The translations under genes and the position numbers were made by a program. This document shows positions 1-64,000 of a stretch of DNA of 64,000 bases, piece after piece; position 1 is the stretch's first letter, and each line of letters begins with the position of its first letter. Source of the stretch: Prochlorococcus sp. AG-418-G18 (GTDB lineage Bacteria > Cyanobacteriota > Cyanobacteriia > PCC-6307 > Cyanobiaceae); contig QCLX01000005.1 in NCBI GenBank assembly GCA_003214215.1, positions 1-64,000 on the forward strand, given 5' to 3'. Below the pieces are notes generated by a model that was not told the DNA's origin, searched no databases, and saw only the letters and a list, made by a program, of their open reading frames with translations.

Positions 1-731
1 AAACTGTTCAAGAATACTTAAGAAGTAATATATGCCTTCTAGAAAAAATGATTGAAAGCAATTATGAAGACTCAAAATCAATTTCTAGAAGAATAAATGA
101 TATGAAAAATTGGCTACAAAAACCATCATTAATCCAACCAGATAGAAATGCTCAGTATGAAGAAATCGTTGAAATTGATTTAGCAAAAGTAACACAACCT
201 ATAGTTGCATGCCCTAATGATCCTGATAATGTAAAAGAAATGACTGATGTTGCAAATACAAATATTGACGAGGTTTTTATAGGTTCTTGCATGACAAATA
301 TTGGCCATTACAGAGCAGCTGCGAAAGTTCTTGAAGGTGTACAAAATTTAAAAGCTAAATTATGGATTTGTCCACCAACAAAAATGGATGAAGAAACTTT
401 AAAAGCTGAAGGTTACTACAAAATATTTGAAGATTGTGGAGCAAGATTAGAATTACCAGGATGTTCTTTATGTATGGGAAATCAAGCCAGAGTAGATGAA
501 GGATCTGTAGTTTTCTCTACTAGTACAAGGAATTTTGACAATAGACTGGGTAAAAACGCGCAAGTATTTTTAGGGAGTGCTGAATTAGCAGCAGTTTGTG
601 CACTTCTTGGAAAAATACCTGAAGTCGAAGAATATCAGGATATTACTAAAAATAAAATTAATCCGTATTCCGATGAACTTTATCGTTATCTTCAATTTGA
701 TGAAATACGCAATTTCAGCTTGTCAAAGTAA
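1..731 (+). CDS. acnB: Aconitate hydratase B, C-terminal part (5' end outside window)
   Basis: Frame stays open upstream of the listed ATG at 48 to the window edge (TVQEYLRSNICLLEKM...). Contains the AcnB-like segments EVFIGSCMTNIGHYRAAAKVL and LPGCSLCMGNQARV. Confidence 0.93.
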   Translation, partial: TVQEYLRSNICLLEKMIESNYEDSKSISRRINDMKNWLQKPSLIQPDRNAQYEEIVEIDLAKVTQPIVACPNDPDNVKEMTDVANTNIDEVFIGSCMTNIGHYRAAAKVLEGVQNLKAKLWICPPTKMDEETLKAEGYYKIFEDCGARLELPGCSLCMGNQARVDEGSVVFSTSTRNFDNRLGKNAQVFLGSAELAAVCALLGKIPEVEEYQDITKNKINPYSDELYRYLQFDEIRNFSLSK

Positions 732-740
732 TCATGAATT

Positions 741-2099
741 ATGCCAAACTTCATAAAAGAAAATATTCAAAAAACAAGTAATAAGTCTTCTCATAGCATC
801 AAAAAATTATTAAGACAAAGATCTCTCATAGTTGCAATTTCGCTCTTATTAACAGGTTTAGGAGCTTCAATTACAAGCATATTTTTTAAAACTGGAATCT
901 ATTTTATTAATAATTGGAGATTAGCACTTTTAGGCCAATTGCCATCTATTGCAGTATTACCAATTTTTGGAGCTTTAGGAGGAGCTATTGCAGGATATTT
1001 AATCAAAAATATTGCCCCTGCAGCAAAAGGTTCAGGTGTGAGTCAAATCATTGGTTTCTTAAGGCATAAAAAAGTGCCAATGAATTTAAAAGTAGGCTTA
1101 GTAAAGCTAATATCAGGAATTATCGCTATTGGTAGTGGATTCCCCTTGGGTCCAGAGGGTCCATCGGTTCAAATGGGAGGATCAGTTGCTTGGCAAATGG
1201 CCAAATGGCTCAAAGCCCCTACAGCTTTCAGAAGAGTAATAGTAGCAGCAGGTGGTGGTGCCGGAATAGCAGCAGTATTTAGCGCTCCATTAGGAGGGTT
1301 TGTTTATGCAATAGAAGAGTTATTAAACTCTGCTAGACCAGTAATATTGCTATTAGTAGTAATTACAACTTTCATTGCAGATTCATCTGCTGATATTATT
1401 CAAGCCTTGGGTTTAGATCCTAAAGCAGGAGGCTTTGATTTTAACCTCGGATTTTTGATTCAAAAAGAATATGACCCATCGGTTTTTTTCTTACCTATAG
1501 ATTTTATTTACCTAGTTTTACTAGGAATAATTATAGGGATCTTTGCAGAATTATACAGCAGATATGTTTTGTTAATGCAAGATCTTGGGAAAAAGTGGTA
1601 TAAGAATAAATTTGTTTTAAAAATGAGTATCTGTGGACTTATTTTAGGAAGTATCTATTCATTTTTACCCAGTACTTTTCATAATCTAGATGAATTGCAG
1701 AAAATAATAGCTGAACAAAATACAAGTATTGGAATTGCCTTTTTAGCAGTTTTAGTATTATTTATCACGACTGGTTTAGCAGCAGCATCTGGAGCTCCTG
1801 GAGGATTATTCTATCCAATGCTTACTTTAGGAGGTTCAATAGGACTAATAATGGGGAGCTGGGTAGAAATTGCAACAGGGCATGCACCAAGTACATACAT
1901 TTTTGCAGGAATGGGAGCTTTCGTAGCTGGGTGTTCGCGAACGCCAATAACGGCTATGTTTTTGGCTTTTGCATTAACAAAAAATTTATTAATAATGAAA
2001 CCTGTCTTAATAAGCTGCATTGCAAGCTTCTTGATAGCAAGAGCATTTAATGAAGAATCAATTTATGAAAGACAAATACAAATAGAATTAGAAGACTAA
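741..2099 (+). CDS. ClC-family chloride channel/transporter
   Basis: 452 aa polytopic protein with ClC motifs GSGFPLGPEGPSVQMGG and AAGGGAGIAAVFSAPLGGFVYAIEE. Confidence 0.93.
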   Translation: MPNFIKENIQKTSNKSSHSIKKLLRQRSLIVAISLLLTGLGASITSIFFKTGIYFINNWRLALLGQLPSIAVLPIFGALGGAIAGYLIKNIAPAAKGSGVSQIIGFLRHKKVPMNLKVGLVKLISGIIAIGSGFPLGPEGPSVQMGGSVAWQMAKWLKAPTAFRRVIVAAGGGAGIAAVFSAPLGGFVYAIEELLNSARPVILLLVVITTFIADSSADIIQALGLDPKAGGFDFNLGFLIQKEYDPSVFFLPIDFIYLVLLGIIIGIFAELYSRYVLLMQDLGKKWYKNKFVLKMSICGLILGSIYSFLPSTFHNLDELQKIIAEQNTSIGIAFLAVLVLFITTGLAAASGAPGGLFYPMLTLGGSIGLIMGSWVEIATGHAPSTYIFAGMGAFVAGCSRTPITAMFLAFALTKNLLIMKPVLISCIASFLIARAFNEESIYERQIQIELED

Positions 2100-2108
2100 G
2101 AAATTATT

Positions 2109-2963
2109 TCAATCAAAAACAGCAGTTTTGCTGTTATAAACAAATACTTGATGATTTAGGTGTAATCGAACCGCTCTTGCTAGAGCTACCCTTTCAATAT
2201 CTCTCCCTTTTCTAATCAAATCATCTACTTCATCCCTATGACTGACATTAACTGTGCATTGCTCTATTATCGGGCCTTCATCAAGATCTTCAGTAACATA
2301 GTGAGCTGTAGCACCAATTAATTTAACACCTCTCTTCCATGCTCGATGATATGGTTGCCCGCCCTTAAATGCAGGTAAGAAAGAATGATGAATATTGATT
2401 ATTGAAGAAAACTTTTTTAAAAAAGAGTCACTCAAAATTTGCATATATTTGGCTAATACAACAAGATCAATCTCATAGTCTTTAAGTAAACTTAAAAATT
2501 GCTCTTCAACAATAGATTTATCAATGTTAAAGGTGTCAATATGGACAAACTTTGCATTAAAGTCATTTGCAATATTTTCAAGATCAGAATGATTTGAAAT
2601 TATTAACGGCACTTTCATTTTGAGTTCACCATTTCTTACTCGCCAAAGTAGATCAATCAAACAATGATTTTGTTTACTAACGAAAATAGCGACATTTGGA
2701 ATTTCATCAGAATAATTTACGTTAAATTTTCCATTTACTTCATCCGCAATTTTTTCAAATTCTTTATAAATTTGATCTCTATTAAAAGATGCATTTTTAC
2801 TATTCCATTCAATGCGACTAAGAAACAAACCTGCATCTTGGTCTGTATGATGATCAGAATGTTTTATGTTACCACCGTAATTTGAAATCCAACTTGAAAG
2901 TAAACTTACAAGGCCAGGACGATCGGGACAAACAATTTTGAATATAATTGAAGGATGTTCCAA
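2109..2963 (-). CDS. purU: Formyltetrahydrofolate deformylase
   Basis: N-terminal ACT-like domain plus formyltransferase signature NIHHSFLPAFKGGQPYHRAWKRGVKLIGATAHYVTEDLDEGPIIEQ. Confidence 0.95.
   Translation of the reverse strand: MEHPSIIFKIVCPDRPGLVSLLSSWISNYGGNIKHSDHHTDQDAGLFLSRIEWNSKNASFNRDQIYKEFEKIADEVNGKFNVNYSDEIPNVAIFVSKQNHCLIDLLWRVRNGELKMKVPLIISNHSDLENIANDFNAKFVHIDTFNIDKSIVEEQFLSLLKDYEIDLVVLAKYMQILSDSFLKKFSSIINIHHSFLPAFKGGQPYHRAWKRGVKLIGATAHYVTEDLDEGPIIEQCTVNVSHRDEVDDLIRKGRDIERVALARAVRLHLNHQVFVYNSKTAVFD
2118..2135 (-). terminator. Possible Rho-independent terminator embedded in the 3' end of purU
   Basis: Perfect 7-bp stem AACAGCA/TGCTGTT with loop GTTT. On the minus strand the stem is followed by TTTTTGATTG. 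Confidence 0.4.
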
Positions 2964-3011
2964 AAAATCTTTAACTATTTAGTCAAATAAGCAAGTATTT
3001 CTAATATATCA

Positions 3012-4094
3012 ATGAAAAGCTTAAAAGAAAATTTTCAAAAAGTACACGTACTTGTCATTGGATCAGGAATTATAGGCAAATTTAACGCCTTAGAATTATC
3101 AGAATTGGGTTTTCAGATAACCATTATAGATCCAACTCAAGATAAAAATAGTAGCAACGCAGCTTTAGGCTTACTAATGGGAAATATATATCAAAAAAGG
3201 AAAGGTAGAAGTTGGACTCTAAGAAAACAAAGCTTAGAATTATGGCCAATATGGTTAAAACACCTGCAAGCATTTAATAATGAATTAAATATTGAAAAGC
3301 CATTAATTCAACTAACTACAAATGAAGAAACGTTTAAAAAATTAAAGAAATTTATTAATGAAAATAACGATCAAAACTTAAAAAGTTTAGAGGGAGACTC
3401 AATTATTATTGAAAATATAAATAAAGCTTTTCAAACAAGAAATATAAAAGGGATTATATCTAAGAAAGATGGAAGAATAAATGCTGGAACTTTGCTGAAG
3501 ACAATAGATACCTGTCTAAAAAATAAAAAAGTAAATTTTTTAAAAGACAAAGTAATAAAGATTAGAAAATTAAACACTCATTGGATTGCTACATCTAAAA
3601 CAAAAAAAGAAATCAAGTCTGACGTAATTATTTTATGTAATTCTCTTAATACGATTGATTTAATAGATAACCTATCTCACAACATCAAATTAAAACCTGT
3701 ATTAGGACAAGCAATAGAAATTAGTGTCAATGATGCAGAAGTTGATTTATTAGCACTACCAAAACACTTCAATATTAATGGCAAAAATATAATTCCCGTG
3801 TCAAAAAATAAACTTATTATTGGTTCAACTGATGAATACAGTACTAAACCAGAGGAAAATATATTCGAAAAACTTACAAATATTATTGATAAAAAACCAA
3901 ATTGGCTTGTCAAAGCTCATGTTCTAAAGCGATGGTCTGGAATAAGATCAAGACCTGATGGTGAGCCATCTCCGATAATGAAAAATTTGGGAGATGGACT
4001 AATTATATGTACAGGTTTTTATAAAAATGGGATTTTACTTGCGCCAGCTTGTTCTAAATGGGTTGCTAATGAAATTAAAAATTACTTTTCCTAA
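3012..4094 (+). CDS. FAD-dependent oxidoreductase (DadA/glycine oxidase-like)
   Basis: N-terminal Rossmann motif [23 protein letters not shown]-terminal [39 protein letters not shown]. Confidence 0.85.
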
Positions 4095-5998
4095 TCTTTT
4101 GATTCAGTGAAGTCTGCATCAATTACATCATCTCCGCCTTTATCATTTGATTTAGCCTGATCAGGGCCACTCGCTGAATCTGGCGCTGGAGGCTGATTAC
4201 CTGGTTGTTGATAAACAGATGAACCAACTGCATAGAGTTCTTGTTGAAGCTCTTCGAGGAGTTTTTTCATTGATTCATAATCATCTTTTGAGGTTGCCTC
4301 TTTTAATGCATTGCTTTTTTCTTCAACCTTGGACTTTGTGGCTTCATCAATTTTATCGCCCAATTCACCAAGTTGCTTTTCTGTCTGATAGACGAGTGTT
4401 TCAGCTTGGTTCTTTAGATCAATTTTTTCTCTTTTTTCCTTATCTGCTGATGCATTTGATTCTGCATCTTTCACCATTTTTTCAACCTCATTATCAGATA
4501 AAGTAGAAGCACCAGTGATAGAAATACTTTGCTCTTTACCACTTCCTTTATCTTTTGCTGTAACGCTAAGTATACCGTTTGCATCAATATCAAATGTCAC
4601 CTCAATTTGGGGAACACCTCGTGGTGCTGATGGAATACCATCCAATCTAAAAGTTCCCAAGCTTTTGTTGTCAGAAGCCATTTCTCTTTCACCCTGTAGA
4701 ACATGAATTTCTACATTTGTTTGGCCGTCCACAGCAGTTGAATATGTTTCAGATTTCTTCGTAGGAACCGTGGTATTTCGATTTATCATTTTTGTCATTA
4801 CTCCACCTAGAGTCTCTACACCTAAAGAAAGAGGAGTAACATCAAGCAACAATATATCTTTAACCTCTCCAGCTAAAACTCCTCCCTGAATTGCAGCACC
4901 AACAGCTACCACTTCATCAGGGTTTACAGTTTGATTTGGTTCTTTACCTATTATTTTTTTAACTAAATCTAAAACAGCAGGGATTCTAGATGAGCCTCCC
5001 ACCATTACAACCTCATCAATTTCACTTGTAGAAATTTTTGCATCACTTATAGCTCTCTCAACTGGAGTCTTGCATCTATCAATCAAAGAAGCTGCTAATT
5101 CCTCAAAGTTTGCTCTAGTTAAGTTCAAATCCAAATGTTTTGGCCCTTCAGGCGTCGCTGTAATGAAAGGTAAATTTATTTCACTTTGCGTAGCATTTGA
5201 AAGTTCGATTTTTGCTTTTTCTGCTGCTTCAGTCAATCTTTGCAAAGCTTGCTTATCTTGTCTAAGGTCAATTCCCTCGTTTGATTTAAAAGTATTAGCT
5301 AGATGATCTACGATGCATCTATCAAAATCGTCACCACCTAAATGTGTATCTCCAGATGTAGATAGAACTTCAGTAACTCCATCGCCAGCTTCAATAACTG
5401 AGACATCAAACGTCCCTCCACCTAAATCAAAGACAAGAATTTTTTCATTTTCTTTATCCAAACCATATGCTAAAGCTGCAGCAGTCGGCTCATTGACTAT
5501 TCTTAGAACTTCTAAACCAGCAATCTTCCCTGCGTCTTTAGTAGCCTGTCTTTGTGAGTCGTTAAAATAAGCTGGAACAGTAATTACAGCCTGTGTAACT
5601 TTTTCACCAAGGTATTTGCCAGCATCATCTGCTAACTTTCTTAAAACTTGAGAACTTACTTCTTCAGGAGAAAACTGCTTATCCAAAATAGGACACTTTA
5701 ATTTGACACTAGAGCCAGATTTTTCAACAGAATAACTAACCTCTTTAGATTCTTCATTAACTTCTTCGACTCTTCTACCAACAAAACGCTTTGCAGAATA
5801 AAAAGTATTTTCAGGATTCATAACAGCTTGTCTTTTTGCTATTTGTCCAACAAGCTGATCTTGATTTTTTGTATATGCAACAACTGATGGAGTAGTTCTG
5901 AAACCCTCAGCATTTGCTATTACAGTGGGTTTACCACCTTCCATAACAGCGACACAACTATTAGTTGTTCCTAAATCGATTCCTACAACCTTACCCAT
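4091..5998 (-). CDS. dnaK: Molecular chaperone DnaK (Hsp70)
   Basis: 635 aa; [49 protein letters not shown]; acidic C-terminus [13 protein letters not shown]. Confidence 0.98.
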
Positions 5999-6114
5999 GG
6001 GTAAATTCTTTTATTTAATATTCTCCATAATCGGTCATTGGCGTCATTATTGTTACTCAATGACGGGGTGTGGTTCCCGAACAGGTCGTTATTTTTAAAA
6101 AAAAATTTCTAAAA

Positions 6115-6975
6115 ATGATTTCAAGTAAAACATCTTTTATTGCATTAATCGGTAATCCAGTAAGCCATTCCATGTCACCGATTATGCAAAATGCTGCTCT
6201 TCAATATTTAGGCCTAGATTTAATTTATATTGCCATACCTTGCAAAGATGAAGATCTAGAATTAGTTCTGAATTCTTTAAAAAAAATAAATTGTAAAGGT
6301 TTAAATATTACGATTCCCCATAAAGAAAAAGTATTTAACCTCTGTAGTGAAATATCCCCTATTGCAAGCAAACTGAAAGCAATTAATACTCTAAAATTAA
6401 ATTCTGAAAAAGAATGGAGCGCAACTAATACAGATGTAGAAGGATTTATTTATCCGTTAAAAACATTAAGCTTAACAAAAAAGAAATCAATTGTTCTCGG
6501 CTCCGGGGGTGCAGCACGATCTGTTATTCAAGGATTAATAAACTTAAATCTTTCTAAGATTACTGTAATATCACGGAACAAATCATCTCTAGATGAGTTA
6601 ATACAAAATTTTGAAGATCAAATTGAAATTCAGGCTTTGTTAAATAATGAAAATGAAGTTCAAAATTTAATTGAAGAAGCAGATTTAGTTGTAAATACAA
6701 CACCAGTCGGAATGAAAACAACCAAACATGAAATGAATGTTTTGCCCTATGGGAAAAGTTTTTGGAGATCTCTTAACTCAAAAACAATTGTTTATGATTT
6801 AATCTACAATCCTGCTCCAACTCATCTATTAAAATTTAGCGCAAACAAAGGCTGCATGACTATCGATGGTTCGCAAATGCTTGTTGCTCAGGGATTGAAA
6901 TCATTATCATTTTGGACAAATGGCTTAGAAGTGCCTTTTCATATTATGAATGATGCACTCAAAAATTATCTTTAA
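6115..6975 (+). CDS. aroE: Shikimate dehydrogenase
   Basis: FIALIGNPVSHSMSPIMQNAA, GLNITIPHKEKV, VLGSGGAARSVI, VNTTPVGM. Start chosen at ATG 6115; the listed ORF extends further upstream from 6070. Confidence 0.94.
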   Translation: MISSKTSFIALIGNPVSHSMSPIMQNAALQYLGLDLIYIAIPCKDEDLELVLNSLKKINCKGLNITIPHKEKVFNLCSEISPIASKLKAINTLKLNSEKEWSATNTDVEGFIYPLKTLSLTKKKSIVLGSGGAARSVIQGLINLNLSKITVISRNKSSLDELIQNFEDQIEIQALLNNENEVQNLIEEADLVVNTTPVGMKTTKHEMNVLPYGKSFWRSLNSKTIVYDLIYNPAPTHLLKFSANKGCMTIDGSQMLVAQGLKSLSFWTNGLEVPFHIMNDALKNYL

Positions 6976-7068
6976 AAAAAATAATGCTAATTTTCAAGGA
7001 ACTGCACATCATGATGTATCGTTAAAGATGAACAGACGCTCATCAAATCAATTAATGAGCCAAAGACC

Positions 7069-7542
7069 TTGTCTGAAACTATGAATGATCAACAATCTTA
7101 TTACGAAACCATGTACATCCTCCGCCCAGACATTGCGGAAGATGAAGTAACAAATCACATTGACAAATACAATAAGTTGTTAGAAGAATTTGGCGGTATC
7201 ATCCTCGATAGTCAAATGAGAGGTAAGAGAAGATTAGCTTATCAAATAGCAAAAAATAGAGAAGGAATTTACGTCCAGCTAAGTCATCAAGGGGATGGGC
7301 AACATATTTTCAAAATTGAAAAAGCAATGAGACTAAGTGAAGATGTTATTAGATATATGACTGTTAAACAAGAAGGACCTTTACCAACCCCAAGACCTTC
7401 AAGTAAAAATTCAACTCAAACAGAGAATAAAGATAATACTGACACTAAAGATGAATCTAAGAAAAAAGAGCTAGTAGGTAGCCCTGAAACTTTAACTTCA
7501 GATAAAGAGAATATTGAAATTATAGAGAACAAAGAATCTTAG
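7069..7542 (+). CDS. rpsF: 30S ribosomal protein S6 with charged C-terminal extension
   Basis: [17 protein letters not shown]..., [22 protein letters not shown] starts at a non-ATG codon; ATG 7081 is an alternative start. Confidence 0.94.
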
Positions 7543-7547
7543 ATGTT

Positions 7548-8762
7548 CTAATCACTTATTTTTGAATTTAACTCAGCCCATATTTTATTAGACATACCCC
7601 ACATATAAATAAAACCCTCTGCTAAAGAATGATTAAAAACATCATCTTTGCTATAAGTTGCCAAATCTTCCCTGTAAAGTGAATTATTTTCCGACATTCT
7701 CCCAATTACTATTGCGTTCCCCTTATGAAGTCTAATCTTCACTCTTCCATTAACTGAAGTTTGAGTCGATGAAATAAATGCATCTAAACTATCTTTAAGA
7801 GGTCCAAACCAAAAACCTTGGTAGACTAATTGACCCCATTTTTTTTCTACTATTCCTTTAAAATCGACAACCTCAGGGCTTAATGTAATGCTCTCTAATT
7901 CTTTGTGAGCTTTGATTAAAAGTAATAGGCCAGGTGTTTCGTAAATCTCTCTGCTTTTAATTCCTACTACTCGATCTTCAATCATATCTATTCTTCCAAA
8001 ACCATGGGCACCTGAAAGATCATTTGCTTTTTGAATAATCTCTACTGGAGTTAAGAATTCATCATTAATTCCAACTGGGAAACCATTTTTAAAAACAATT
8101 TCTATATCTTGAGGATAATCAGGTGAATTAACAATTGATGATGTCATCGAAAATATTTCTTCAGGTGCTTCTTGCATTGGGTCTTCTAAAATTCCCGCTT
8201 CAATACTCCTACCAAGTAAGTTAACATCTATTGAGAATGGTGATTTTTTTGATACTGGTGCTGGAATACCAAATTTTTCTCCATACACTATTGCCTCTTC
8301 CCTACTCATATTCCACTCCCGTGCAGGAGTAATTATTTTCAAATCAGGGCCTAAAGCATTAATTGCTAAATCAAATCTAACTTGATCATTCCCTTTTCCA
8401 GTGCATCCATGAGCTACTGCATCAGCACTGATCTCTCGAGCAATATTTACGAGATTTTCTGCTATTAAAGGCCTTGCAAGCGCTGTAGATAAAGGATATT
8501 TATCTAAATATAATGCGTTGGCTCGAATAGCTGGAAAAGCATATTTCTCAACAAAACTATTAACTAAATTTCCAACAATTGATTGAGATGCACCAGAATT
8601 TAAAGCTTTCTGCCTAATAAGTTCTAAATCCTCACCTTGTCCAAGATCTGCCACAAAAGTAACAACTTCTGAAATTCCATATTCATTCTTTAAATATGGA
8701 ATACAAACGCTCGTGTCTACACCGCCAGAATACGCTAGTACAACTTTTTTTATCTGCTGCAT
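7548..8762 (-). CDS. argG: Argininosuccinate synthase
   Basis: [34 protein letters not shown]. Confidence 0.97.
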
Positions 8763-8798
8763 CTAAATTTGCTCCATAAATTTAAATTTTTGACGTAA

Positions 8799-8993
8799 TT
8801 AAGAATTTGAAAATTTATTAAAAACTAATATTATTGTAACTAAAAGAGCTGGTCCAAAAACTAGTAACAAGAGCAGAAAGTTATTAATTATTAAAACATT
8901 TGAATTTAAGCATCCAATAAGTTTAAATAATCCAGACAGCAACAATGAAATTAGCCAAATAAAAAAGTATTTTAGATTTGCTTTATCAAACAA
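8799..8993 (-). CDS. Small hydrophobic membrane protein, unknown function
   Basis: 64 aa ORF with two predicted hydrophobic spans, sitting between argG and the DUF3134 gene without a competing ORF. Confidence 0.55.
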   Translation of the reverse strand: MFDKANLKYFFIWLISLLLSGLFKLIGCLNSNVLIINNFLLLLLVFGPALLVTIILVFNKFSNS

Positions 8994-9046
8994 AGTTTTT
9001 CGTGGGCATCATTATGTATTATCTTATATATAGAACATAACCTTTA

Positions 9047-9325
9047 ATGGACTCAAATAAACTAAAACTTAGATTAGACGATATTTCTGAAGTCAACCCT
9101 GCTTTAACTTGCTACCACAGAGATGATCCAGCTCCTGTTTTGCCGTTAAGAGATGAACCTGATCTACTATCTTGGCTTGAGACTACAGGAAGACTTGTTG
9201 CAGAAAATGAAGGAGATTCACAAGAAATTAGTACTATAGAAGAAGAAGAACTTTCAGCACTCATGGGAGAAAAAGAAGATTATAAGACTGAAGAAGACTC
9301 TTCAGAAGATGATTGGGAAGATTAA
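9047..9325 (+). CDS. DUF3134-like conserved cyanobacterial protein
   Basis: NPALTCYHRDDPAPVLPLRDEPDLLSWLETTGRLV resembles the DUF3134 family; acidic C-terminus. Confidence 0.75.
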   Translation: MDSNKLKLRLDDISEVNPALTCYHRDDPAPVLPLRDEPDLLSWLETTGRLVAENEGDSQEISTIEEEELSALMGEKEDYKTEEDSSEDDWED

Positions 9326-10384
9326 AAAGTTTAACTTTAAATCGTTATTAATATTAAATACTTTTGCTTTAATAGTAACCTCCTATTTTTTAATAATTTT
9401 ATTCTTATAGGAGTTTTTACATCATTTTTTTTTATTTCTTTATTCACAACAAAGAATGGTTTAAAAATAATCAGAAAATTAAATTTACTTCAAAATATTA
9501 GAACTGAAGGTCCTGCTAATCACTATAAAAAAAGGGATACCCCAACAATGGGTGGGATTTTTATGATGGTCCCTTTTTTAATTTTTCTTTTGATAATAAC
9601 AATAAATTTAGGTTCTTTAAAATTATTTCTACTATTAATGACTATTTCTGGTTTCTTTATTACAGGGTTTTTAGATGATTATTTAAGTATTAAAAACAAA
9701 AAAAATACAGGGTTAAAAACTAAAGAAAAATTTATTCTACAAAGTATCATATCAATAATTTTTATATCATTAGCCTATGAAAAAAATTTATTAAATCCGC
9801 TAATATCAGTCTCTGACTCTTGGGGAATAGATATGAATATTTTCATATTGCCAATTTCTTTTTTAGTACTTGTTGGCATCAGTAATTCAGTAAATTTAAC
9901 CGATGGACTAGATGGTTTAGCAGCTGGATGCAGCGGGATTGTTTTTTATGGATTAGGAACAGAAATATTAATGAAAGAACAGCAAGAACTTTTTGTTTTT
10001 AGTATCCTTTGTTATTCAATGTCTGGGATATGCTTAGGATTTCTCAAATACAATAGTTATCCTGCAAAAATATTTATGGGTGACACAGGATCTCTAAGTA
10101 TTGGAGCACTTCTGGGTTCTATAGCGTTATTAACTGATAGTGTCTTTACCTTATCTATTTTCTCAGGAATATTTATTATTGAATCATTATCAGTGATGAT
10201 TCAAGTAGGTTTTTTTAAAATTACAAAAAAATTATTTCATAATGGAAAACGAATATTTTTAATGGCACCACTACACCACCATTTTGAACTTCAAGGATTA
10301 AAGGAACAAAAAATAGTTGAAAATTTTTGGAAAATCAACATTTTACTTATAATTTTAGGTATAGTTTTAAAAATCAATCTTTAA
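9309..10384 (+). CDS. mraY: Phospho-N-acetylmuramoyl-pentapeptide-transferase, interrupted by an apparent -1 frameshift at 9386-9392
   Basis: Distal frame encodes RTEGPANHYKKRDTPTMGGIFM, NLTDGLDGLA, KIFMGDTGSLSIGALLG, APLHHHFELQG. Its N-terminus lies in a different frame from ATG 9309: MIGKIKKFNFKSLLILNTFALIVTSYFL, which then stops at TAG 9408-9410. A -1 shift joins them into about 358 aa. Confidence 0.85.
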
Positions 10385-10394
10385 AAAATTTGTT

Positions 10395-10640
10395 ATGAGT
10401 TTTTTTACATGGAAAGATAATGGATTAACAAGTGACTGCTCAAGTCTTGATGCAATGGCATCAAGATTCGAAGAAACTGCTAACTTAATGAAAAAACTAT
10501 CTAAGAAAGGTTTCAAACTTAAGAAAACTCATAACAATCAGCTAATTCTTCACCCTGATCCTAAAGTGTTTGATCAATGGGGTTTTATTAGTGAAGAGCT
10601 TCCTTTTAAACAACTCTGTTTAATTTCAGATGAAGAATGA
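10395..10640 (+). CDS. Conserved hypothetical protein (81 aa)
   Basis: ORF starting with ATG 10 nt after mraY, with plausible globular composition. Confidence 0.6.
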   Translation: MSFFTWKDNGLTSDCSSLDAMASRFEETANLMKKLSKKGFKLKKTHNNQLILHPDPKVFDQWGFISEELPFKQLCLISDEE

Positions 10641-11983
10641 CTATTTGACCTTAAAAACTCTTCTGTAAGTATTGACAAATAATTTCTTACATGAGTGTTC
10701 CAACTAAAGTGCCTGTTAACACCCTCAATTCCATTTCTGCTCCATAATTTCCACTGATTATTATCAGAAATTCCTTTTTCAAGAGTAGCTTTTAACTCAT
10801 TAATATCAGTAACGTCTACTAGAAGCCCATTTTCACATTTTGAGCGAATTTCTTTTGGCCCTCCATCATTTGTTGATATTATTGGTAACCCACATGAAGA
10901 AGCTTCAAGAAGGGTTAAACCAAAAGGCTCCGTTAGAGCTGGATTTACAAACACACCCCCTCTGCTAGCAGCCCACCTATATAAGGCAGGAATCTGACTT
11001 GGAAGATGCTTTTTTGGATATGCTACTTTTCCATACAAATTATATTTATCAATCGTTTCAAAAATATTATAAAAAACATCTTTTTGTTGAGGATCAAGTT
11101 TTGAAGTACTATCTCGACAACCCAAAATCAAAATTAAATTAGTTCTTCTTTTTAATTTTTCAGATCTTCCATATGCCTCAATCAAAGCAGGAATATTCTT
11201 TCTTCGTACAGCCCTAGAAATATTTAATAATGGAGGTTTAGTAGAGTCCTTGAGAAAAGGTTGCATCATATTATCAATCTCAGATGTCTCTGTTGTCGAG
11301 TGAATATGGTGAAACTTATTATGATCAACGCCAGGAGGAATAACTCTAGCTTTGTGAGGCGAAAAAGAAGAATAGTGGGAATATTGATAAACTGACTCTT
11401 GTTGAGTGCTTGTAACAACAATATCTGCAGACTTTAGTGCTTTTTCTTCTGCCTCAATTCTTTTACTTATTGAATAAAGCTTTTCTATCTGATTAGTTTT
11501 TAAACCAGTATCAAGCAATTTTCTTTTTTTCTCTCGTCCTAAAGAATGACCAGTAAAAATAAGTGGAACATTTAATGATTTACTTAGTTGAACTCCTACA
11601 TATCCAGCATCTGCATAATGTGCATGAATAAAATTAGGCTTTTTATTTTTTTGATAATAAGAAATAAGTCTTTCAGTTAAATAATCTAAATAAGGCCAAA
11701 GCAATTCCTTTCTTAAATATTTATTAGGGCCAAATTTGAATCTTAAAATTCTAACTCCAGGTTCTACAAATTCTTCTTCTTGAGAATATTCATCATCTAC
11801 TTTTTTGTCATTAATTAAACGAGTAACTAAATCAACTTGATCAACTTCTGAAGTATTAGCCAAACTTTTAACTAACTCTAAAACATATTGTGTTTGTCCT
11901 CCTGTATCTGCATCCCTGCCTAATTCAAGATTTTTAGCACGTATAAGACCATGTAAATGTAAATGTAAAAAATTAAACCTCAT
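10574..11983 (-). CDS. Sucrose-phosphate synthase-type glycosyltransferase
   Basis: HLHLHGLIRAKNLELGRDADTGGQTQYVLELVKSLA, FTGHSLGREKKRKLLDTG, RVIPPGVDHNKF, GGVFVNPALTEPFGLTLLEASSCGLPIISTNDGGP. Confidence 0.9.
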   Translation of the reverse strand: MRFNFLHLHLHGLIRAKNLELGRDADTGGQTQYVLELVKSLANTSEVDQVDLVTRLINDKKVDDEYSQEEEFVEPGVRILRFKFGPNKYLRKELLWPYLDYLTERLISYYQKNKKPNFIHAHYADAGYVGVQLSKSLNVPLIFTGHSLGREKKRKLLDTGLKTNQIEKLYSISKRIEAEEKALKSADIVVTSTQQESVYQYSHYSSFSPHKARVIPPGVDHNKFHHIHSTTETSEIDNMMQPFLKDSTKPPLLNISRAVRRKNIPALIEAYGRSEKLKRRTNLILILGCRDSTSKLDPQQKDVFYNIFETIDKYNLYGKVAYPKKHLPSQIPALYRWAASRGGVFVNPALTEPFGLTLLEASSCGLPIISTNDGGPKEIRSKCENGLLVDVTDINELKATLEKGISDNNQWKLWSRNGIEGVNRHFSWNTHVRNYLSILTEEFLRSNSHSSSEIKQSCLKGSSSLIKPH

Positions 11984-12183
11984 TCAGCAAATCCTCCGAT
12001 CAACGGCCTTTAATACAAATAAGCTGAATTTCCAAAGGAAACATTAAGAAAGCATTATGATTTTAATTTTTTTCCATACCAAACTTCTTGCAACAGCAGT
12101 TATAGACTGAAATAATCTCCTTCAAAAGAGGACTTTCGTTTTACTCAGATAATTAAAAATACAAAGAAATACAACAGGTTTTT

Positions 12184-15087
12184 TTATTTTAAAACCTTTT
12201 TTAGATATTTTGCTGTGTGGCTAGTAGGATGTTCCGCTACATCTTCAGGGATACCTTCAACCATAATTTCGCCGCCTTTATCACCTCCATCAGGTCCTAA
12301 ATCAATAATCCAATCCGAACATCTAATTACATCTAAATTATGCTCGATAACAATTACAGAATTACCTTTATCAACTAACCGTTGTATAACGTCCATTAAT
12401 TTATGAACATCATAAAAACTTAAACCTGTAGTTGGTTCATCAATCAAATATAGAGTTTTTCCAGTAGCCCTTTTAGATAACTCCGTAGCTAACTTAACTC
12501 TTTGAGCCTCTCCTCCAGACAATGTAGGAGCAGGTTGGCCTAATTTGACATATCCTAATCCGACATCTACTAATGTAGATAACCTATCAGCAGCTTGAGG
12601 TATTGCAGAAAAAGTTTCTGCAGCTTGTTCAACAGTCATCTCTAAGACGTCAGATATATTAAAACCTTTATATTTAACCTGAAGAGTTTCCCGATTAAAA
12701 CGAGCTCCTTTACATACTTCACATTGAACATACACATCAGGCAAAAAATTCATTTCGATGACATTAACTCCTTGACCTTTACATGCTTCGCATCTTCCTC
12801 CTTTAACATTAAAACTAAACTGACCAGCTTGGTAACCCCTTGCTTTGGCTTCCACTGTGGCGGTAAATATCTGTCTTATAGGATCAAAGGCACCTGTATA
12901 GGTTGCAGGGTTTGATCTTGGTGTTCTCCCTATTGGAGATTGATCAATAACAATAACTTTATCAATTGCCTTAATACCCTTTAACTCTTTTACCCCCTGA
13001 GGGAAAGGGACTTTTAATCCCAGAGAATGACACAAGGCAGGATGAAGTAATTCATTTATCAAAGTACTTTTTCCACTACCACTAACACCAGTTACTGAAA
13101 CTAGTCTTCCTAATGGAAATTCTACAGATATATTCTTTAAATTATTTTTTGAGCAACTATTTAAAATTAAACTTTTTTTAACAGAGGATCTACGTTCTTT
13201 TGGAGTTGGAATCGACTTCTTACCACTAAGATAAGCTCCTGTTAATGACCTCTCTGATTTCAAAACATCTTGATATGTTCCCTTAGCAATAATTTCCCCA
13301 CCATAAACACCTGCACCTGGACCAATATCTACTAGATAATCTGCAGATTTCATAGTATCTTCATCATGTTCAACAACAACTAAAGTATTACCAAGATCTC
13401 TTAAGCTTTTTAATGTTTCTAATAATCTGTCATTATCTCTTTGATGTAAACCAATACTTGGTTCATCTAACACATATAGAACACCAGTAAGGCCTGCACC
13501 TATTTGCGTAGCTAATCTAATGCGCTGAGCTTCTCCGCCAGACAAAGTCATGGCTGGTCTATCTAAAGTTAAATAATCTAAACCAACGTTAATTAAAAAC
13601 TTCAAACGTAAACGAATCTCTTTTAAAACTAATTCACCTATCTGCTTTTGTTTTTCTGATAAAGATATATTTTCTTTCTTCGTCTTACCTAATCCCATAA
13701 TGCGTTCTATATGAGTTAAGGTTTCGGAAACGCTTATAGAAGTTAAGTCAGTAATATTATATGGCCCAAGTTTAACTGCCAAAGCCTCAGGTCTTAATCT
13801 TTTACCAGAACATGTTTTACAAGGAACTAATTCTAGGTACTTTTCTAATTTTTGTTTTACTGATTCTCCATTGGCTTCATTCAATTGCCTTTCCAATATT
13901 GGAAGAATTCCCTCAAAAGGTCTTTCAAAACCACTAGAACTTTTAAAACGACTGTCAGCTTGAATTAATATTGGTTTATCTGATCCCAAAAGTAGAACTT
14001 TTTTTTGCAAATCACTTAAATCTTTCCAAGGAGTTTTTAATTCAAAACCATAAGCTTGCCCTACAGAATAAAGTAAAGAGAAGTAATAAGTATTATCTTT
14101 TTCACTCCAAGGCGCTATTGCAGCATAAACGGGTAATGTTTGATCTGGTATAACTCTATCAGCAGTAAATTTCTTTAAATAACCAATCCCATGGCAGTCT
14201 GGACACGCCCCATAGGGGCTATTAAAGGAAAATAGTCTTGGAGAAAGTTCCTCAACAATAGAACCATGAACAGGACATGCATAATTTTCTGAGTAAAGTT
14301 TTTCTCTATCTAAATTAGGAGGTAAATTTTCTCCTTTTTTTGGAACAACTTCTACTATTGCTAAACCATCGCCTCTTTTAAGGCAAGTTTGTAGAGAATC
14401 ATTTAATCTTTCTTGTATACCTTCTCTGGCAATTAGTCTGTCAACTACTACCTCAATATTATGGATTTGATTTTTATCTAATTCAATACTATCAGCAAGT
14501 TCTCTTACCTCGCCGTTGATTCTTACCCTAGCGAAGCCCTCAGCAGCTAGTCCACTTATTAATTTTATATGAGTTCCTTTTTTCCCTCTTACTACAGGAG
14601 CCAACAATTGATACCTTGTTCCTTCTGGCAATAAAAGAATTTGATCAACCATTTCATCAATTGTTTGTGGCGCGATTGGAATTCCACAATGATGACAATG
14701 CGGTTCACCAGCACGACCAAACAACAATCTTAAGTAATCTTGTATCTCTGTTACTGTTCCAACTGTTGATCGAGGATTATGACTTGTTGATTTTTGGTCA
14801 ATTGAAATAGCAGGTGATAAACCCTCAATATTGTCAACATCTGGTTTATCTACTTGCCCTAAAAATTGTCTTGCGTATGCTGAAAGACTTTCGACATATC
14901 TTCTTTGACCTTCAGCAAAAATAGTATCAAAAGCTAAAGAACTTTTACCGCTTCCACTGACTCCTGTAAAAACAATAAATTTATTCCTAGGTAGAGAAAG
15001 GTCAATATTTTTTAAATTATGCTGCCGAGCTCCCCTAATAATAATTGAATTATCTTCTTCAAAATTATTATCATTTTTTATAACCAT
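12184..15087 (-). CDS. uvrA: Excinuclease ABC subunit A
   Basis: 967 aa; FTGVSGSGKSSLAFDTIFAEGQRRYVESLSAYARQFLGQ, two LSGGEAQR motifs, zinc-finger CxxC pairs. Confidence 0.98.
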   Translation of the reverse strand: MVIKNDNNFEEDNSIIIRGARQHNLKNIDLSLPRNKFIVFTGVSGSGKSSLAFDTIFAEGQRRYVESLSAYARQFLGQVDKPDVDNIEGLSPAISIDQKSTSHNPRSTVGTVTEIQDYLRLLFGRAGEPHCHHCGIPIAPQTIDEMVDQILLLPEGTRYQLLAPVVRGKKGTHIKLISGLAAEGFARVRINGEVRELADSIELDKNQIHNIEVVVDRLIAREGIQERLNDSLQTCLKRGDGLAIVEVVPKKGENLPPNLDREKLYSENYACPVHGSIVEELSPRLFSFNSPYGACPDCHGIGYLKKFTADRVIPDQTLPVYAAIAPWSEKDNTYYFSLLYSVGQAYGFELKTPWKDLSDLQKKVLLLGSDKPILIQADSRFKSSSGFERPFEGILPILERQLNEANGESVKQKLEKYLELVPCKTCSGKRLRPEALAVKLGPYNITDLTSISVSETLTHIERIMGLGKTKKENISLSEKQKQIGELVLKEIRLRLKFLINVGLDYLTLDRPAMTLSGGEAQRIRLATQIGAGLTGVLYVLDEPSIGLHQRDNDRLLETLKSLRDLGNTLVVVEHDEDTMKSADYLVDIGPGAGVYGGEIIAKGTYQDVLKSERSLTGAYLSGKKSIPTPKERRSSVKKSLILNSCSKNNLKNISVEFPLGRLVSVTGVSGSGKSTLINELLHPALCHSLGLKVPFPQGVKELKGIKAIDKVIVIDQSPIGRTPRSNPATYTGAFDPIRQIFTATVEAKARGYQAGQFSFNVKGGRCEACKGQGVNVIEMNFLPDVYVQCEVCKGARFNRETLQVKYKGFNISDVLEMTVEQAAETFSAIPQAADRLSTLVDVGLGYVKLGQPAPTLSGGEAQRVKLATELSKRATGKTLYLIDEPTTGLSFYDVHKLMDVIQRLVDKGNSVIVIEHNLDVIRCSDWIIDLGPDGGDKGGEIMVEGIPEDVAEHPTSHTAKYLKKVLK

Positions 15088-15140
15088 GTTTAAATCTATT
15101 TATGATTTAAAAAGACTATTATAGTAGAATTTTTTTTATT

Positions 15141-16817
15141 TTATGCAGCAGCTTGATCAAGAAGTCTAGAAGCATAATCATTTACTTCAGAATAACCTCC
15201 ACCAATAAGTTCTATTAATTCCTGTTTCCTTTGTTTTTTTGTAGTTAGTTTTAATATTGAAGTATAAGTTATTCCATCAATAACATTTTTATTGACTTTA
15301 AAATGAGCTAATCCTCCAGCAGCCAAAAAAGGCTGATGTGTAATACATAAGACCTGTTGATCTTTAGAAATTTTTTTTATTAGCTCAACCAAAGAAAGTA
15401 AAGATTTACCACTTAGACCAGTATCAATTTCATCTAAAAAGAAAGTATTTGGTTTTTTAGAAATACTAGATTTAATAGCTAATAAGAATCTTGACATTTC
15501 TCCACCTGAAATAACATTTGATAATGGAGCAAGCTTCTGATCAGGATTTGCTGAAAACAAAAAATTTATATTGTCAATTCCATCGCCAGAAGGCTTACAT
15601 TCTGAAAATTGAATTGCAAAATTTGCATTTTCTAATCCTAAATCTCTTAGAATGGACATTACTGAATCTTGTAACTGTTTAGCAATTTTTTTTCTTTCAG
15701 TAGATTGAAAAAGAAATAAGGAATTTAACTTGCTTTGTAAGTTTTTAATTTGATTTTCCATATTGCTAATTTCATGATCAATATCATTTTTTAGAAAATA
15801 TGTCCTTAATTGATCTCGCTTTTCAATTAATCGAGGTAGATCCAATGAAAAAGTTCTCTCCAAGTTTTTTAAAAAAAATAATCTTTTTTGTATTTCTGAA
15901 AGATTAGATTCATTATTATCTGTTTCTTGCAAATATGAATTTAAAGCGAAAATTAAATCATCAACATATGTTTGAATATCTAATAAATTTTCTCTAAACT
16001 TTTGAATTTTTAAATCAAAATCTGCTGTTCTGTTTAAATTTTTTATTGATTGATTTATCAAAGACGCTACTGATGGTTCGTCATGGCTGTAATTATTTAA
16101 GTTATCTAAAGATGATTGAATTGAATTAGTGATTTCGAGATTATTTACAAGTTTATTTTCTAGCAACTCTAATTCTAAGATTTCCTGACTTGACTCTAAA
16201 TTAGCTTCTTCTAAAGTTTTCAATATTTGTTTAGTTATTAAGTTATTTTCTTCTTGCTTCTTAGAGGATTCTATTTTTTCATTCATTAATCCCCTTAAAA
16301 ATTGACTTTCCTCCCATATATTTTTAATCTTTGCACTTGTATCTCTTAATTCTTGTGAACATAAATCATCAATAATTAATCTTCTATTATCTTGAGAATT
16401 AAATATAAAAGTATCTGATTGACCTGCGAAATCTAGTAATAATTGTCCAAATTCTTCTAATAATTTTTTATTAATTGGTAAATTGTTGAGACTATATTTA
16501 GATAAAACTTTATTATTTTTTCTGTAAGATATTCTTTTGATATTAAGAAGTGAATTACTTTTCAAACCATTACTAACTAACCAGTTATCAATTTGAAGAG
16601 AAGAAGAAAATTTTGCCTCGATAGTACAATGATCTTTTCCTGGACGTATTAAGTGTTTTAAAGGTATATTAGTTCCACCAAATAAAACATTTAAAGAATC
16701 TAAAATTAGTGATTTTCCTGAACCAGAATCCCCAGTAATAATGTTCAACCCTTTTTCGAAATTAATTTCTATAATCTCTATTAAGGCAATATTTTCTATC
16801 TTTAATTGTATTAGCAT
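15141..16817 (-). CDS. recN: DNA repair protein RecN
   Basis: MLIQLKIENIALIEIIEINFEKGLNIITGDSGSGKSLILDSL; VISGGEMSRFLLAIKSS; FLDEIDTGLSGKS. Confidence 0.95.
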   Translation of the reverse strand: MLIQLKIENIALIEIIEINFEKGLNIITGDSGSGKSLILDSLNVLFGGTNIPLKHLIRPGKDHCTIEAKFSSSLQIDNWLVSNGLKSNSLLNIKRISYRKNNKVLSKYSLNNLPINKKLLEEFGQLLLDFAGQSDTFIFNSQDNRRLIIDDLCSQELRDTSAKIKNIWEESQFLRGLMNEKIESSKKQEENNLITKQILKTLEEANLESSQEILELELLENKLVNNLEITNSIQSSLDNLNNYSHDEPSVASLINQSIKNLNRTADFDLKIQKFRENLLDIQTYVDDLIFALNSYLQETDNNESNLSEIQKRLFFLKNLERTFSLDLPRLIEKRDQLRTYFLKNDIDHEISNMENQIKNLQSKLNSLFLFQSTERKKIAKQLQDSVMSILRDLGLENANFAIQFSECKPSGDGIDNINFLFSANPDQKLAPLSNVISGGEMSRFLLAIKSSISKKPNTFFLDEIDTGLSGKSLLSLVELIKKISKDQQVLCITHQPFLAAGGLAHFKVNKNVIDGITYTSILKLTTKKQRKQELIELIGGGYSEVNDYASRLLDQAAA

Positions 16818-16885
16818 GATAAATCTTCCATATAAAAAAAATAACTTCTTTTTAAAAAAAATAAAGGCTTTAAATATATAAAGTT

Positions 16886-18742
16886 ATGAATGAAGATTTT
16901 ACTGACTTTATTGAGGTATCTGGACTGTTGGAATATGATCCAGAAACAATATCTAAAATTTATAAAAAGAACCCAAAAAGACTTTTAAGAAGACTTTGGC
17001 AAACACTAATTCCTATTTTTACATATTTATTTTCTGTTGGTTGGGATAAATTAACTGGTAGATTAAAAAACGAAGAGAAAGCTAGATGTAGAGCAAAAGA
17101 ATTAACAAATTTATTAGTAGAACTTGGTCCAGCATTTGTTAAAGCAGGTCAAGCTTTATCCACAAGACCGGATATCATTCCAGGTGTTCTTCTTGAAGAA
17201 TTATCAGAATTACAAGATCAACTTCCAGGATTTGATGGAAATAAAGCTATGGAGTTAATAGAAGAAGATTTAGGATCCAAATTAGATGAAATTTTTTCAG
17301 AAATTGATAAAGAGCCAATTTCTGCAGCTTCTTTGGGACAAGTACACAAAGCCAAACTAAAGAATGAGGAAGTTGTTGCAGTTAAAGTGCAACGACCAGG
17401 ATTAAGAGAACAAATAACTTTGGATCTTTATATAGTTAGAAATATTGCTTATTGGCTAAAAAATAATATTGGACTTATAAGAAGCGATCTAGTGGCATTA
17501 ATTGATGAATTAGGCAAAAGAGTTTTTGAAGAGATGGATTATTTAAACGAAGCTAAAAATGCAGAAAAATTTAGAAGCATGCACAAACATAATCAAATGA
17601 TTGCTGTACCAAAAATATATAAAGAAATAACATCAAGAAGAGTTTTAACGATGGAATGGATCGATGGAACAAAATTAACCAACCTAGAGGATGTAAAAAA
17701 ATTAGGAATTGACCCTGATAAGATGATTGATATAGGAGTGCAGTGCAGTTTAGAACAACTTTTAGAACATGGTTTTTTTCATGCTGACCCACATCCAGGT
17801 AATTTATTAGCTTTGAAAGATGGCAGATTATGTTATCTAGACTTTGGAATGATGAGCGAAGTTTCAAGAGACTCTAGGTCTGGCTTAATTCAAGCAGTTG
17901 TACATTTAGTCAATAAAAACTTCGATAAGTTATCTCAAGATTTTGTAAAATTAGGTTTCTTATCCGAAGAAGTTAATCTAGAACCAATAGTTCCAGCATT
18001 TCAAGATGTTTTTATAAACGCTGTTGAACAAGGTGTCTCAAAAATGGACTTTAAAAGTGTCACAGACGATATGTCTGGTGTAATGTATAAATTCCCCTTC
18101 AGATTACCTCCTTATTATGCACTAATAATTAGATCATTACTGACATTAGAAGGGATTGCTTTAAGCGTGGACCCAAATTTTAAAATCTTGGGTGCAGCTT
18201 ATCCATATTTTGCGAGAAGACTAATGGAAGATCCTGATCCGCAATTAAGAGAAAGTTTGAAAGAAATGCTTTTTGATAATAAAAAATTCAAATGGGACCG
18301 TTTAGAAGATCTGCTGTCTAACGCTGCAAAGCAAACAAACCTTGATTTAGAAAAACTTTTAGATGAAGTAATAAATCTTCTTTTTTCTGCAAAAGGTGGA
18401 TTTCTTAGAAATGAAATTGTAGAAGGATTAACAAATCAAATAGATTTACTTGGTCTAAAAATATTAAAAAACTTAAATAGCTTCCTTCCACAATCAATTA
18501 AACTTAATATGACGGAAGAAAAAAATAACTTAAATGATCTTGTAATGTATGTAGAACCATTAAGAAACTTTATAGAAATTTTAGAAAAAATTCCTGGTTA
18601 TTCTATTGATATTTTTCTAAAAAGAGTTCCTCGACTTATAAATGAGCCTTACACAAAAGAAATGGGTATAAAAGTTGCAAAAAAAGTAACTGAGAAAGGC
18701 GTAGTTAGACTTGTAAAGATTGCAGCTGGTGCAAATATCTGA
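16886..18742 (+). CDS. ABC1/UbiB-family atypical kinase
   Basis: LGPAFVKAGQALSTRPDIIP, PISAASLGQVHKAKLKNEEVVAVKVQRPGL, GFFHADPHPGNLLAL. Confidence 0.93.
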   Translation: MNEDFTDFIEVSGLLEYDPETISKIYKKNPKRLLRRLWQTLIPIFTYLFSVGWDKLTGRLKNEEKARCRAKELTNLLVELGPAFVKAGQALSTRPDIIPGVLLEELSELQDQLPGFDGNKAMELIEEDLGSKLDEIFSEIDKEPISAASLGQVHKAKLKNEEVVAVKVQRPGLREQITLDLYIVRNIAYWLKNNIGLIRSDLVALIDELGKRVFEEMDYLNEAKNAEKFRSMHKHNQMIAVPKIYKEITSRRVLTMEWIDGTKLTNLEDVKKLGIDPDKMIDIGVQCSLEQLLEHGFFHADPHPGNLLALKDGRLCYLDFGMMSEVSRDSRSGLIQAVVHLVNKNFDKLSQDFVKLGFLSEEVNLEPIVPAFQDVFINAVEQGVSKMDFKSVTDDMSGVMYKFPFRLPPYYALIIRSLLTLEGIALSVDPNFKILGAAYPYFARRLMEDPDPQLRESLKEMLFDNKKFKWDRLEDLLSNAAKQTNLDLEKLLDEVINLLFSAKGGFLRNEIVEGLTNQIDLLGLKILKNLNSFLPQSIKLNMTEEKNNLNDLVMYVEPLRNFIEILEKIPGYSIDIFLKRVPRLINEPYTKEMGIKVAKKVTEKGVVRLVKIAAGANI

Positions 18743-18743
18743 A

Positions 18744-19316
18744 ATGAAGTTTAGTAAAATTTTCATAATAAAAATATTATTTTTTTTAATAAATTCTCAT
18801 TTTCTTTTTAATATTTCAAAAGCGAATGGTGCAGAAGAAATTAAAATTACATACAGCATATTTTCTAGAACGATTAACGTAAATTCATTGAAAACTTATG
18901 CTAAAGAAGGTAAGTCAACACGAAAATTAAAAAGAATATTAAAAGCTACTGGTTCCCCTGACAAAGAAATTAGATCAGTATTAAATAAAGAATTTGAAAT
19001 TCCTATTACCATTGCAAGCAAATTAGTAAATTCAGAAATAGGAAATATTTTTTTAACAAGACTTTCATCTATTATCCACCCTCCCAGAGCAGATGATCAA
19101 AGAACCGGTATGTTGGCCCTCAGGGCAAGTATCATTCAAGGTATTAATATGGGAAATGGAAAAATAAGTCTATTAAGATTTTTCGAAAGCTACCCAACTA
19201 AAACTGTTATTTTAGATGTCAACGCTTTGAGCAAAGTTATGAATAAAGTAGAATCAATTTCGGAATTATTGGACTTTTTTACAAATTCTCCTATAGAAAA
19301 AATTAAAACAAATTAA
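18744..19316 (+). CDS. DUF1400-type cyanobacterial protein with signal-like N-terminus
   Basis: Hydrophobic N-terminus then EEIKITYSIFSRTINVNSLKTYAKEGKST...LSSIIHPPRADDQRTGMLALRASIIQG. ATG 18744 preferred over the listed non-ATG start at 18720. Confidence 0.75.
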   Translation: MKFSKIFIIKILFFLINSHFLFNISKANGAEEIKITYSIFSRTINVNSLKTYAKEGKSTRKLKRILKATGSPDKEIRSVLNKEFEIPITIASKLVNSEIGNIFLTRLSSIIHPPRADDQRTGMLALRASIIQGINMGNGKISLLRFFESYPTKTVILDVNALSKVMNKVESISELLDFFTNSPIEKIKTN

Positions 19317-19322
19317 AAGACT

Positions 19323-20426
19323 ATGGTTTTTTTAAATACAATTAAAAATAAACTACGTATTAATTACAGAAAAAAAAGATGGCCAGGTCTAATCGAAGCT
19401 TATAAGCAATACCTTCCAGTTACAAAGAAAACGCCAATTATCTCCCTAAATGAAGGAAATACTCCTTTAATTCTAAGTGAATCAATTAGTAATTTAATTG
19501 GAAATGGGACAAAAGTTTTTTTAAAATATGATGGTCTAAATCCTACAGGTTCTTTTAAAGATCGTGGAATGACTATGGCCATTAGTAAAGCAAAGGAAGA
19601 AGGAAGGGAAGCAGTAATTTGTGCAAGTACGGGGAATACATCTGCTGCTGCTGCAGCATATGCATCTAGAGGAGGATTAAAACCTTATGTTTTAATACCA
19701 GAAGGATTTGTTGCCCAAGGCAAGCTCGCACAAGCTTTGATGTATGGAGCTGAGATAATATCCATTAATGGAAATTTTGATAAAGCTCTAGAAATTGTTA
19801 GAGATTTGTCTGCAGAACATCCAGTGGAACTTGTTAATTCTGTAAATCCATATCGAATACAAGGTCAGAAAACAGCCGCCTTTGAAATCGTGGATGACTT
19901 GGGAATTGCACCAGATTGGCTTTGCATACCAATGGGTAATGCAGGAAACATAACTGCTTATTGGTTAGGCTTTAAAGAATATGCAAAAATAAAAAGAAAT
20001 TTAAAATTGCCAATTATGATGGGTTTTCAATCAGAAGGCTCAGCACCATTAGTACAAAACATAATAGTTAAAAATCCAGAGACGATCGCAACTGCAATAA
20101 GAATTGGAAATCCTGTGAATAGAGAAAAAGCTAAAATAGTAAAAAAAGAAAGTAAAGGAGATTTTCAATCAGTTACTGATCAAGAAATAATAAATGCTTA
20201 TAAAATCCTTGCTAAAGAAGGCATATTTTGTGAACCTGCTAGTGCAGCATCTGTTGCTGGACTCATTAAAAATAAAAATAGAATTCAAAAAGAATCTACT
20301 ATTGTTTGTGTTCTTACTGGTAATGGTTTGAAAGATCCTGATTGCGCTATTAAAAATAATGATGCTATTTTTAGAAAAAATATTGATCCTTCATTACAAA
20401 ACATAACCAAAATCTTAGGCTACTAA
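19323..20426 (+). CDS. thrC: Threonine synthase
   Basis: [58 protein letters not shown]. Confidence 0.96.
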
Positions 20427-20763
20427 AATCCAAAAAAATTAGTGTCTGTGGAATTCAATTAAAACTAAATCTTTTTTGTTGAAAAAAATATAAAAACTAA
20501 TCTTTTTTGTTGAATAAATTTAAATTTACTAGATAAACACGAAATTTTTAACATATTAAAAATATTTTTCCACTATCTGGATTCTTCTTAACAAAAGTAA
20601 GAAAGGTTTTAAATTAAATTTTCCACAATTTCCACAAAAACTACTACTACTAGATATTTTTATTTTATTATTAATTATTTATTAGAAAGAAAGTAAAAAA
20701 TTTGTTATTGAATTTAATTTACGAAAAAAGTATATTGAGTATGTAAAAAAATTCCAAATTCTG
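20427..20763. promoter_or_regulatory. Candidate chromosomal replication origin (oriC) upstream of dnaN
   Basis: Very AT-rich intergenic region. TTTTCCACA at 20619-20627, ATTTCCACA at 20628-20636, TTTTCCACT at 20566-20574, TGTGGAATT (reverse, weaker) at 20447-20455; near-identical direct repeats at 20461-20483 and 20493-20514. Confidence 0.65.
20461..20514. repeat. Direct repeat pair AAAACTAA(A)TCTTTTTTGTTGAA upstream of dnaN
   Basis: 20461-20483 aaaactaaatcttttttgttgaa; 20493-20514 aaaactaatcttttttgttgaa. They differ by one A. Confidence 0.85.
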
Positions 20764-21921
20764 ATGGAGATTATTTGTAATCAAAATGAGTTAAATAATG
20801 CTATTCAACTAGTAAGCAAAGCAGTTGCATCAAGACCCACTCATCCAATACTTGCAAATATACTTTTAACAGCTGATCAAGGAACAAATAAAATTAGCTT
20901 GACAGGCTTTGATCTGAATTTAGGAATTCAAACTTCTTTCGACGGAACTGTTAAAAATAGTGGGGCTATTACTATACCTTCAAAAATTTTATCCGAAATA
21001 GTAAATAAATTACCTAATGAATCACCTGTTTCTTTAGAGGTAGATGAAAATTCTGATAATATTTTAATAAAAAGTGATAGAGGTTCTTTTAACCTTAAAG
21101 GTATACCTTCTGATGATTATCCAAATTTACCATTTGTTGAAAGTGGCACTTCCTTAAATATTGATCCTAGTTCTTTTTTAAAAGCTCTCAAATCTACAAT
21201 CTTTGCTTGTAGTAATGATGATTCTAAGCAATTACTTACTGGGGTCAATTTTACTTTTAAAAAAAATTATTTAGAATCTGCTTCAACAGATGGTCATAGA
21301 TTGGCAGTTTCGATAATTGGTAATGAAGAAAATATCGATAATAAAGATAACTTACTTTTAAATGAAGGTGATTTATCAGTAACTATTCCAACTCGATCAT
21401 TAAGAGAAATTGAAAAATTAGTGACTTTGAGAAGTTCAGAAAATTCAATCAAGCTTTTTTATGACAAAGGTCAAGTTGTATTTATTTCTTCAACTCAAAT
21501 TATTACAACAAGAACCCTTGAAGGTGCCTATCCGAATTATTCACAATTGATCCCTGATACTTTTTCTAAGATTTTTAATTTTAATACTAAGAAATTAATT
21601 GATGCACTAGAAAGAATTGCTGTTTTAGCTGATCAGCAAAGTAGTGTTGTTAAAATTAAATTGGATAATACAGATTTAGCTTTAATAAGTGCAGATGCTC
21701 AAGATATTGGAAACGCAAACGAATCAATACCAGTATCTTCCTCTGGAGAAAACTTTGATATAGCATTTAATGTTAGATATCTTTTAGAGGGTTTAAAAGT
21801 AATTGCTTGTGAAAATGTGCTTTTAAAGTGTAATCTTGCAACTACGCCAGCTGTATTCGTTCCAGAAAATAATCTCAATTCTTTTACTTATTTAGTCATG
21901 CCTGTTCAGGTTCGTTCTTAA
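20764..21921 (+). CDS. dnaN: DNA polymerase III beta subunit (sliding clamp)
   Basis: 385 aa; NAIQLVSKAVASRPTHPILANILL, STDGHRLAVS, TYLVMPVQVRS C-terminus. Confidence 0.97.
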   Translation: MEIICNQNELNNAIQLVSKAVASRPTHPILANILLTADQGTNKISLTGFDLNLGIQTSFDGTVKNSGAITIPSKILSEIVNKLPNESPVSLEVDENSDNILIKSDRGSFNLKGIPSDDYPNLPFVESGTSLNIDPSSFLKALKSTIFACSNDDSKQLLTGVNFTFKKNYLESASTDGHRLAVSIIGNEENIDNKDNLLLNEGDLSVTIPTRSLREIEKLVTLRSSENSIKLFYDKGQVVFISSTQIITTRTLEGAYPNYSQLIPDTFSKIFNFNTKKLIDALERIAVLADQQSSVVKIKLDNTDLALISADAQDIGNANESIPVSSSGENFDIAFNVRYLLEGLKVIACENVLLKCNLATTPAVFVPENNLNSFTYLVMPVQVRS

Positions 21922-21922
21922 G

Positions 21923-22630
21923 TTGAAATTCCCAAAAGAAATTTTATTAAGCGAATTGCTAAATTACAACGTTAAGGGCAATCTGGTACTTAATTATGGA
22001 AAAGGTGAGAATGTTTGGATGCATCCTCCAGTTCATCGTATTTTGGGATGGTACTCTCGTCCATCAAATTTTGATTTAAAACGAAACGTTTGGAAATTAA
22101 ATCAAATTAGTCAAATAGTAGATAATGAAATTTATGTAAAAGGCGATCCTGCAATTTCAGATTTGGCAACTTTAAATCGATTTCCAACTTTAATAGAAGC
22201 TAATTTGATAAATATAAATGGTTCAAAAATAGGAGTAATAGCAGATTTTTTATTTGAAATAAAAACAGGTGAGATTCAATATTATTTAGTTTCAAGATCT
22301 AATCCTAAGATTCCAGGTTCTAGTAGATGGAAATTAAATATTGAAAATATTAATGATCAACAACCTGGTTTGGTTTTTTGTGAAAGTAATTCTTTAGAGG
22401 ATTTATCTTTAATAAAATCAAGTATTAAAAATGAATTTCTGCAAAAAGGAAAAAAAATTTTTGATAGATTTGATGATATGAAAAATATAGCTTCAAGTAG
22501 ATTAGAGGATTGGCTTGAAGAAGATGAAGATATAAACCAAAACTCAGATTTTAGAGAAAAAAGTTTTTATAATGAGGAGAGAAAATCAAAGTCTTTCACT
22601 AATCAAAGAGAAGATGATCCTTGGATTTAA
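21923..22630 (+). CDS. PRC-barrel domain protein
   Basis: PRC-barrel-like INGSKIGVIADFLFEIKTGEIQYYLVSRSNP; sits directly downstream of dnaN; TTG start. Confidence 0.8.
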   Translation: MKFPKEILLSELLNYNVKGNLVLNYGKGENVWMHPPVHRILGWYSRPSNFDLKRNVWKLNQISQIVDNEIYVKGDPAISDLATLNRFPTLIEANLININGSKIGVIADFLFEIKTGEIQYYLVSRSNPKIPGSSRWKLNIENINDQQPGLVFCESNSLEDLSLIKSSIKNEFLQKGKKIFDRFDDMKNIASSRLEDWLEEDEDINQNSDFREKSFYNEERKSKSFTNQREDDPWI

Positions 22631-22633
22631 AGA

Positions 22634-24973
22634 ATGATAAATTCAGATAATAATGATCTATATGATCTTAATGAGGCACTCAAAGTTGAAAATTTAACAA
22701 TTAATGATTATGAAGAAATTTGCAAAAGATTAAACAGAAAACCAAATAGGACCGAACTAGGAATGTTTGGCGTTATGTGGTCTGAACATTGTTGTTATAG
22801 AAATTCAAAACCTTTATTATCAAATTTTCCTACTAAGGGAAAAAATGTTTTAGTTGGCCCTGGAGAAAATGCTGGTGTTATTGATGTTGGAAATAATCAA
22901 AAACTTGTTTTTAAAATAGAAAGCCATAATCATCCTTCTGCAATTGAACCTTTTCAAGGCGCGGCAACAGGTGTAGGAGGAATATTAAGAGATATTTTTA
23001 CAATGGGAGCAAGGCCAATTGCAGTATTAAATTCATTGAGATTTGGAAATCTTGATAAATTATCAAATGTTGATTTACTTCGTGGAGTTGTATCTGGTAT
23101 CGCACATTATGGTAATTGTGTAGGTGTGCCAACCGTTGGAGGAGAAATTGATTTTGATGATAGTTATTCTGGAAATCCTTTAGTCAATGTTATGGCTTTG
23201 GGGCTGTTAGAAACTGATGAAATCGTTTGTTCCGGAGCCAAAAATGTTGGATCACCAGTACTGTATGTTGGCAATACTACTGGAAGAGATGGCGTAGGCG
23301 GTGCAAGTTTTGCAAGTTCAGAATTAACTACTACTTCATTAGATGATAGACCAGCAGTGCAAGTAGGTGATCCGTTTATTGAGAAAAGTCTTATAGAAGC
23401 ATGTTTAGATGCTTTTAAGACAGGAGACGTAATTGCAGCTCAAGATATGGGTGCAGCAGGTTTAACTTGTAGCAGTGCAGAAATGGCTGCAAATGGAAAT
23501 TTAGGTATATCTATTGATCTAGATTTAGTTCCTTCCAGAGAAGATAATATGTCCTCATATCAATATTTATTATCTGAATCGCAAGAAAGAATGTTGTTCG
23601 TTGTTAAGGAAGAAAAAGTTCATAAACTTATTGAAAAATTTAACAAATGGGGATTATATGCCAATGTAATTGGTCAAGTAATAGAGACTAATGAGGTCAT
23701 TATTTCTCATAAAAGTAAAATTGTTGCTCAAATTCCTACTTCTGCTTTGTCTGATGATACTCCCATAAATTTTCATGAAGTAATAAGTAACCCGCCAGAT
23801 TATTTATTAAAAAAATGGGAATGGAAAGAAAACAATTTGCCAGAAATTAATGATTATAAAATATTTTCACTGAAAGATCATAAGACTTTTTCTTATTCCC
23901 AAATAATTTTAAAACTTCTCTCTAATCCATCAATAGCTTCTAAAAAATGGATTTATAAGCAATATGATTCACAAGTGCAAGCAAATACAGTTTTTAAACC
24001 TGGAGAATCAGATGCAGCAGTAATAAGATTAAGACACCAAAATGAGAAAAATAAAAATAAAGTGTTTTCTGGAGTTGCTGCCTCAGTAGATTGTAATAGC
24101 AGATGGGTTTTTCTTGATCCTTTTAGAGGAACTATTGCTGCAGTTGCAGAGTCTGCAAGAAACGTTAGTTGTGTTGGTGCTGAACCAGTAGCAATTACAA
24201 ATAACTTGAATTTTTCTTCTCCTGAGACTGAAATAGGATATTGGCAACTTTCAACTTCATGTAATGCAATATCTGAAGCTTGTAAAGCTTTAGAAACTCC
24301 TGTTACTGGAGGAAATGTATCTTTATATAATGAATCAAAAAATAAAGATAATGAAGTTACTCCTATTAATCCTACTCCAGTAATAGGGATGGTTGGAAGG
24401 ATAGATAATGTTGAAAAATCTATAAGTAGTTCATGGAAAAAAATAAATGATCAAATCTGGTTAATTGGGTCATATAAATCAGAAACAACAATTGCGGCTA
24501 GTTCTTATTTAGAGTATTTCCATGGAGAAGTTACTGGTCGACCTCCAAAAATAGATTTGCAGGATGAAAAATTTTGCCAGAGTTTTTTAAGAAATGCGAT
24601 TTTAAAGAGTTTTGTAGTTTCTTCTCACGATATAAGTGATGGAGGTTTGGCTATAGCTTTAGCAGAGTGTTGTATTTTGTCCTCCAAGGGAGCAACGATA
24701 GAATTAGAGAGTCATCCAGATAGAGATGATAATTTATTGTTTGCAGAAGGAGGTTCTAGAATAATTTTTTCTATAGATAATATAAAAGAAAAAGAATGGC
24801 TTGAATATCTAAAAAAAGTTCAAATAAATTCCCCTTCTAGTGTATATGTAAAAAAAATAGGGTATGTTTCTAGTCAAACACTCCAGATAAAAATTCAAGA
24901 TAAAGAAATCTGCAAAATTAGACTTGAGGAATTAACCGAAAAATTTAATAATAGTATTTCAGGCAATTTTTAA
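22634..24973 (+). CDS. purL: Phosphoribosylformylglycinamidine synthase II
   Basis: 779 aa; MWSEHCCYRNSKPLL, VFKIESHNHPSAIEPFQGAATGVGGILRDIF, AAQDMGAAGLTCSSAEMA. Confidence 0.98.
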   Translation: MINSDNNDLYDLNEALKVENLTINDYEEICKRLNRKPNRTELGMFGVMWSEHCCYRNSKPLLSNFPTKGKNVLVGPGENAGVIDVGNNQKLVFKIESHNHPSAIEPFQGAATGVGGILRDIFTMGARPIAVLNSLRFGNLDKLSNVDLLRGVVSGIAHYGNCVGVPTVGGEIDFDDSYSGNPLVNVMALGLLETDEIVCSGAKNVGSPVLYVGNTTGRDGVGGASFASSELTTTSLDDRPAVQVGDPFIEKSLIEACLDAFKTGDVIAAQDMGAAGLTCSSAEMAANGNLGISIDLDLVPSREDNMSSYQYLLSESQERMLFVVKEEKVHKLIEKFNKWGLYANVIGQVIETNEVIISHKSKIVAQIPTSALSDDTPINFHEVISNPPDYLLKKWEWKENNLPEINDYKIFSLKDHKTFSYSQIILKLLSNPSIASKKWIYKQYDSQVQANTVFKPGESDAAVIRLRHQNEKNKNKVFSGVAASVDCNSRWVFLDPFRGTIAAVAESARNVSCVGAEPVAITNNLNFSSPETEIGYWQLSTSCNAISEACKALETPVTGGNVSLYNESKNKDNEVTPINPTPVIGMVGRIDNVEKSISSSWKKINDQIWLIGSYKSETTIAASSYLEYFHGEVTGRPPKIDLQDEKFCQSFLRNAILKSFVVSSHDISDGGLAIALAECCILSSKGATIELESHPDRDDNLLFAEGGSRIIFSIDNIKEKEWLEYLKKVQINSPSSVYVKKIGYVSSQTLQIKIQDKEICKIRLEELTEKFNNSISGNF

Positions 24974-25020
24974 ATATGAAAAATTTTTTTCAACTATTAA
25001 AATTTTTAAGAAATTAAGTT

Positions 25021-26481
25021 ATGTGTGGAATAGTTGGAATCGTTTCTTCAGATGATGTAAATCAACAAATTTACGATAGTCTTTTACTTCTACAGCATAG
25101 AGGTCAAGACTCAACGGGTATAGCCACTATGGAAAATACTATTTTCCATATACATAAGGCTAAAGGTCAGGTTAGTACTGCTTATAGAACCAGAGATATG
25201 AGAAATCTAATAGGCAAAATTGGATTAGGCCATGTTAGATACGCAACAAAGGGGTCAGCAGAAAGTGTAGAGGAAGCTCAGCCTTTTTATGTTAATGCTC
25301 CTTATGGAATTGTTTTAATACATAATGGTAATTTGACAAATACCAGAGATTTAGAAAAACAATTATTTAATATTGATAAGCGCCATACTAATTCTTCAAG
25401 TGATACTGAAATGCTATTAAATGTATTTGCGACAGAATTACAAGAACAAATTCATAATCAAAAATTAGAACCTGATATTATTTTCGATGCTGTCAATTCT
25501 TTACATAAAAGAATTCAGGGATCATATGCTTCAATAGCATTAATTTCTGGACATGGCTTATTAGCATTTAGAGATCCTTTTGGTATTAGGCCTTTAGTCA
25601 TAGGAAAAAGACTTTCATTAACCACCAAAAAAGAAGAATGGATGGTTGCTAGCGAATCACTAGTTCTTGAGAATAACGATTATCAAGTAGTGAGAGATGT
25701 AGATCCTGGAGAAGCTATTTTTATTAATCTTAATGGCGAATTTTTTTCAAAGCAATGTTCTGAAAATCCTATGTTATTCCCCTGTGCTTTTGAATATGTT
25801 TATTTAGCAAGGCCAGATTCAATTATGAATGGGATTTCTGTGTATAAAGCTCGTTTAAAAATGGGAGATTATTTGGCTGAAACAATCAAAGAAACAATAA
25901 ATTCTGGAGATGTTGATGTTGTAATGCCTATTCCTGATTCTTCTCGTCCTGCTGCTATGCAAGTTGCAAGACAGTTAGGAATTGAATACCGAGAAGGTTT
26001 TTTTAAAAATAGATATGTTGGGAGAACATTTATAATGCCTGGACAGCAAAAACGAAAGAAATCTGTAAGACAAAAATTAAATGCTATGAGTGCCGAGTTT
26101 AAAAATAAAAACGTATTAATTGTTGATGATTCTATAGTAAGAGGCACAACCTCAAAAGAAATTGTTCAGATGGCAAAAGATGCAGGAGCAAATAAAGTCT
26201 TTTTCACATCCGCAGCACCTCCTGTTCGTTATCCTCATGTTTATGGAATTAATATGCCAAATAGAGACGAATTAATAGCTCATGATAAAACAATAAGTGA
26301 AATTGCTGATCAACTTGAAATTGATAATCTCGTTTATCAAAGCGTTAAGAATTTACGAAATTCCATATTATGCGACTCTACTATTGAAGATTTGGAAATG
26401 AGTTGTTTTACTGGTTCTTATGTAACTGGGACAGTAAATCAAGAGTACTTAAATTGGGTTGAAAATGAATACAAGTCTTAG
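25021..26481 (+). CDS. purF: Amidophosphoribosyltransferase
   Basis: [57 protein letters not shown]. Confidence 0.98.
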
Positions 26482-28919
26482 TCTAAAAAATTTTTATGTC
26501 GAAAACAATTTATAAGATATTCTTCTGTATCAAATTTTAAAAAGTCAATTAAAAAATTTGTCTTGTTAGATTTGAAAATTAATTTTTTAAGGTCTAATCT
26601 AGCAGATTTATTTTTATTAGTTTCAATATCAAGGTAATGATTATTAGATAATATTTTTATGAAGTAATCGTTTTTAAGTTGAGTTTTTTCATTTAAATAT
26701 CCTAGACTATATTCATTAGCATAATAAATTTCATTACTATTGATACAAAAGATTTTTCCTTTTTTAGAAATTAAATAAATATTTTCTTCATTTTTATATG
26801 GACAACAAGAAACAATTTCTTCAGTTGGAAAAGTTTTTGTAAGTATAACTCCCTGAGATTGTTTAGTAGTTGGTGCTAAATTGTTACTTGATAAATTAAA
26901 TTTAAAAATTCTCCCTATAGAAGTTAATATTATTAAATCTTCTTCTTCATTAGAAACAAATGAATCAATGATTTTTATATTATTTTTCAATCTTGTAATT
27001 GTGAAGGATCTTTTGCTTTTTATCATATCTTCATCAAATAAAACTTTTTTAAATCTTCCATCTGAATTCAAAATGCATAAATAATTATTAATTCCTTTTT
27101 TAATTGAATGAAAATTCAATATTTCATTGGGATCAATAGTTCCAAGAACTTTTTTATCTAATTTATAATCATTATTAATATTGGACTCCCAATCAACATT
27201 AAATATCTTTCCAGTAAAGGTAGTTCCAATTATTTTAATATTTTTATCAATATTGCATATAAATTTTTGTATATTTTTATTATCGATAATTTTATTTGCA
27301 TCTTCAAATGATTTTTTATAATTATTAAAAATCATTTTTCTTAAATATAGTCTATTGTCTATATTTATTTTAGTTTTTTTATGGATTAATTCTTCTAGTA
27401 TTTGATTATTAAGTATTTCTAATTCTTCATTATGGTTTATATTTTTAAGTACATTTGTTTTTCTCTTGATATTATATTTTTTCTTTAAAATTAATAATTC
27501 TTCTTTTAGTAATTCTAGTAGTATTTTTCTATTGTTTAATAATTTTTGAAAATAAATCTTTTGTTCTTGCAACTTTTTTGAATCATCAATTATTTGATTT
27601 CTTTCTAAATTCGTTAACTTTTTTAGTGGCATATCCAAAACTGAATTGGCTTGTTTTTGACTTAATAAAAAATTATCAATCAACTTTAATTTTGCTTCTG
27701 ATGAATTTTGTGAGGTTTCAATAATTTCAATTACTTTTTTTATATTTTTTGTTGCTTTGGATAAACCTTCTAATATTTCTAGTTTTTCAACAGTGTTTTT
27801 TAAAAAATAATTAGTTCTTTTTTTAATAGTTTCTTCTCTAAATTCAAGAAAAAAATTAAGATATTTTCTTAGGTTTAGTTGAACTGGTTTTCCTTTTATT
27901 AGAGCTAAAAAAATCGCACCAAAGTTTGTTTGAAGAGTTGTCTTCTTATATAAATTTGAAATTATGATTTCAGCATTAGAATCTTTTTTTAGCTCTATCA
28001 CTATTCTCATTCCATCTCTATCACTTTCATCTCTGATATCAGAGATTCCATTAATTTTTCCTTCATTAACAATTTCTGCTAGTTTTTCAATCCAGCTAGC
28101 TTTGCTGACTTGATAAGGCAGTTCTGAAATTATTAATGCATTTTTTTTGTGTTTACCCTTACCTAAATTTAATTCTTCTGTTTTTATGACACCTCTTATA
28201 GTTATTGATCCTTTTCCTGTTTCGTACAATTCTTCTATAGCTTTATCATAAATTAATTCTCCCCCAGTGGGAAAATCAGGACCCCTAATTATGCAAGCAA
28301 GTTTTTTATCACTTATATCTTTATTGTCTATTAATGCAACTAAACTATCTATTACTTCTCCTAGGTTGTGAGGAGGTATGTTAGTTGCCATTCCAACAGC
28401 TATACCTGAAGATCCGTTCAATAATAAAAACGGAAGTTGAGCTGGAAGAACATCGGGTTCTTTTTGTGAACCATCAAAATTATTCGTAAAATTTACTGTC
28501 TCTGATCCGATTTCTTCAAGAAATCCTTTGTGTGCAATTGGCGCTAATCTGGTTTCAGTGTATCTCATTGCAGCAGGTGGATCATTATCTACTGATCCAA
28601 AATTTCCATGGCCCTCTAGAGTTGGATATTTGGTTGAAAAACTTTGTACTAGTCTTACTAATGCATCATATACCGCTTGGTCTCCATGAGGATGGTATTT
28701 GCCAAGTACATCTCCAACAACTCTTGCACATTTCCTAAATGGTCTATCAGGTGTTAATCCTAATTCGTGCATTGCAAAAAGTATTCTTCTTTGGACAGGC
28801 TTAAGGCCGTCTCTTGCATCTGGAAGAGCACGTCCAACTATTACACTCATTGCATATTCAAGATAAGAACGTTGCATTTCTTCTTGGAGTGAGATAGAAG
28901 TGAAATTTTTCTTATCCAT
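26478..28919 (-). CDS. DNA gyrase/topoisomerase IV subunit A family protein
   Basis: [59 protein letters not shown]-terminal region is highly Lys/Asn/Ile-rich. Confidence 0.94.
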
Positions 28920-28996
28920 CAGAGCAATAAAATTAAATATGTATTAATTAACTAAATTAAGACTAATAGGTAAACAAATATTTACCAGTATATAAA

Positions 28997-29860
28997 TCAA
29001 GAAGAAGCATTTATTTTGGATTTTGCCATTATTGTATCCGTTAAAAGCTGATCATTTTGTAAGAGGATTTCTGTTGAGGCCTGTAAATTTTCTCCCCATA
29101 ACTGTTCTTTCCTATAATCATAACTAACATAATTTGGATCGATTGCTAAAGCTTTCTTTGCCAATTGAAGTGCTAGTTCAACATTCTTTGTTCTTAAACA
29201 AGAAGCAAGTCCTAGTATTGGTTCAGCATTATCTTCTATCGAAATTGCTTTCTCAAAATGTTTTATTGATAGATCCATATTATTTATCTCGAAATAAGCT
29301 AAACCTTTATTATTTATTGCTTGCCAGAATTCAGGTTTAATCTTTATAGATTTATCAAATACTTTAATAGCCTCAGAGTAATTCTTTTCCATTAAAAAAA
29401 TATTACCTAATTGAAAAATAGCTTTATGATTACGTGGATCTATCTTCAATCCTTTCTCTAAAGCATTCTTTGCATTTTGTATTTGTGACATTTTGAGGTA
29501 AACATTACTTTTAGCGAAATATATTTCGCTAATATTCGAATTGATTATTTCTGCTTTGTTTAGCGAAATTAGTGCTTTTTTATATAGTTTGTTAGCTATT
29601 TGTGTTTCAGATAAGATTAACCATAGTTTTTCATCTTTTTGATTTATTTTTACTGCTAATTTGGCTAAGTTAAGACTTTCTTTAAATTGTCCAAAATATA
29701 AAAGTTGATAAGCACTTTTACCAATAGATAAGCTTTCTTTTTCTAAATTTTTGACTGTTGGGAGGTAATAATATGGAACTAAGGATTGAACTTGTTCTAC
29801 TTTTAAAAAGTAAAAACAAATTAAAGAAATGCATATTATATTTTTAAAATTTTTTTTCAT
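28997..29860 (-). CDS. Tetratricopeptide repeat protein with signal-like N-terminus
   Basis: Repeated TPR units such as HKAIFQLGNIFLMEKNYSEAIKVFDKSIKIKPEFWQAINNKGLAYFEINNMDLSIKHFEKAISI. Confidence 0.9.
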   Translation of the reverse strand: MKKNFKNIICISLICFYFLKVEQVQSLVPYYYLPTVKNLEKESLSIGKSAYQLLYFGQFKESLNLAKLAVKINQKDEKLWLILSETQIANKLYKKALISLNKAEIINSNISEIYFAKSNVYLKMSQIQNAKNALEKGLKIDPRNHKAIFQLGNIFLMEKNYSEAIKVFDKSIKIKPEFWQAINNKGLAYFEINNMDLSIKHFEKAISIEDNAEPILGLASCLRTKNVELALQLAKKALAIDPNYVSYDYRKEQLWGENLQASTEILLQNDQLLTDTIMAKSKINASS

Positions 29861-29866
29861 TTTGAT

Positions 29867-30814
29867 TTATTGATTTTTTAGATTGGCTTTAATATTTCTT
29901 CGCCACATCCATGGTTTAATTCTTTTTAATGTGCTTCCTTGAAGTTTTTCTTGCCATTTTTTATCACTCCAACTTAGTGCCTCAATATTAAGCTCTTCAA
30001 TCCATTCTTTTGGTGTAGTTTCAAAACTGTTGTTGTATGGTACTGATTTATTCCATGGACATACATCTTGACAAATATCACATCCAGCTACCCATCCATT
30101 TAAATTTTTTTCTACATTTTTTGGAATAGTTTTTTTTCTACTTTCTATAGTGTGATAAGCAATGCAAAGATTTGATTGTACAACGAAGGGTTCAACTATT
30201 GCCTCTGTAGGACAATGTTCTATACATTTATCACATTTTCCACAAAGTGATTCATGAGGTTTATCTGGCACTAGATCTTTTGTCAGGATCAAAAATCCTA
30301 AAGTAAACCAAGAACCATTTTTTTTGTTTATTAGATTACTATTTTTCCCTATCCATCCAAGACCTGATTCTTCAGCCCATGCTTTCTCAAGTAGTGGTGA
30401 TGTGTCAACACATATTTTCCATTTGCAATCTGGAATTTCTTGGTTAATCCATCTACCAATATTCTTTAATTTTTTATAAATCACTTTATGGTAATCTTCT
30501 CCATGACTAAATTTTCCTACCTTTAAAAAGGTATTTATATTGTTGTTTTTTGAACTGATGTAAGTAAATCCAACACTTAGAACACTTTTTGCTCCTTCAA
30601 GAAGTGTGCTTGCGTTTTTTCTTCTTTTTGCTTCCATCCATTTCATGTCACCATGATAGTTGTTTGATAACCATCTATCTAAGGAATTAGTTCTTAATTT
30701 TAAGCGCGAACTGCCAGGTATCGAAGCAATTCCAGATATTGTAAAACCCTCATTGATTGCTCTTTCTTTCAATTTTTTACTAATTTCTTTTTTGTCTTTT
30801 AGGTTATTAATCAT
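29867..30814 (-). CDS. queG: Epoxyqueuosine reductase
   Basis: CGKCDKCIEHCPTEAIVEPF and CDICQDVCPWN ferredoxin-type clusters; EESGLGWIGKNSNLI. Confidence 0.95.
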   Translation of the reverse strand: MINNLKDKKEISKKLKERAINEGFTISGIASIPGSSRLKLRTNSLDRWLSNNYHGDMKWMEAKRRKNASTLLEGAKSVLSVGFTYISSKNNNINTFLKVGKFSHGEDYHKVIYKKLKNIGRWINQEIPDCKWKICVDTSPLLEKAWAEESGLGWIGKNSNLINKKNGSWFTLGFLILTKDLVPDKPHESLCGKCDKCIEHCPTEAIVEPFVVQSNLCIAYHTIESRKKTIPKNVEKNLNGWVAGCDICQDVCPWNKSVPYNNSFETTPKEWIEELNIEALSWSDKKWQEKLQGSTLKRIKPWMWRRNIKANLKNQ

Positions 30815-30960
30815 TTCTTTATTATGTATTGAAAATTTTTTTAAAAGTCATTTTGGGCAAGAAACTAATAAATAATTTAAATTTATTAAAAAAATTTATA
30901 TCCTTATTAAGTAAAAACAGCTAAATTATTAGTAAAATTAGTTTAGTTAATACAATTATT

Positions 30961-31695
30961 TTGGTTGAATCTAATCAAAATCAAGATTCGAACCTAGGAT
31001 CTAGGCTTCAACAAGATCTTAAAAATGATCTCATCGCTGGATTGTTGGTTGTAATACCTTTAGCAACAACTATTTGGTTGTCATCATTAGTTAGTAAATT
31101 TGTTCTAACATTAGTTACTTCTGTTCCTAAGCAATTAAATCCTTTTATTACTTTAAATCCTTTATTACAAGATTTAATTAATCTTACTCTGGGTTTAACT
31201 GTTCCTTTATTAGCTATTCTGCTTATAGGTCTAATGGCTAGAAATTTTGTAGGAAGATGGTTATTAGAATTTGGAGAGGGCACATTATCAAAAATTCCTG
31301 TAGCAGGGGCTGTTTATAAAACTCTTAAACAATTGCTTGAAACTTTTTTAAGTAATAAATCTAACCGATTTAGAAGAGTTGTTTTAGTTGAATATCCACG
31401 TGAAGGTCTTTATAGTGTAGGTTTTGTAACTGGTGATGTTGGCCCTTCTTTGCAGCCAGATTTGGAAGAAAAGTTGCTTAGTGTTTTCATCCCAACAGCA
31501 CCTAATCCTACTACTGGATGGTATACCTTGGTTCCTGAGTCCTCAGTTAAGGATTTAGAAATTTCTGTTGAAGATGCTTTCAGAACAATAATTTCTGTTG
31601 GGATAGTTAATCCAGATGAAAAAAATAACATGACAAATCCAACATTTTCGAAATTATTTTCTCAATTACGTGCGTCTACTAATACTTCCTCTTGA
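30961..31695 (+). CDS. DUF502 family membrane protein
   Basis: LKNDLIAGLLVVIPLATTIWL...KIPVAGAVYKTLKQLLETF...VFIPTAPNPTTGWYTLVPESSV; TTG start. Confidence 0.9.
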   Translation: MVESNQNQDSNLGSRLQQDLKNDLIAGLLVVIPLATTIWLSSLVSKFVLTLVTSVPKQLNPFITLNPLLQDLINLTLGLTVPLLAILLIGLMARNFVGRWLLEFGEGTLSKIPVAGAVYKTLKQLLETFLSNKSNRFRRVVLVEYPREGLYSVGFVTGDVGPSLQPDLEEKLLSVFIPTAPNPTTGWYTLVPESSVKDLEISVEDAFRTIISVGIVNPDEKNNMTNPTFSKLFSQLRASTNTSS

Positions 31696-32328
31696 TTGAT
31701 GCATAATACCAAATCCCTTTCTAGAGAGTTATCCTTAATCTCTCTAGGTCTAATAAATGATGAAAGTAACTTTAAATTAAATAAATTGCAGATAGAAGAG
31801 ATTTTTGAATCTGCTTTGGATTCTCTAATAAATCACTGTAGAGATCAATTAGATAATTGTGAATCAGACTTGGAAAATGCATCACAAAAAATATTAGATA
31901 GTGAATTGCAAGAAGGGGTCGAATCCTCTTTTTCAAATGTTAGAGATGAGATAAAAAAATCTCTAAAAAAAATTGAAATTGTAATGAATACACTCTCAGC
32001 AACTTTAGATTTTCCAAAATTAATAATTTCTAGTGGACAAATTGATATAAGAGAAGATGTAAACCATAGGATTAGTAATATTATTAACAACCTTACTACT
32101 ATCGATTCAGATATTGATCAAGTAATGGATGGCTGGAGATTAAAAAGATTACCAAGAATTGACCGAGATATTTTGCGTTTAGCATATGTGGATATTAATT
32201 TTTTAGGCACACCTGTTGCTGTTGCTTGTGATGAGGCAGTAAATTTAGCAAATAAATATAGTGATATACAAGGAAGAAAATTTATTAATGGAGTTTTAAG
32301 GAGATTACAAACAGTTAATTTGAAATGA
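31696..32328 (+). CDS. nusB: Transcription antitermination factor NusB
   Basis: SRELSLISLGLI, RLKRLPRIDRDILRLAYVDI, VAVACDEAVNLANKYSDIQGRKFINGVLRRL. Confidence 0.93.
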   Translation: MMHNTKSLSRELSLISLGLINDESNFKLNKLQIEEIFESALDSLINHCRDQLDNCESDLENASQKILDSELQEGVESSFSNVRDEIKKSLKKIEIVMNTLSATLDFPKLIISSGQIDIREDVNHRISNIINNLTTIDSDIDQVMDGWRLKRLPRIDRDILRLAYVDINFLGTPVAVACDEAVNLANKYSDIQGRKFINGVLRRLQTVNLK

Positions 32329-32385
32329 TTATTTGATATAAATAAATAGTAATTTAAAATTTTTAAATACGTACTATAAATATTA

Positions 32386-33660
32386 ATGACTAATACTGAT
32401 TCTGATAATTCTCGAGAGTGGGCTGCAGAAGCTTATGCACTTTTAAAAAAACGACAAGAAGAACAGAAGAAAGAAGAACAGAAGAAAGAAGAACAGAAGA
32501 AAGAAGAACAGAAGAAAGAAGAACAGAAGAAAGAAGAACAGAAGAAAGAAGAACAGAAGAAAGAAGAACAGAAGAAAGATTTGATTGATAGTGTTAGTAA
32601 AGAAAATATTCCTGGACTTTCTAAAACTGTTGTTGAACCTGAATTAGGAGAATTTGATGATAATTTTACTTGGTCAGCAATGGTACTAGCAGCTCAAGGA
32701 AAAAAAATAAATCAAATATCTTTAGATGAAATTGATTGGTTAACTAAATTAAGAAGAGGATTAGAAGAAACTCGAAAAGGATTTGTAACTGAATTATTGG
32801 ATAAATTGGGGGATGATCCTCTTACTCCTGAATCTCTCGATGATTTAGAAACCCTTTTAATAAGAGCAGATGTAGGAATTGGTACAACTGATAAAGTTAT
32901 AAGTGCTCTCAGAACAAAATTAAACGAAGAAGTCTTGGGTGGTGAAGCTGGAATAAAATTTTTAAAGAAGGAATTAAAATTAATCATAGATAAACCAATA
33001 CTCAATTCAGGTACTGATCTTTTAGTGCCTAAAAAGGGAAAGTTAAACGTCTGGTTATTGGTTGGAGTTAATGGAGTTGGTAAAACTACTACATTGGGAA
33101 AACTAGCATATTTGTCATCAAGCAGTAATTATAAAACTTTGATAGCTGCTGCTGATACTTTCAGAGCTGCTGCTGTAGAGCAGCTTAAAGTATGGGGTGA
33201 GAGGAGTAATGTTGATGTTATTTCTAATCAATCAAAAAATGCTGATCCAGCGGCTGTAGTTTTTGATGCAATTAATTCCGCAAAAAAAAGAAATGTTGAG
33301 TTATTACTAGTTGATACAGCAGGTAGATTGCAAACAAAAAATAATTTGATGGATGAATTAGCAAAAATAAAAAAAATTATTGATAAAAAGGTTCCAGATG
33401 CAATTATTGAATCATTATTAGTTTTAGATGCAAGTCAGGGTCAAAATGGCTTAAAGCAAGCAAAAAGTTTTGCCAAGTCAGCGAATTTAAGTGGAGCAAT
33501 TATCACTAAATTAGATGGTACTTCTAGAGGAGGCGTATCTTTAGCTGTATCTGAAGAAGTTAATTTGCCGATAAGATTTATTGCGGCTGGAGAAGGCATA
33601 AAAGATTTGAGACCTTTTAATAGTTATGAATTTGTGGAGGCTATGCTTGCAGACAAATAA
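32386..33660 (+). CDS. ftsY: Signal recognition particle receptor FtsY
   Basis: LVGVNGVGKTTTLGKLAYL, AADTFRAAAVEQLKVWGER, LLVDTAGRLQ, TKLDGTSRGGV; repetitive EQKKE N-terminal region. Confidence 0.97.
   Translation: MTNTDSDNSREWAAEAYALLKKRQEEQKKEEQKKEEQKKEEQKKEEQKKEEQKKEEQKKEEQKKDLIDSVSKENIPGLSKTVVEPELGEFDDNFTWSAMVLAAQGKKINQISLDEIDWLTKLRRGLEETRKGFVTELLDKLGDDPLTPESLDDLETLLIRADVGIGTTDKVISALRTKLNEEVLGGEAGIKFLKKELKLIIDKPILNSGTDLLVPKKGKLNVWLLVGVNGVGKTTTLGKLAYLSSSSNYKTLIAAADTFRAAAVEQLKVWGERSNVDVISNQSKNADPAAVVFDAINSAKKRNVELLLVDTAGRLQTKNNLMDELAKIKKIIDKKVPDAIIESLLVLDASQGQNGLKQAKSFAKSANLSGAIITKLDGTSRGGVSLAVSEEVNLPIRFIAAGEGIKDLRPFNSYEFVEAMLADK
32461..32580 (+). repeat. 15-bp in-frame tandem repeat, 8 units of GAACAGAAGAAAGAA (last unit ends in T)
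   Basis: Read directly; encodes (EQKKE)x7-EQKKD in the FtsY N-terminal domain. Confidence 0.98.
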
Positions 33661-33727
33661 ATATTTAATTAAATTTTTTTAAAAATTTAAATTTAATGTT
33701 AAAACATACATATCTATAACATTTGTT

Positions 33728-35071
33728 GTGACGAATAATCAAAAAGAACAATTATTTTCCAACAAATTTATTCAAAAATTTTTAGATGATGAATCTAAAG
33801 TATTTCTAAAAGATAAATACAAATTTGCTGAAATTGCATCTTCATTAGCCTATTATTTAAAATCTTTTTCCAATATTGATAAATTACTTGACTATATATG
33901 CTTAATCTTAAAACATATTTTTTATAAAAAAATAATACTTATTATTCCTTTAAATTATGAAGGAGATATATGGAATGAAAATATAAAAATATCTGCGAAT
34001 GATGAATTTCTAAAAATACAAGAAGAAATTATTGTTTTTTTGAATCAATTTAATTTTTCTAAAAATTTTAAGAAAAAAGAAATTCTAACTTTTGAAAATG
34101 CTTTAAAAAATAATTTTACTGAATATAAAATCGAAACAAATAAAATATTATCTAGAGGTAAATGTAGAGGATTTATTTACATCTTTAGTAAAGATTTACT
34201 TGGCGAAAATATCAATGATGATTGTAATTTTAATTTTATTCAAAATTGTCTCGCTGTTGGATTAGAAAACTATTGCTTAATAAAAACAAAGAAAAGACAT
34301 GAGAATATAGATAGAGAAATTTCTACCGGAGCTGAAATACAATCGCAATTGCTCCCAGATTATTGCCCAATTATTTATGGTGTAGATCTTGCTGCACATT
34401 GTAGACCTGCACTGCAATTAGGCGGTGATTACTATGATTTTATGTGTTTAAAGACAAATATCTCAGAAGAAAGAAAAGAAAAAGCTAGATGGGCATTGGT
34501 GATAGGTGATGTTATGGGGAAAGGAATACCTGCTGGTCTTTTAATGACTATGCTAAGAGGAATGCTACGCGCAGAGGTTCTAACGGGTTTGCCTCCGGAT
34601 AGAATTTTGCATGATTTAAATCAATTAGCAATAAACGATTTAGATCAATCACATAGGTTTGTAACATTGTTCTATTCGGATTATGATCCAAGGACTAGAA
34701 AATTGAGATTTTCTAATGCGGCGCATAATCCTCCCTTACTTTGGAAAAGCTCAGATCAGAAAATTATAAAATTAGATGCAGAAGGTGTTGTACTTGGACT
34801 ACAAAAAGACGCTGCATATAATATTGGTGAAATCAAACTGAATGAAAACGATTTAGTTCTTTATTATACTGATGGAGTAATTGATACTTCCAATGCTCTA
34901 GGTGAAAGATTTGATGAGGAAAGATTAATTAAAATTTTTACAAAATTATGCAAGCAATCGTATACATCTCAAGAAATTTTAAATAGAATATTTAAAAAAC
35001 TTGATGACTTTACAGGACAAAATAGACATTTGGAAGATGATGCATCAATGATTGTTTTTCAATTGAAATAG
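33728..35071 (+). CDS. PP2C/RsbU-type serine phosphatase with N-terminal sensory-like region
   Basis: REISTGAEIQSQLLPDYCP, LGGDYYDFM, VIGDVMGKGIPAGLLMTMLRGMLRAE, YYTDGVIDTSNALGERFDEERL; GTG start. Confidence 0.92.
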   Translation: MTNNQKEQLFSNKFIQKFLDDESKVFLKDKYKFAEIASSLAYYLKSFSNIDKLLDYICLILKHIFYKKIILIIPLNYEGDIWNENIKISANDEFLKIQEEIIVFLNQFNFSKNFKKKEILTFENALKNNFTEYKIETNKILSRGKCRGFIYIFSKDLLGENINDDCNFNFIQNCLAVGLENYCLIKTKKRHENIDREISTGAEIQSQLLPDYCPIIYGVDLAAHCRPALQLGGDYYDFMCLKTNISEERKEKARWALVIGDVMGKGIPAGLLMTMLRGMLRAEVLTGLPPDRILHDLNQLAINDLDQSHRFVTLFYSDYDPRTRKLRFSNAAHNPPLLWKSSDQKIIKLDAEGVVLGLQKDAAYNIGEIKLNENDLVLYYTDGVIDTSNALGERFDEERLIKIFTKLCKQSYTSQEILNRIFKKLDDFTGQNRHLEDDASMIVFQLK

Positions 35072-35131
35072 ATATTTTGTCACATATATAAAAAAATGCT
35101 TTATTAGATATATCTAAAGTTATTAATTGAT

Positions 35132-36511
35132 ATGGGAAAAGTTTGGAGTAAAAGATTTGATAATATTCTTAATCCTTTCATTGAAAAGTTTAATGCTTCA
35201 ATTTGCTTTGATAGAAAACTTATTTTAGAAGATTTAGATTGCTCGATTGCTCATGCAAAAATGCTTGGCAAAACTAAAGTTTTATCTACTACTGAAACTA
35301 TTGAGATTATGAATGGTTTAGAGACAATTAAAGTTGATTATTTGGAGGGAAAATTCTCTCCTAATCTTCCTTCTGAGGATATTCACTATTTTATTGAAGA
35401 AAAACTAATTAGTTTAATTGGAGAAACTGGAAAAAAATTACATACTGGTAGAAGTAGAAATGATCAAGTAGGCACTGATTTAAGATTGTGGCTCAGGAAA
35501 GAGATTGATAATCTTGAAATTCTAATAATTGACTTACAAAAATCATTTTTTTATCTTGCTAAATCCCATATTCATACCTTAATTCCAGGATATACGCATA
35601 TGCAAAGAGCTCAACCATTATCTTTAGCTCATCATTTTTTGGCTTACTTAGAAATGTTCCAAAGAGATAGAGAAAGGTTTAAAGAAGTACGATCAAGAGT
35701 GAATACTTGCCCACTAGGTGCTGCAGCATTAGCTGGGACCAAAATAAAAATAGATAGAAATTTTACAGCTTCAGAATTGGGTTTTGAAAAGATTTATAAA
35801 AACAGTATTGATGCAGTGAGTGATAGAGATTTTTGTATAGAGTTTGTTTCTGCATCTGCTATAGCAATGTCTCATTTGAGTAAAATTTCTGAGGAAATAA
35901 TTTTATGGGTAACAGATGAATTTTCTTTTGCAAAATTGACAGATAAATGTGCGACTGGCAGTAGCTTGATGCCTCAGAAAAAAAATCCTGATGTTCCAGA
36001 ATTGATAAGAGGTAAAACCGGAAGAGTTTATGGACATCTTCAAGCATTATTAACCATGGTTAAAGGGGTACCACTCGCATACAATAAGGATTTCCAAGAG
36101 GATAAAGAACCAATATTTGATACAGCAGAGACTATATCATCTTGTATAAAAGCAATGACTATTTTAATTAATGAAGGTTTAGAATTTAATATTAAAAATT
36201 TATCCGACGCAGTTGAAAACGACTTTTCTAATGCTACTGATTTGGCAGATTACTTAGTAAGAAAAAAGGTTCCTTTTAGGACTGCATACCAAGTTGTGGG
36301 TGAAATTGTAAAGTATTGCTTAGAGAGAAAAATATTATTTAAAAATCTTAAAGTTGAAGAATTTAAAAAATTTCATCCCAAATTCGATGAAGATGTTTTT
36401 CTAGATCTTGAACCTCGTAATGTTGTTAAGTCAAGAACAAGTGAAGGTGGAACAGGTTTCATACAAGTTGAAAAGGAGGTAAATAATTGGCAGAAAAAAT
36501 TGTTACTTTGA
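35132..36511 (+). CDS. argH: Argininosuccinate lyase
   Basis: [62 protein letters not shown]. Confidence 0.98.
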
Positions 36512-36626
36512 ATCTAAATTATTTTTCTACAACAAGGGTATACTTTGAAGTAGAATAATAGAGTAAAGTTATAAAGCTACGCTTAGTAGTTTTTTTAATT
36601 AGGTAAATTTTTTTATTGAGTTTAAA

Positions 36627-37097
36627 GTGAGTATTTTTGTTGGCAATTTGCCTTTCCGTGCAGAACGTGAAGATGTTTTACAGTTATTTTCACCTTTTGG
36701 TGAAGTTATAAATTGTTCTCTTCCTCTTGAGAGAGATACTGGCAGAAAAAGAGGGTTCGCATTCGTTGAGATGGCAGATGAAGCAATTGAGTCAACAGCT
36801 ATTGATGGTTTGCAAGGAACTGAGCTTATGGGTAGGCCATTGAGAATTAATAAGGCAGAACCAAGAGGTTCGGGTGGATCTCGAAGAGGTGGAAGAGGTG
36901 GTGGCAACGGCGGTGGCTACGGTGGTGGTGGGAATTCTCAATCTAATACTTCTTATACTAATAAATCTTCCGGAGCAGAAGGTTGGGAAGATAGAAGTTA
37001 TGGGAATTCTTCTGAAAATTCTGAATATGAAAGTGGCAGAAGCAGGCGGAAAAGAGGAGTTTCTAATGAGAATAATGTTTCAAATGACGAAAATTAG
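36627..37097 (+). CDS. RRM-domain, glycine-rich RNA-binding protein
   Basis: SIFVGNLPFRAEREDVLQLFSPFGEV...GRKRGFAFVEM, then a GGSRRGGRGGGNGGGYGGGG tail; GTG start. Confidence 0.93.
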   Translation: MSIFVGNLPFRAEREDVLQLFSPFGEVINCSLPLERDTGRKRGFAFVEMADEAIESTAIDGLQGTELMGRPLRINKAEPRGSGGSRRGGRGGGNGGGYGGGGNSQSNTSYTNKSSGAEGWEDRSYGNSSENSEYESGRSRRKRGVSNENNVSNDEN

Positions 37098-38098
37098 TAA
37101 CCCATCTCTACAAGCTTCGAAGTTAATTTAAGAAGATACTTAATATCTAATTCTTTTTTTATAGATTTAATAGAAATTTGATTTCTCCAAATTTTGGCTT
37201 TTGGAATTCCTTCGACTAGATTTACGAGATGTTTACAAATATCCCAAGATTGTCCTCCATTAGTCAGATGCTTTTCTATGTATGGAATCAAAGAGAGGAT
37301 AATATCTGAAGCCGTTTTGTGTTTTGTATTAATTCCATAAACTTTTTGGTCAATTTCAGACCATCTTAAGGGATGTTTATAAACTGATCTTCCAACCATT
37401 ACACCATCAAAATCATTTAGGGCTTTTAGAGAGTCATCGATATTTGTAAACCCACCATTGATTTCTATTAATAATTCTGGATTTAATTTTTTTAATTTTT
37501 TTACTACATCATATTTAAGAGGAGGTATTGTCCTGTTTTGTTTCGGATTTAGACCTTTTAGTATCGCTTTTCTTGCATGAACTGTAAATCTGTCTGCACC
37601 AGCATTTGCAACATCTCTTACAAAATTATTCAAATTTATGAAATTGTCATCGTCGTCTACGCCAATTCTGTGTTTGATCGTCACTGGTAAGCTGCAGCTA
37701 TTTTTTAAGGATTCTATGCATTTTGCTACTTTTTCAGGATCTTTCATAAGTGAAGCGCCAAAGTTGCCTGAGCAAACTCTTGGACTTGGACAACCAACGT
37801 TAAAGTTTATTTCGTCATAGCCCCAATCCTGAGCAATTCGAGCAGCCTCTTTGAGAATCATAGGATCGTCTCCGCCAAATTGAATTGATATTGGGTGTTC
37901 TTCGCTATTAAAGTCTAGAAATTTTTCTTTTTTGGTTGTATAAACTAAACTTTGGGCTACAATCATTTCCGTATATAAAAGGGCTTTAGAACTTATTTTT
38001 CTCATTATCATTCTGAAATGTCTATCAGTACAATCCATCATTGGAGCAATACTTAATTTATGAATATTTTTTATAGAATTAGATTGATTAAAACTCAT
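37094..38098 (-). CDS. tRNA-dihydrouridine synthase (DusA-like)
   Basis: LSIAPMMDCTDRHFRMIMRKIS, NFNVGCPSPRVCSGNFGASLM, TIKHRIGVDD, EINGGF, DGVMVGRSVY. Confidence 0.93.
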   Translation of the reverse strand: MSFNQSNSIKNIHKLSIAPMMDCTDRHFRMIMRKISSKALLYTEMIVAQSLVYTTKKEKFLDFNSEEHPISIQFGGDDPMILKEAARIAQDWGYDEINFNVGCPSPRVCSGNFGASLMKDPEKVAKCIESLKNSCSLPVTIKHRIGVDDDDNFINLNNFVRDVANAGADRFTVHARKAILKGLNPKQNRTIPPLKYDVVKKLKKLNPELLIEINGGFTNIDDSLKALNDFDGVMVGRSVYKHPLRWSEIDQKVYGINTKHKTASDIILSLIPYIEKHLTNGGQSWDICKHLVNLVEGIPKAKIWRNQISIKSIKKELDIKYLLKLTSKLVEMGY

Positions 38099-38120
38099 GA
38101 CTCTTATGTGATTTAAATAT

Positions 38121-38615
38121 ATGAATCAATTTTTAACGAGAAGATCATTTATTCTAATTCCTACTATGTCAATCTTAAAAATAATCTTTAAGCCTATGAA
38201 AGCATTAGCATCTTCACTTAATTCTAATGAGAATTGGAATTTATCGAAAGAAGAATGGAAATCTAGGCTTAGTCCCGAATCTTATTATATTTTAAGGGAG
38301 GAAGGAACTGAAAGAGCCTTTAGTAGCCAATTAAATAATGAAAAAAGAAAAGGAGTTTTTCATTGCGCAGGATGTGATTTGCCGCTTTTTCTATCAGATA
38401 AAAAGTATGATAGTGGCACAGGATGGCCAAGCTTTTGGGATTCCATTCAAGGATCTATTCAAACAAAGGTTGATTTTAAATTAATCGTACCAAGAACTGA
38501 ATATCATTGTTCTAGATGTGGAGGGCACCAAGGACATGTTTTTAATGATGGTCCATCTCCCACAGGAAAAAGGTACTGTAATAATGGCCTAGCATTAAGG
38601 TTTGTTCTTGATTAA
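38121..38615 (+). CDS. msrB: Peptide-methionine (R)-S-oxide reductase
   Basis: GVFHCAGCDLPLFLSDKKYDSGTGWPSFWDSI, EYHCSRCGGHQGHVFNDGPSPTGKRYCNNG. Confidence 0.96.
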   Translation: MNQFLTRRSFILIPTMSILKIIFKPMKALASSLNSNENWNLSKEEWKSRLSPESYYILREEGTERAFSSQLNNEKRKGVFHCAGCDLPLFLSDKKYDSGTGWPSFWDSIQGSIQTKVDFKLIVPRTEYHCSRCGGHQGHVFNDGPSPTGKRYCNNGLALRFVLD

Positions 38616-38690
38616 AAATTTGTGCGGCCTTCCGCAACTTGTTTTGTGCATCATTTTAATGGAAAATAGTTTTATTAAATTTCTAGAAAA

Positions 38691-39410
38691 ATGATTGAAA
38701 ATCAATCAGACAATATAAATAATAAAGAAAATGATATTTCTGACCAAGATAATGCTACATCTCCGGAAAATCAAATAGTTGAAAATGATGAATCATCATC
38801 TCAAAACACAGAAGACATAAATACTGAATTAAATGCTGAAGATTTAAAAAATACTGTTTCTAATAATGATGCAAGGTTGGAACAGTTAGAAAAAGAGCAT
38901 GAAACATTAAAAAATCAATATGTAAGAATTTCAGCAGACTTTGATAATTTTAGGAAAAGGCAATCTAGAGATCAGGATGATTTGAAAATCCAAATTGTTT
39001 CTAAGTCTTTAACCGCAATTCTTCCTATTGTTGATAATTTTGAGCGAGCAAGACAACAATTAAAACCAGAAAGTGAAGAAGCTCAATCTCTTCATAGAAG
39101 TTATCAAGGATTGTATAAACAATTGGTAGAAGTTTTAAAACAACAGGGAGTTGCACCGATGAGAGTTATTGGTCAGCAATTTGATCCAAGTTTGCATGAA
39201 GCTGTATTACGAGAACCAAGTGAAGATCTCAAAGAAGATTTTATTATCGAAGAATTACAGCGTGGATATCATTTAGAAGGTAAGGTTTTGAGGCATGCTC
39301 TAGTTAAAGTTTCTATGGGACCTGGCACACAAAATTCACAACAGGAAGTAGAAAAGGATAAAGTTGAGGAGGATATCGATTCAGAGGAAAATACATCTCA
39401 AGATGTATAA
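38691..39410 (+). CDS. grpE: Co-chaperone GrpE
   Basis: [62 protein letters not shown]. Confidence 0.96.
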
Positions 39411-39439
39411 ATTCCAAATTTTTACTTGAGCATTATCTA

Positions 39440-40564
39440 ATGGCTGATTTTTACCAAATACTTGGAGTTTCAAGAGATGCTGATGCGGATACGTTAAAAA
39501 AAGCTTATAGAAAATTAGCAAGACAATATCATCCTGACGTAAATAAAGAACCTGGTGCTGAAGATAAATTTAAGGAAATTGGGAAGGCTTATGAAGCATT
39601 AGCTGATCCTGAAACTAGAGCTAGATATGATCAGTTTGGAGAGGCTGGTCTTGGAGGTGCAGCTGGGATGCCCGATATGGGTGACATGGGGGGCTTCGCA
39701 GATTTATTTGAAACCTTTTTTAATGGCTTTGGTGGACAAAATCCACAGGGAGGCAGAACACAAAGAAGAGGTCCTCAACAAGGGGATGATTTAAGGTATG
39801 ACCTTAATGTTGACTTTAAAGATGCAATATTTGGCCAACAAAGAGAAATTAAAATTCCTCATCTTGAGACATGTGAAGTCTGTAGGGGAACAGGTGCAAA
39901 ACCGGGAACCGGACCAAAAACTTGTTCAACATGTGGAGGAAGTGGACAAGTTAGAAGAGCCACAAGAACACCTTTTGGTAATTTCACACAAGTAGCTGAA
40001 TGTCCTTCATGTAATGGAGCTGGTCAGACTATTGCAGATCCATGTGTCACTTGCGGCGGAAATGGAGTAAAGCAAGTTAGAAAAAAATTAAGAATTAATA
40101 TTCCTGCAGGAGTTGATACTGGTACTAAATTAAGAGTTTCTGGAGAGGGTAATGTTGGTTTGAAAGGCGGCCCACCTGGAGATCTTTATGTTTTTATCAA
40201 GGTTAAGAACGATTCAAAACTTAAAAGAGATGGTGTGACTATTTTCTCAGAAATATCTGTGAGTTATTTACAGGCTATTTTGGGAGATATTGTTCAAATT
40301 ACTACAGTTGACGGAAATGTTAATTTAAAAATTCCAAGTGGTACTCAACCAAATACAACTCTTTCACTTGAGAATAAAGGAGTACCCAGACTTGGTAATC
40401 CAGTTGCCAGAGGCAATCATGAAGTTTTAGTAAAGGTAAAATTGCCAACTCGTATAACTGACGATGAAAGAAAGCTTTTAGAGAGTTTAGCTTCCCAATA
40501 TTCAGATAAAAATATTAATTCCAGTAGTGGACTTTTTAGTAAATTATTTGGTAAAGAATCTTAA
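39440..40564 (+). CDS. dnaJ: Chaperone DnaJ
   Basis: J-domain with [59 protein letters not shown] zinc repeats. Confidence 0.98.
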
Positions 40565-40794
40565 TGACTTCTCTAAAGCATTTGGATCTTAAATCTGTTC
40601 CATGTCCTTTAAATGTTGTCAAAATCAAATTGGCTTTGGAGAAGTTATCCAAAAACGAACAACTTATTGTTGAACTAGATAAAGGGGAACCAGAAGAAAT
40701 GGTATTAAACAATTTAAAAGAGATGGGATGTTTGTTTAAACAAATCAAAGAAAATAAAAGATTTATAAAAATAAAAATATTGAATGAAAACTAA
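40564..40794 (+). CDS. TusA/SirA-like sulfurtransferase family protein
   Basis: HLDLKSVPCPLNVVKIKLALEKLSKNEQLIVELDKGEPEEMVLNNLKEMG resembles the TusA fold with its CP motif. Confidence 0.82.
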   Translation: MTSLKHLDLKSVPCPLNVVKIKLALEKLSKNEQLIVELDKGEPEEMVLNNLKEMGCLFKQIKENKRFIKIKILNEN

Positions 40795-41701
40795 TAGTAA
40801 ATATCTAGGTTTAGTTACGAAAAAATTTAATGATTTTTTTTTAGTTGATTTAAAAAATCAAGAAAACTCTGGAAATAGCGAGAAATTTTTATGTAAGGTT
40901 AAGAAGTCTATAAATTTCAAGGAACAATTAATTTATGTTGGAGACGAAGTAGCGATTGAAAAAATTGATCTTAAAAGTAAACGCGCAGTAATAACAAGTC
41001 TAAAAAAAAGAAAAAATCTTTTAGTTAGACCTTCAGTTGCAAATATTTCTAACATATACGTTACTTTTTCCGTTGAAGAACCAGAGTTAAATTTATCTCA
41101 AGTTAATAGGTTTTTGATATCAGCAGAATCAATGGGAGTTGAAGTCTCATTAGTTTTGACAAAGTGTGATTTAATTTCTGATAAAAGAAGATCATATTTA
41201 CTTGATAAATTTGAGAAATGGGGTTATCAAGTAATTACTTTAAATTTACAGAAATCCGATTGTTTTAAAAATTTATTAGCTGAGTTAAAGCAAAAAGAAT
41301 GTTCAATTTTTATGGGCCCATCTGGAGTTGGCAAAACTACTTTGCTAAATATGATTATTCCAGGTCTTAAAAATAGTACTGCTCCAGTTTCCAATAAAAT
41401 TAAGAGAGGAAAAAATACTACTCGAAATGTTGAGTTATTTTCTATATCGAATCAAAGTTACATTGTGGATACTCCTGGCTTTAATATGCAACCTCTAGAG
41501 GTTGATATTAAGTTGTTACCAAATCTTTATTCAGAAATATATAAACAGGTAATCGAAGAAGGAATTAAGTGTAAATTTCGTAACTGCTTACATTTAATGG
41601 ATGAGGGATGTAATTTAAATAAATCCTTCGAAAGATATCCTTTTTATAAAGAAATGATTGAGTCTTCTAAGAGTCACTATTATCAAAACCAGGCAGATTA
41701 A
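40784..41701 (+). CDS. rsgA: Ribosome small subunit-dependent GTPase A
   Basis: [41 protein letters not shown] (circularly permuted GTPase plus zinc site). Confidence 0.95.
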
Positions 41702-42017
41702 GATTTAATCCACCAGTCAAATCATTCATCCTTTCTTTCATAGTTGTAGTTGATAATTCATGAGCTTTTTGAATAGCTTGCAGAATGTTTTGCTCTATTT
41801 GTTCTTTATTTGCATTTAAAATATTTTCTTGTACTTCTACCTTTAAAGGAAGTTGGTTTCCACTTATCCAAACTTTTATCATTTCATCATCACTTTTGCC
41901 TTCAATCTCCATATTTTCTAGTTCATCTTGTAATTTTTGAGCATCTTGCTGAATTTGTTTGGCTTTTTTAAAAGCTTCTGTAAGTTGTCCAAAGTTAGGA
42001 AGTCCAAAACCCGCCAT
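41667..42017 (-). CDS. YbaB/EbfC family nucleoid-associated protein
   Basis: [31 protein letters not shown]...[14 protein letters not shown]. Confidence 0.92.
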
Positions 42018-42034
42018 TTTGTAAAAACGTTTCT

Positions 42035-42928
42035 TTAGTTAGGATAGTCAAAACCAATCATTCTTACTTCCGGTTGCAAGTAAATCCCTTTGTTTTGTAG
42101 TACTTTTTGTTGAATTACTGTTATTAATTCATAAATATCTTTTGAACTTGCTGAAGAAGTGTTAATTATAAAATTTGAATGCATTGTAGAAATTTCAGCA
42201 CCGCCAATTTTAAATCCCTTTAAACCCATATCATCAATTAATTTTGCTGCATAATTATTTTCAGGATTTTTAAAAACACTACCAAAACTTGGCTGATGAT
42301 ATGGTTGCGTTTCTATTTTGAATTTAAGGTTATTTTTGGTTGTTTGAATTAATTGTTTTAGATTTCCATTAGGTTCAAAATGTAATCTTGCACTAATAAT
42401 TGTTAAATCATTTTTTTGAAAAGAGCTAAATCTATACTCAAAATTGATATCTTTTTTTTCAATTTCAAGTTTTTCATGAGTTTTATTATTTATAACTTTT
42501 ACGGATATAAGATTTTTTGCTAGCGATAAATTGCCTGTGCCAGCATTCATATAAATTGCTCCTCCTAATGTTCCTGGAATTCCGACAGCCCATTCCCCCC
42601 CTTGTAATCCATTTTTAGCAAGAGAATTAGATAATGTTGGGAGCATTACACCTGCTTCCGCTTCAACAATTCCTGAATATGGCTCTATCTTTAGTGACTT
42701 CATTTTTTTTGTACAAACAACTAAGCCTTTTATGAAAATATTATTTATTAAAAGATTTGAACCTGCGCCAATTATTTGACATCTTTGTTTGTTTAAATTA
42801 GCCCATTTTATTAGATAAGAAAATTCTTTAATGCTTCTTGGCTCAGCAAAATATTCAGCTACTCCGCCCACTTTTATAGTTGTATAACTACTTAAATTAC
42901 AGTTTTCTGAAAAAATTTTCTTATTCAT
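42035..42928 (-). CDS. murB: UDP-N-acetylenolpyruvoylglucosamine reductase
   Basis: [65 protein letters not shown]. Confidence 0.97.
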
Positions 42929-42944
42929 AAATTAGTAATCTACT

Positions 42945-44354
42945 TTAATTGTTTCTTTCATTTAAAATTGACCAGAAATTATGACAGTCACCAGCTCCCA
43001 TATTCAAAATTAAATCCTCTTTTTGAGTTAATTCGAAAAAATTCTTTGTAATTTCATAATAATTATTTATGTAACTAACATTTTTATTTTTTTTATAAAT
43101 CAAATCAGTGATAATTTTCGAAGTGATTTTGTCTTCGTTTCCTTCTCCTGCTCCATAAATACTGGTTACATAAATAACATCTGCTTTTGATAATTCTTCA
43201 GCGAATTCTTTAGTAAATTGTTTTACACGAGAGTATCTATGAGGTTGAAATATAGCTATTAATCTACTTTTTTGATGTTCATTATTATGTTTTTGCTGAA
43301 TCAATAATCTTCCTAAATTAATTGTCTCTTTTATTTCATTTGGGTGATGTGCATAATCATCATATAAACTTCTTTCATCTATTTGGCCTCTGAATTCAAA
43401 TCTTTTTTTTGGGAGTTGCAGATATTTTATATTTTTCTTAATTTCTATAAAATCTACTCCAATCATTCTTGAAGCTGCTATTGCTGCGGTGATATTAGAT
43501 AGATTGTGTAATCCTGGAATTGGAATATTTACACTACTAATAAAATTTCCATTTTCATAATATTTTCCAATTGAATACTTTGAATTAATTTCAGTCGGAA
43601 TTATTGCATAAGCTACGTTTTTAGCCGTAGTGTTTGACCACTTACAAGTAGAAAAAAAATTATTTCTTGAGGTTTCACAATCATAATTAAGTAGTAATTT
43701 TTTAGAGTTTTTAGCGAAACTTTTAAAAGAAGATATGACTTCACTTAAATTAGAAAAGTGATCGCAATGATCAAAATCAATGTTATTGATTATTCCGATA
43801 TCAGACTTATATTTGTTAATTGTCCCATCAGATTCATCAACTTCAGCTACTAAGTATTTTGTATCTTCTAAATGACAATTAGAGTTGTAAATAGGAATTA
43901 TTCCTCCGGTTATTGAAGAAGAATTACCTGTACATAACTCAAGTATTGTAGATAGAAATGTACTGGTTGATGTTTTTCCGTGGCTGCCGGCTACCGCCAA
44001 TGAAGTATAAGTGTGCATCAGCATTGCAAGTATCTCTGAACGATGTTTTATTGATAAATTTTTTTCTCTGCAGTATGAAAATTCTTCATTTTCTGGCTTG
44101 ATCGCGGAGCTTACAACAAAATTAATCAATTTGTTGGTAAATTTTGAAATAATAAATTCAATATTTTGTCGAATTTGAGAAGTAAAGATTACTGCACCTA
44201 ATTCCTCTAATTTTTTAGTTTCATCGTTTTTAACTAAATCAGATCCTGAAACTGAACAACCTTTTTTAAGTAAACCTATTGCTAATGCTGACATTCCAAT
44301 ACCTCCAATCCCAATAAAATGAAAATGACTTTTCAACAGTAATTTTTTATCCAA
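42945..44354 (-). CDS. murC: UDP-N-acetylmuramate--L-alanine ligase
   Basis: FHFIGIGGIGMSALAIGLLKKGCSVSGSD, VAGSHGKTSTSTFLS, YDDYAHHPNEIK, FQPHRYSR. Confidence 0.97.
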   Translation of the reverse strand: MDKKLLLKSHFHFIGIGGIGMSALAIGLLKKGCSVSGSDLVKNDETKKLEELGAVIFTSQIRQNIEFIISKFTNKLINFVVSSAIKPENEEFSYCREKNLSIKHRSEILAMLMHTYTSLAVAGSHGKTSTSTFLSTILELCTGNSSSITGGIIPIYNSNCHLEDTKYLVAEVDESDGTINKYKSDIGIINNIDFDHCDHFSNLSEVISSFKSFAKNSKKLLLNYDCETSRNNFFSTCKWSNTTAKNVAYAIIPTEINSKYSIGKYYENGNFISSVNIPIPGLHNLSNITAAIAASRMIGVDFIEIKKNIKYLQLPKKRFEFRGQIDERSLYDDYAHHPNEIKETINLGRLLIQQKHNNEHQKSRLIAIFQPHRYSRVKQFTKEFAEELSKADVIYVTSIYGAGEGNEDKITSKIITDLIYKKNKNVSYINNYYEITKNFFELTQKEDLILNMGAGDCHNFWSILNERNN

Positions 44355-44546
44355 TGTTTATCTTTTACTTAAATCAAAATAACTTCTAGCGAAAATTTTG
44401 CTATTTTTTCTTAAAAAAAATGTTTTTTTTTCTTGAATTAATACAAAACAAGACTTATTTGCTTAATAAATCAAAAAAACCTTACGTTATTGCACAAAAT
44501 TCAGTATGATCAGCAACTTAGGTTAATCATTTAGAAATTATTAATT

Positions 44547-45569
44547 ATGACTTTGCGTGTTGCAATTAACGGGTTTGGCAGAATTGGTCGAAACTTTATG
44601 CGTTGTTGGCTTAGTAGAGGAGCTTACACCAACATTGAAGTAGTTGGAATTAATGTTACCTCAGATCCTAAGACTAATGCTCATCTATTAAAGTATGACT
44701 CAGTTCTTGGTCAACTTGATGGCGTTGATATTCAATATACTGATGATACTTTTGTAATTAATAACAAGACAATTAAATGTTTCTCTGATAGAAACCCAAT
44801 GAATCTCCCTTGGAAAGACTGGGGTGTAGATTTGGTTATTGAATCTACTGGAGTATTCAATACAGACGTAGGTGCAAGTAAACACTTAGAGGTAGGAGCA
44901 AAAAAAGTCATCTTAACTGCTCCTGGTAAAGGCGATGGAGTAGGTACTTATGTAGTTGGAGTCAATGCTGATACATATAAACATAAAGATTATGATATTT
45001 TGAGTAATGCTAGTTGTACAACGAACTGTTTAGCTCCAGTAGTTAAAGTTTTAGACCAAACTTTTGGGATTAACAAAGGTTTGATGACTACAATTCATAG
45101 TTACACAGGGGATCAAAGAATTTTAGATAATAGTCATAGAGATCTAAGAAGGGCTAGAGCCGCTGCTACAAACATTGTTCCTACTTCTACAGGAGCTGCG
45201 AAAGCAGTAGCTCTGGTATACCCAGAAATGAAAGGCAAATTAACAGGAATTGCAATGAGAGTTCCAACTCCTAACGTTTCAGCAGTTGATTTTGTTTTTG
45301 AATCTTCTAAATCTGTCACGGCTGAAGAAGTCAATAATGCGCTCAAGGAAGCATCTCTAAGCTCAATGAAAGGCATTATTAAGTATGGAGATGAACCATT
45401 AGTCTCAAGCGATTATGCAGGTACCAATGAATCATCAATTGTGGATAGTGACCTTACTATGTGTATCGGAGATAACCTTGTAAAGGTACTTGCATGGTAT
45501 GATAATGAGTGGGGTTATAGTCAGAGAGTTGTAGATTTAGCAGAGATTGTCGCTAAAAATTGGGAGTAA
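44547..45569 (+). CDS. gap2: Glyceraldehyde-3-phosphate dehydrogenase
   Basis: [62 protein letters not shown]. Confidence 0.97.
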
Positions 45570-46556
45570 TTAAAAGTGTTTGAAAGGTTTGTTATTAAAT
45601 AATTTGTTTTTTTTATTATCTTTAAATTCTATAGATGGTTCACCATCAGCAAAAAAACCAATCTCGTTAATATTTTTATCCAGTTTAGATAAATTTTTTG
45701 CCCATTTTTTTGGCAATGAGAAAACTAATTCATAATCTTCACCTCCAAAAAAATAATATGCGTCCCATTTATCTCCTTTAGGCCAATCCTTATCTTTAGG
45801 CATTTTTTCATAATTTATGATCGCTTTACAGTCGCTTGCTATTGCTAAATCTTGTAATGCTTGAAATAGACCATCACTGCTATCAGTACATCCTATTCTC
45901 CTTATATTTTTATTGGAGCGAGTTTTGAGGAGATTATTTAGAAAATTTGGGTAAACTCTAGGGCGGCAAAAATGTTCAATGGACTTAATGATTAATCTTT
46001 CATTAAGAGAAAATTCACTATCGAAATTAATTTTATTTTGTATCAAAAATCCCAGTTTGCTAAGACCATGAATTCCTGTAGTTAATATTATATCTCCGGG
46101 TTTACAAGCGTTTCTTCGTAATTCAAGTTCACCCTGAATGCCAAAGGCCGTAATTGAAATGATTTTTTCATCCCCTTTTGAGCAATCTCCCCCTAGAATC
46201 ACCCCGCCATATTCTTTTAATGCATTATTTATACCTTTGTATAATTCTTCAACCCAAATCCACTCAGTTCTAGCAGGTAGAACTAGGCTTATTGTAATAC
46301 CTATAGTTTTTTTGCTTCCACTTGATAATAAGTCAGAGATGTTGCTAACAACTGCTTTCCAACCAATGTCCCGAGGACAAATAGAAATGTCATTGAAATG
46401 AACATTTTCCACCAAAGAATCAGTATTAACAAGTAAATTTTCATTTTTAGTTTTGATTAAAGCGCAATCATCTGAAATTTGGTTTTTAGGCATATATTTT
46501 CCTAGCCTATTGATTAATTCTTTTTCTCCTATATCTTCTAATATTTCTTTATGCAT
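45570..46556 (-). CDS. thiL: Thiamine-monophosphate kinase
   Basis: GEKELINRLGKYMP, DCALIKTKNENLLVNTDSLVENVHF, GWKAVVSNISDLLSSGSKK, TDSSDGLFQALQDLA, FFGGEDYELVFSLP. Confidence 0.94.
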   Translation of the reverse strand: MHKEILEDIGEKELINRLGKYMPKNQISDDCALIKTKNENLLVNTDSLVENVHFNDISICPRDIGWKAVVSNISDLLSSGSKKTIGITISLVLPARTEWIWVEELYKGINNALKEYGGVILGGDCSKGDEKIISITAFGIQGELELRRNACKPGDIILTTGIHGLSKLGFLIQNKINFDSEFSLNERLIIKSIEHFCRPRVYPNFLNNLLKTRSNKNIRRIGCTDSSDGLFQALQDLAIASDCKAIINYEKMPKDKDWPKGDKWDAYYFFGGEDYELVFSLPKKWAKNLSKLDKNINEIGFFADGEPSIEFKDNKKNKLFNNKPFKHF

Positions 46557-47640
46557 TTAATTTGAGGTTTTCAATCCCTTCTAAAACTTCAATTGAAATT
46601 ATTGTGTCATCTTTAGTAAGCTCTTCTAATACATCAAATCCATCTATAACGTAGCCAAAGGCAGCATTCCTCCCGTCAATTAAATTGCGACCTGCTGGAT
46701 TTAATTCTGCTTCATATAAAAAGAAGAAAAATTGCGATGAGCCATCATCAACTGAGGTATTTGAATGGGACCATCCTAGAGTTCCAAGTGTCGCAAAAGG
46801 TAGTGTTGGCGTCTCTGTGTAAAGACCTAAATCTTCAAAAGTTTGATTATAAAAAGTATCTTGTTCATCAGGAATTCTAATTTCTAAGGGAACGTGACGT
46901 TCTTCGTTTGTTTCAGGATCTACATAACCAATATCTTCACCAATTGGATCACCTGTTTGCAGAACAAAAAATTCTTCTGCTCTGTTGATAGGTAAATTTT
47001 TGTAGAAGTTTTTTGAAGATAAATCTATAAATGCTCCTGCTGTAAGTGGGGCGTTAAATCCATCCACAATTGCTTGCATATCTCCTTTGGAGGTTTTTAT
47101 ATTGACTTTTGCTCTGCCCAGTAATCTTGGTAAATTATCAAATTCCTGGGGAATAGAGTATGGAAATTTATTTGGTAGAAAATATTCTTCTAATCCACCT
47201 ATTTTATCTAAAGCATCTCTTCGGGTTGCTATAAATGAGTATTTATCTTTTGATTTAGAATAATCTTGAAGACTATCAAAACTTTCTTTGAGCTTTAAAA
47301 ATGTTTTTTCAGCAATTTTCTTTTTATCGTTTGGTAATTCTTGAATAATTTTACTCTGGTATTTTTTTAGTAAAGATTGACATTTTGTAACAGTTTTCGT
47401 AAGAGCGGGCCATCTTCCTCCTCTTACAAGGTCACTAGTTTCCTCCAATTTGTGTTGAAGTTCTTGTAACTCAGCTTGCTTGATAGGGAGTGCGTTTCTG
47501 AGGATTGCACTAGGATCTTTTACTGCATTTCCAGTGGGTAAATCAGCTAGTACTTTAACCGGTTTTAAGAGAAAAACCTGTAAAATTACAATCGATAGAA
47601 TTAAGAAAAGTTTGTTCTGATTTGATAAGAATTTTTGCAT
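46549..47640 (-). CDS. Cyclophilin-type peptidyl-prolyl isomerase, exported
   Basis: Hydrophobic leader; [29 protein letters not shown]...[15 protein letters not shown]...[37 protein letters not shown]. Confidence 0.9.
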
Positions 47641-47683
47641 AGCACTCTTGCAGGTTTATGATCCTTGGGGATGTAATACAGGA

Positions 47684-48244
47684 ATGATTTCCAGTAACGA
47701 TTTTCGCACAGGTACTACCATCGAATTGGATGGACAAGTTTGGCGTGTTGTAGAATTTCTACATGTCAAGCCTGGCAAAGGTTCTGCTTTCGTGCGAACG
47801 AAATTAAAATCAGTTCAAAGCGGCAACGTGGTTGAAAAAACTTTTCGAGCCGGAGAATCAGTACAGCAGGCTATCCTTGAGAAGTCTAACCTGCAGCATA
47901 CTTATGTGGAGTCTGGTGATTACGTTTTTATGGATATGACAAGTTTTGAAGAGACAAGACTTACCTCTGAACAAATCGGTAAAGGCGCAAAGTATTTGAA
48001 AGAGGGAATGGAGGTTAATGTAGTTTTCCATAATGGTAAAGTTTTAGAAGTAGAACTTCCAATATCTATTACCTTGAAAGTTACAGAGACTGATCCTGGA
48101 GTCAAAGGTGATACTGCTAGTGGGGGTACGAAACCAGCTATTCTAGAAACAGGTGCTCAAGTTATGGTTCCTTTATTTATTTCTGTGGGAGAAATGATTA
48201 AAGTTGATACTCGTAATGATAGTTATCTAGGACGTGAAAATTAA
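47684..48244 (+). CDS. efp: Translation elongation factor P
   Basis: [61 protein letters not shown] 47684 preferred over the listed 47648. Confidence 0.97.
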
Positions 48245-48750
48245 TGGCTATGAAATTAGATCATGAAGACTTAAATCGCTTAATAGAGAAAATCTCTTCA
48301 AGTGATATACAAGAGTTCTCGCTAGAGGGAGAAGATTTTAAGCTTGAAATAAAAAGGAATTTATTTGATCAGAAACAGGTTGTTAATAATTTAGTTTCTA
48401 ACACTTCATTTGATAAGCAAACAATTCCTAATCAAAAATCTATTAATGATAATGTTTCATTAGTAAGCGAGCCTGAAGCACCTCAGGTAGCTCCTCCTGG
48501 ACGCTCTGACCTTACTGAAATTACTTCCCCTATGGTTGGCACCTTTTATAGGGCTGCAGCGCCTGGAGACGATCCATTCGTCGAAGTTGGAAACAATGTT
48601 AAAGTCGGTCAAACTATTTGTATTTTGGAAGCTATGAAGTTAATGAATGAAATTGAATCTGAATTTAACGCTGAAATAGTAGAGATTCTCGTTGAAAATG
48701 GGACTCCAGTTGAATTTGGTCAAGTTTTAATGCGCGTTAAGCAGACTTGA
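48244..48750 (+). CDS. accB: Biotin carboxyl carrier protein of acetyl-CoA carboxylase
   Basis: EITSPMVGTFYRAAAPGDDPFVEVGNNVKVGQTICILEAMKLMNEIE (biotinyl-lysine motif). Confidence 0.97.
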   Translation: MAMKLDHEDLNRLIEKISSSDIQEFSLEGEDFKLEIKRNLFDQKQVVNNLVSNTSFDKQTIPNQKSINDNVSLVSEPEAPQVAPPGRSDLTEITSPMVGTFYRAAAPGDDPFVEVGNNVKVGQTICILEAMKLMNEIESEFNAEIVEILVENGTPVEFGQVLMRVKQT

Positions 48751-49761
48751 ATTATTAGTCATTTCTATGGCAGCTTTTATAGCTTCAATCATGCTCTGAG
48801 ATTGAGCAATGCCTTTACCAGCAATATCAAATCCCGTTCCATGATCCGGAGACGTTCTGATAAAAGGTAAACCGATTGTGGTATTGACTGAGTAATTAAG
48901 AGCTATCACTTTCATTGGTATTAAACCTTGATCGTGATACATAGCAAGAATGCCATCGTGCTTTTCAGCATTTTTGTCACTCCATGCTTTTACTGAAGAA
49001 TTCCAGCAACTATCTGGTGATAAAGGACCTAATAATTTAATACTTCTATTTTTTTCATTCCATGTTATTAATGCATCATTCAGCCAATCTTTTTCTTCAT
49101 GACCTAAGATACCTTCTTCGCCGGCATGAGGGTTTAATCCTGCTACTTTTAAAGTAGGATTATTAGTATAGGTATTACAAAAATCTTTGAAAAGATCCAA
49201 TTTAGAGTGGATTAATTCTGTAGTTAATTTCTTTGGAACTTCACAAAGGGCTATGTGGGTTGTGGCTAGTAAAGTATTAAATCTCCAACCTGTAATTGGT
49301 GATTTTGCTGTGAATAACATTCCAACGTTTTTTACCCCACATGATTTTGCTAGTACTTCAGTTTGGCCAGAGAAGTAATGACCTGCTAGAGACCATGATT
49401 TCTTGCATATTGGTCCAGTTACAAGCGCTGAATAAGGATATTGTTTTACAATTTCTATTGCTTTTGTTAAATATTGGAAACTTGAATTACCGTAATTTGA
49501 TTGAGAGTCATTATCTGATGAAGAAATTTCGAGATCATGTATCTTTAAATTTTTTGGATTTGCAAGGTTTTTTAATCCTAAGGATCTAAGATATTTATAA
49601 GTATTTTGTAGATTTTTTCTTGATCCAACTAATATAAAGTCAATATTTTCTGGTATCTCATTAGAACAAAGTGCTTTTAAGATTATTTCAGGTCCAATAC
49701 CTGATTCATCTCCGACGCTTAATACTACCTTCAATGTTTTATTTTTATTTTGAAAATTCAT
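48727..49761 (-). CDS. pdxA: 4-hydroxythreonine-4-phosphate dehydrogenase
   Basis: LSVGDESGIGPEIILKAL, TGPICKKSW, AGLNPHAGEEGILG, AMYHDQGLIPMK, TSPDHGTGFDIAGKG. Confidence 0.96.
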   Translation of the reverse strand: MNFQNKNKTLKVVLSVGDESGIGPEIILKALCSNEIPENIDFILVGSRKNLQNTYKYLRSLGLKNLANPKNLKIHDLEISSSDNDSQSNYGNSSFQYLTKAIEIVKQYPYSALVTGPICKKSWSLAGHYFSGQTEVLAKSCGVKNVGMLFTAKSPITGWRFNTLLATTHIALCEVPKKLTTELIHSKLDLFKDFCNTYTNNPTLKVAGLNPHAGEEGILGHEEKDWLNDALITWNEKNRSIKLLGPLSPDSCWNSSVKAWSDKNAEKHDGILAMYHDQGLIPMKVIALNYSVNTTIGLPFIRTSPDHGTGFDIAGKGIAQSQSMIEAIKAAIEMTNNSSLLNAH

Positions 49762-49785
49762 AAAAAGTTTTTAAATTTATTTTTT

Positions 49786-50664
49786 TTAACTATTTAAATA
49801 GCAATTTTTTAAACCTAATTTATAGTTTTTATAAATTAGTTTATATCCAAGCGTTTCGCATAAAAGTTTGTTAGAAACTCTTCTATTTTCCATCCAAAAA
49901 GATTGAGCGATAGGTGATAATTCTTCTTTGGCATCCTCAAATAATATTGGCTTTGGCATTTTTAAACCAAGTAAATCGTAGCAATATTGAATAACTTCTA
50001 TCTGAGCACAGGGTTGATCATCTGCAATATTAATAATCTGGTAAAACTTTAAGGAATTTTTATTTTGTAATAGATAGATAATTGCATTTGTAATATCAGC
50101 AACATGAATTCTCGAAAATACCTGATTTTTCTTTGATATAACACGAATTTTTTTATTTTTTATTGCTTCAAAAGTGGATCGTCCAGGTCCATAAATACCG
50201 GGTAACCTAAAAATTTGTACAGGCAAACCAGATTCAATCCATTCTTTTTCACAATTTAACCTCTTATGACTTCTTTTTTGAAAAGGGTTAGGATCATCTA
50301 TTTCAGAAACCCAGTCACCCTTGGTGTTCCCATAAACTCCTGTTGTAGATAAATAGCCAACCCATTCAAGTGATAAACTTTTTAGTTGATTTTTAAGACT
50401 TCCTAGTACTGGATCATTTCCATTTTTGTCGGGAGGGATGCAACTAAGAATATGTGTGACACCATCAAAAATTTTTGCATCAGGAACTACACTATTTTCA
50501 CTGTTGAATACGAAACTATTTGGATCTTTTTTTTCAGATCTAGAACTTGTCAAAGCAGTACAACCTAATTGTTTTATGGCTTTTGCAAAGAAATTTCCGC
50601 TGAAACCACATCCAAAGATTAAAAATTTATTTTTATTACTTAGTGAGCTTGCAGGTTTCTTCAT
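49786..50664 (-). CDS. NAD-dependent epimerase/dehydratase family protein
   Basis: FLIFGCGFSGNFFAKAIKQLGC, YLSTTGVYGNTKGDWVSE, FRLPGIYGPGRS, RIHVADITNAIIYLL. Confidence 0.88.
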   Translation of the reverse strand: MKKPASSLSNKNKFLIFGCGFSGNFFAKAIKQLGCTALTSSRSEKKDPNSFVFNSENSVVPDAKIFDGVTHILSCIPPDKNGNDPVLGSLKNQLKSLSLEWVGYLSTTGVYGNTKGDWVSEIDDPNPFQKRSHKRLNCEKEWIESGLPVQIFRLPGIYGPGRSTFEAIKNKKIRVISKKNQVFSRIHVADITNAIIYLLQNKNSLKFYQIINIADDQPCAQIEVIQYCYDLLGLKMPKPILFEDAKEELSPIAQSFWMENRRVSNKLLCETLGYKLIYKNYKLGLKNCYLNS

Positions 50665-50696
50665 GCGACGATAAGATAGTACATATGTATTAATAA

Positions 50697-50927
50697 ATGA
50701 TGAAGACAGCTCTTAAGCCCGTTTTAAAATCAAAAACTTTTTGTGTTAGCAAAAGTTATCCCCGTTTTATAGAGAGAGAAGTAAGTTCAGTTAATTTTAA
50801 ATTCTACCAAAAATCATTTATCTTTCTTATTGCATTATCGACAATTTTAATATTCCCAGAATCGCCAAGAGAATTGGAAAATATATGTGAGAATTATAAC
50901 TCTAGAAAAATATGTAATGTTTGGTAA
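50697..50927 (+). CDS. Small hypothetical protein with one hydrophobic span
   Basis: 76 aa ORF with ATG start; fills the divergent gap between the epimerase and HNH genes. Confidence 0.5.
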   Translation: MMKTALKPVLKSKTFCVSKSYPRFIEREVSSVNFKFYQKSFIFLIALSTILIFPESPRELENICENYNSRKICNVW

Positions 50928-51329
50928 TCAGGCTGCTTTATATTCTGATTCATCCTTTTCGTAATTTTTATTTTTTACTGTGAAATTAGGATTAGCCCAT
51001 TGCAGCAATCTAATAGCTAATCTTAAATCGCCCTCTAACCAAGCTCTTATCGCCATTGCTCTTCGAGGGTCATAAAATTTTTGCCTTCTATACCAATACA
51101 AAGCATTTTCATCTGATTTATCCCCATTACAGGAAAGACATGCAGGGACGCAGTTTTCTGTTGTACTTAAACCACCTTGGCTACGAGGTAATACATGATC
51201 GATAGATTCAGATGGTTTTCCGCAATATATACAACTTTTTCCTGTAAACCTATGAATAGATTTTCGCCATTGTCTAAATCTGAACTTGGGACATAAATCC
51301 TCTAAAAACACCGCATCATTAATATGCAT
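50928..51329 (-). CDS. HNH endonuclease family protein
   Basis: CIYCGKPSESIDHVLPRSQGGLSTTENCVPACLSCNGDKSD. Confidence 0.93.
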   Translation of the reverse strand: MHINDAVFLEDLCPKFRFRQWRKSIHRFTGKSCIYCGKPSESIDHVLPRSQGGLSTTENCVPACLSCNGDKSDENALYWYRRQKFYDPRRAMAIRAWLEGDLRLAIRLLQWANPNFTVKNKNYEKDESEYKAA

Positions 51330-51495
51330 TCAGAATATTTAGTTAAATAAATAATGGCTTGTATAAATTAAAAGTCAACATTTATTTATGTTTTTTGGCC
51401 TAAATTTGCCATTAAAAAATTTGATTTAGTGTGTTTAGATACAAAATAGTATTTATTAAAATTTTTAAAAATTATTATCTTTTCTGAAACCTTAA

Positions 51496-51948
51496 TTAAT
51501 AGCTATATCTATCAAGAGTTTCATCAGTAAATTCTTCATTAGTTTCTTCTAATTCTTTTTCTAACTCTTTTCTTCTGTTTTCTCTATCTTTCGCTTCTTT
51601 TTCTTTTCTTTGTTCTTCTTTTTCTAAATCTCGAATTAGTTTTCTATTTGGATGAAGATTATCTAAATATTCAACGCAATAACTAAATTTTTCTCTTTCT
51701 CTTATAACTGTTTCAGTAATTTGCGCTGCTGCATTTTTTGGTGAAACTTTGAAGAATCCTCCCTTTTGTTTTTTTATATATGTATAAGCTGCATCCCAAC
51801 TACTTTCATGGTCATTTCCGCCATCTCGCATAGTACAAAAAATTTCTGCCCCAAATGAACTTGAATTCACTTTTGGAGTAGTAAGGGTTAGAGGAGTGAA
51901 AATTCCTAACGCTAATAATATTAGTTTTGTATTCTTAAATCTTTGCAT
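51496..51948 (-). CDS. Exported hypothetical protein with charged C-terminal helix
   Basis: Signal-like N-terminus; CTMRDGGNDHESSWDAAYTYIKK; long E/K/R-rich region. Confidence 0.72.
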   Translation of the reverse strand: MQRFKNTKLILLALGIFTPLTLTTPKVNSSSFGAEIFCTMRDGGNDHESSWDAAYTYIKKQKGGFFKVSPKNAAAQITETVIREREKFSYCVEYLDNLHPNRKLIRDLEKEEQRKEKEAKDRENRRKELEKELEETNEEFTDETLDRYSY

Positions 51949-52005
51949 TAACCTTATTATCTTCTATTTAAAAATATCTTTTTTTGTGAATATGTCTATA
52001 GAAAT

Positions 52006-52518
52006 TTAAGATTTAATTACTCCAAATATATTCAAGCATTTCACAATTAAAGGGAGAATTAAAAGCACAGTAATCAATCTTACTGCGTGTAGAGTTGCTA
52101 CTGCGGCCCCTACTCCATATTCTGATCCTACAAGACTCATGCCACTAATGCCCCCTGGGGCAGCCCCAAGGATTGTAGTTATCACGTCTATGTTGAGTAA
52201 TCTGCTTGTCCACAATCCAATTGCTAATCCTGTGATAACTAAAGTAAACGTTATTAAAATAGCAGGCCTCCATAGGCTTTGAAGATCAACTAATGAGTCT
52301 TTAGTTAACGAAGTGCCGATCACTGTCCCTATTCCAATTTCTAATATTGTTCTAGTACCAATTGGCCACTCTGCTATTTCTACTTTGCCACTTATGCTAA
52401 GTATACTTGCGCCAATTAAAGCGCCTGCAAGAGGAGCTGCAGGGATACCCGTTTTTAAAGCTAAAGCTCCAAAAAATCCACCAGCAATTAGATAATAGAC
52501 TAGATTTATGTTTGGCAT
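52006..52518 (-). CDS. AbrB-family (ammonia monooxygenase-like) membrane protein
   Basis: 170 aa membrane protein; LIGASILSISGK, ILGAAPGGISGMSLVGSEYGVGAAVATLHAVRLITVLLILP. Confidence 0.85.
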   Translation of the reverse strand: MPNINLVYYLIAGGFFGALALKTGIPAAPLAGALIGASILSISGKVEIAEWPIGTRTILEIGIGTVIGTSLTKDSLVDLQSLWRPAILITFTLVITGLAIGLWTSRLLNIDVITTILGAAPGGISGMSLVGSEYGVGAAVATLHAVRLITVLLILPLIVKCLNIFGVIKS

Positions 52519-52649
52519 AAAATTAAAGCTGTTTGGATATAATATTAGAAAAATTTTTTTTTGCTTTAGTTTATAGTCAAATTATATTTTTGTTTTTCTC
52601 TCATAATGTCCCCTTTTATTGGCATAATAATATTTAAAGCTTGAATTTT

Positions 52650-52847
52650 ATGTCTTCACAAATTTCATACAAAGCTAATAAAAGCCGCGTAAAGAAAAAA
52701 TTATCTTTTTTTGAGGGCGGCCACCAACTTGAAAAATTAGAGTTTGCCCTTGCAATCGCTCAAACTAAGGGAGATGAAAAAAAATCAACTATCCTTAGAA
52801 AAAAGATTGTTGAATTAGGCGGTAATATTGAAGAGCCAGGAACTTAA
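52650..52847 (+). CDS. Small conserved hypothetical protein
   Basis: SYKANKSRVKKKLSFFEGGHQLEKLEFALAIAQTKGDEKKSTILRKKIVELGGN; ATG 52650 preferred over TTG 52641. Confidence 0.65.
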   Translation: MSSQISYKANKSRVKKKLSFFEGGHQLEKLEFALAIAQTKGDEKKSTILRKKIVELGGNIEEPGT

Positions 52848-52848
52848 C

Positions 52849-54012
52849 TCAATTAGCGTCGAGATATTTAGATGCTACTAACAATGCATTCCCAGCTTGT
52901 TGCTCTGTTATTTTACCTGCCTCAAGAAGTGTATGGCTGATAGCAGAAATCACAGTAATTATATCTCTATCATTTATATAGCCTAAGTGTCCGACTCTAA
53001 AAATCTTCCCTTTCAAGTGATCTTGACCTCCAGCTAGTAAAATATCAAACTTATTTTTTATTGTCTTCCTAAATTCTTCCGCATCTATTGCGCCAGTTTT
53101 TATTGCAGTAATAGAGGGGCTTAAAAATTTTTCATCAGCAAATAGATTTAAATTTAAAGCTTTTGCTGCATTGCTCATTGCTAATTTATGCTTGTTATGC
53201 CTTAAGAAAATATTGTCTAAGCCTTCTTCCCGCATCATTTTTAAAGATTCATCTAAAGCAAAAACCAAATTTACAGCAGGAGTATATGGGTTACTATTAC
53301 TAGCAAGACTCTTTCTGTATGATTTTAAATTTAAATAAAATTTTGGTAAATTAGACTTCTCTGCAGCCTCCCATGCTTTTTGACTCATCGATATAAAGCT
53401 AAGTCCAGGCGGTATCATATATCCCTTTTGTGATCCTGAAGCAACGATATCTAATTGCCATTTATCTACTGGTACATTGCAAGCCCCAAGACTTGTGACA
53501 CAGTCGACAATCGATAATGCTGTATTGTGTTCCCGAATATATAAACTTATAGTTTCTAAATCATTGATTACACCTGTTGAGGTCTCAGAATGAGTTAAGA
53601 TGACAGCCTTTATTTCTTTTTGTTTATCTTCTTCTAATATTTTTTTGAATTCTTCTGGATTAAGTGGAGTTCCCCATTCGGCATCAATTTTTATTACTTC
53701 TAACCCAAATTCCTTAGCAACTTTTACCCATCTTTCACCAAATTTTCCATTTTCTCCACAAATTACTTTGTCACCTTTACTTAAGGTATTAATTATTCCA
53801 GCCTCCATTGCGGCAGTTCCACTACCTGTAATTGTTAGAACATCATTTTGAGTTTGATGAAGCCATTTTAAATTTTTAGTGGTACTTTCCACTAGGTCTT
53901 GGAATTCTTTACTGCGATGGCCTATAGGATGTTTACTTAATGCTTGTAAAACTTTTTCTGGTACTGGTGTGGGTCCAGGAATCATCAATGATAATTTTTG
54001 TTGTATGGCCAC
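52849..54012 (-). CDS. Class V aminotransferase (serine--pyruvate / alanine--glyoxylate type)
   Basis: MIPGPTPVPEKVLQALSKHPIGHRSKEF, TGSGTAAMEAGIINTLSKGDKVI, ASGSQKGYMIPPGLSFISMS. Confidence 0.92.
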   Translation of the reverse strand: MAIQQKLSLMIPGPTPVPEKVLQALSKHPIGHRSKEFQDLVESTTKNLKWLHQTQNDVLTITGSGTAAMEAGIINTLSKGDKVICGENGKFGERWVKVAKEFGLEVIKIDAEWGTPLNPEEFKKILEEDKQKEIKAVILTHSETSTGVINDLETISLYIREHNTALSIVDCVTSLGACNVPVDKWQLDIVASGSQKGYMIPPGLSFISMSQKAWEAAEKSNLPKFYLNLKSYRKSLASNSNPYTPAVNLVFALDESLKMMREEGLDNIFLRHNKHKLAMSNAAKALNLNLFADEKFLSPSITAIKTGAIDAEEFRKTIKNKFDILLAGGQDHLKGKIFRVGHLGYINDRDIITVISAISHTLLEAGKITEQQAGNALLVASKYLDAN

Positions 54013-54072
54013 TTTTTATTAAATAGGTCATTCTTAGATTAGTTCTCATTATGTATTTTTCAATTACTTGAT

Positions 54073-55191
54073 TTGAAAAAAGGATTTTCTTTACCTTTAT
54101 GGGTTGCTGGAGCTGCTAGGTCAGCATTAAAAAAATTAGTAGGTTCTCCATTTAATAATTATGAATTAATAAAAATTCCTAATGAAAAAAAAGAAATAAA
54201 AATCGATATTCATTCTGTTGGTTTAATTAAAGATTCCTCGCACGCATTAGGAATTACTTTTGCAAAGTCTGGCTTAGATCTAGACATTACACAAAACTTA
54301 GAAGTGTGGGCTATAGCCTCTTTTGAAAAAGCTTCTTTTGATATTCCAGTTCAAAAAAATCAAATAAATTTAATCGCAGGTTCCGGCGTAGGTATTAAAG
54401 AGAAGACTTCGGAGATATGTATTTCTGAGTTTGCTAAAGAAATTTTATATCAAAATTTATTGGATATTATTCCAGAGGGATTAATTTTAAATTTAGAAAT
54501 AATTTTTCCAAATGGCGAGTTCTTAGCTGAAAGAACTAGTAATAAGTCATTTGGCATTGTGGAAGGATTATCTATTATCGGAACTTCTGCTGAGACGCAT
54601 TCGAGTGCTTCACCTGATCAATTAGAACAAGCTAAAACTAACTTGGCAAAATTAATCAAAAGTGATTTTAAAGGGAAAGTTGTTTTTGTTATTGGTGAAA
54701 ATGGTTTAAATTTGGCAAAAACTTCTAATGTTAACTTGCCAATAATAAAAGTTGGAAACTGGATAGCGCCACTAATAGTTGATGCTGCAATTAAAAATGT
54801 TAAAACTGTAATTCTTTTTGGTTATCACGGAAAATTAATTAAATTAGCTGGTGGTATTTTCCATACACATAATCATTTGGCCGACGGAAGAATTGAGATT
54901 CTTGTTTATTTAGCCGTAAAAGAAAACTTACCACATGAAATAATTGTGAAATTATCTCACCTAAATAATCTTGAGGATGGCTTATTACTTCTTGAAAAAT
55001 TTAGTAAGTCTATTGCTGATAAATTATTCCAAAATTTGGCAAATACCATTGAAAAGAGATCTTTTGCATATGTTAATAGGTATGTAAAAACAGATATGGA
55101 AATTGCGGCAATCATTTTTGATAGAAAAAGGGAAATAAGGTGGGGCGGGATTAATGGAAATAGTTATATTCCTTATTTTAAATGCGATTAA
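54073..55191 (+). CDS. cbiD: Cobalt-precorrin-5B C1-methyltransferase
   Basis: SLPLWVAGAARSALKKLVG...LIAGSGVGIKEKT...NGLNLAKTSNVNLPIIKVGNWIAPLIVDAA...LFGYHGKLIKLAGGIFHTHNHLADGR; TTG start. Confidence 0.9.
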   Translation: MKKGFSLPLWVAGAARSALKKLVGSPFNNYELIKIPNEKKEIKIDIHSVGLIKDSSHALGITFAKSGLDLDITQNLEVWAIASFEKASFDIPVQKNQINLIAGSGVGIKEKTSEICISEFAKEILYQNLLDIIPEGLILNLEIIFPNGEFLAERTSNKSFGIVEGLSIIGTSAETHSSASPDQLEQAKTNLAKLIKSDFKGKVVFVIGENGLNLAKTSNVNLPIIKVGNWIAPLIVDAAIKNVKTVILFGYHGKLIKLAGGIFHTHNHLADGRIEILVYLAVKENLPHEIIVKLSHLNNLEDGLLLLEKFSKSIADKLFQNLANTIEKRSFAYVNRYVKTDMEIAAIIFDRKREIRWGGINGNSYIPYFKCD

Positions 55192-55239
55192 TTTTTGATT
55201 GATCATGCTTTTGTAAATAAATTGAGCTAACTTTTAGAC

Positions 55240-56826
55240 ATGAGTCAAAAATCTTTAAAAAAAGAAAGAGATCCATCAATATTAATTTTAGATTTTGGAT
55301 CTCAATATTCCGAATTGATTGCAAGAAGAATCAGAGAAACTAATGTTTTTTCTCTTGTAGTAAGTAATTGTATTTCAATAGAGCATATTAATGATATTTG
55401 CCCTAAAGGTATAATTTTGAGTGGGGGCCCAAACTCTGTATATGATCAAAATGCGCCTAAATGTGATGAAAAAATTTTTGATTTAGGAATTCCTATTCTT
55501 GGGATATGCTATGGAATGCAATTGATGGTTAAAGAACTTGGAGGATCAGTCACTTCAGCAACTAAAAAAGCTGAATATGGGAGGGCACCAATAAATATAG
55601 ATTTTGAATCTACTCTCCTTTCTGGTGTGATTGATAAATCTATAATGTGGATGAGTCACGGTGATTCAATTAATTGTTTACCTGATGGATTTAATAGAGT
55701 TGCTCACACCGAGAACACTCTCCATGCAGCAATTTCGAATGATAGAAAAAGATTATTTGGCGTACAATTTCATCCTGAAGTTATTCATTCAGAGTTTGGG
55801 ATGACAGTAATTAAAAATTTTGTTTACAAGATTTCTAGTTGTGAAGCTGATTGGACAACAGAAACCTTTCTAGAGGAAACAATTCCTAGGATCAGAGAGC
55901 AAGTTGGTAATAAGAAAGTTTTGCTTGCATTGTCAGGAGGAGTTGATTCGTCAACGCTTGCTTTTTTACTCAATAAAGCAATTGGAAATCAGCTTACATG
56001 TATGTTTATAGACCAAGGTTTCATGAGAAAAGGTGAACCAGAATTTTTAATGAATTTTTTTGATAAGAAATTTCATATAAAGGTTGAATATATTAATGCG
56101 AGGGAAAGGTTTATCGCAAAATTAAGAGGGATTACTGATCCAGAACAAAAAAGGAAAATTATTGGTGCAGAATTTATAAGGGTATTTGAAGAAGAAAGTA
56201 ATAGATTGGGTCCTTTTCATTATTTAGCGCAAGGTACACTTTATCCTGATGTTATTGAAAGTGCTGGTACTAATATTGATCCCAATACAGGTGAGAGAAT
56301 AGCTGTCAAGATAAAAAGTCATCATAACGTCGGCGGATTACCAAAAGATTTACAATTTAAGTTAATTGAGCCATTAAGAAAACTTTTTAAAGATGAAGTC
56401 CGCAAATTAGGTTCTGCTTTAGGTTTGCCGGATGAAATTATAAAAAGGCATCCATTCCCAGGACCAGGGTTGGCAATAAGAATATTGGGAGAAGTGACTA
56501 ATGAAAAACTTGATTGTTTAAGAGATGCAGATTGGATCGTGAGAGATGAAATTAAAAAAGCAGGTCTTTACGATGATATTTGGCAAGCTTTCGCAGTATT
56601 GTTACCTGTTAAAACTGTAGGAGTTATGGGTGATAAAAGGACTTATTCATGGCCAATCGTTTTACGTTGTGTATCTAGTGAAGATGGTATGACTGCAGAC
56701 TGGTCAAAAATTTCTTTTAAGATTTTAGAGAGAATATCTAATAGAATTGTTAATGAAGTAGTATCAGTTAATAGAGTTGTTTATGATATAACTAGCAAAC
56801 CTCCTGGAACTATCGAGTGGGAATAA
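55240..56826 (+). CDS. guaA: GMP synthase (glutamine-hydrolysing)
   Basis: [52 protein letters not shown]-terminal [14 protein letters not shown]. Confidence 0.98.
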
Positions 56827-56864
56827 TAAAAGGGGTATAAAGCCATTCATAGTCTAAAAAAGTC

Positions 56865-56912
56865 GGTTACACGTGAGGGTAAAATTTCATCTCTATAGAA
56901 AAATCGTATAAA
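56865..56912. repeat. Leader repeat copy A: GGTTACACGTGAGGGTAAAAT...GTATAAA
   Basis: ggttacacgtgagggtaaaatttcatctctatagaaaaatcgtataaa; first 21 nt identical to copy B at 57365. Confidence 0.9.
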
Positions 56913-56967
56913 AAGAAATTTCTTAGATTCTTGATGTAATATTAAAGATGTATTTGGAAATTTCTTC

Positions 56968-57282
56968 ATGAAAATATCACAGTTTTTTGTTTCAGGTTTT
57001 TTAATTGCTGGTTCTTTAGTTAGTGCTACTCCTTCTTTTGCATCTTGTTATGGCAGTGGATATGCTCGTTATTGCGATGGGATAGGAGGTCCTGGTGCAA
57101 CATATTCACCAAGAGGTGACTATGGAAGTACTAATTACTACAATCGAAATAGTGGATATTCAAGGACTGAAACTTATACACCGCAAAGAAACGATACTTA
57201 TTACAATGGCGGCGGATATAATTCAAGACCTCGTTCGCGTAAAGGATATGGTTACTCCTCAGGGGATTATTTCGGTTTTTAA
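56968..57282 (+). CDS. Exported Gly/Tyr/Ser-rich small protein
   Basis: Signal peptide MKISQFFVSGFLIAGSLVSATPSFAS followed by low-complexity GYGYSSGDYFGF-type sequence. Confidence 0.7.
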   Translation: MKISQFFVSGFLIAGSLVSATPSFASCYGSGYARYCDGIGGPGATYSPRGDYGSTNYYNRNSGYSRTETYTPQRNDTYYNGGGYNSRPRSRKGYGYSSGDYFGF

Positions 57283-57352
57283 CAACGTAAATATTATTTC
57301 TCTACAAAAATGTATTAAACTGCCAATATCCTTCAGATTTCCAGCTATGAAT

Positions 57353-57412
57353 GGGTTACACGTGGGTTACACGTGAGGGTAAAATCTTATCTCAACAGAG
57401 AAATTGTATAAA
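57353..57412. repeat. Leader repeat copy B, with tandem GGGTTACACGTG preceding it
   Basis: gggttacacgtgggttacacgtgagggtaaaatcttatctcaacagagaaattgtataaa; two 11-nt spaced copies of GGTTACACGTG. Confidence 0.9.
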
Positions 57413-57472
57413 TTTATTTCTCTACATTTGTTGTATTAATGTTAATGTCTAGGGTTTAGTTGCTAATAATCT

Positions 57473-57580
57473 ATGAACGACTTCTCTACAAAGTCTTCTT
57501 ATCCTGAGGATTTAAAAAGAAAAAAACCTGCTCGAAAGCAGGTCTTTTTGAAGATCAATCGCAAGTGTTTCCTTTTCTAG
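57473..57580 (+). CDS. Possible small ORF (35 aa) downstream of leader repeat copy B
   Basis: atgaacgacttctct...tag encodes MNDFSTKSSYPEDLKRKKPARKQVFLKINRKCFLF. It overlaps a terminator-like hairpin, so coding status is doubtful. Confidence 0.2.
   Translation: MNDFSTKSSYPEDLKRKKPARKQVFLKINRKCFLF
57526..57549. terminator. Rho-independent terminator, T-runs on both strands
   Basis: Stem ACCTGC / GCAGGT with loop TCGAAA, followed by CTTTTT on +; preceded by AAAAAA, giving a T-run on the minus strand. Confidence 0.75.
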
Positions 57581-57795
57581 AAAATATCGACTCTTCTTCT
57601 TTGATGAAGTGTAGGGATATAAAACCTCTACCGCTAATTTTTTTACCTAAGATATTTTTTGATTTGAGTGATATCTCAATTTCGGTTTCAACGGTTTGTA
57701 GATTTATACTATCTATTTTTCTATATATTCTATAATTTATTTTTAGTGTTTTCTAAAAACAAAGAATAACTAAGAATCTCCGCAGTTCATGATTT

Positions 57796-59832
57796 TTATT
57801 TATCGCTAATGCCTATTTTATTTAAAACCCTTTTCCAGTATTCTCTGAGAATATCTTTGTTATTCTCAGTAAAATGTGGACTTGAATCGGAATACAGGAG
57901 TTTACCGTTTTTATCGACAGTTCTGCATTTTGCTCCATTGCAGAGTTCATCATGGGGGTCGACGTAGATAGTGTTGCTGGATGATTTTGCGATTTCCAAG
58001 AAAACATTATTCATTTCTTTTCGATCTTCAATGCTAATGGATCTTTTAGTCTCGCATAGATCGATTCTGCCTATTCTGATAATATTTTGTAGATAATTGA
58101 TGTTGTCTGGGCATACTTTTGGTATGTCCCCTATAAGCACAAGATAGGCACCCTTTTCCTCGATGATTTGCAAAATATCAAGTAACCTCTTCCTAAGAAT
58201 ATTTGTTCTTTGAATATTTTGTTTCCTTGCTACTCCTGTATATTGACCAACACTAAAACGATCCCTACTGATACTAATGAATACGTAATCTTTATCACTG
58301 AGGTTGTTTCGGAAATAATCTTTGTAAGCATTTCCAGCATTATTGATGCAAATTTTTTGAGAAGAGCAACTATCTTTCCCTAGTAAATAAAAAAGAAAAC
58401 CATACTCAATAAGAGTTCCTAGATTGTATTCAGAGTTAGTCTGATGCAAGGCAGACTGTATGCTCCAATGATGATTTGCTGCATGACTATCGCCAATTAG
58501 AAAGATTTTCCTTGAATAATCATTATTCTCATGAGTGGAAAGACAGTCTTTGAATGCCGTCTCAATGTTGCTTGGATGATGGCAATAAAAATCTTTATGA
58601 GGTATGCCAGTTCCACCTGTAAAAGCATATGGATATAATTTTTTGCCGATAGATTCTAGAAATTGCTTCGCTGATGTTTTAGGAATTGAGACAATCGATA
58701 AAGCAGTAATACTAAGTGAGACCACAGCAAAGACTAATGTCTTCCATCGTCTCTCAAACCATATTTGCTTACGAAGTGGCGTTTCGATATATCGATATGA
58801 AGCAATTGCAAGACCAAACATCAGAGCAATTTGGAAAGGCACTGACCACCAATGAATTCCAATTGTCCAACGACTAATTGAAATGATACCCCAGTGCCAT
58901 AAATAGAGAGAATAAGAGATGAGACCTATATAAACGATATTAGGATTAGTAAAAAATATGAATGCTTTTGTTTGTTTTTTGAAGGAGGCGATAAGAACAG
59001 AAGACAGAGCAACTATTGCAATTGTTGATGCTGATGCCCATAATATCGGCAAATACATCACCCCGACAATCAAAGTTAGAACTAGAAGAGATGGCACCTT
59101 CTCAAGGAATTGTTTTAGGTATTTTTTTTTCTGTAATCCAAGAAAGATCAAACAACCTGTTGCCATCTCCCAAAACCTTGACGGCATTAAAAAATATGCT
59201 GCTGGTTGGTTTGTTGGATACAGATAGATAAATCCGATTAATGATCCAATAGTCATTGCACCAACCGCTAGAAACAAATTACGAGCACCATTCTTCGTCT
59301 GTTTTCCAAACCCAGAAAACCAAATCAGAAAAGGAAAAAGGATGTAGAACTGCTCTTCAATACCAAGCGACCAAGTATGTGTGAATACATTGAGTTCTGT
59401 TGATTGTGCAAAGTAGTCCGTTGAATAATTGAGGAGGTATAGATTAGATAATCCGAACAAGGATGTTAGACCAGTCAATAAAGATGTACCTGGGTATGGA
59501 TTGAACAAGCAGATGGCAATACTTGTGATGAGTACAAAAACTGATAGTGCTGGAACTAATCGCTTTACCCTGCGTTCGTAAAATCCGCTGATGAAGTCCT
59601 TGAAGTTTTTACAGGGTCTTTGATAAAGAGATGATGTTATGACGAATCCTGAGATAACAAAAAAGATATCAACGCCAAGATATCCACCTGGCAGTATTTC
59701 CTTGTTGAAGTGATTGATGATGACAGCAATGACTGCAAATGCCCGCAGACCATCAATTTCTGGTCGGTAACGACTATCTTTTGACGAAATATTTTTTGAA
59801 GAAAAATCATTCATATATGCCATCCATTGCAC
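57796..59832 (-). CDS. OafA/YrhL-type acyltransferase 3 with C-terminal SGNH domain
   Basis: YRPEIDGLRAFAVIAVIINHFNKEILPGGYLGVDIFFVISGFVITS; FTHTWSLGIEEQFYILFPFLIW; SGNH motif KIFLIGDSHAANHHW. Confidence 0.95.
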   Translation of the reverse strand: MQWMAYMNDFSSKNISSKDSRYRPEIDGLRAFAVIAVIINHFNKEILPGGYLGVDIFFVISGFVITSSLYQRPCKNFKDFISGFYERRVKRLVPALSVFVLITSIAICLFNPYPGTSLLTGLTSLFGLSNLYLLNYSTDYFAQSTELNVFTHTWSLGIEEQFYILFPFLIWFSGFGKQTKNGARNLFLAVGAMTIGSLIGFIYLYPTNQPAAYFLMPSRFWEMATGCLIFLGLQKKKYLKQFLEKVPSLLVLTLIVGVMYLPILWASASTIAIVALSSVLIASFKKQTKAFIFFTNPNIVYIGLISYSLYLWHWGIISISRWTIGIHWWSVPFQIALMFGLAIASYRYIETPLRKQIWFERRWKTLVFAVVSLSITALSIVSIPKTSAKQFLESIGKKLYPYAFTGGTGIPHKDFYCHHPSNIETAFKDCLSTHENNDYSRKIFLIGDSHAANHHWSIQSALHQTNSEYNLGTLIEYGFLFYLLGKDSCSSQKICINNAGNAYKDYFRNNLSDKDYVFISISRDRFSVGQYTGVARKQNIQRTNILRKRLLDILQIIEEKGAYLVLIGDIPKVCPDNINYLQNIIRIGRIDLCETKRSISIEDRKEMNNVFLEIAKSSSNTIYVDPHDELCNGAKCRTVDKNGKLLYSDSSPHFTENNKDILREYWKRVLNKIGISDK

Positions 59833-59965
59833 TTCCCGTAAAAATAACCTCTTCTTTGCTCATATTTCTAATTTAAATTTGGATAGAAATAGATTAGTAA
59901 TATATATGATAACTCTATGAAAAACTCATATATTTGTTTATTTCTTGAGACGCTTCGCAGTAATT

Positions 59966-59991
59966 GGGTTACACGTGGAATATTCGTAACC
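59966..59991. repeat. Third site of the GGGTTACACGTGG element, upstream of the acyltransferase gene
   Basis: gggttacacgtgg at 59966-59978, identical over 13 nt to 57353-57365; followed by GTAACC at 59986-59991, forming GGTTAC-N13-GTAACC. Confidence 0.85.
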
Positions 59992-60173
59992 TATTTGCGA
60001 TGCCTTTCAACTTTTATTTTCTTTTGAGACTTTTTGTGATTTCTAAAACCTTTCATAAAAAGTCTTTATAGGTTAATTATATATATTTTTGAATATATGG
60101 AATCTAACTTGCTTGTAATTCTGCATTAAATCTCTAAAATTAGTTCGTAAGATTACACCTTAAAGTATAAAGA

Positions 60174-60305
60174 ATGGTTAATTGTGATTTCTATCAATCT
60201 TATATGGAACCAGCCTTCTTAACTAATTCTTTATATCAATGGCATTCAAGGTGTAAAAATTTTGTGGAATTATTTAATAGAAGTAATTTACCAAATTTTA
60301 AATAA
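60174..60305 (+). CDS. Possible small ORF (43 aa)
   Basis: ATG...TAA encoding MVNCDFYQSYMEPAFLTNSLYQWHSRCKNFVELFNRSNLPNFK. Confidence 0.35.
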   Translation: MVNCDFYQSYMEPAFLTNSLYQWHSRCKNFVELFNRSNLPNFK

Positions 60306-60357
60306 TTTAGCGGTTTAATTGTTGCAGGAAATTTCTTTAAATTAGATTTAAAAAGTA

Positions 60358-61071
60358 ATGAGCGAGATTATTAAATTAAGTCGATCTACTGTTGAGAAAT
60401 TTCTTAGCTGTCCAAGATGTTGCGTTCTTGATAAAAAATATAAAATAAAACCACCATCATTACCATTTACGCTAAATATAGCCGTAGATAATTTATGCAA
60501 AAATGAATTTGATCATTACAGGAGAATTCAAGAGTCACATCCTTTATTAATTGAACATGGAATTGATGCTGTTCCTTTTAAACATAAAGATTTAGAACGC
60601 TGGAGAAGTAATTTTCAAGGGATAAGATATAAGTCAATTGAACATCATTATGATTTTGGTGGAGCTGTGGATGATATTTGGCAGAAAAAAAATGGAGAAC
60701 TTCTTATCGTTGACGTAAAAGCAACATCTAGAAATAATTTTGATTGGTTCGAGACTTTTAATAAATATGAATATGCAAAATCTTATAAGAGGCAATTAGA
60801 AATGTATCAGTGGTTATTTACAAAAAATGGTTTTAAAGTTGCTAAAGAAGCTTTTCTCTTATATTTTAATGGAAAAAAAAATGAAGAATTTTTTAATAAT
60901 CAATTAAAATTTGATGTACATCTAATTAAATTAAATTGTTCTACATCATGGGTAGAACAAAAGATAATTGATACAGTCAATTTATTACGTTCAGATATTT
61001 TTCCTAAACCTTCATTAAATTGCGAATACTGTAATTATTTAAAAAAGCGTTGGCATCTATCGAAAACTTAA
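60358..61071 (+). CDS. PD-(D/E)XK nuclease superfamily-like protein
   Basis: N-term LSRSTVEKFLSCPRCCVLDKKY; AVDDIWQKKNGELLIVDVKATSRNN (D...xVK core); C-terminal CEYCNY. Confidence 0.75.
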   Translation: MSEIIKLSRSTVEKFLSCPRCCVLDKKYKIKPPSLPFTLNIAVDNLCKNEFDHYRRIQESHPLLIEHGIDAVPFKHKDLERWRSNFQGIRYKSIEHHYDFGGAVDDIWQKKNGELLIVDVKATSRNNFDWFETFNKYEYAKSYKRQLEMYQWLFTKNGFKVAKEAFLLYFNGKKNEEFFNNQLKFDVHLIKLNCSTSWVEQKIIDTVNLLRSDIFPKPSLNCEYCNYLKKRWHLSKT

Positions 61072-61154
61072 TACTCATAGAAAATTTTTCTTAGATATTT
61101 CTGGAAAAATAGTGAATAAAAGATAATCTTTAATTAGATTACTAATTTAGACTT

Positions 61155-61763
61155 TTGATAAAATCAAATAATCATAATGGAAAGATAACTAATCATCTTC
61201 AACAAGATGTAGTAAAAGTATCTGGTAAAAAAATTTTTATTAATCCTTTTTTATATTGGCGGAGATTTGACGAAAATACTAATAGATGGCTTCGAGAACC
61301 TGGTCAAATGTCGGAGGATCAAATTCATCCTAATAGAAATCGTTTTTATCCAGAAATAGAATGGGCTGATTTAAGTCATGAGCAAAAGCTCATAAAAGAT
61401 GCAACTGTTGAGATGTTTTTAAAAACTCTTGAATTGATCAGTACATTTCATCCTTATCTTAGTTCTGGACAGCTACTAGAAGTTGAGAGAAAAATGGCGA
61501 TTATTAAAAAGGTTCCTTTTGAAAAGTGGGTCACAAAATCTTTTGCTAAGAAAGCAAGATTATTAGAAAATGAAAAAAGAAAATTTCAAAGAGAAAGGTT
61601 TTTTAGTAGTTGGACTGAATGGTTTAGTTTAGAAAATACTCAAAAGGCGATTTTACCATTAATAGTCACGTTATTTATTTCAACATTCATAGGTTGGTCT
61701 TTAGGAATATCTAAGAATAGTTGTAATCCTTATTTTGAGCAAAACTTAGATCAGTTAAATTAA
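61155..61763 (+). CDS. Hypothetical protein with C-terminal hydrophobic segment
   Basis: 202 aa ORF, no recognised family; C-terminal ILPLIVTLFISTFIGWSLGI; non-ATG start. Confidence 0.65.
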   Translation: MIKSNNHNGKITNHLQQDVVKVSGKKIFINPFLYWRRFDENTNRWLREPGQMSEDQIHPNRNRFYPEIEWADLSHEQKLIKDATVEMFLKTLELISTFHPYLSSGQLLEVERKMAIIKKVPFEKWVTKSFAKKARLLENEKRKFQRERFFSSWTEWFSLENTQKAILPLIVTLFISTFIGWSLGISKNSCNPYFEQNLDQLN

Positions 61764-61866
61764 TATTTAATGAGTTTTTAACTATCAATTTAACATTACT
61801 TTGAAAAATTTTTTTTTTATTTAAAATTGGAATATCTAATCATAAATCCAAAAAAATATAAGTCTT

Positions 61867-62016
61867 ATGAATGAAAAATTAACTTCAGATAATTTTGAAA
61901 TTAATGATTATATTTTAAATACTGAAGAAAGTGATTATAAAAATTTAATTACTAGACTTAAAGAAATAAGTGCAACAATAACTTTATTGGAAAAAAAATA
62001 TTTAGATAAAGTTTAA
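61867..62016 (+). CDS. Small acidic hypothetical protein (49 aa) upstream of PBP2
   Basis: ATG...TAA encoding MNEKLTSDNFEINDYILNTEESDYKNLITRLKEISATITLLEKKYLDKV; below the ORF-track size cutoff. Confidence 0.5.
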   Translation: MNEKLTSDNFEINDYILNTEESDYKNLITRLKEISATITLLEKKYLDKV

Positions 62017-62020
62017 TTTT

Positions 62021-63811
62021 TTGATAAAAAGTAATTCTAATAAAAAACTTATTCGATTTAAAAGACAATCTTTAGTCTTACTTATCTTTTCTTCTATTTC
62101 TTTTGTATTGATTTTATTAAGGTTAATTTTTTTACAACTATTAAATTATGAATCTTTTAAGAAAATGTCTGATGAAAACCGGATTAGACTTATTGCTTCT
62201 CAACCAATACGTGGAAAAATACTTGATAAAAATGGTTATGTTTTAGCTGATAGTAGGGTTCAATATTCTTTAATCATAAAGCCTCAATCTGTAAGCTTAA
62301 GCAATTGGGAAAAACATAAATCAAGTATTTCTGATTTATTAAATGTTGATAGTAATGTAATTCAAAAAAAATACTTAAATGGTTTAACAAATCAGCAACT
62401 TTCAATAACTATTCTTGATGATTTAAATATGGATCAATTAATAAAATTTAAGGAAAATGAAGATAATTTATCTAGTTTTGAAATAGCGACAAAATTAATA
62501 AGAAATTATCCTTATAAATCTGTTGCTGCTCATGTAATTGGTTATACTCAGCCAATCACTGATTCGGAATATAAAATTTTATCCATTAAGGGTTATAGAT
62601 TAAATGACTTAATAGGGAGAACTGGAATTGAATATGTGTATGAAGACTTCATAAGGGGGGAATGGGGCGGAGAGATGGTTGAGGTAAATTCTTTAGGTAA
62701 ATTTCAAAAATCTTTGGGGATAAAACCCTCATTACAAGGCAATGATATTGAATTGACAATTGATATAAATTTGCAATTAGTTGCTGAGGAAGTTCTTAAA
62801 GATAAAAAAGCTGGAGCGATAATAGTGATGGACCCGCGAGATGGAGCAATCAGAGCAATGGTCAGTCGGCCGACTTTTGATTTGAATTTTTTCTCGAAGA
62901 ATTTTAAGCCCGAAAAAGAATACAATAAGATATTTAATTCTCCTGAAAAACCTCTCTTTAATAGAGCATTAAATGCTTATGACCCAGGGAGTGTTTGGAA
63001 AATTGTGACGGCTTTAGCTGGTTTGGAAAGTGGAAAATTTCCTATTGATACTATGTTAGAAACTAAACCATGTATCACTTATGGTAACCAATGTTTTAGA
63101 GAGCACAATGATTTAGGATTTGGAGTAATAGGGTATGAGGATGCTTTAAAAGTTTCAAGTAATACTTTCTTTTATCAAATTGGATATGGTGTAGGTGTTG
63201 ATGAGATTCATGATGTTTCGAAAAAACTTGGCTTTAATTCCTTATCCGGGATCGAAATTTCTGAACAAGAGAATATAGGATTAGTAGCTAGTAGTGAATG
63301 GGCCAAAGAAGGTAGAGGATGGGGGCAACCAGGAAGAACCCCTTGGGTCCCAGAAGATATTGCCAGTATGTCTATCGGACAAATGGTTGTTCAAGTAACT
63401 CCGATTCAAATAGCTAGAGCATATGCAGCGATTGCTAATGGAGGTTATTTGGTTACTCCACATTTGACTAAAAAACATAAAGAATCTTTGTCTGATAAAT
63501 CAAGAGTTAGACTTGATATTGATCCTCAGCATATCCAGTTACTAAAAAATGGTTTAAGAAAAGTTGTTGAATCTGGAACAGGTGTAGCAATTAATACTGG
63601 AGTCACTAATCTGCCCCCAGTTTCTGGTAAAACGGGAACCGCTGAAGATTGGAAGACTGGTTTGGATCATGCTTGGTTTGTATGTTTTACTCCATCAGAG
63701 GAAAGTGAATTACTAGTTGTTGCTTTTGCCCAAAATACACCAGGTGGTGGGTCAGTTCATGCACTTCCTATGGCGAAAGAAATTCTAAAAGTTTGGAATA
63801 AAAATAATTGA
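62021..63811 (+). CDS. mrdA: Penicillin-binding protein 2
   Basis: ASQPIRGKILDKNGYVLADSRVQYSL, AYDPGSVWKIVTALAGLESG, VSSNTFFYQIG, VSGKTGTAE; TTG start. Confidence 0.95.
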   Translation: MIKSNSNKKLIRFKRQSLVLLIFSSISFVLILLRLIFLQLLNYESFKKMSDENRIRLIASQPIRGKILDKNGYVLADSRVQYSLIIKPQSVSLSNWEKHKSSISDLLNVDSNVIQKKYLNGLTNQQLSITILDDLNMDQLIKFKENEDNLSSFEIATKLIRNYPYKSVAAHVIGYTQPITDSEYKILSIKGYRLNDLIGRTGIEYVYEDFIRGEWGGEMVEVNSLGKFQKSLGIKPSLQGNDIELTIDINLQLVAEEVLKDKKAGAIIVMDPRDGAIRAMVSRPTFDLNFFSKNFKPEKEYNKIFNSPEKPLFNRALNAYDPGSVWKIVTALAGLESGKFPIDTMLETKPCITYGNQCFREHNDLGFGVIGYEDALKVSSNTFFYQIGYGVGVDEIHDVSKKLGFNSLSGIEISEQENIGLVASSEWAKEGRGWGQPGRTPWVPEDIASMSIGQMVVQVTPIQIARAYAAIANGGYLVTPHLTKKHKESLSDKSRVRLDIDPQHIQLLKNGLRKVVESGTGVAINTGVTNLPPVSGKTGTAEDWKTGLDHAWFVCFTPSEESELLVVAFAQNTPGGGSVHALPMAKEILKVWNKNN

Positions 63812-63835
63812 TAAGAAGTACTCAATTACAAATTT

Positions 63836-64000
63836 TTATGTTTTTATTTTTTTCATTTGTAGAAGTCTTTGAATAATATCTTCAATAGTTTTTGTATCTA
63901 TCGGTTTACTATATGAGGACAAAAGTTGTCTCCCTAATACCTGACTTCCTAAATGCACTAATTGAATGCGTAATGAGGTGAGTAACTCTAAACCTATTCC
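63836..64000 (-). CDS. C-terminal fragment of an unidentified protein (5' end outside window)
   Basis: Open minus frame from the window edge: GIGLELLTSLRIQLVHLGSQVLGRQLLSSYSKPIDTKTIEDIIQRLLQMKKIKT*. Confidence 0.65.
   Translation of the reverse strand, partial: GIGLELLTSLRIQLVHLGSQVLGRQLLSSYSKPIDTKTIEDIIQRLLQMKKIKT

Follow-up and report, generated by a model that had tools for sequence, protein, structure and literature searches.

A missing T in a homopolymer near the start of mraY, probably an error in the record, splits the gene in a draft Prochlorococcus genome

In the 64,000-nucleotide stretch of Prochlorococcus DNA analysed here (the window), mraY is divided between two reading frames at a run of T residues, and the record most probably lacks one base of that homopolymer through an error of amplification, sequencing or assembly. 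Alignment shows that one base is missing from the deposited sequence relative to all close relatives, with the rest of mraY intact and conserved; we infer that the base is absent from the record only and present in the cell. MraY is essential in walled bacteria. The proposed course of events would be simple: from an ordinary Prochlorococcus mraY, the deposited consensus would have lost one T of a T7 run in codons 26-28 (TAT TTT TTT), the loss arising during amplification, sequencing or assembly of a partial genome, and the cell itself would keep an intact 358-codon mraY, with no recoding. We favor this reading because every comparable relative has an unbroken mraY frame at the site. We rank a recent, real deletion below it, and recoding lower still. 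The features on which the argument turns are as follows.

9047..9325, plus strand: DUF3134 gene upstream of mraY, its 3′ end overlapping the start of mraY by 17 bases
9309..9410, plus strand: mraY 5′ fragment with the normal ATG; codons 1-28 align with the 358-codon relatives, then out of frame to TAG
9341..10384, plus strand: main mraY frame, 347 open codons and a stop; homology to intact MraY starts at about 9386
9386..9391, plus strand: T6 run, the apparent deletion site; 51 of the 92 distinct relatives have T7 (TAT TTT TTT), and every close relative has one base more than the window
9386..9392, plus strand: T_TTT_TTA heptamer in the phase for -1 slippage, an automatic by-product of the lost T

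The open reading frame that begins at ATG 9309 translates as 33 codons (MIGKIKKFNFKSLLILNTFALIVTSYFLIILFL) and stops at TAG 9408-9410, while the main frame is the -1 frame, which opens past TAA 9338-9340, runs for 347 codons and ends at TAA 10382-10384. The T6 run sits where the frames switch, and a -1 shift at that point fuses the two into a protein of 358 amino acids, the same length as in intact relatives. The layout of the two frames and the seamless product of about 358 amino acids, both proposed in the preliminary description of this DNA, are thus confirmed by translation. The identity of the long frame is supported by the ncbifam model TIGR00445 (mraY), with 289 bits on 9341-10381 against a cut-off of 192, and by MraY_sig1, with 20.8 on the main frame against a cut-off of 20.1. 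The earliest ATG, GTG or TTG in the long frame is ATG 9548, and an internal start there is unlikely to give a functional MraY, as the product would lack 80 N-terminal residues and with them the MraY_sig1 stretch. The assembly, which is 66% complete and totals 1.15 Mb over 40 contigs, contains 1 Glycos_transf_4 gene, which is the split mraY, and no second mraY copy was found in it, in keeping with what had been noted from the window. The overlap between the DUF3134 gene and mraY (9309-9325) is also present in most relatives, so the 2 genes are probably translationally coupled.

A genus-wide search of 266 genomes, 242 of them matching, together with a scan of the genome contigs, gave a comparison set of 92 distinct Prochlorococcus mraY genes besides that of the window, complete isolate genomes included. 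Eighty-nine open with ATG and stay in a single frame for 358 codons, in another the start lies one codon earlier, and 2 carry a different indel farther upstream; the deletion seen in the window occurs in none of the 92. Where codons 26-28 do not read TAT TTT TTT, they differ by substitutions that keep the frame, so that T7 or an equivalent intact frame is present in all close relatives, as expected for a homopolymer error. Each of the 12 nearest genes (91-93% nucleotide identity) needs exactly one gap in the window, and an alignment of the 8 nearest places that single gap at the T run; the site reads TCCTATTTTTTTAATAATTTTATTCTTATA in relative L098 versus TCCTATTTTTTAATAATTTTATTCTTATA in the window. 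As a member of the Prochlorococcus MraY family (TIGR00445), the product has 91-94% protein identity to its nearest relatives over 278 residues, but its gene lacks one T in codons 26-28. No further codon shift or stop was found in the remaining 330 codons, and a search of viral contigs for the exact T6 sequence gave no match. Because the substitutions private to this mraY number only 1 synonymous and 2 nonsynonymous, the gene shows no sign of decay, consistent with an intact cellular copy or with a deletion so recent as to be of no consequence. The preliminary description had put error first among the alternatives and held that close relatives with T7 in one continuous frame would point to it. 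The first statement is supported and the second is nearly borne out: most relatives do have T7 in one frame, and the -1 offset at T TTT TTA, whose conservation among relatives it had proposed to check, is shared by none.

The same lack of decay would suit a real and very recent one-base deletion of the T7 run, carried by the sorted cell or by the lineage it belongs to, by which MraY would be inactivated or strongly lowered, in a lethal or transient mutant or by phase variation, with spontaneous slippage making at most a little of the enzyme. Natural indels typically arise in homopolymers. In E. coli, bypass at repeats of 3-8 bases was quantified in a laboratory system (PMC3812077). Still, we consider such a deletion unlikely: the gene is essential and without a second copy found in the assembly, the deletion is absent from all 92 relatives, and we know of no core cell-wall enzyme that undergoes phase variation.

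How often the assembly breaks frames elsewhere was gauged from the window and 120 kb of two other contigs (C1 and C2), compared with orthologous stretches of complete genomes, a sample of 153 conserved genes, 152 kb of coding sequence and about 683 A/T runs of at least 6 bases. The only genuine coding split among the 153 genes is that in mraY. All further flagged splits in the sample are 5′ or intergenic and were rejected as signs of error: that at dnaK/aroE (about 6000-6110) is an indel in a divergent intergenic region; that at recN and an ABC1-type kinase (about 16835-17002) appears against one relative only, upstream of the recN start, in a divergent gap; and 2 others, in contigs C1 and C2, lie upstream of starts. 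One frame-breaking indel in about 150 kb of coding sequence is plausible as residual consensus error and is also compatible with one real recent mutation. From its completeness, its contig sizes and its relatives, the record appears to be a single-amplified genome. On sequence, the mraY case would be classed with single-base homopolymer indels in the consensus of a draft genome, here probably from a single cell: a T run is short by one base and a single gene is hit, with its remainder and its neighbors intact. Two observations speak against an error in the record. In a benchmark of whole-genome amplification, P. marinus single-cell assemblies tended toward the fewest indels (PMC5519541), and 2 related genomes have indels near the N-terminus of mraY that seem to be inherited, so that a real indel in the window is conceivable. 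Apart from mraY, the 3.5 kb at 56824-60354 of the window have no homologous open reading frame in the syntenic regions of the 5 relatives compared, and are possibly variable gene content.

The heptamer T_TTT_TTA lies in the zero-frame phase used for -1 slippage and corresponds to U_UUU_UUA, the HIV-type slippery sequence (PMC5009743). In a recoding scenario T6 would be real, and the seamless 358-residue MraY would come from ribosomes that shift to the -1 frame at U_UUU_UUA, or from slippage along the T run during transcription. We regard this as very unlikely. Removal of any single T from TAT TTT TTT AAT gives TAT TTT TTA ATA, which is T_TTT_TTA in the zero-frame phase; since the loss of one T from T7 creates the heptamer automatically, its presence at the frame switch is not independent evidence. 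The preliminary description was correct in placing the switch exactly on a properly phased heptamer, but that coincidence carries no weight of its own. Moreover, across the 152 kb of conserved coding sequence that is intact in this assembly, 39 genes contain 50 in-frame T_TTT_TTA between them, two of which lie further along in mraY itself (9574 and 9859). Each of the 50 has to be translated in the zero frame, so T_TTT_TTA alone cannot be very shifty here. No stable RNA structure was found in the 40-100 nt downstream of the heptamer (z values of -0.58, -0.22, -0.53 and -0.71, hence -0.2 to -0.7), with pseudoknots outside the model.

What is known of recoding elsewhere points the same way. Compared with programmed -1 frameshifting (A_AAA_AAG in dnaX, U_UUU_UUA in HIV), the mraY heptamer is correctly phased, but no stimulator was found, the offset is conserved in no relative, and the deletion itself produces the heptamer. 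A review rates U_UUU_UUA as far less shift-prone than A_AAA_AAG in E. coli (PMC5009743). A further parallel is offered by Buchnera and Blochmannia, in which slippage at homopolymers provides rescue (work cited in PMC5009743); there too the genome is reduced and AT-rich, and the indel falls in a homopolymer of a cell-wall gene. However, the documented endosymbiont cases depend on poly(A) runs that are long, slippage in bacteria is described for runs of about 9 (PMC5009743), and the mraY run is an unconserved T6. A literature search on mraY frameshifts and on recoding in Prochlorococcus found nothing on point. The suggestion of recoding made in the preliminary description is, on these grounds, unsupported.

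A real T6 could also be accommodated if the main frame were translated from a non-AUG start (ATC or ATT, at 9341-9355), so that IVINIKYFCFNSNLLF would replace the first 27 residues. The frame is open from 9341, with ATC or ATT at codons 1, 3 and 5, and the 2 related genomes mentioned above also have no in-frame AUG, GUG or UUG near the mraY start, with an ATT just past the upstream stop. We nevertheless give this the least credence of all the readings considered, and very little in absolute terms: IVINIKYFCFNSNLLF shows no homology to the N-terminus that the relatives conserve, no ribosome-binding site is placed for it, and in the parallel genomes the indel lies some 60 bases upstream, with the conserved sequence kept from FKSLL onward.

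Those 2 genomes, G046 and G099, are sisters (clade support 0.85 in mraY) and present a case of their own. Their mraY genes, on the reverse strand of both loci (L112, G099:C7:47000-50500; L113, G046:C142:4200-7500), have a common 1-nt deletion near codon 7, and the usual ATG yields only a 13-codon peptide. The mraY frame, of 352 codons, begins directly past the stop of the upstream DUF3134 gene and has no ATG, GTG or TTG until codon 36 (TTG), with an ATT at the second codon after the stop. The bases next to the deletion differ between the two genomes, and the shared deletion therefore looks like an inherited change rather than an error. This suggests an inherited non-AUG (AUU) start or -1 slippage in mraY; a near-normal N-terminus would be restored by initiation at AUU as well as by a -1 slip along the A run, the latter giving MIGKIKKITFKSLL. 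We find this case more interesting than the split mraY of the window.

For the window itself, an error in the record would have a consequence for annotation only, in that this genome's mraY would be listed as truncated or as a pseudogene. Were T6 real, with MraY made solely via -1 slippage, an essential enzyme of a free-living bacterium would rely on low-level recoding, and an essential gene of a streamlined, free-living cyanobacterium would need the kind of slippage described mainly in endosymbionts and mobile elements.
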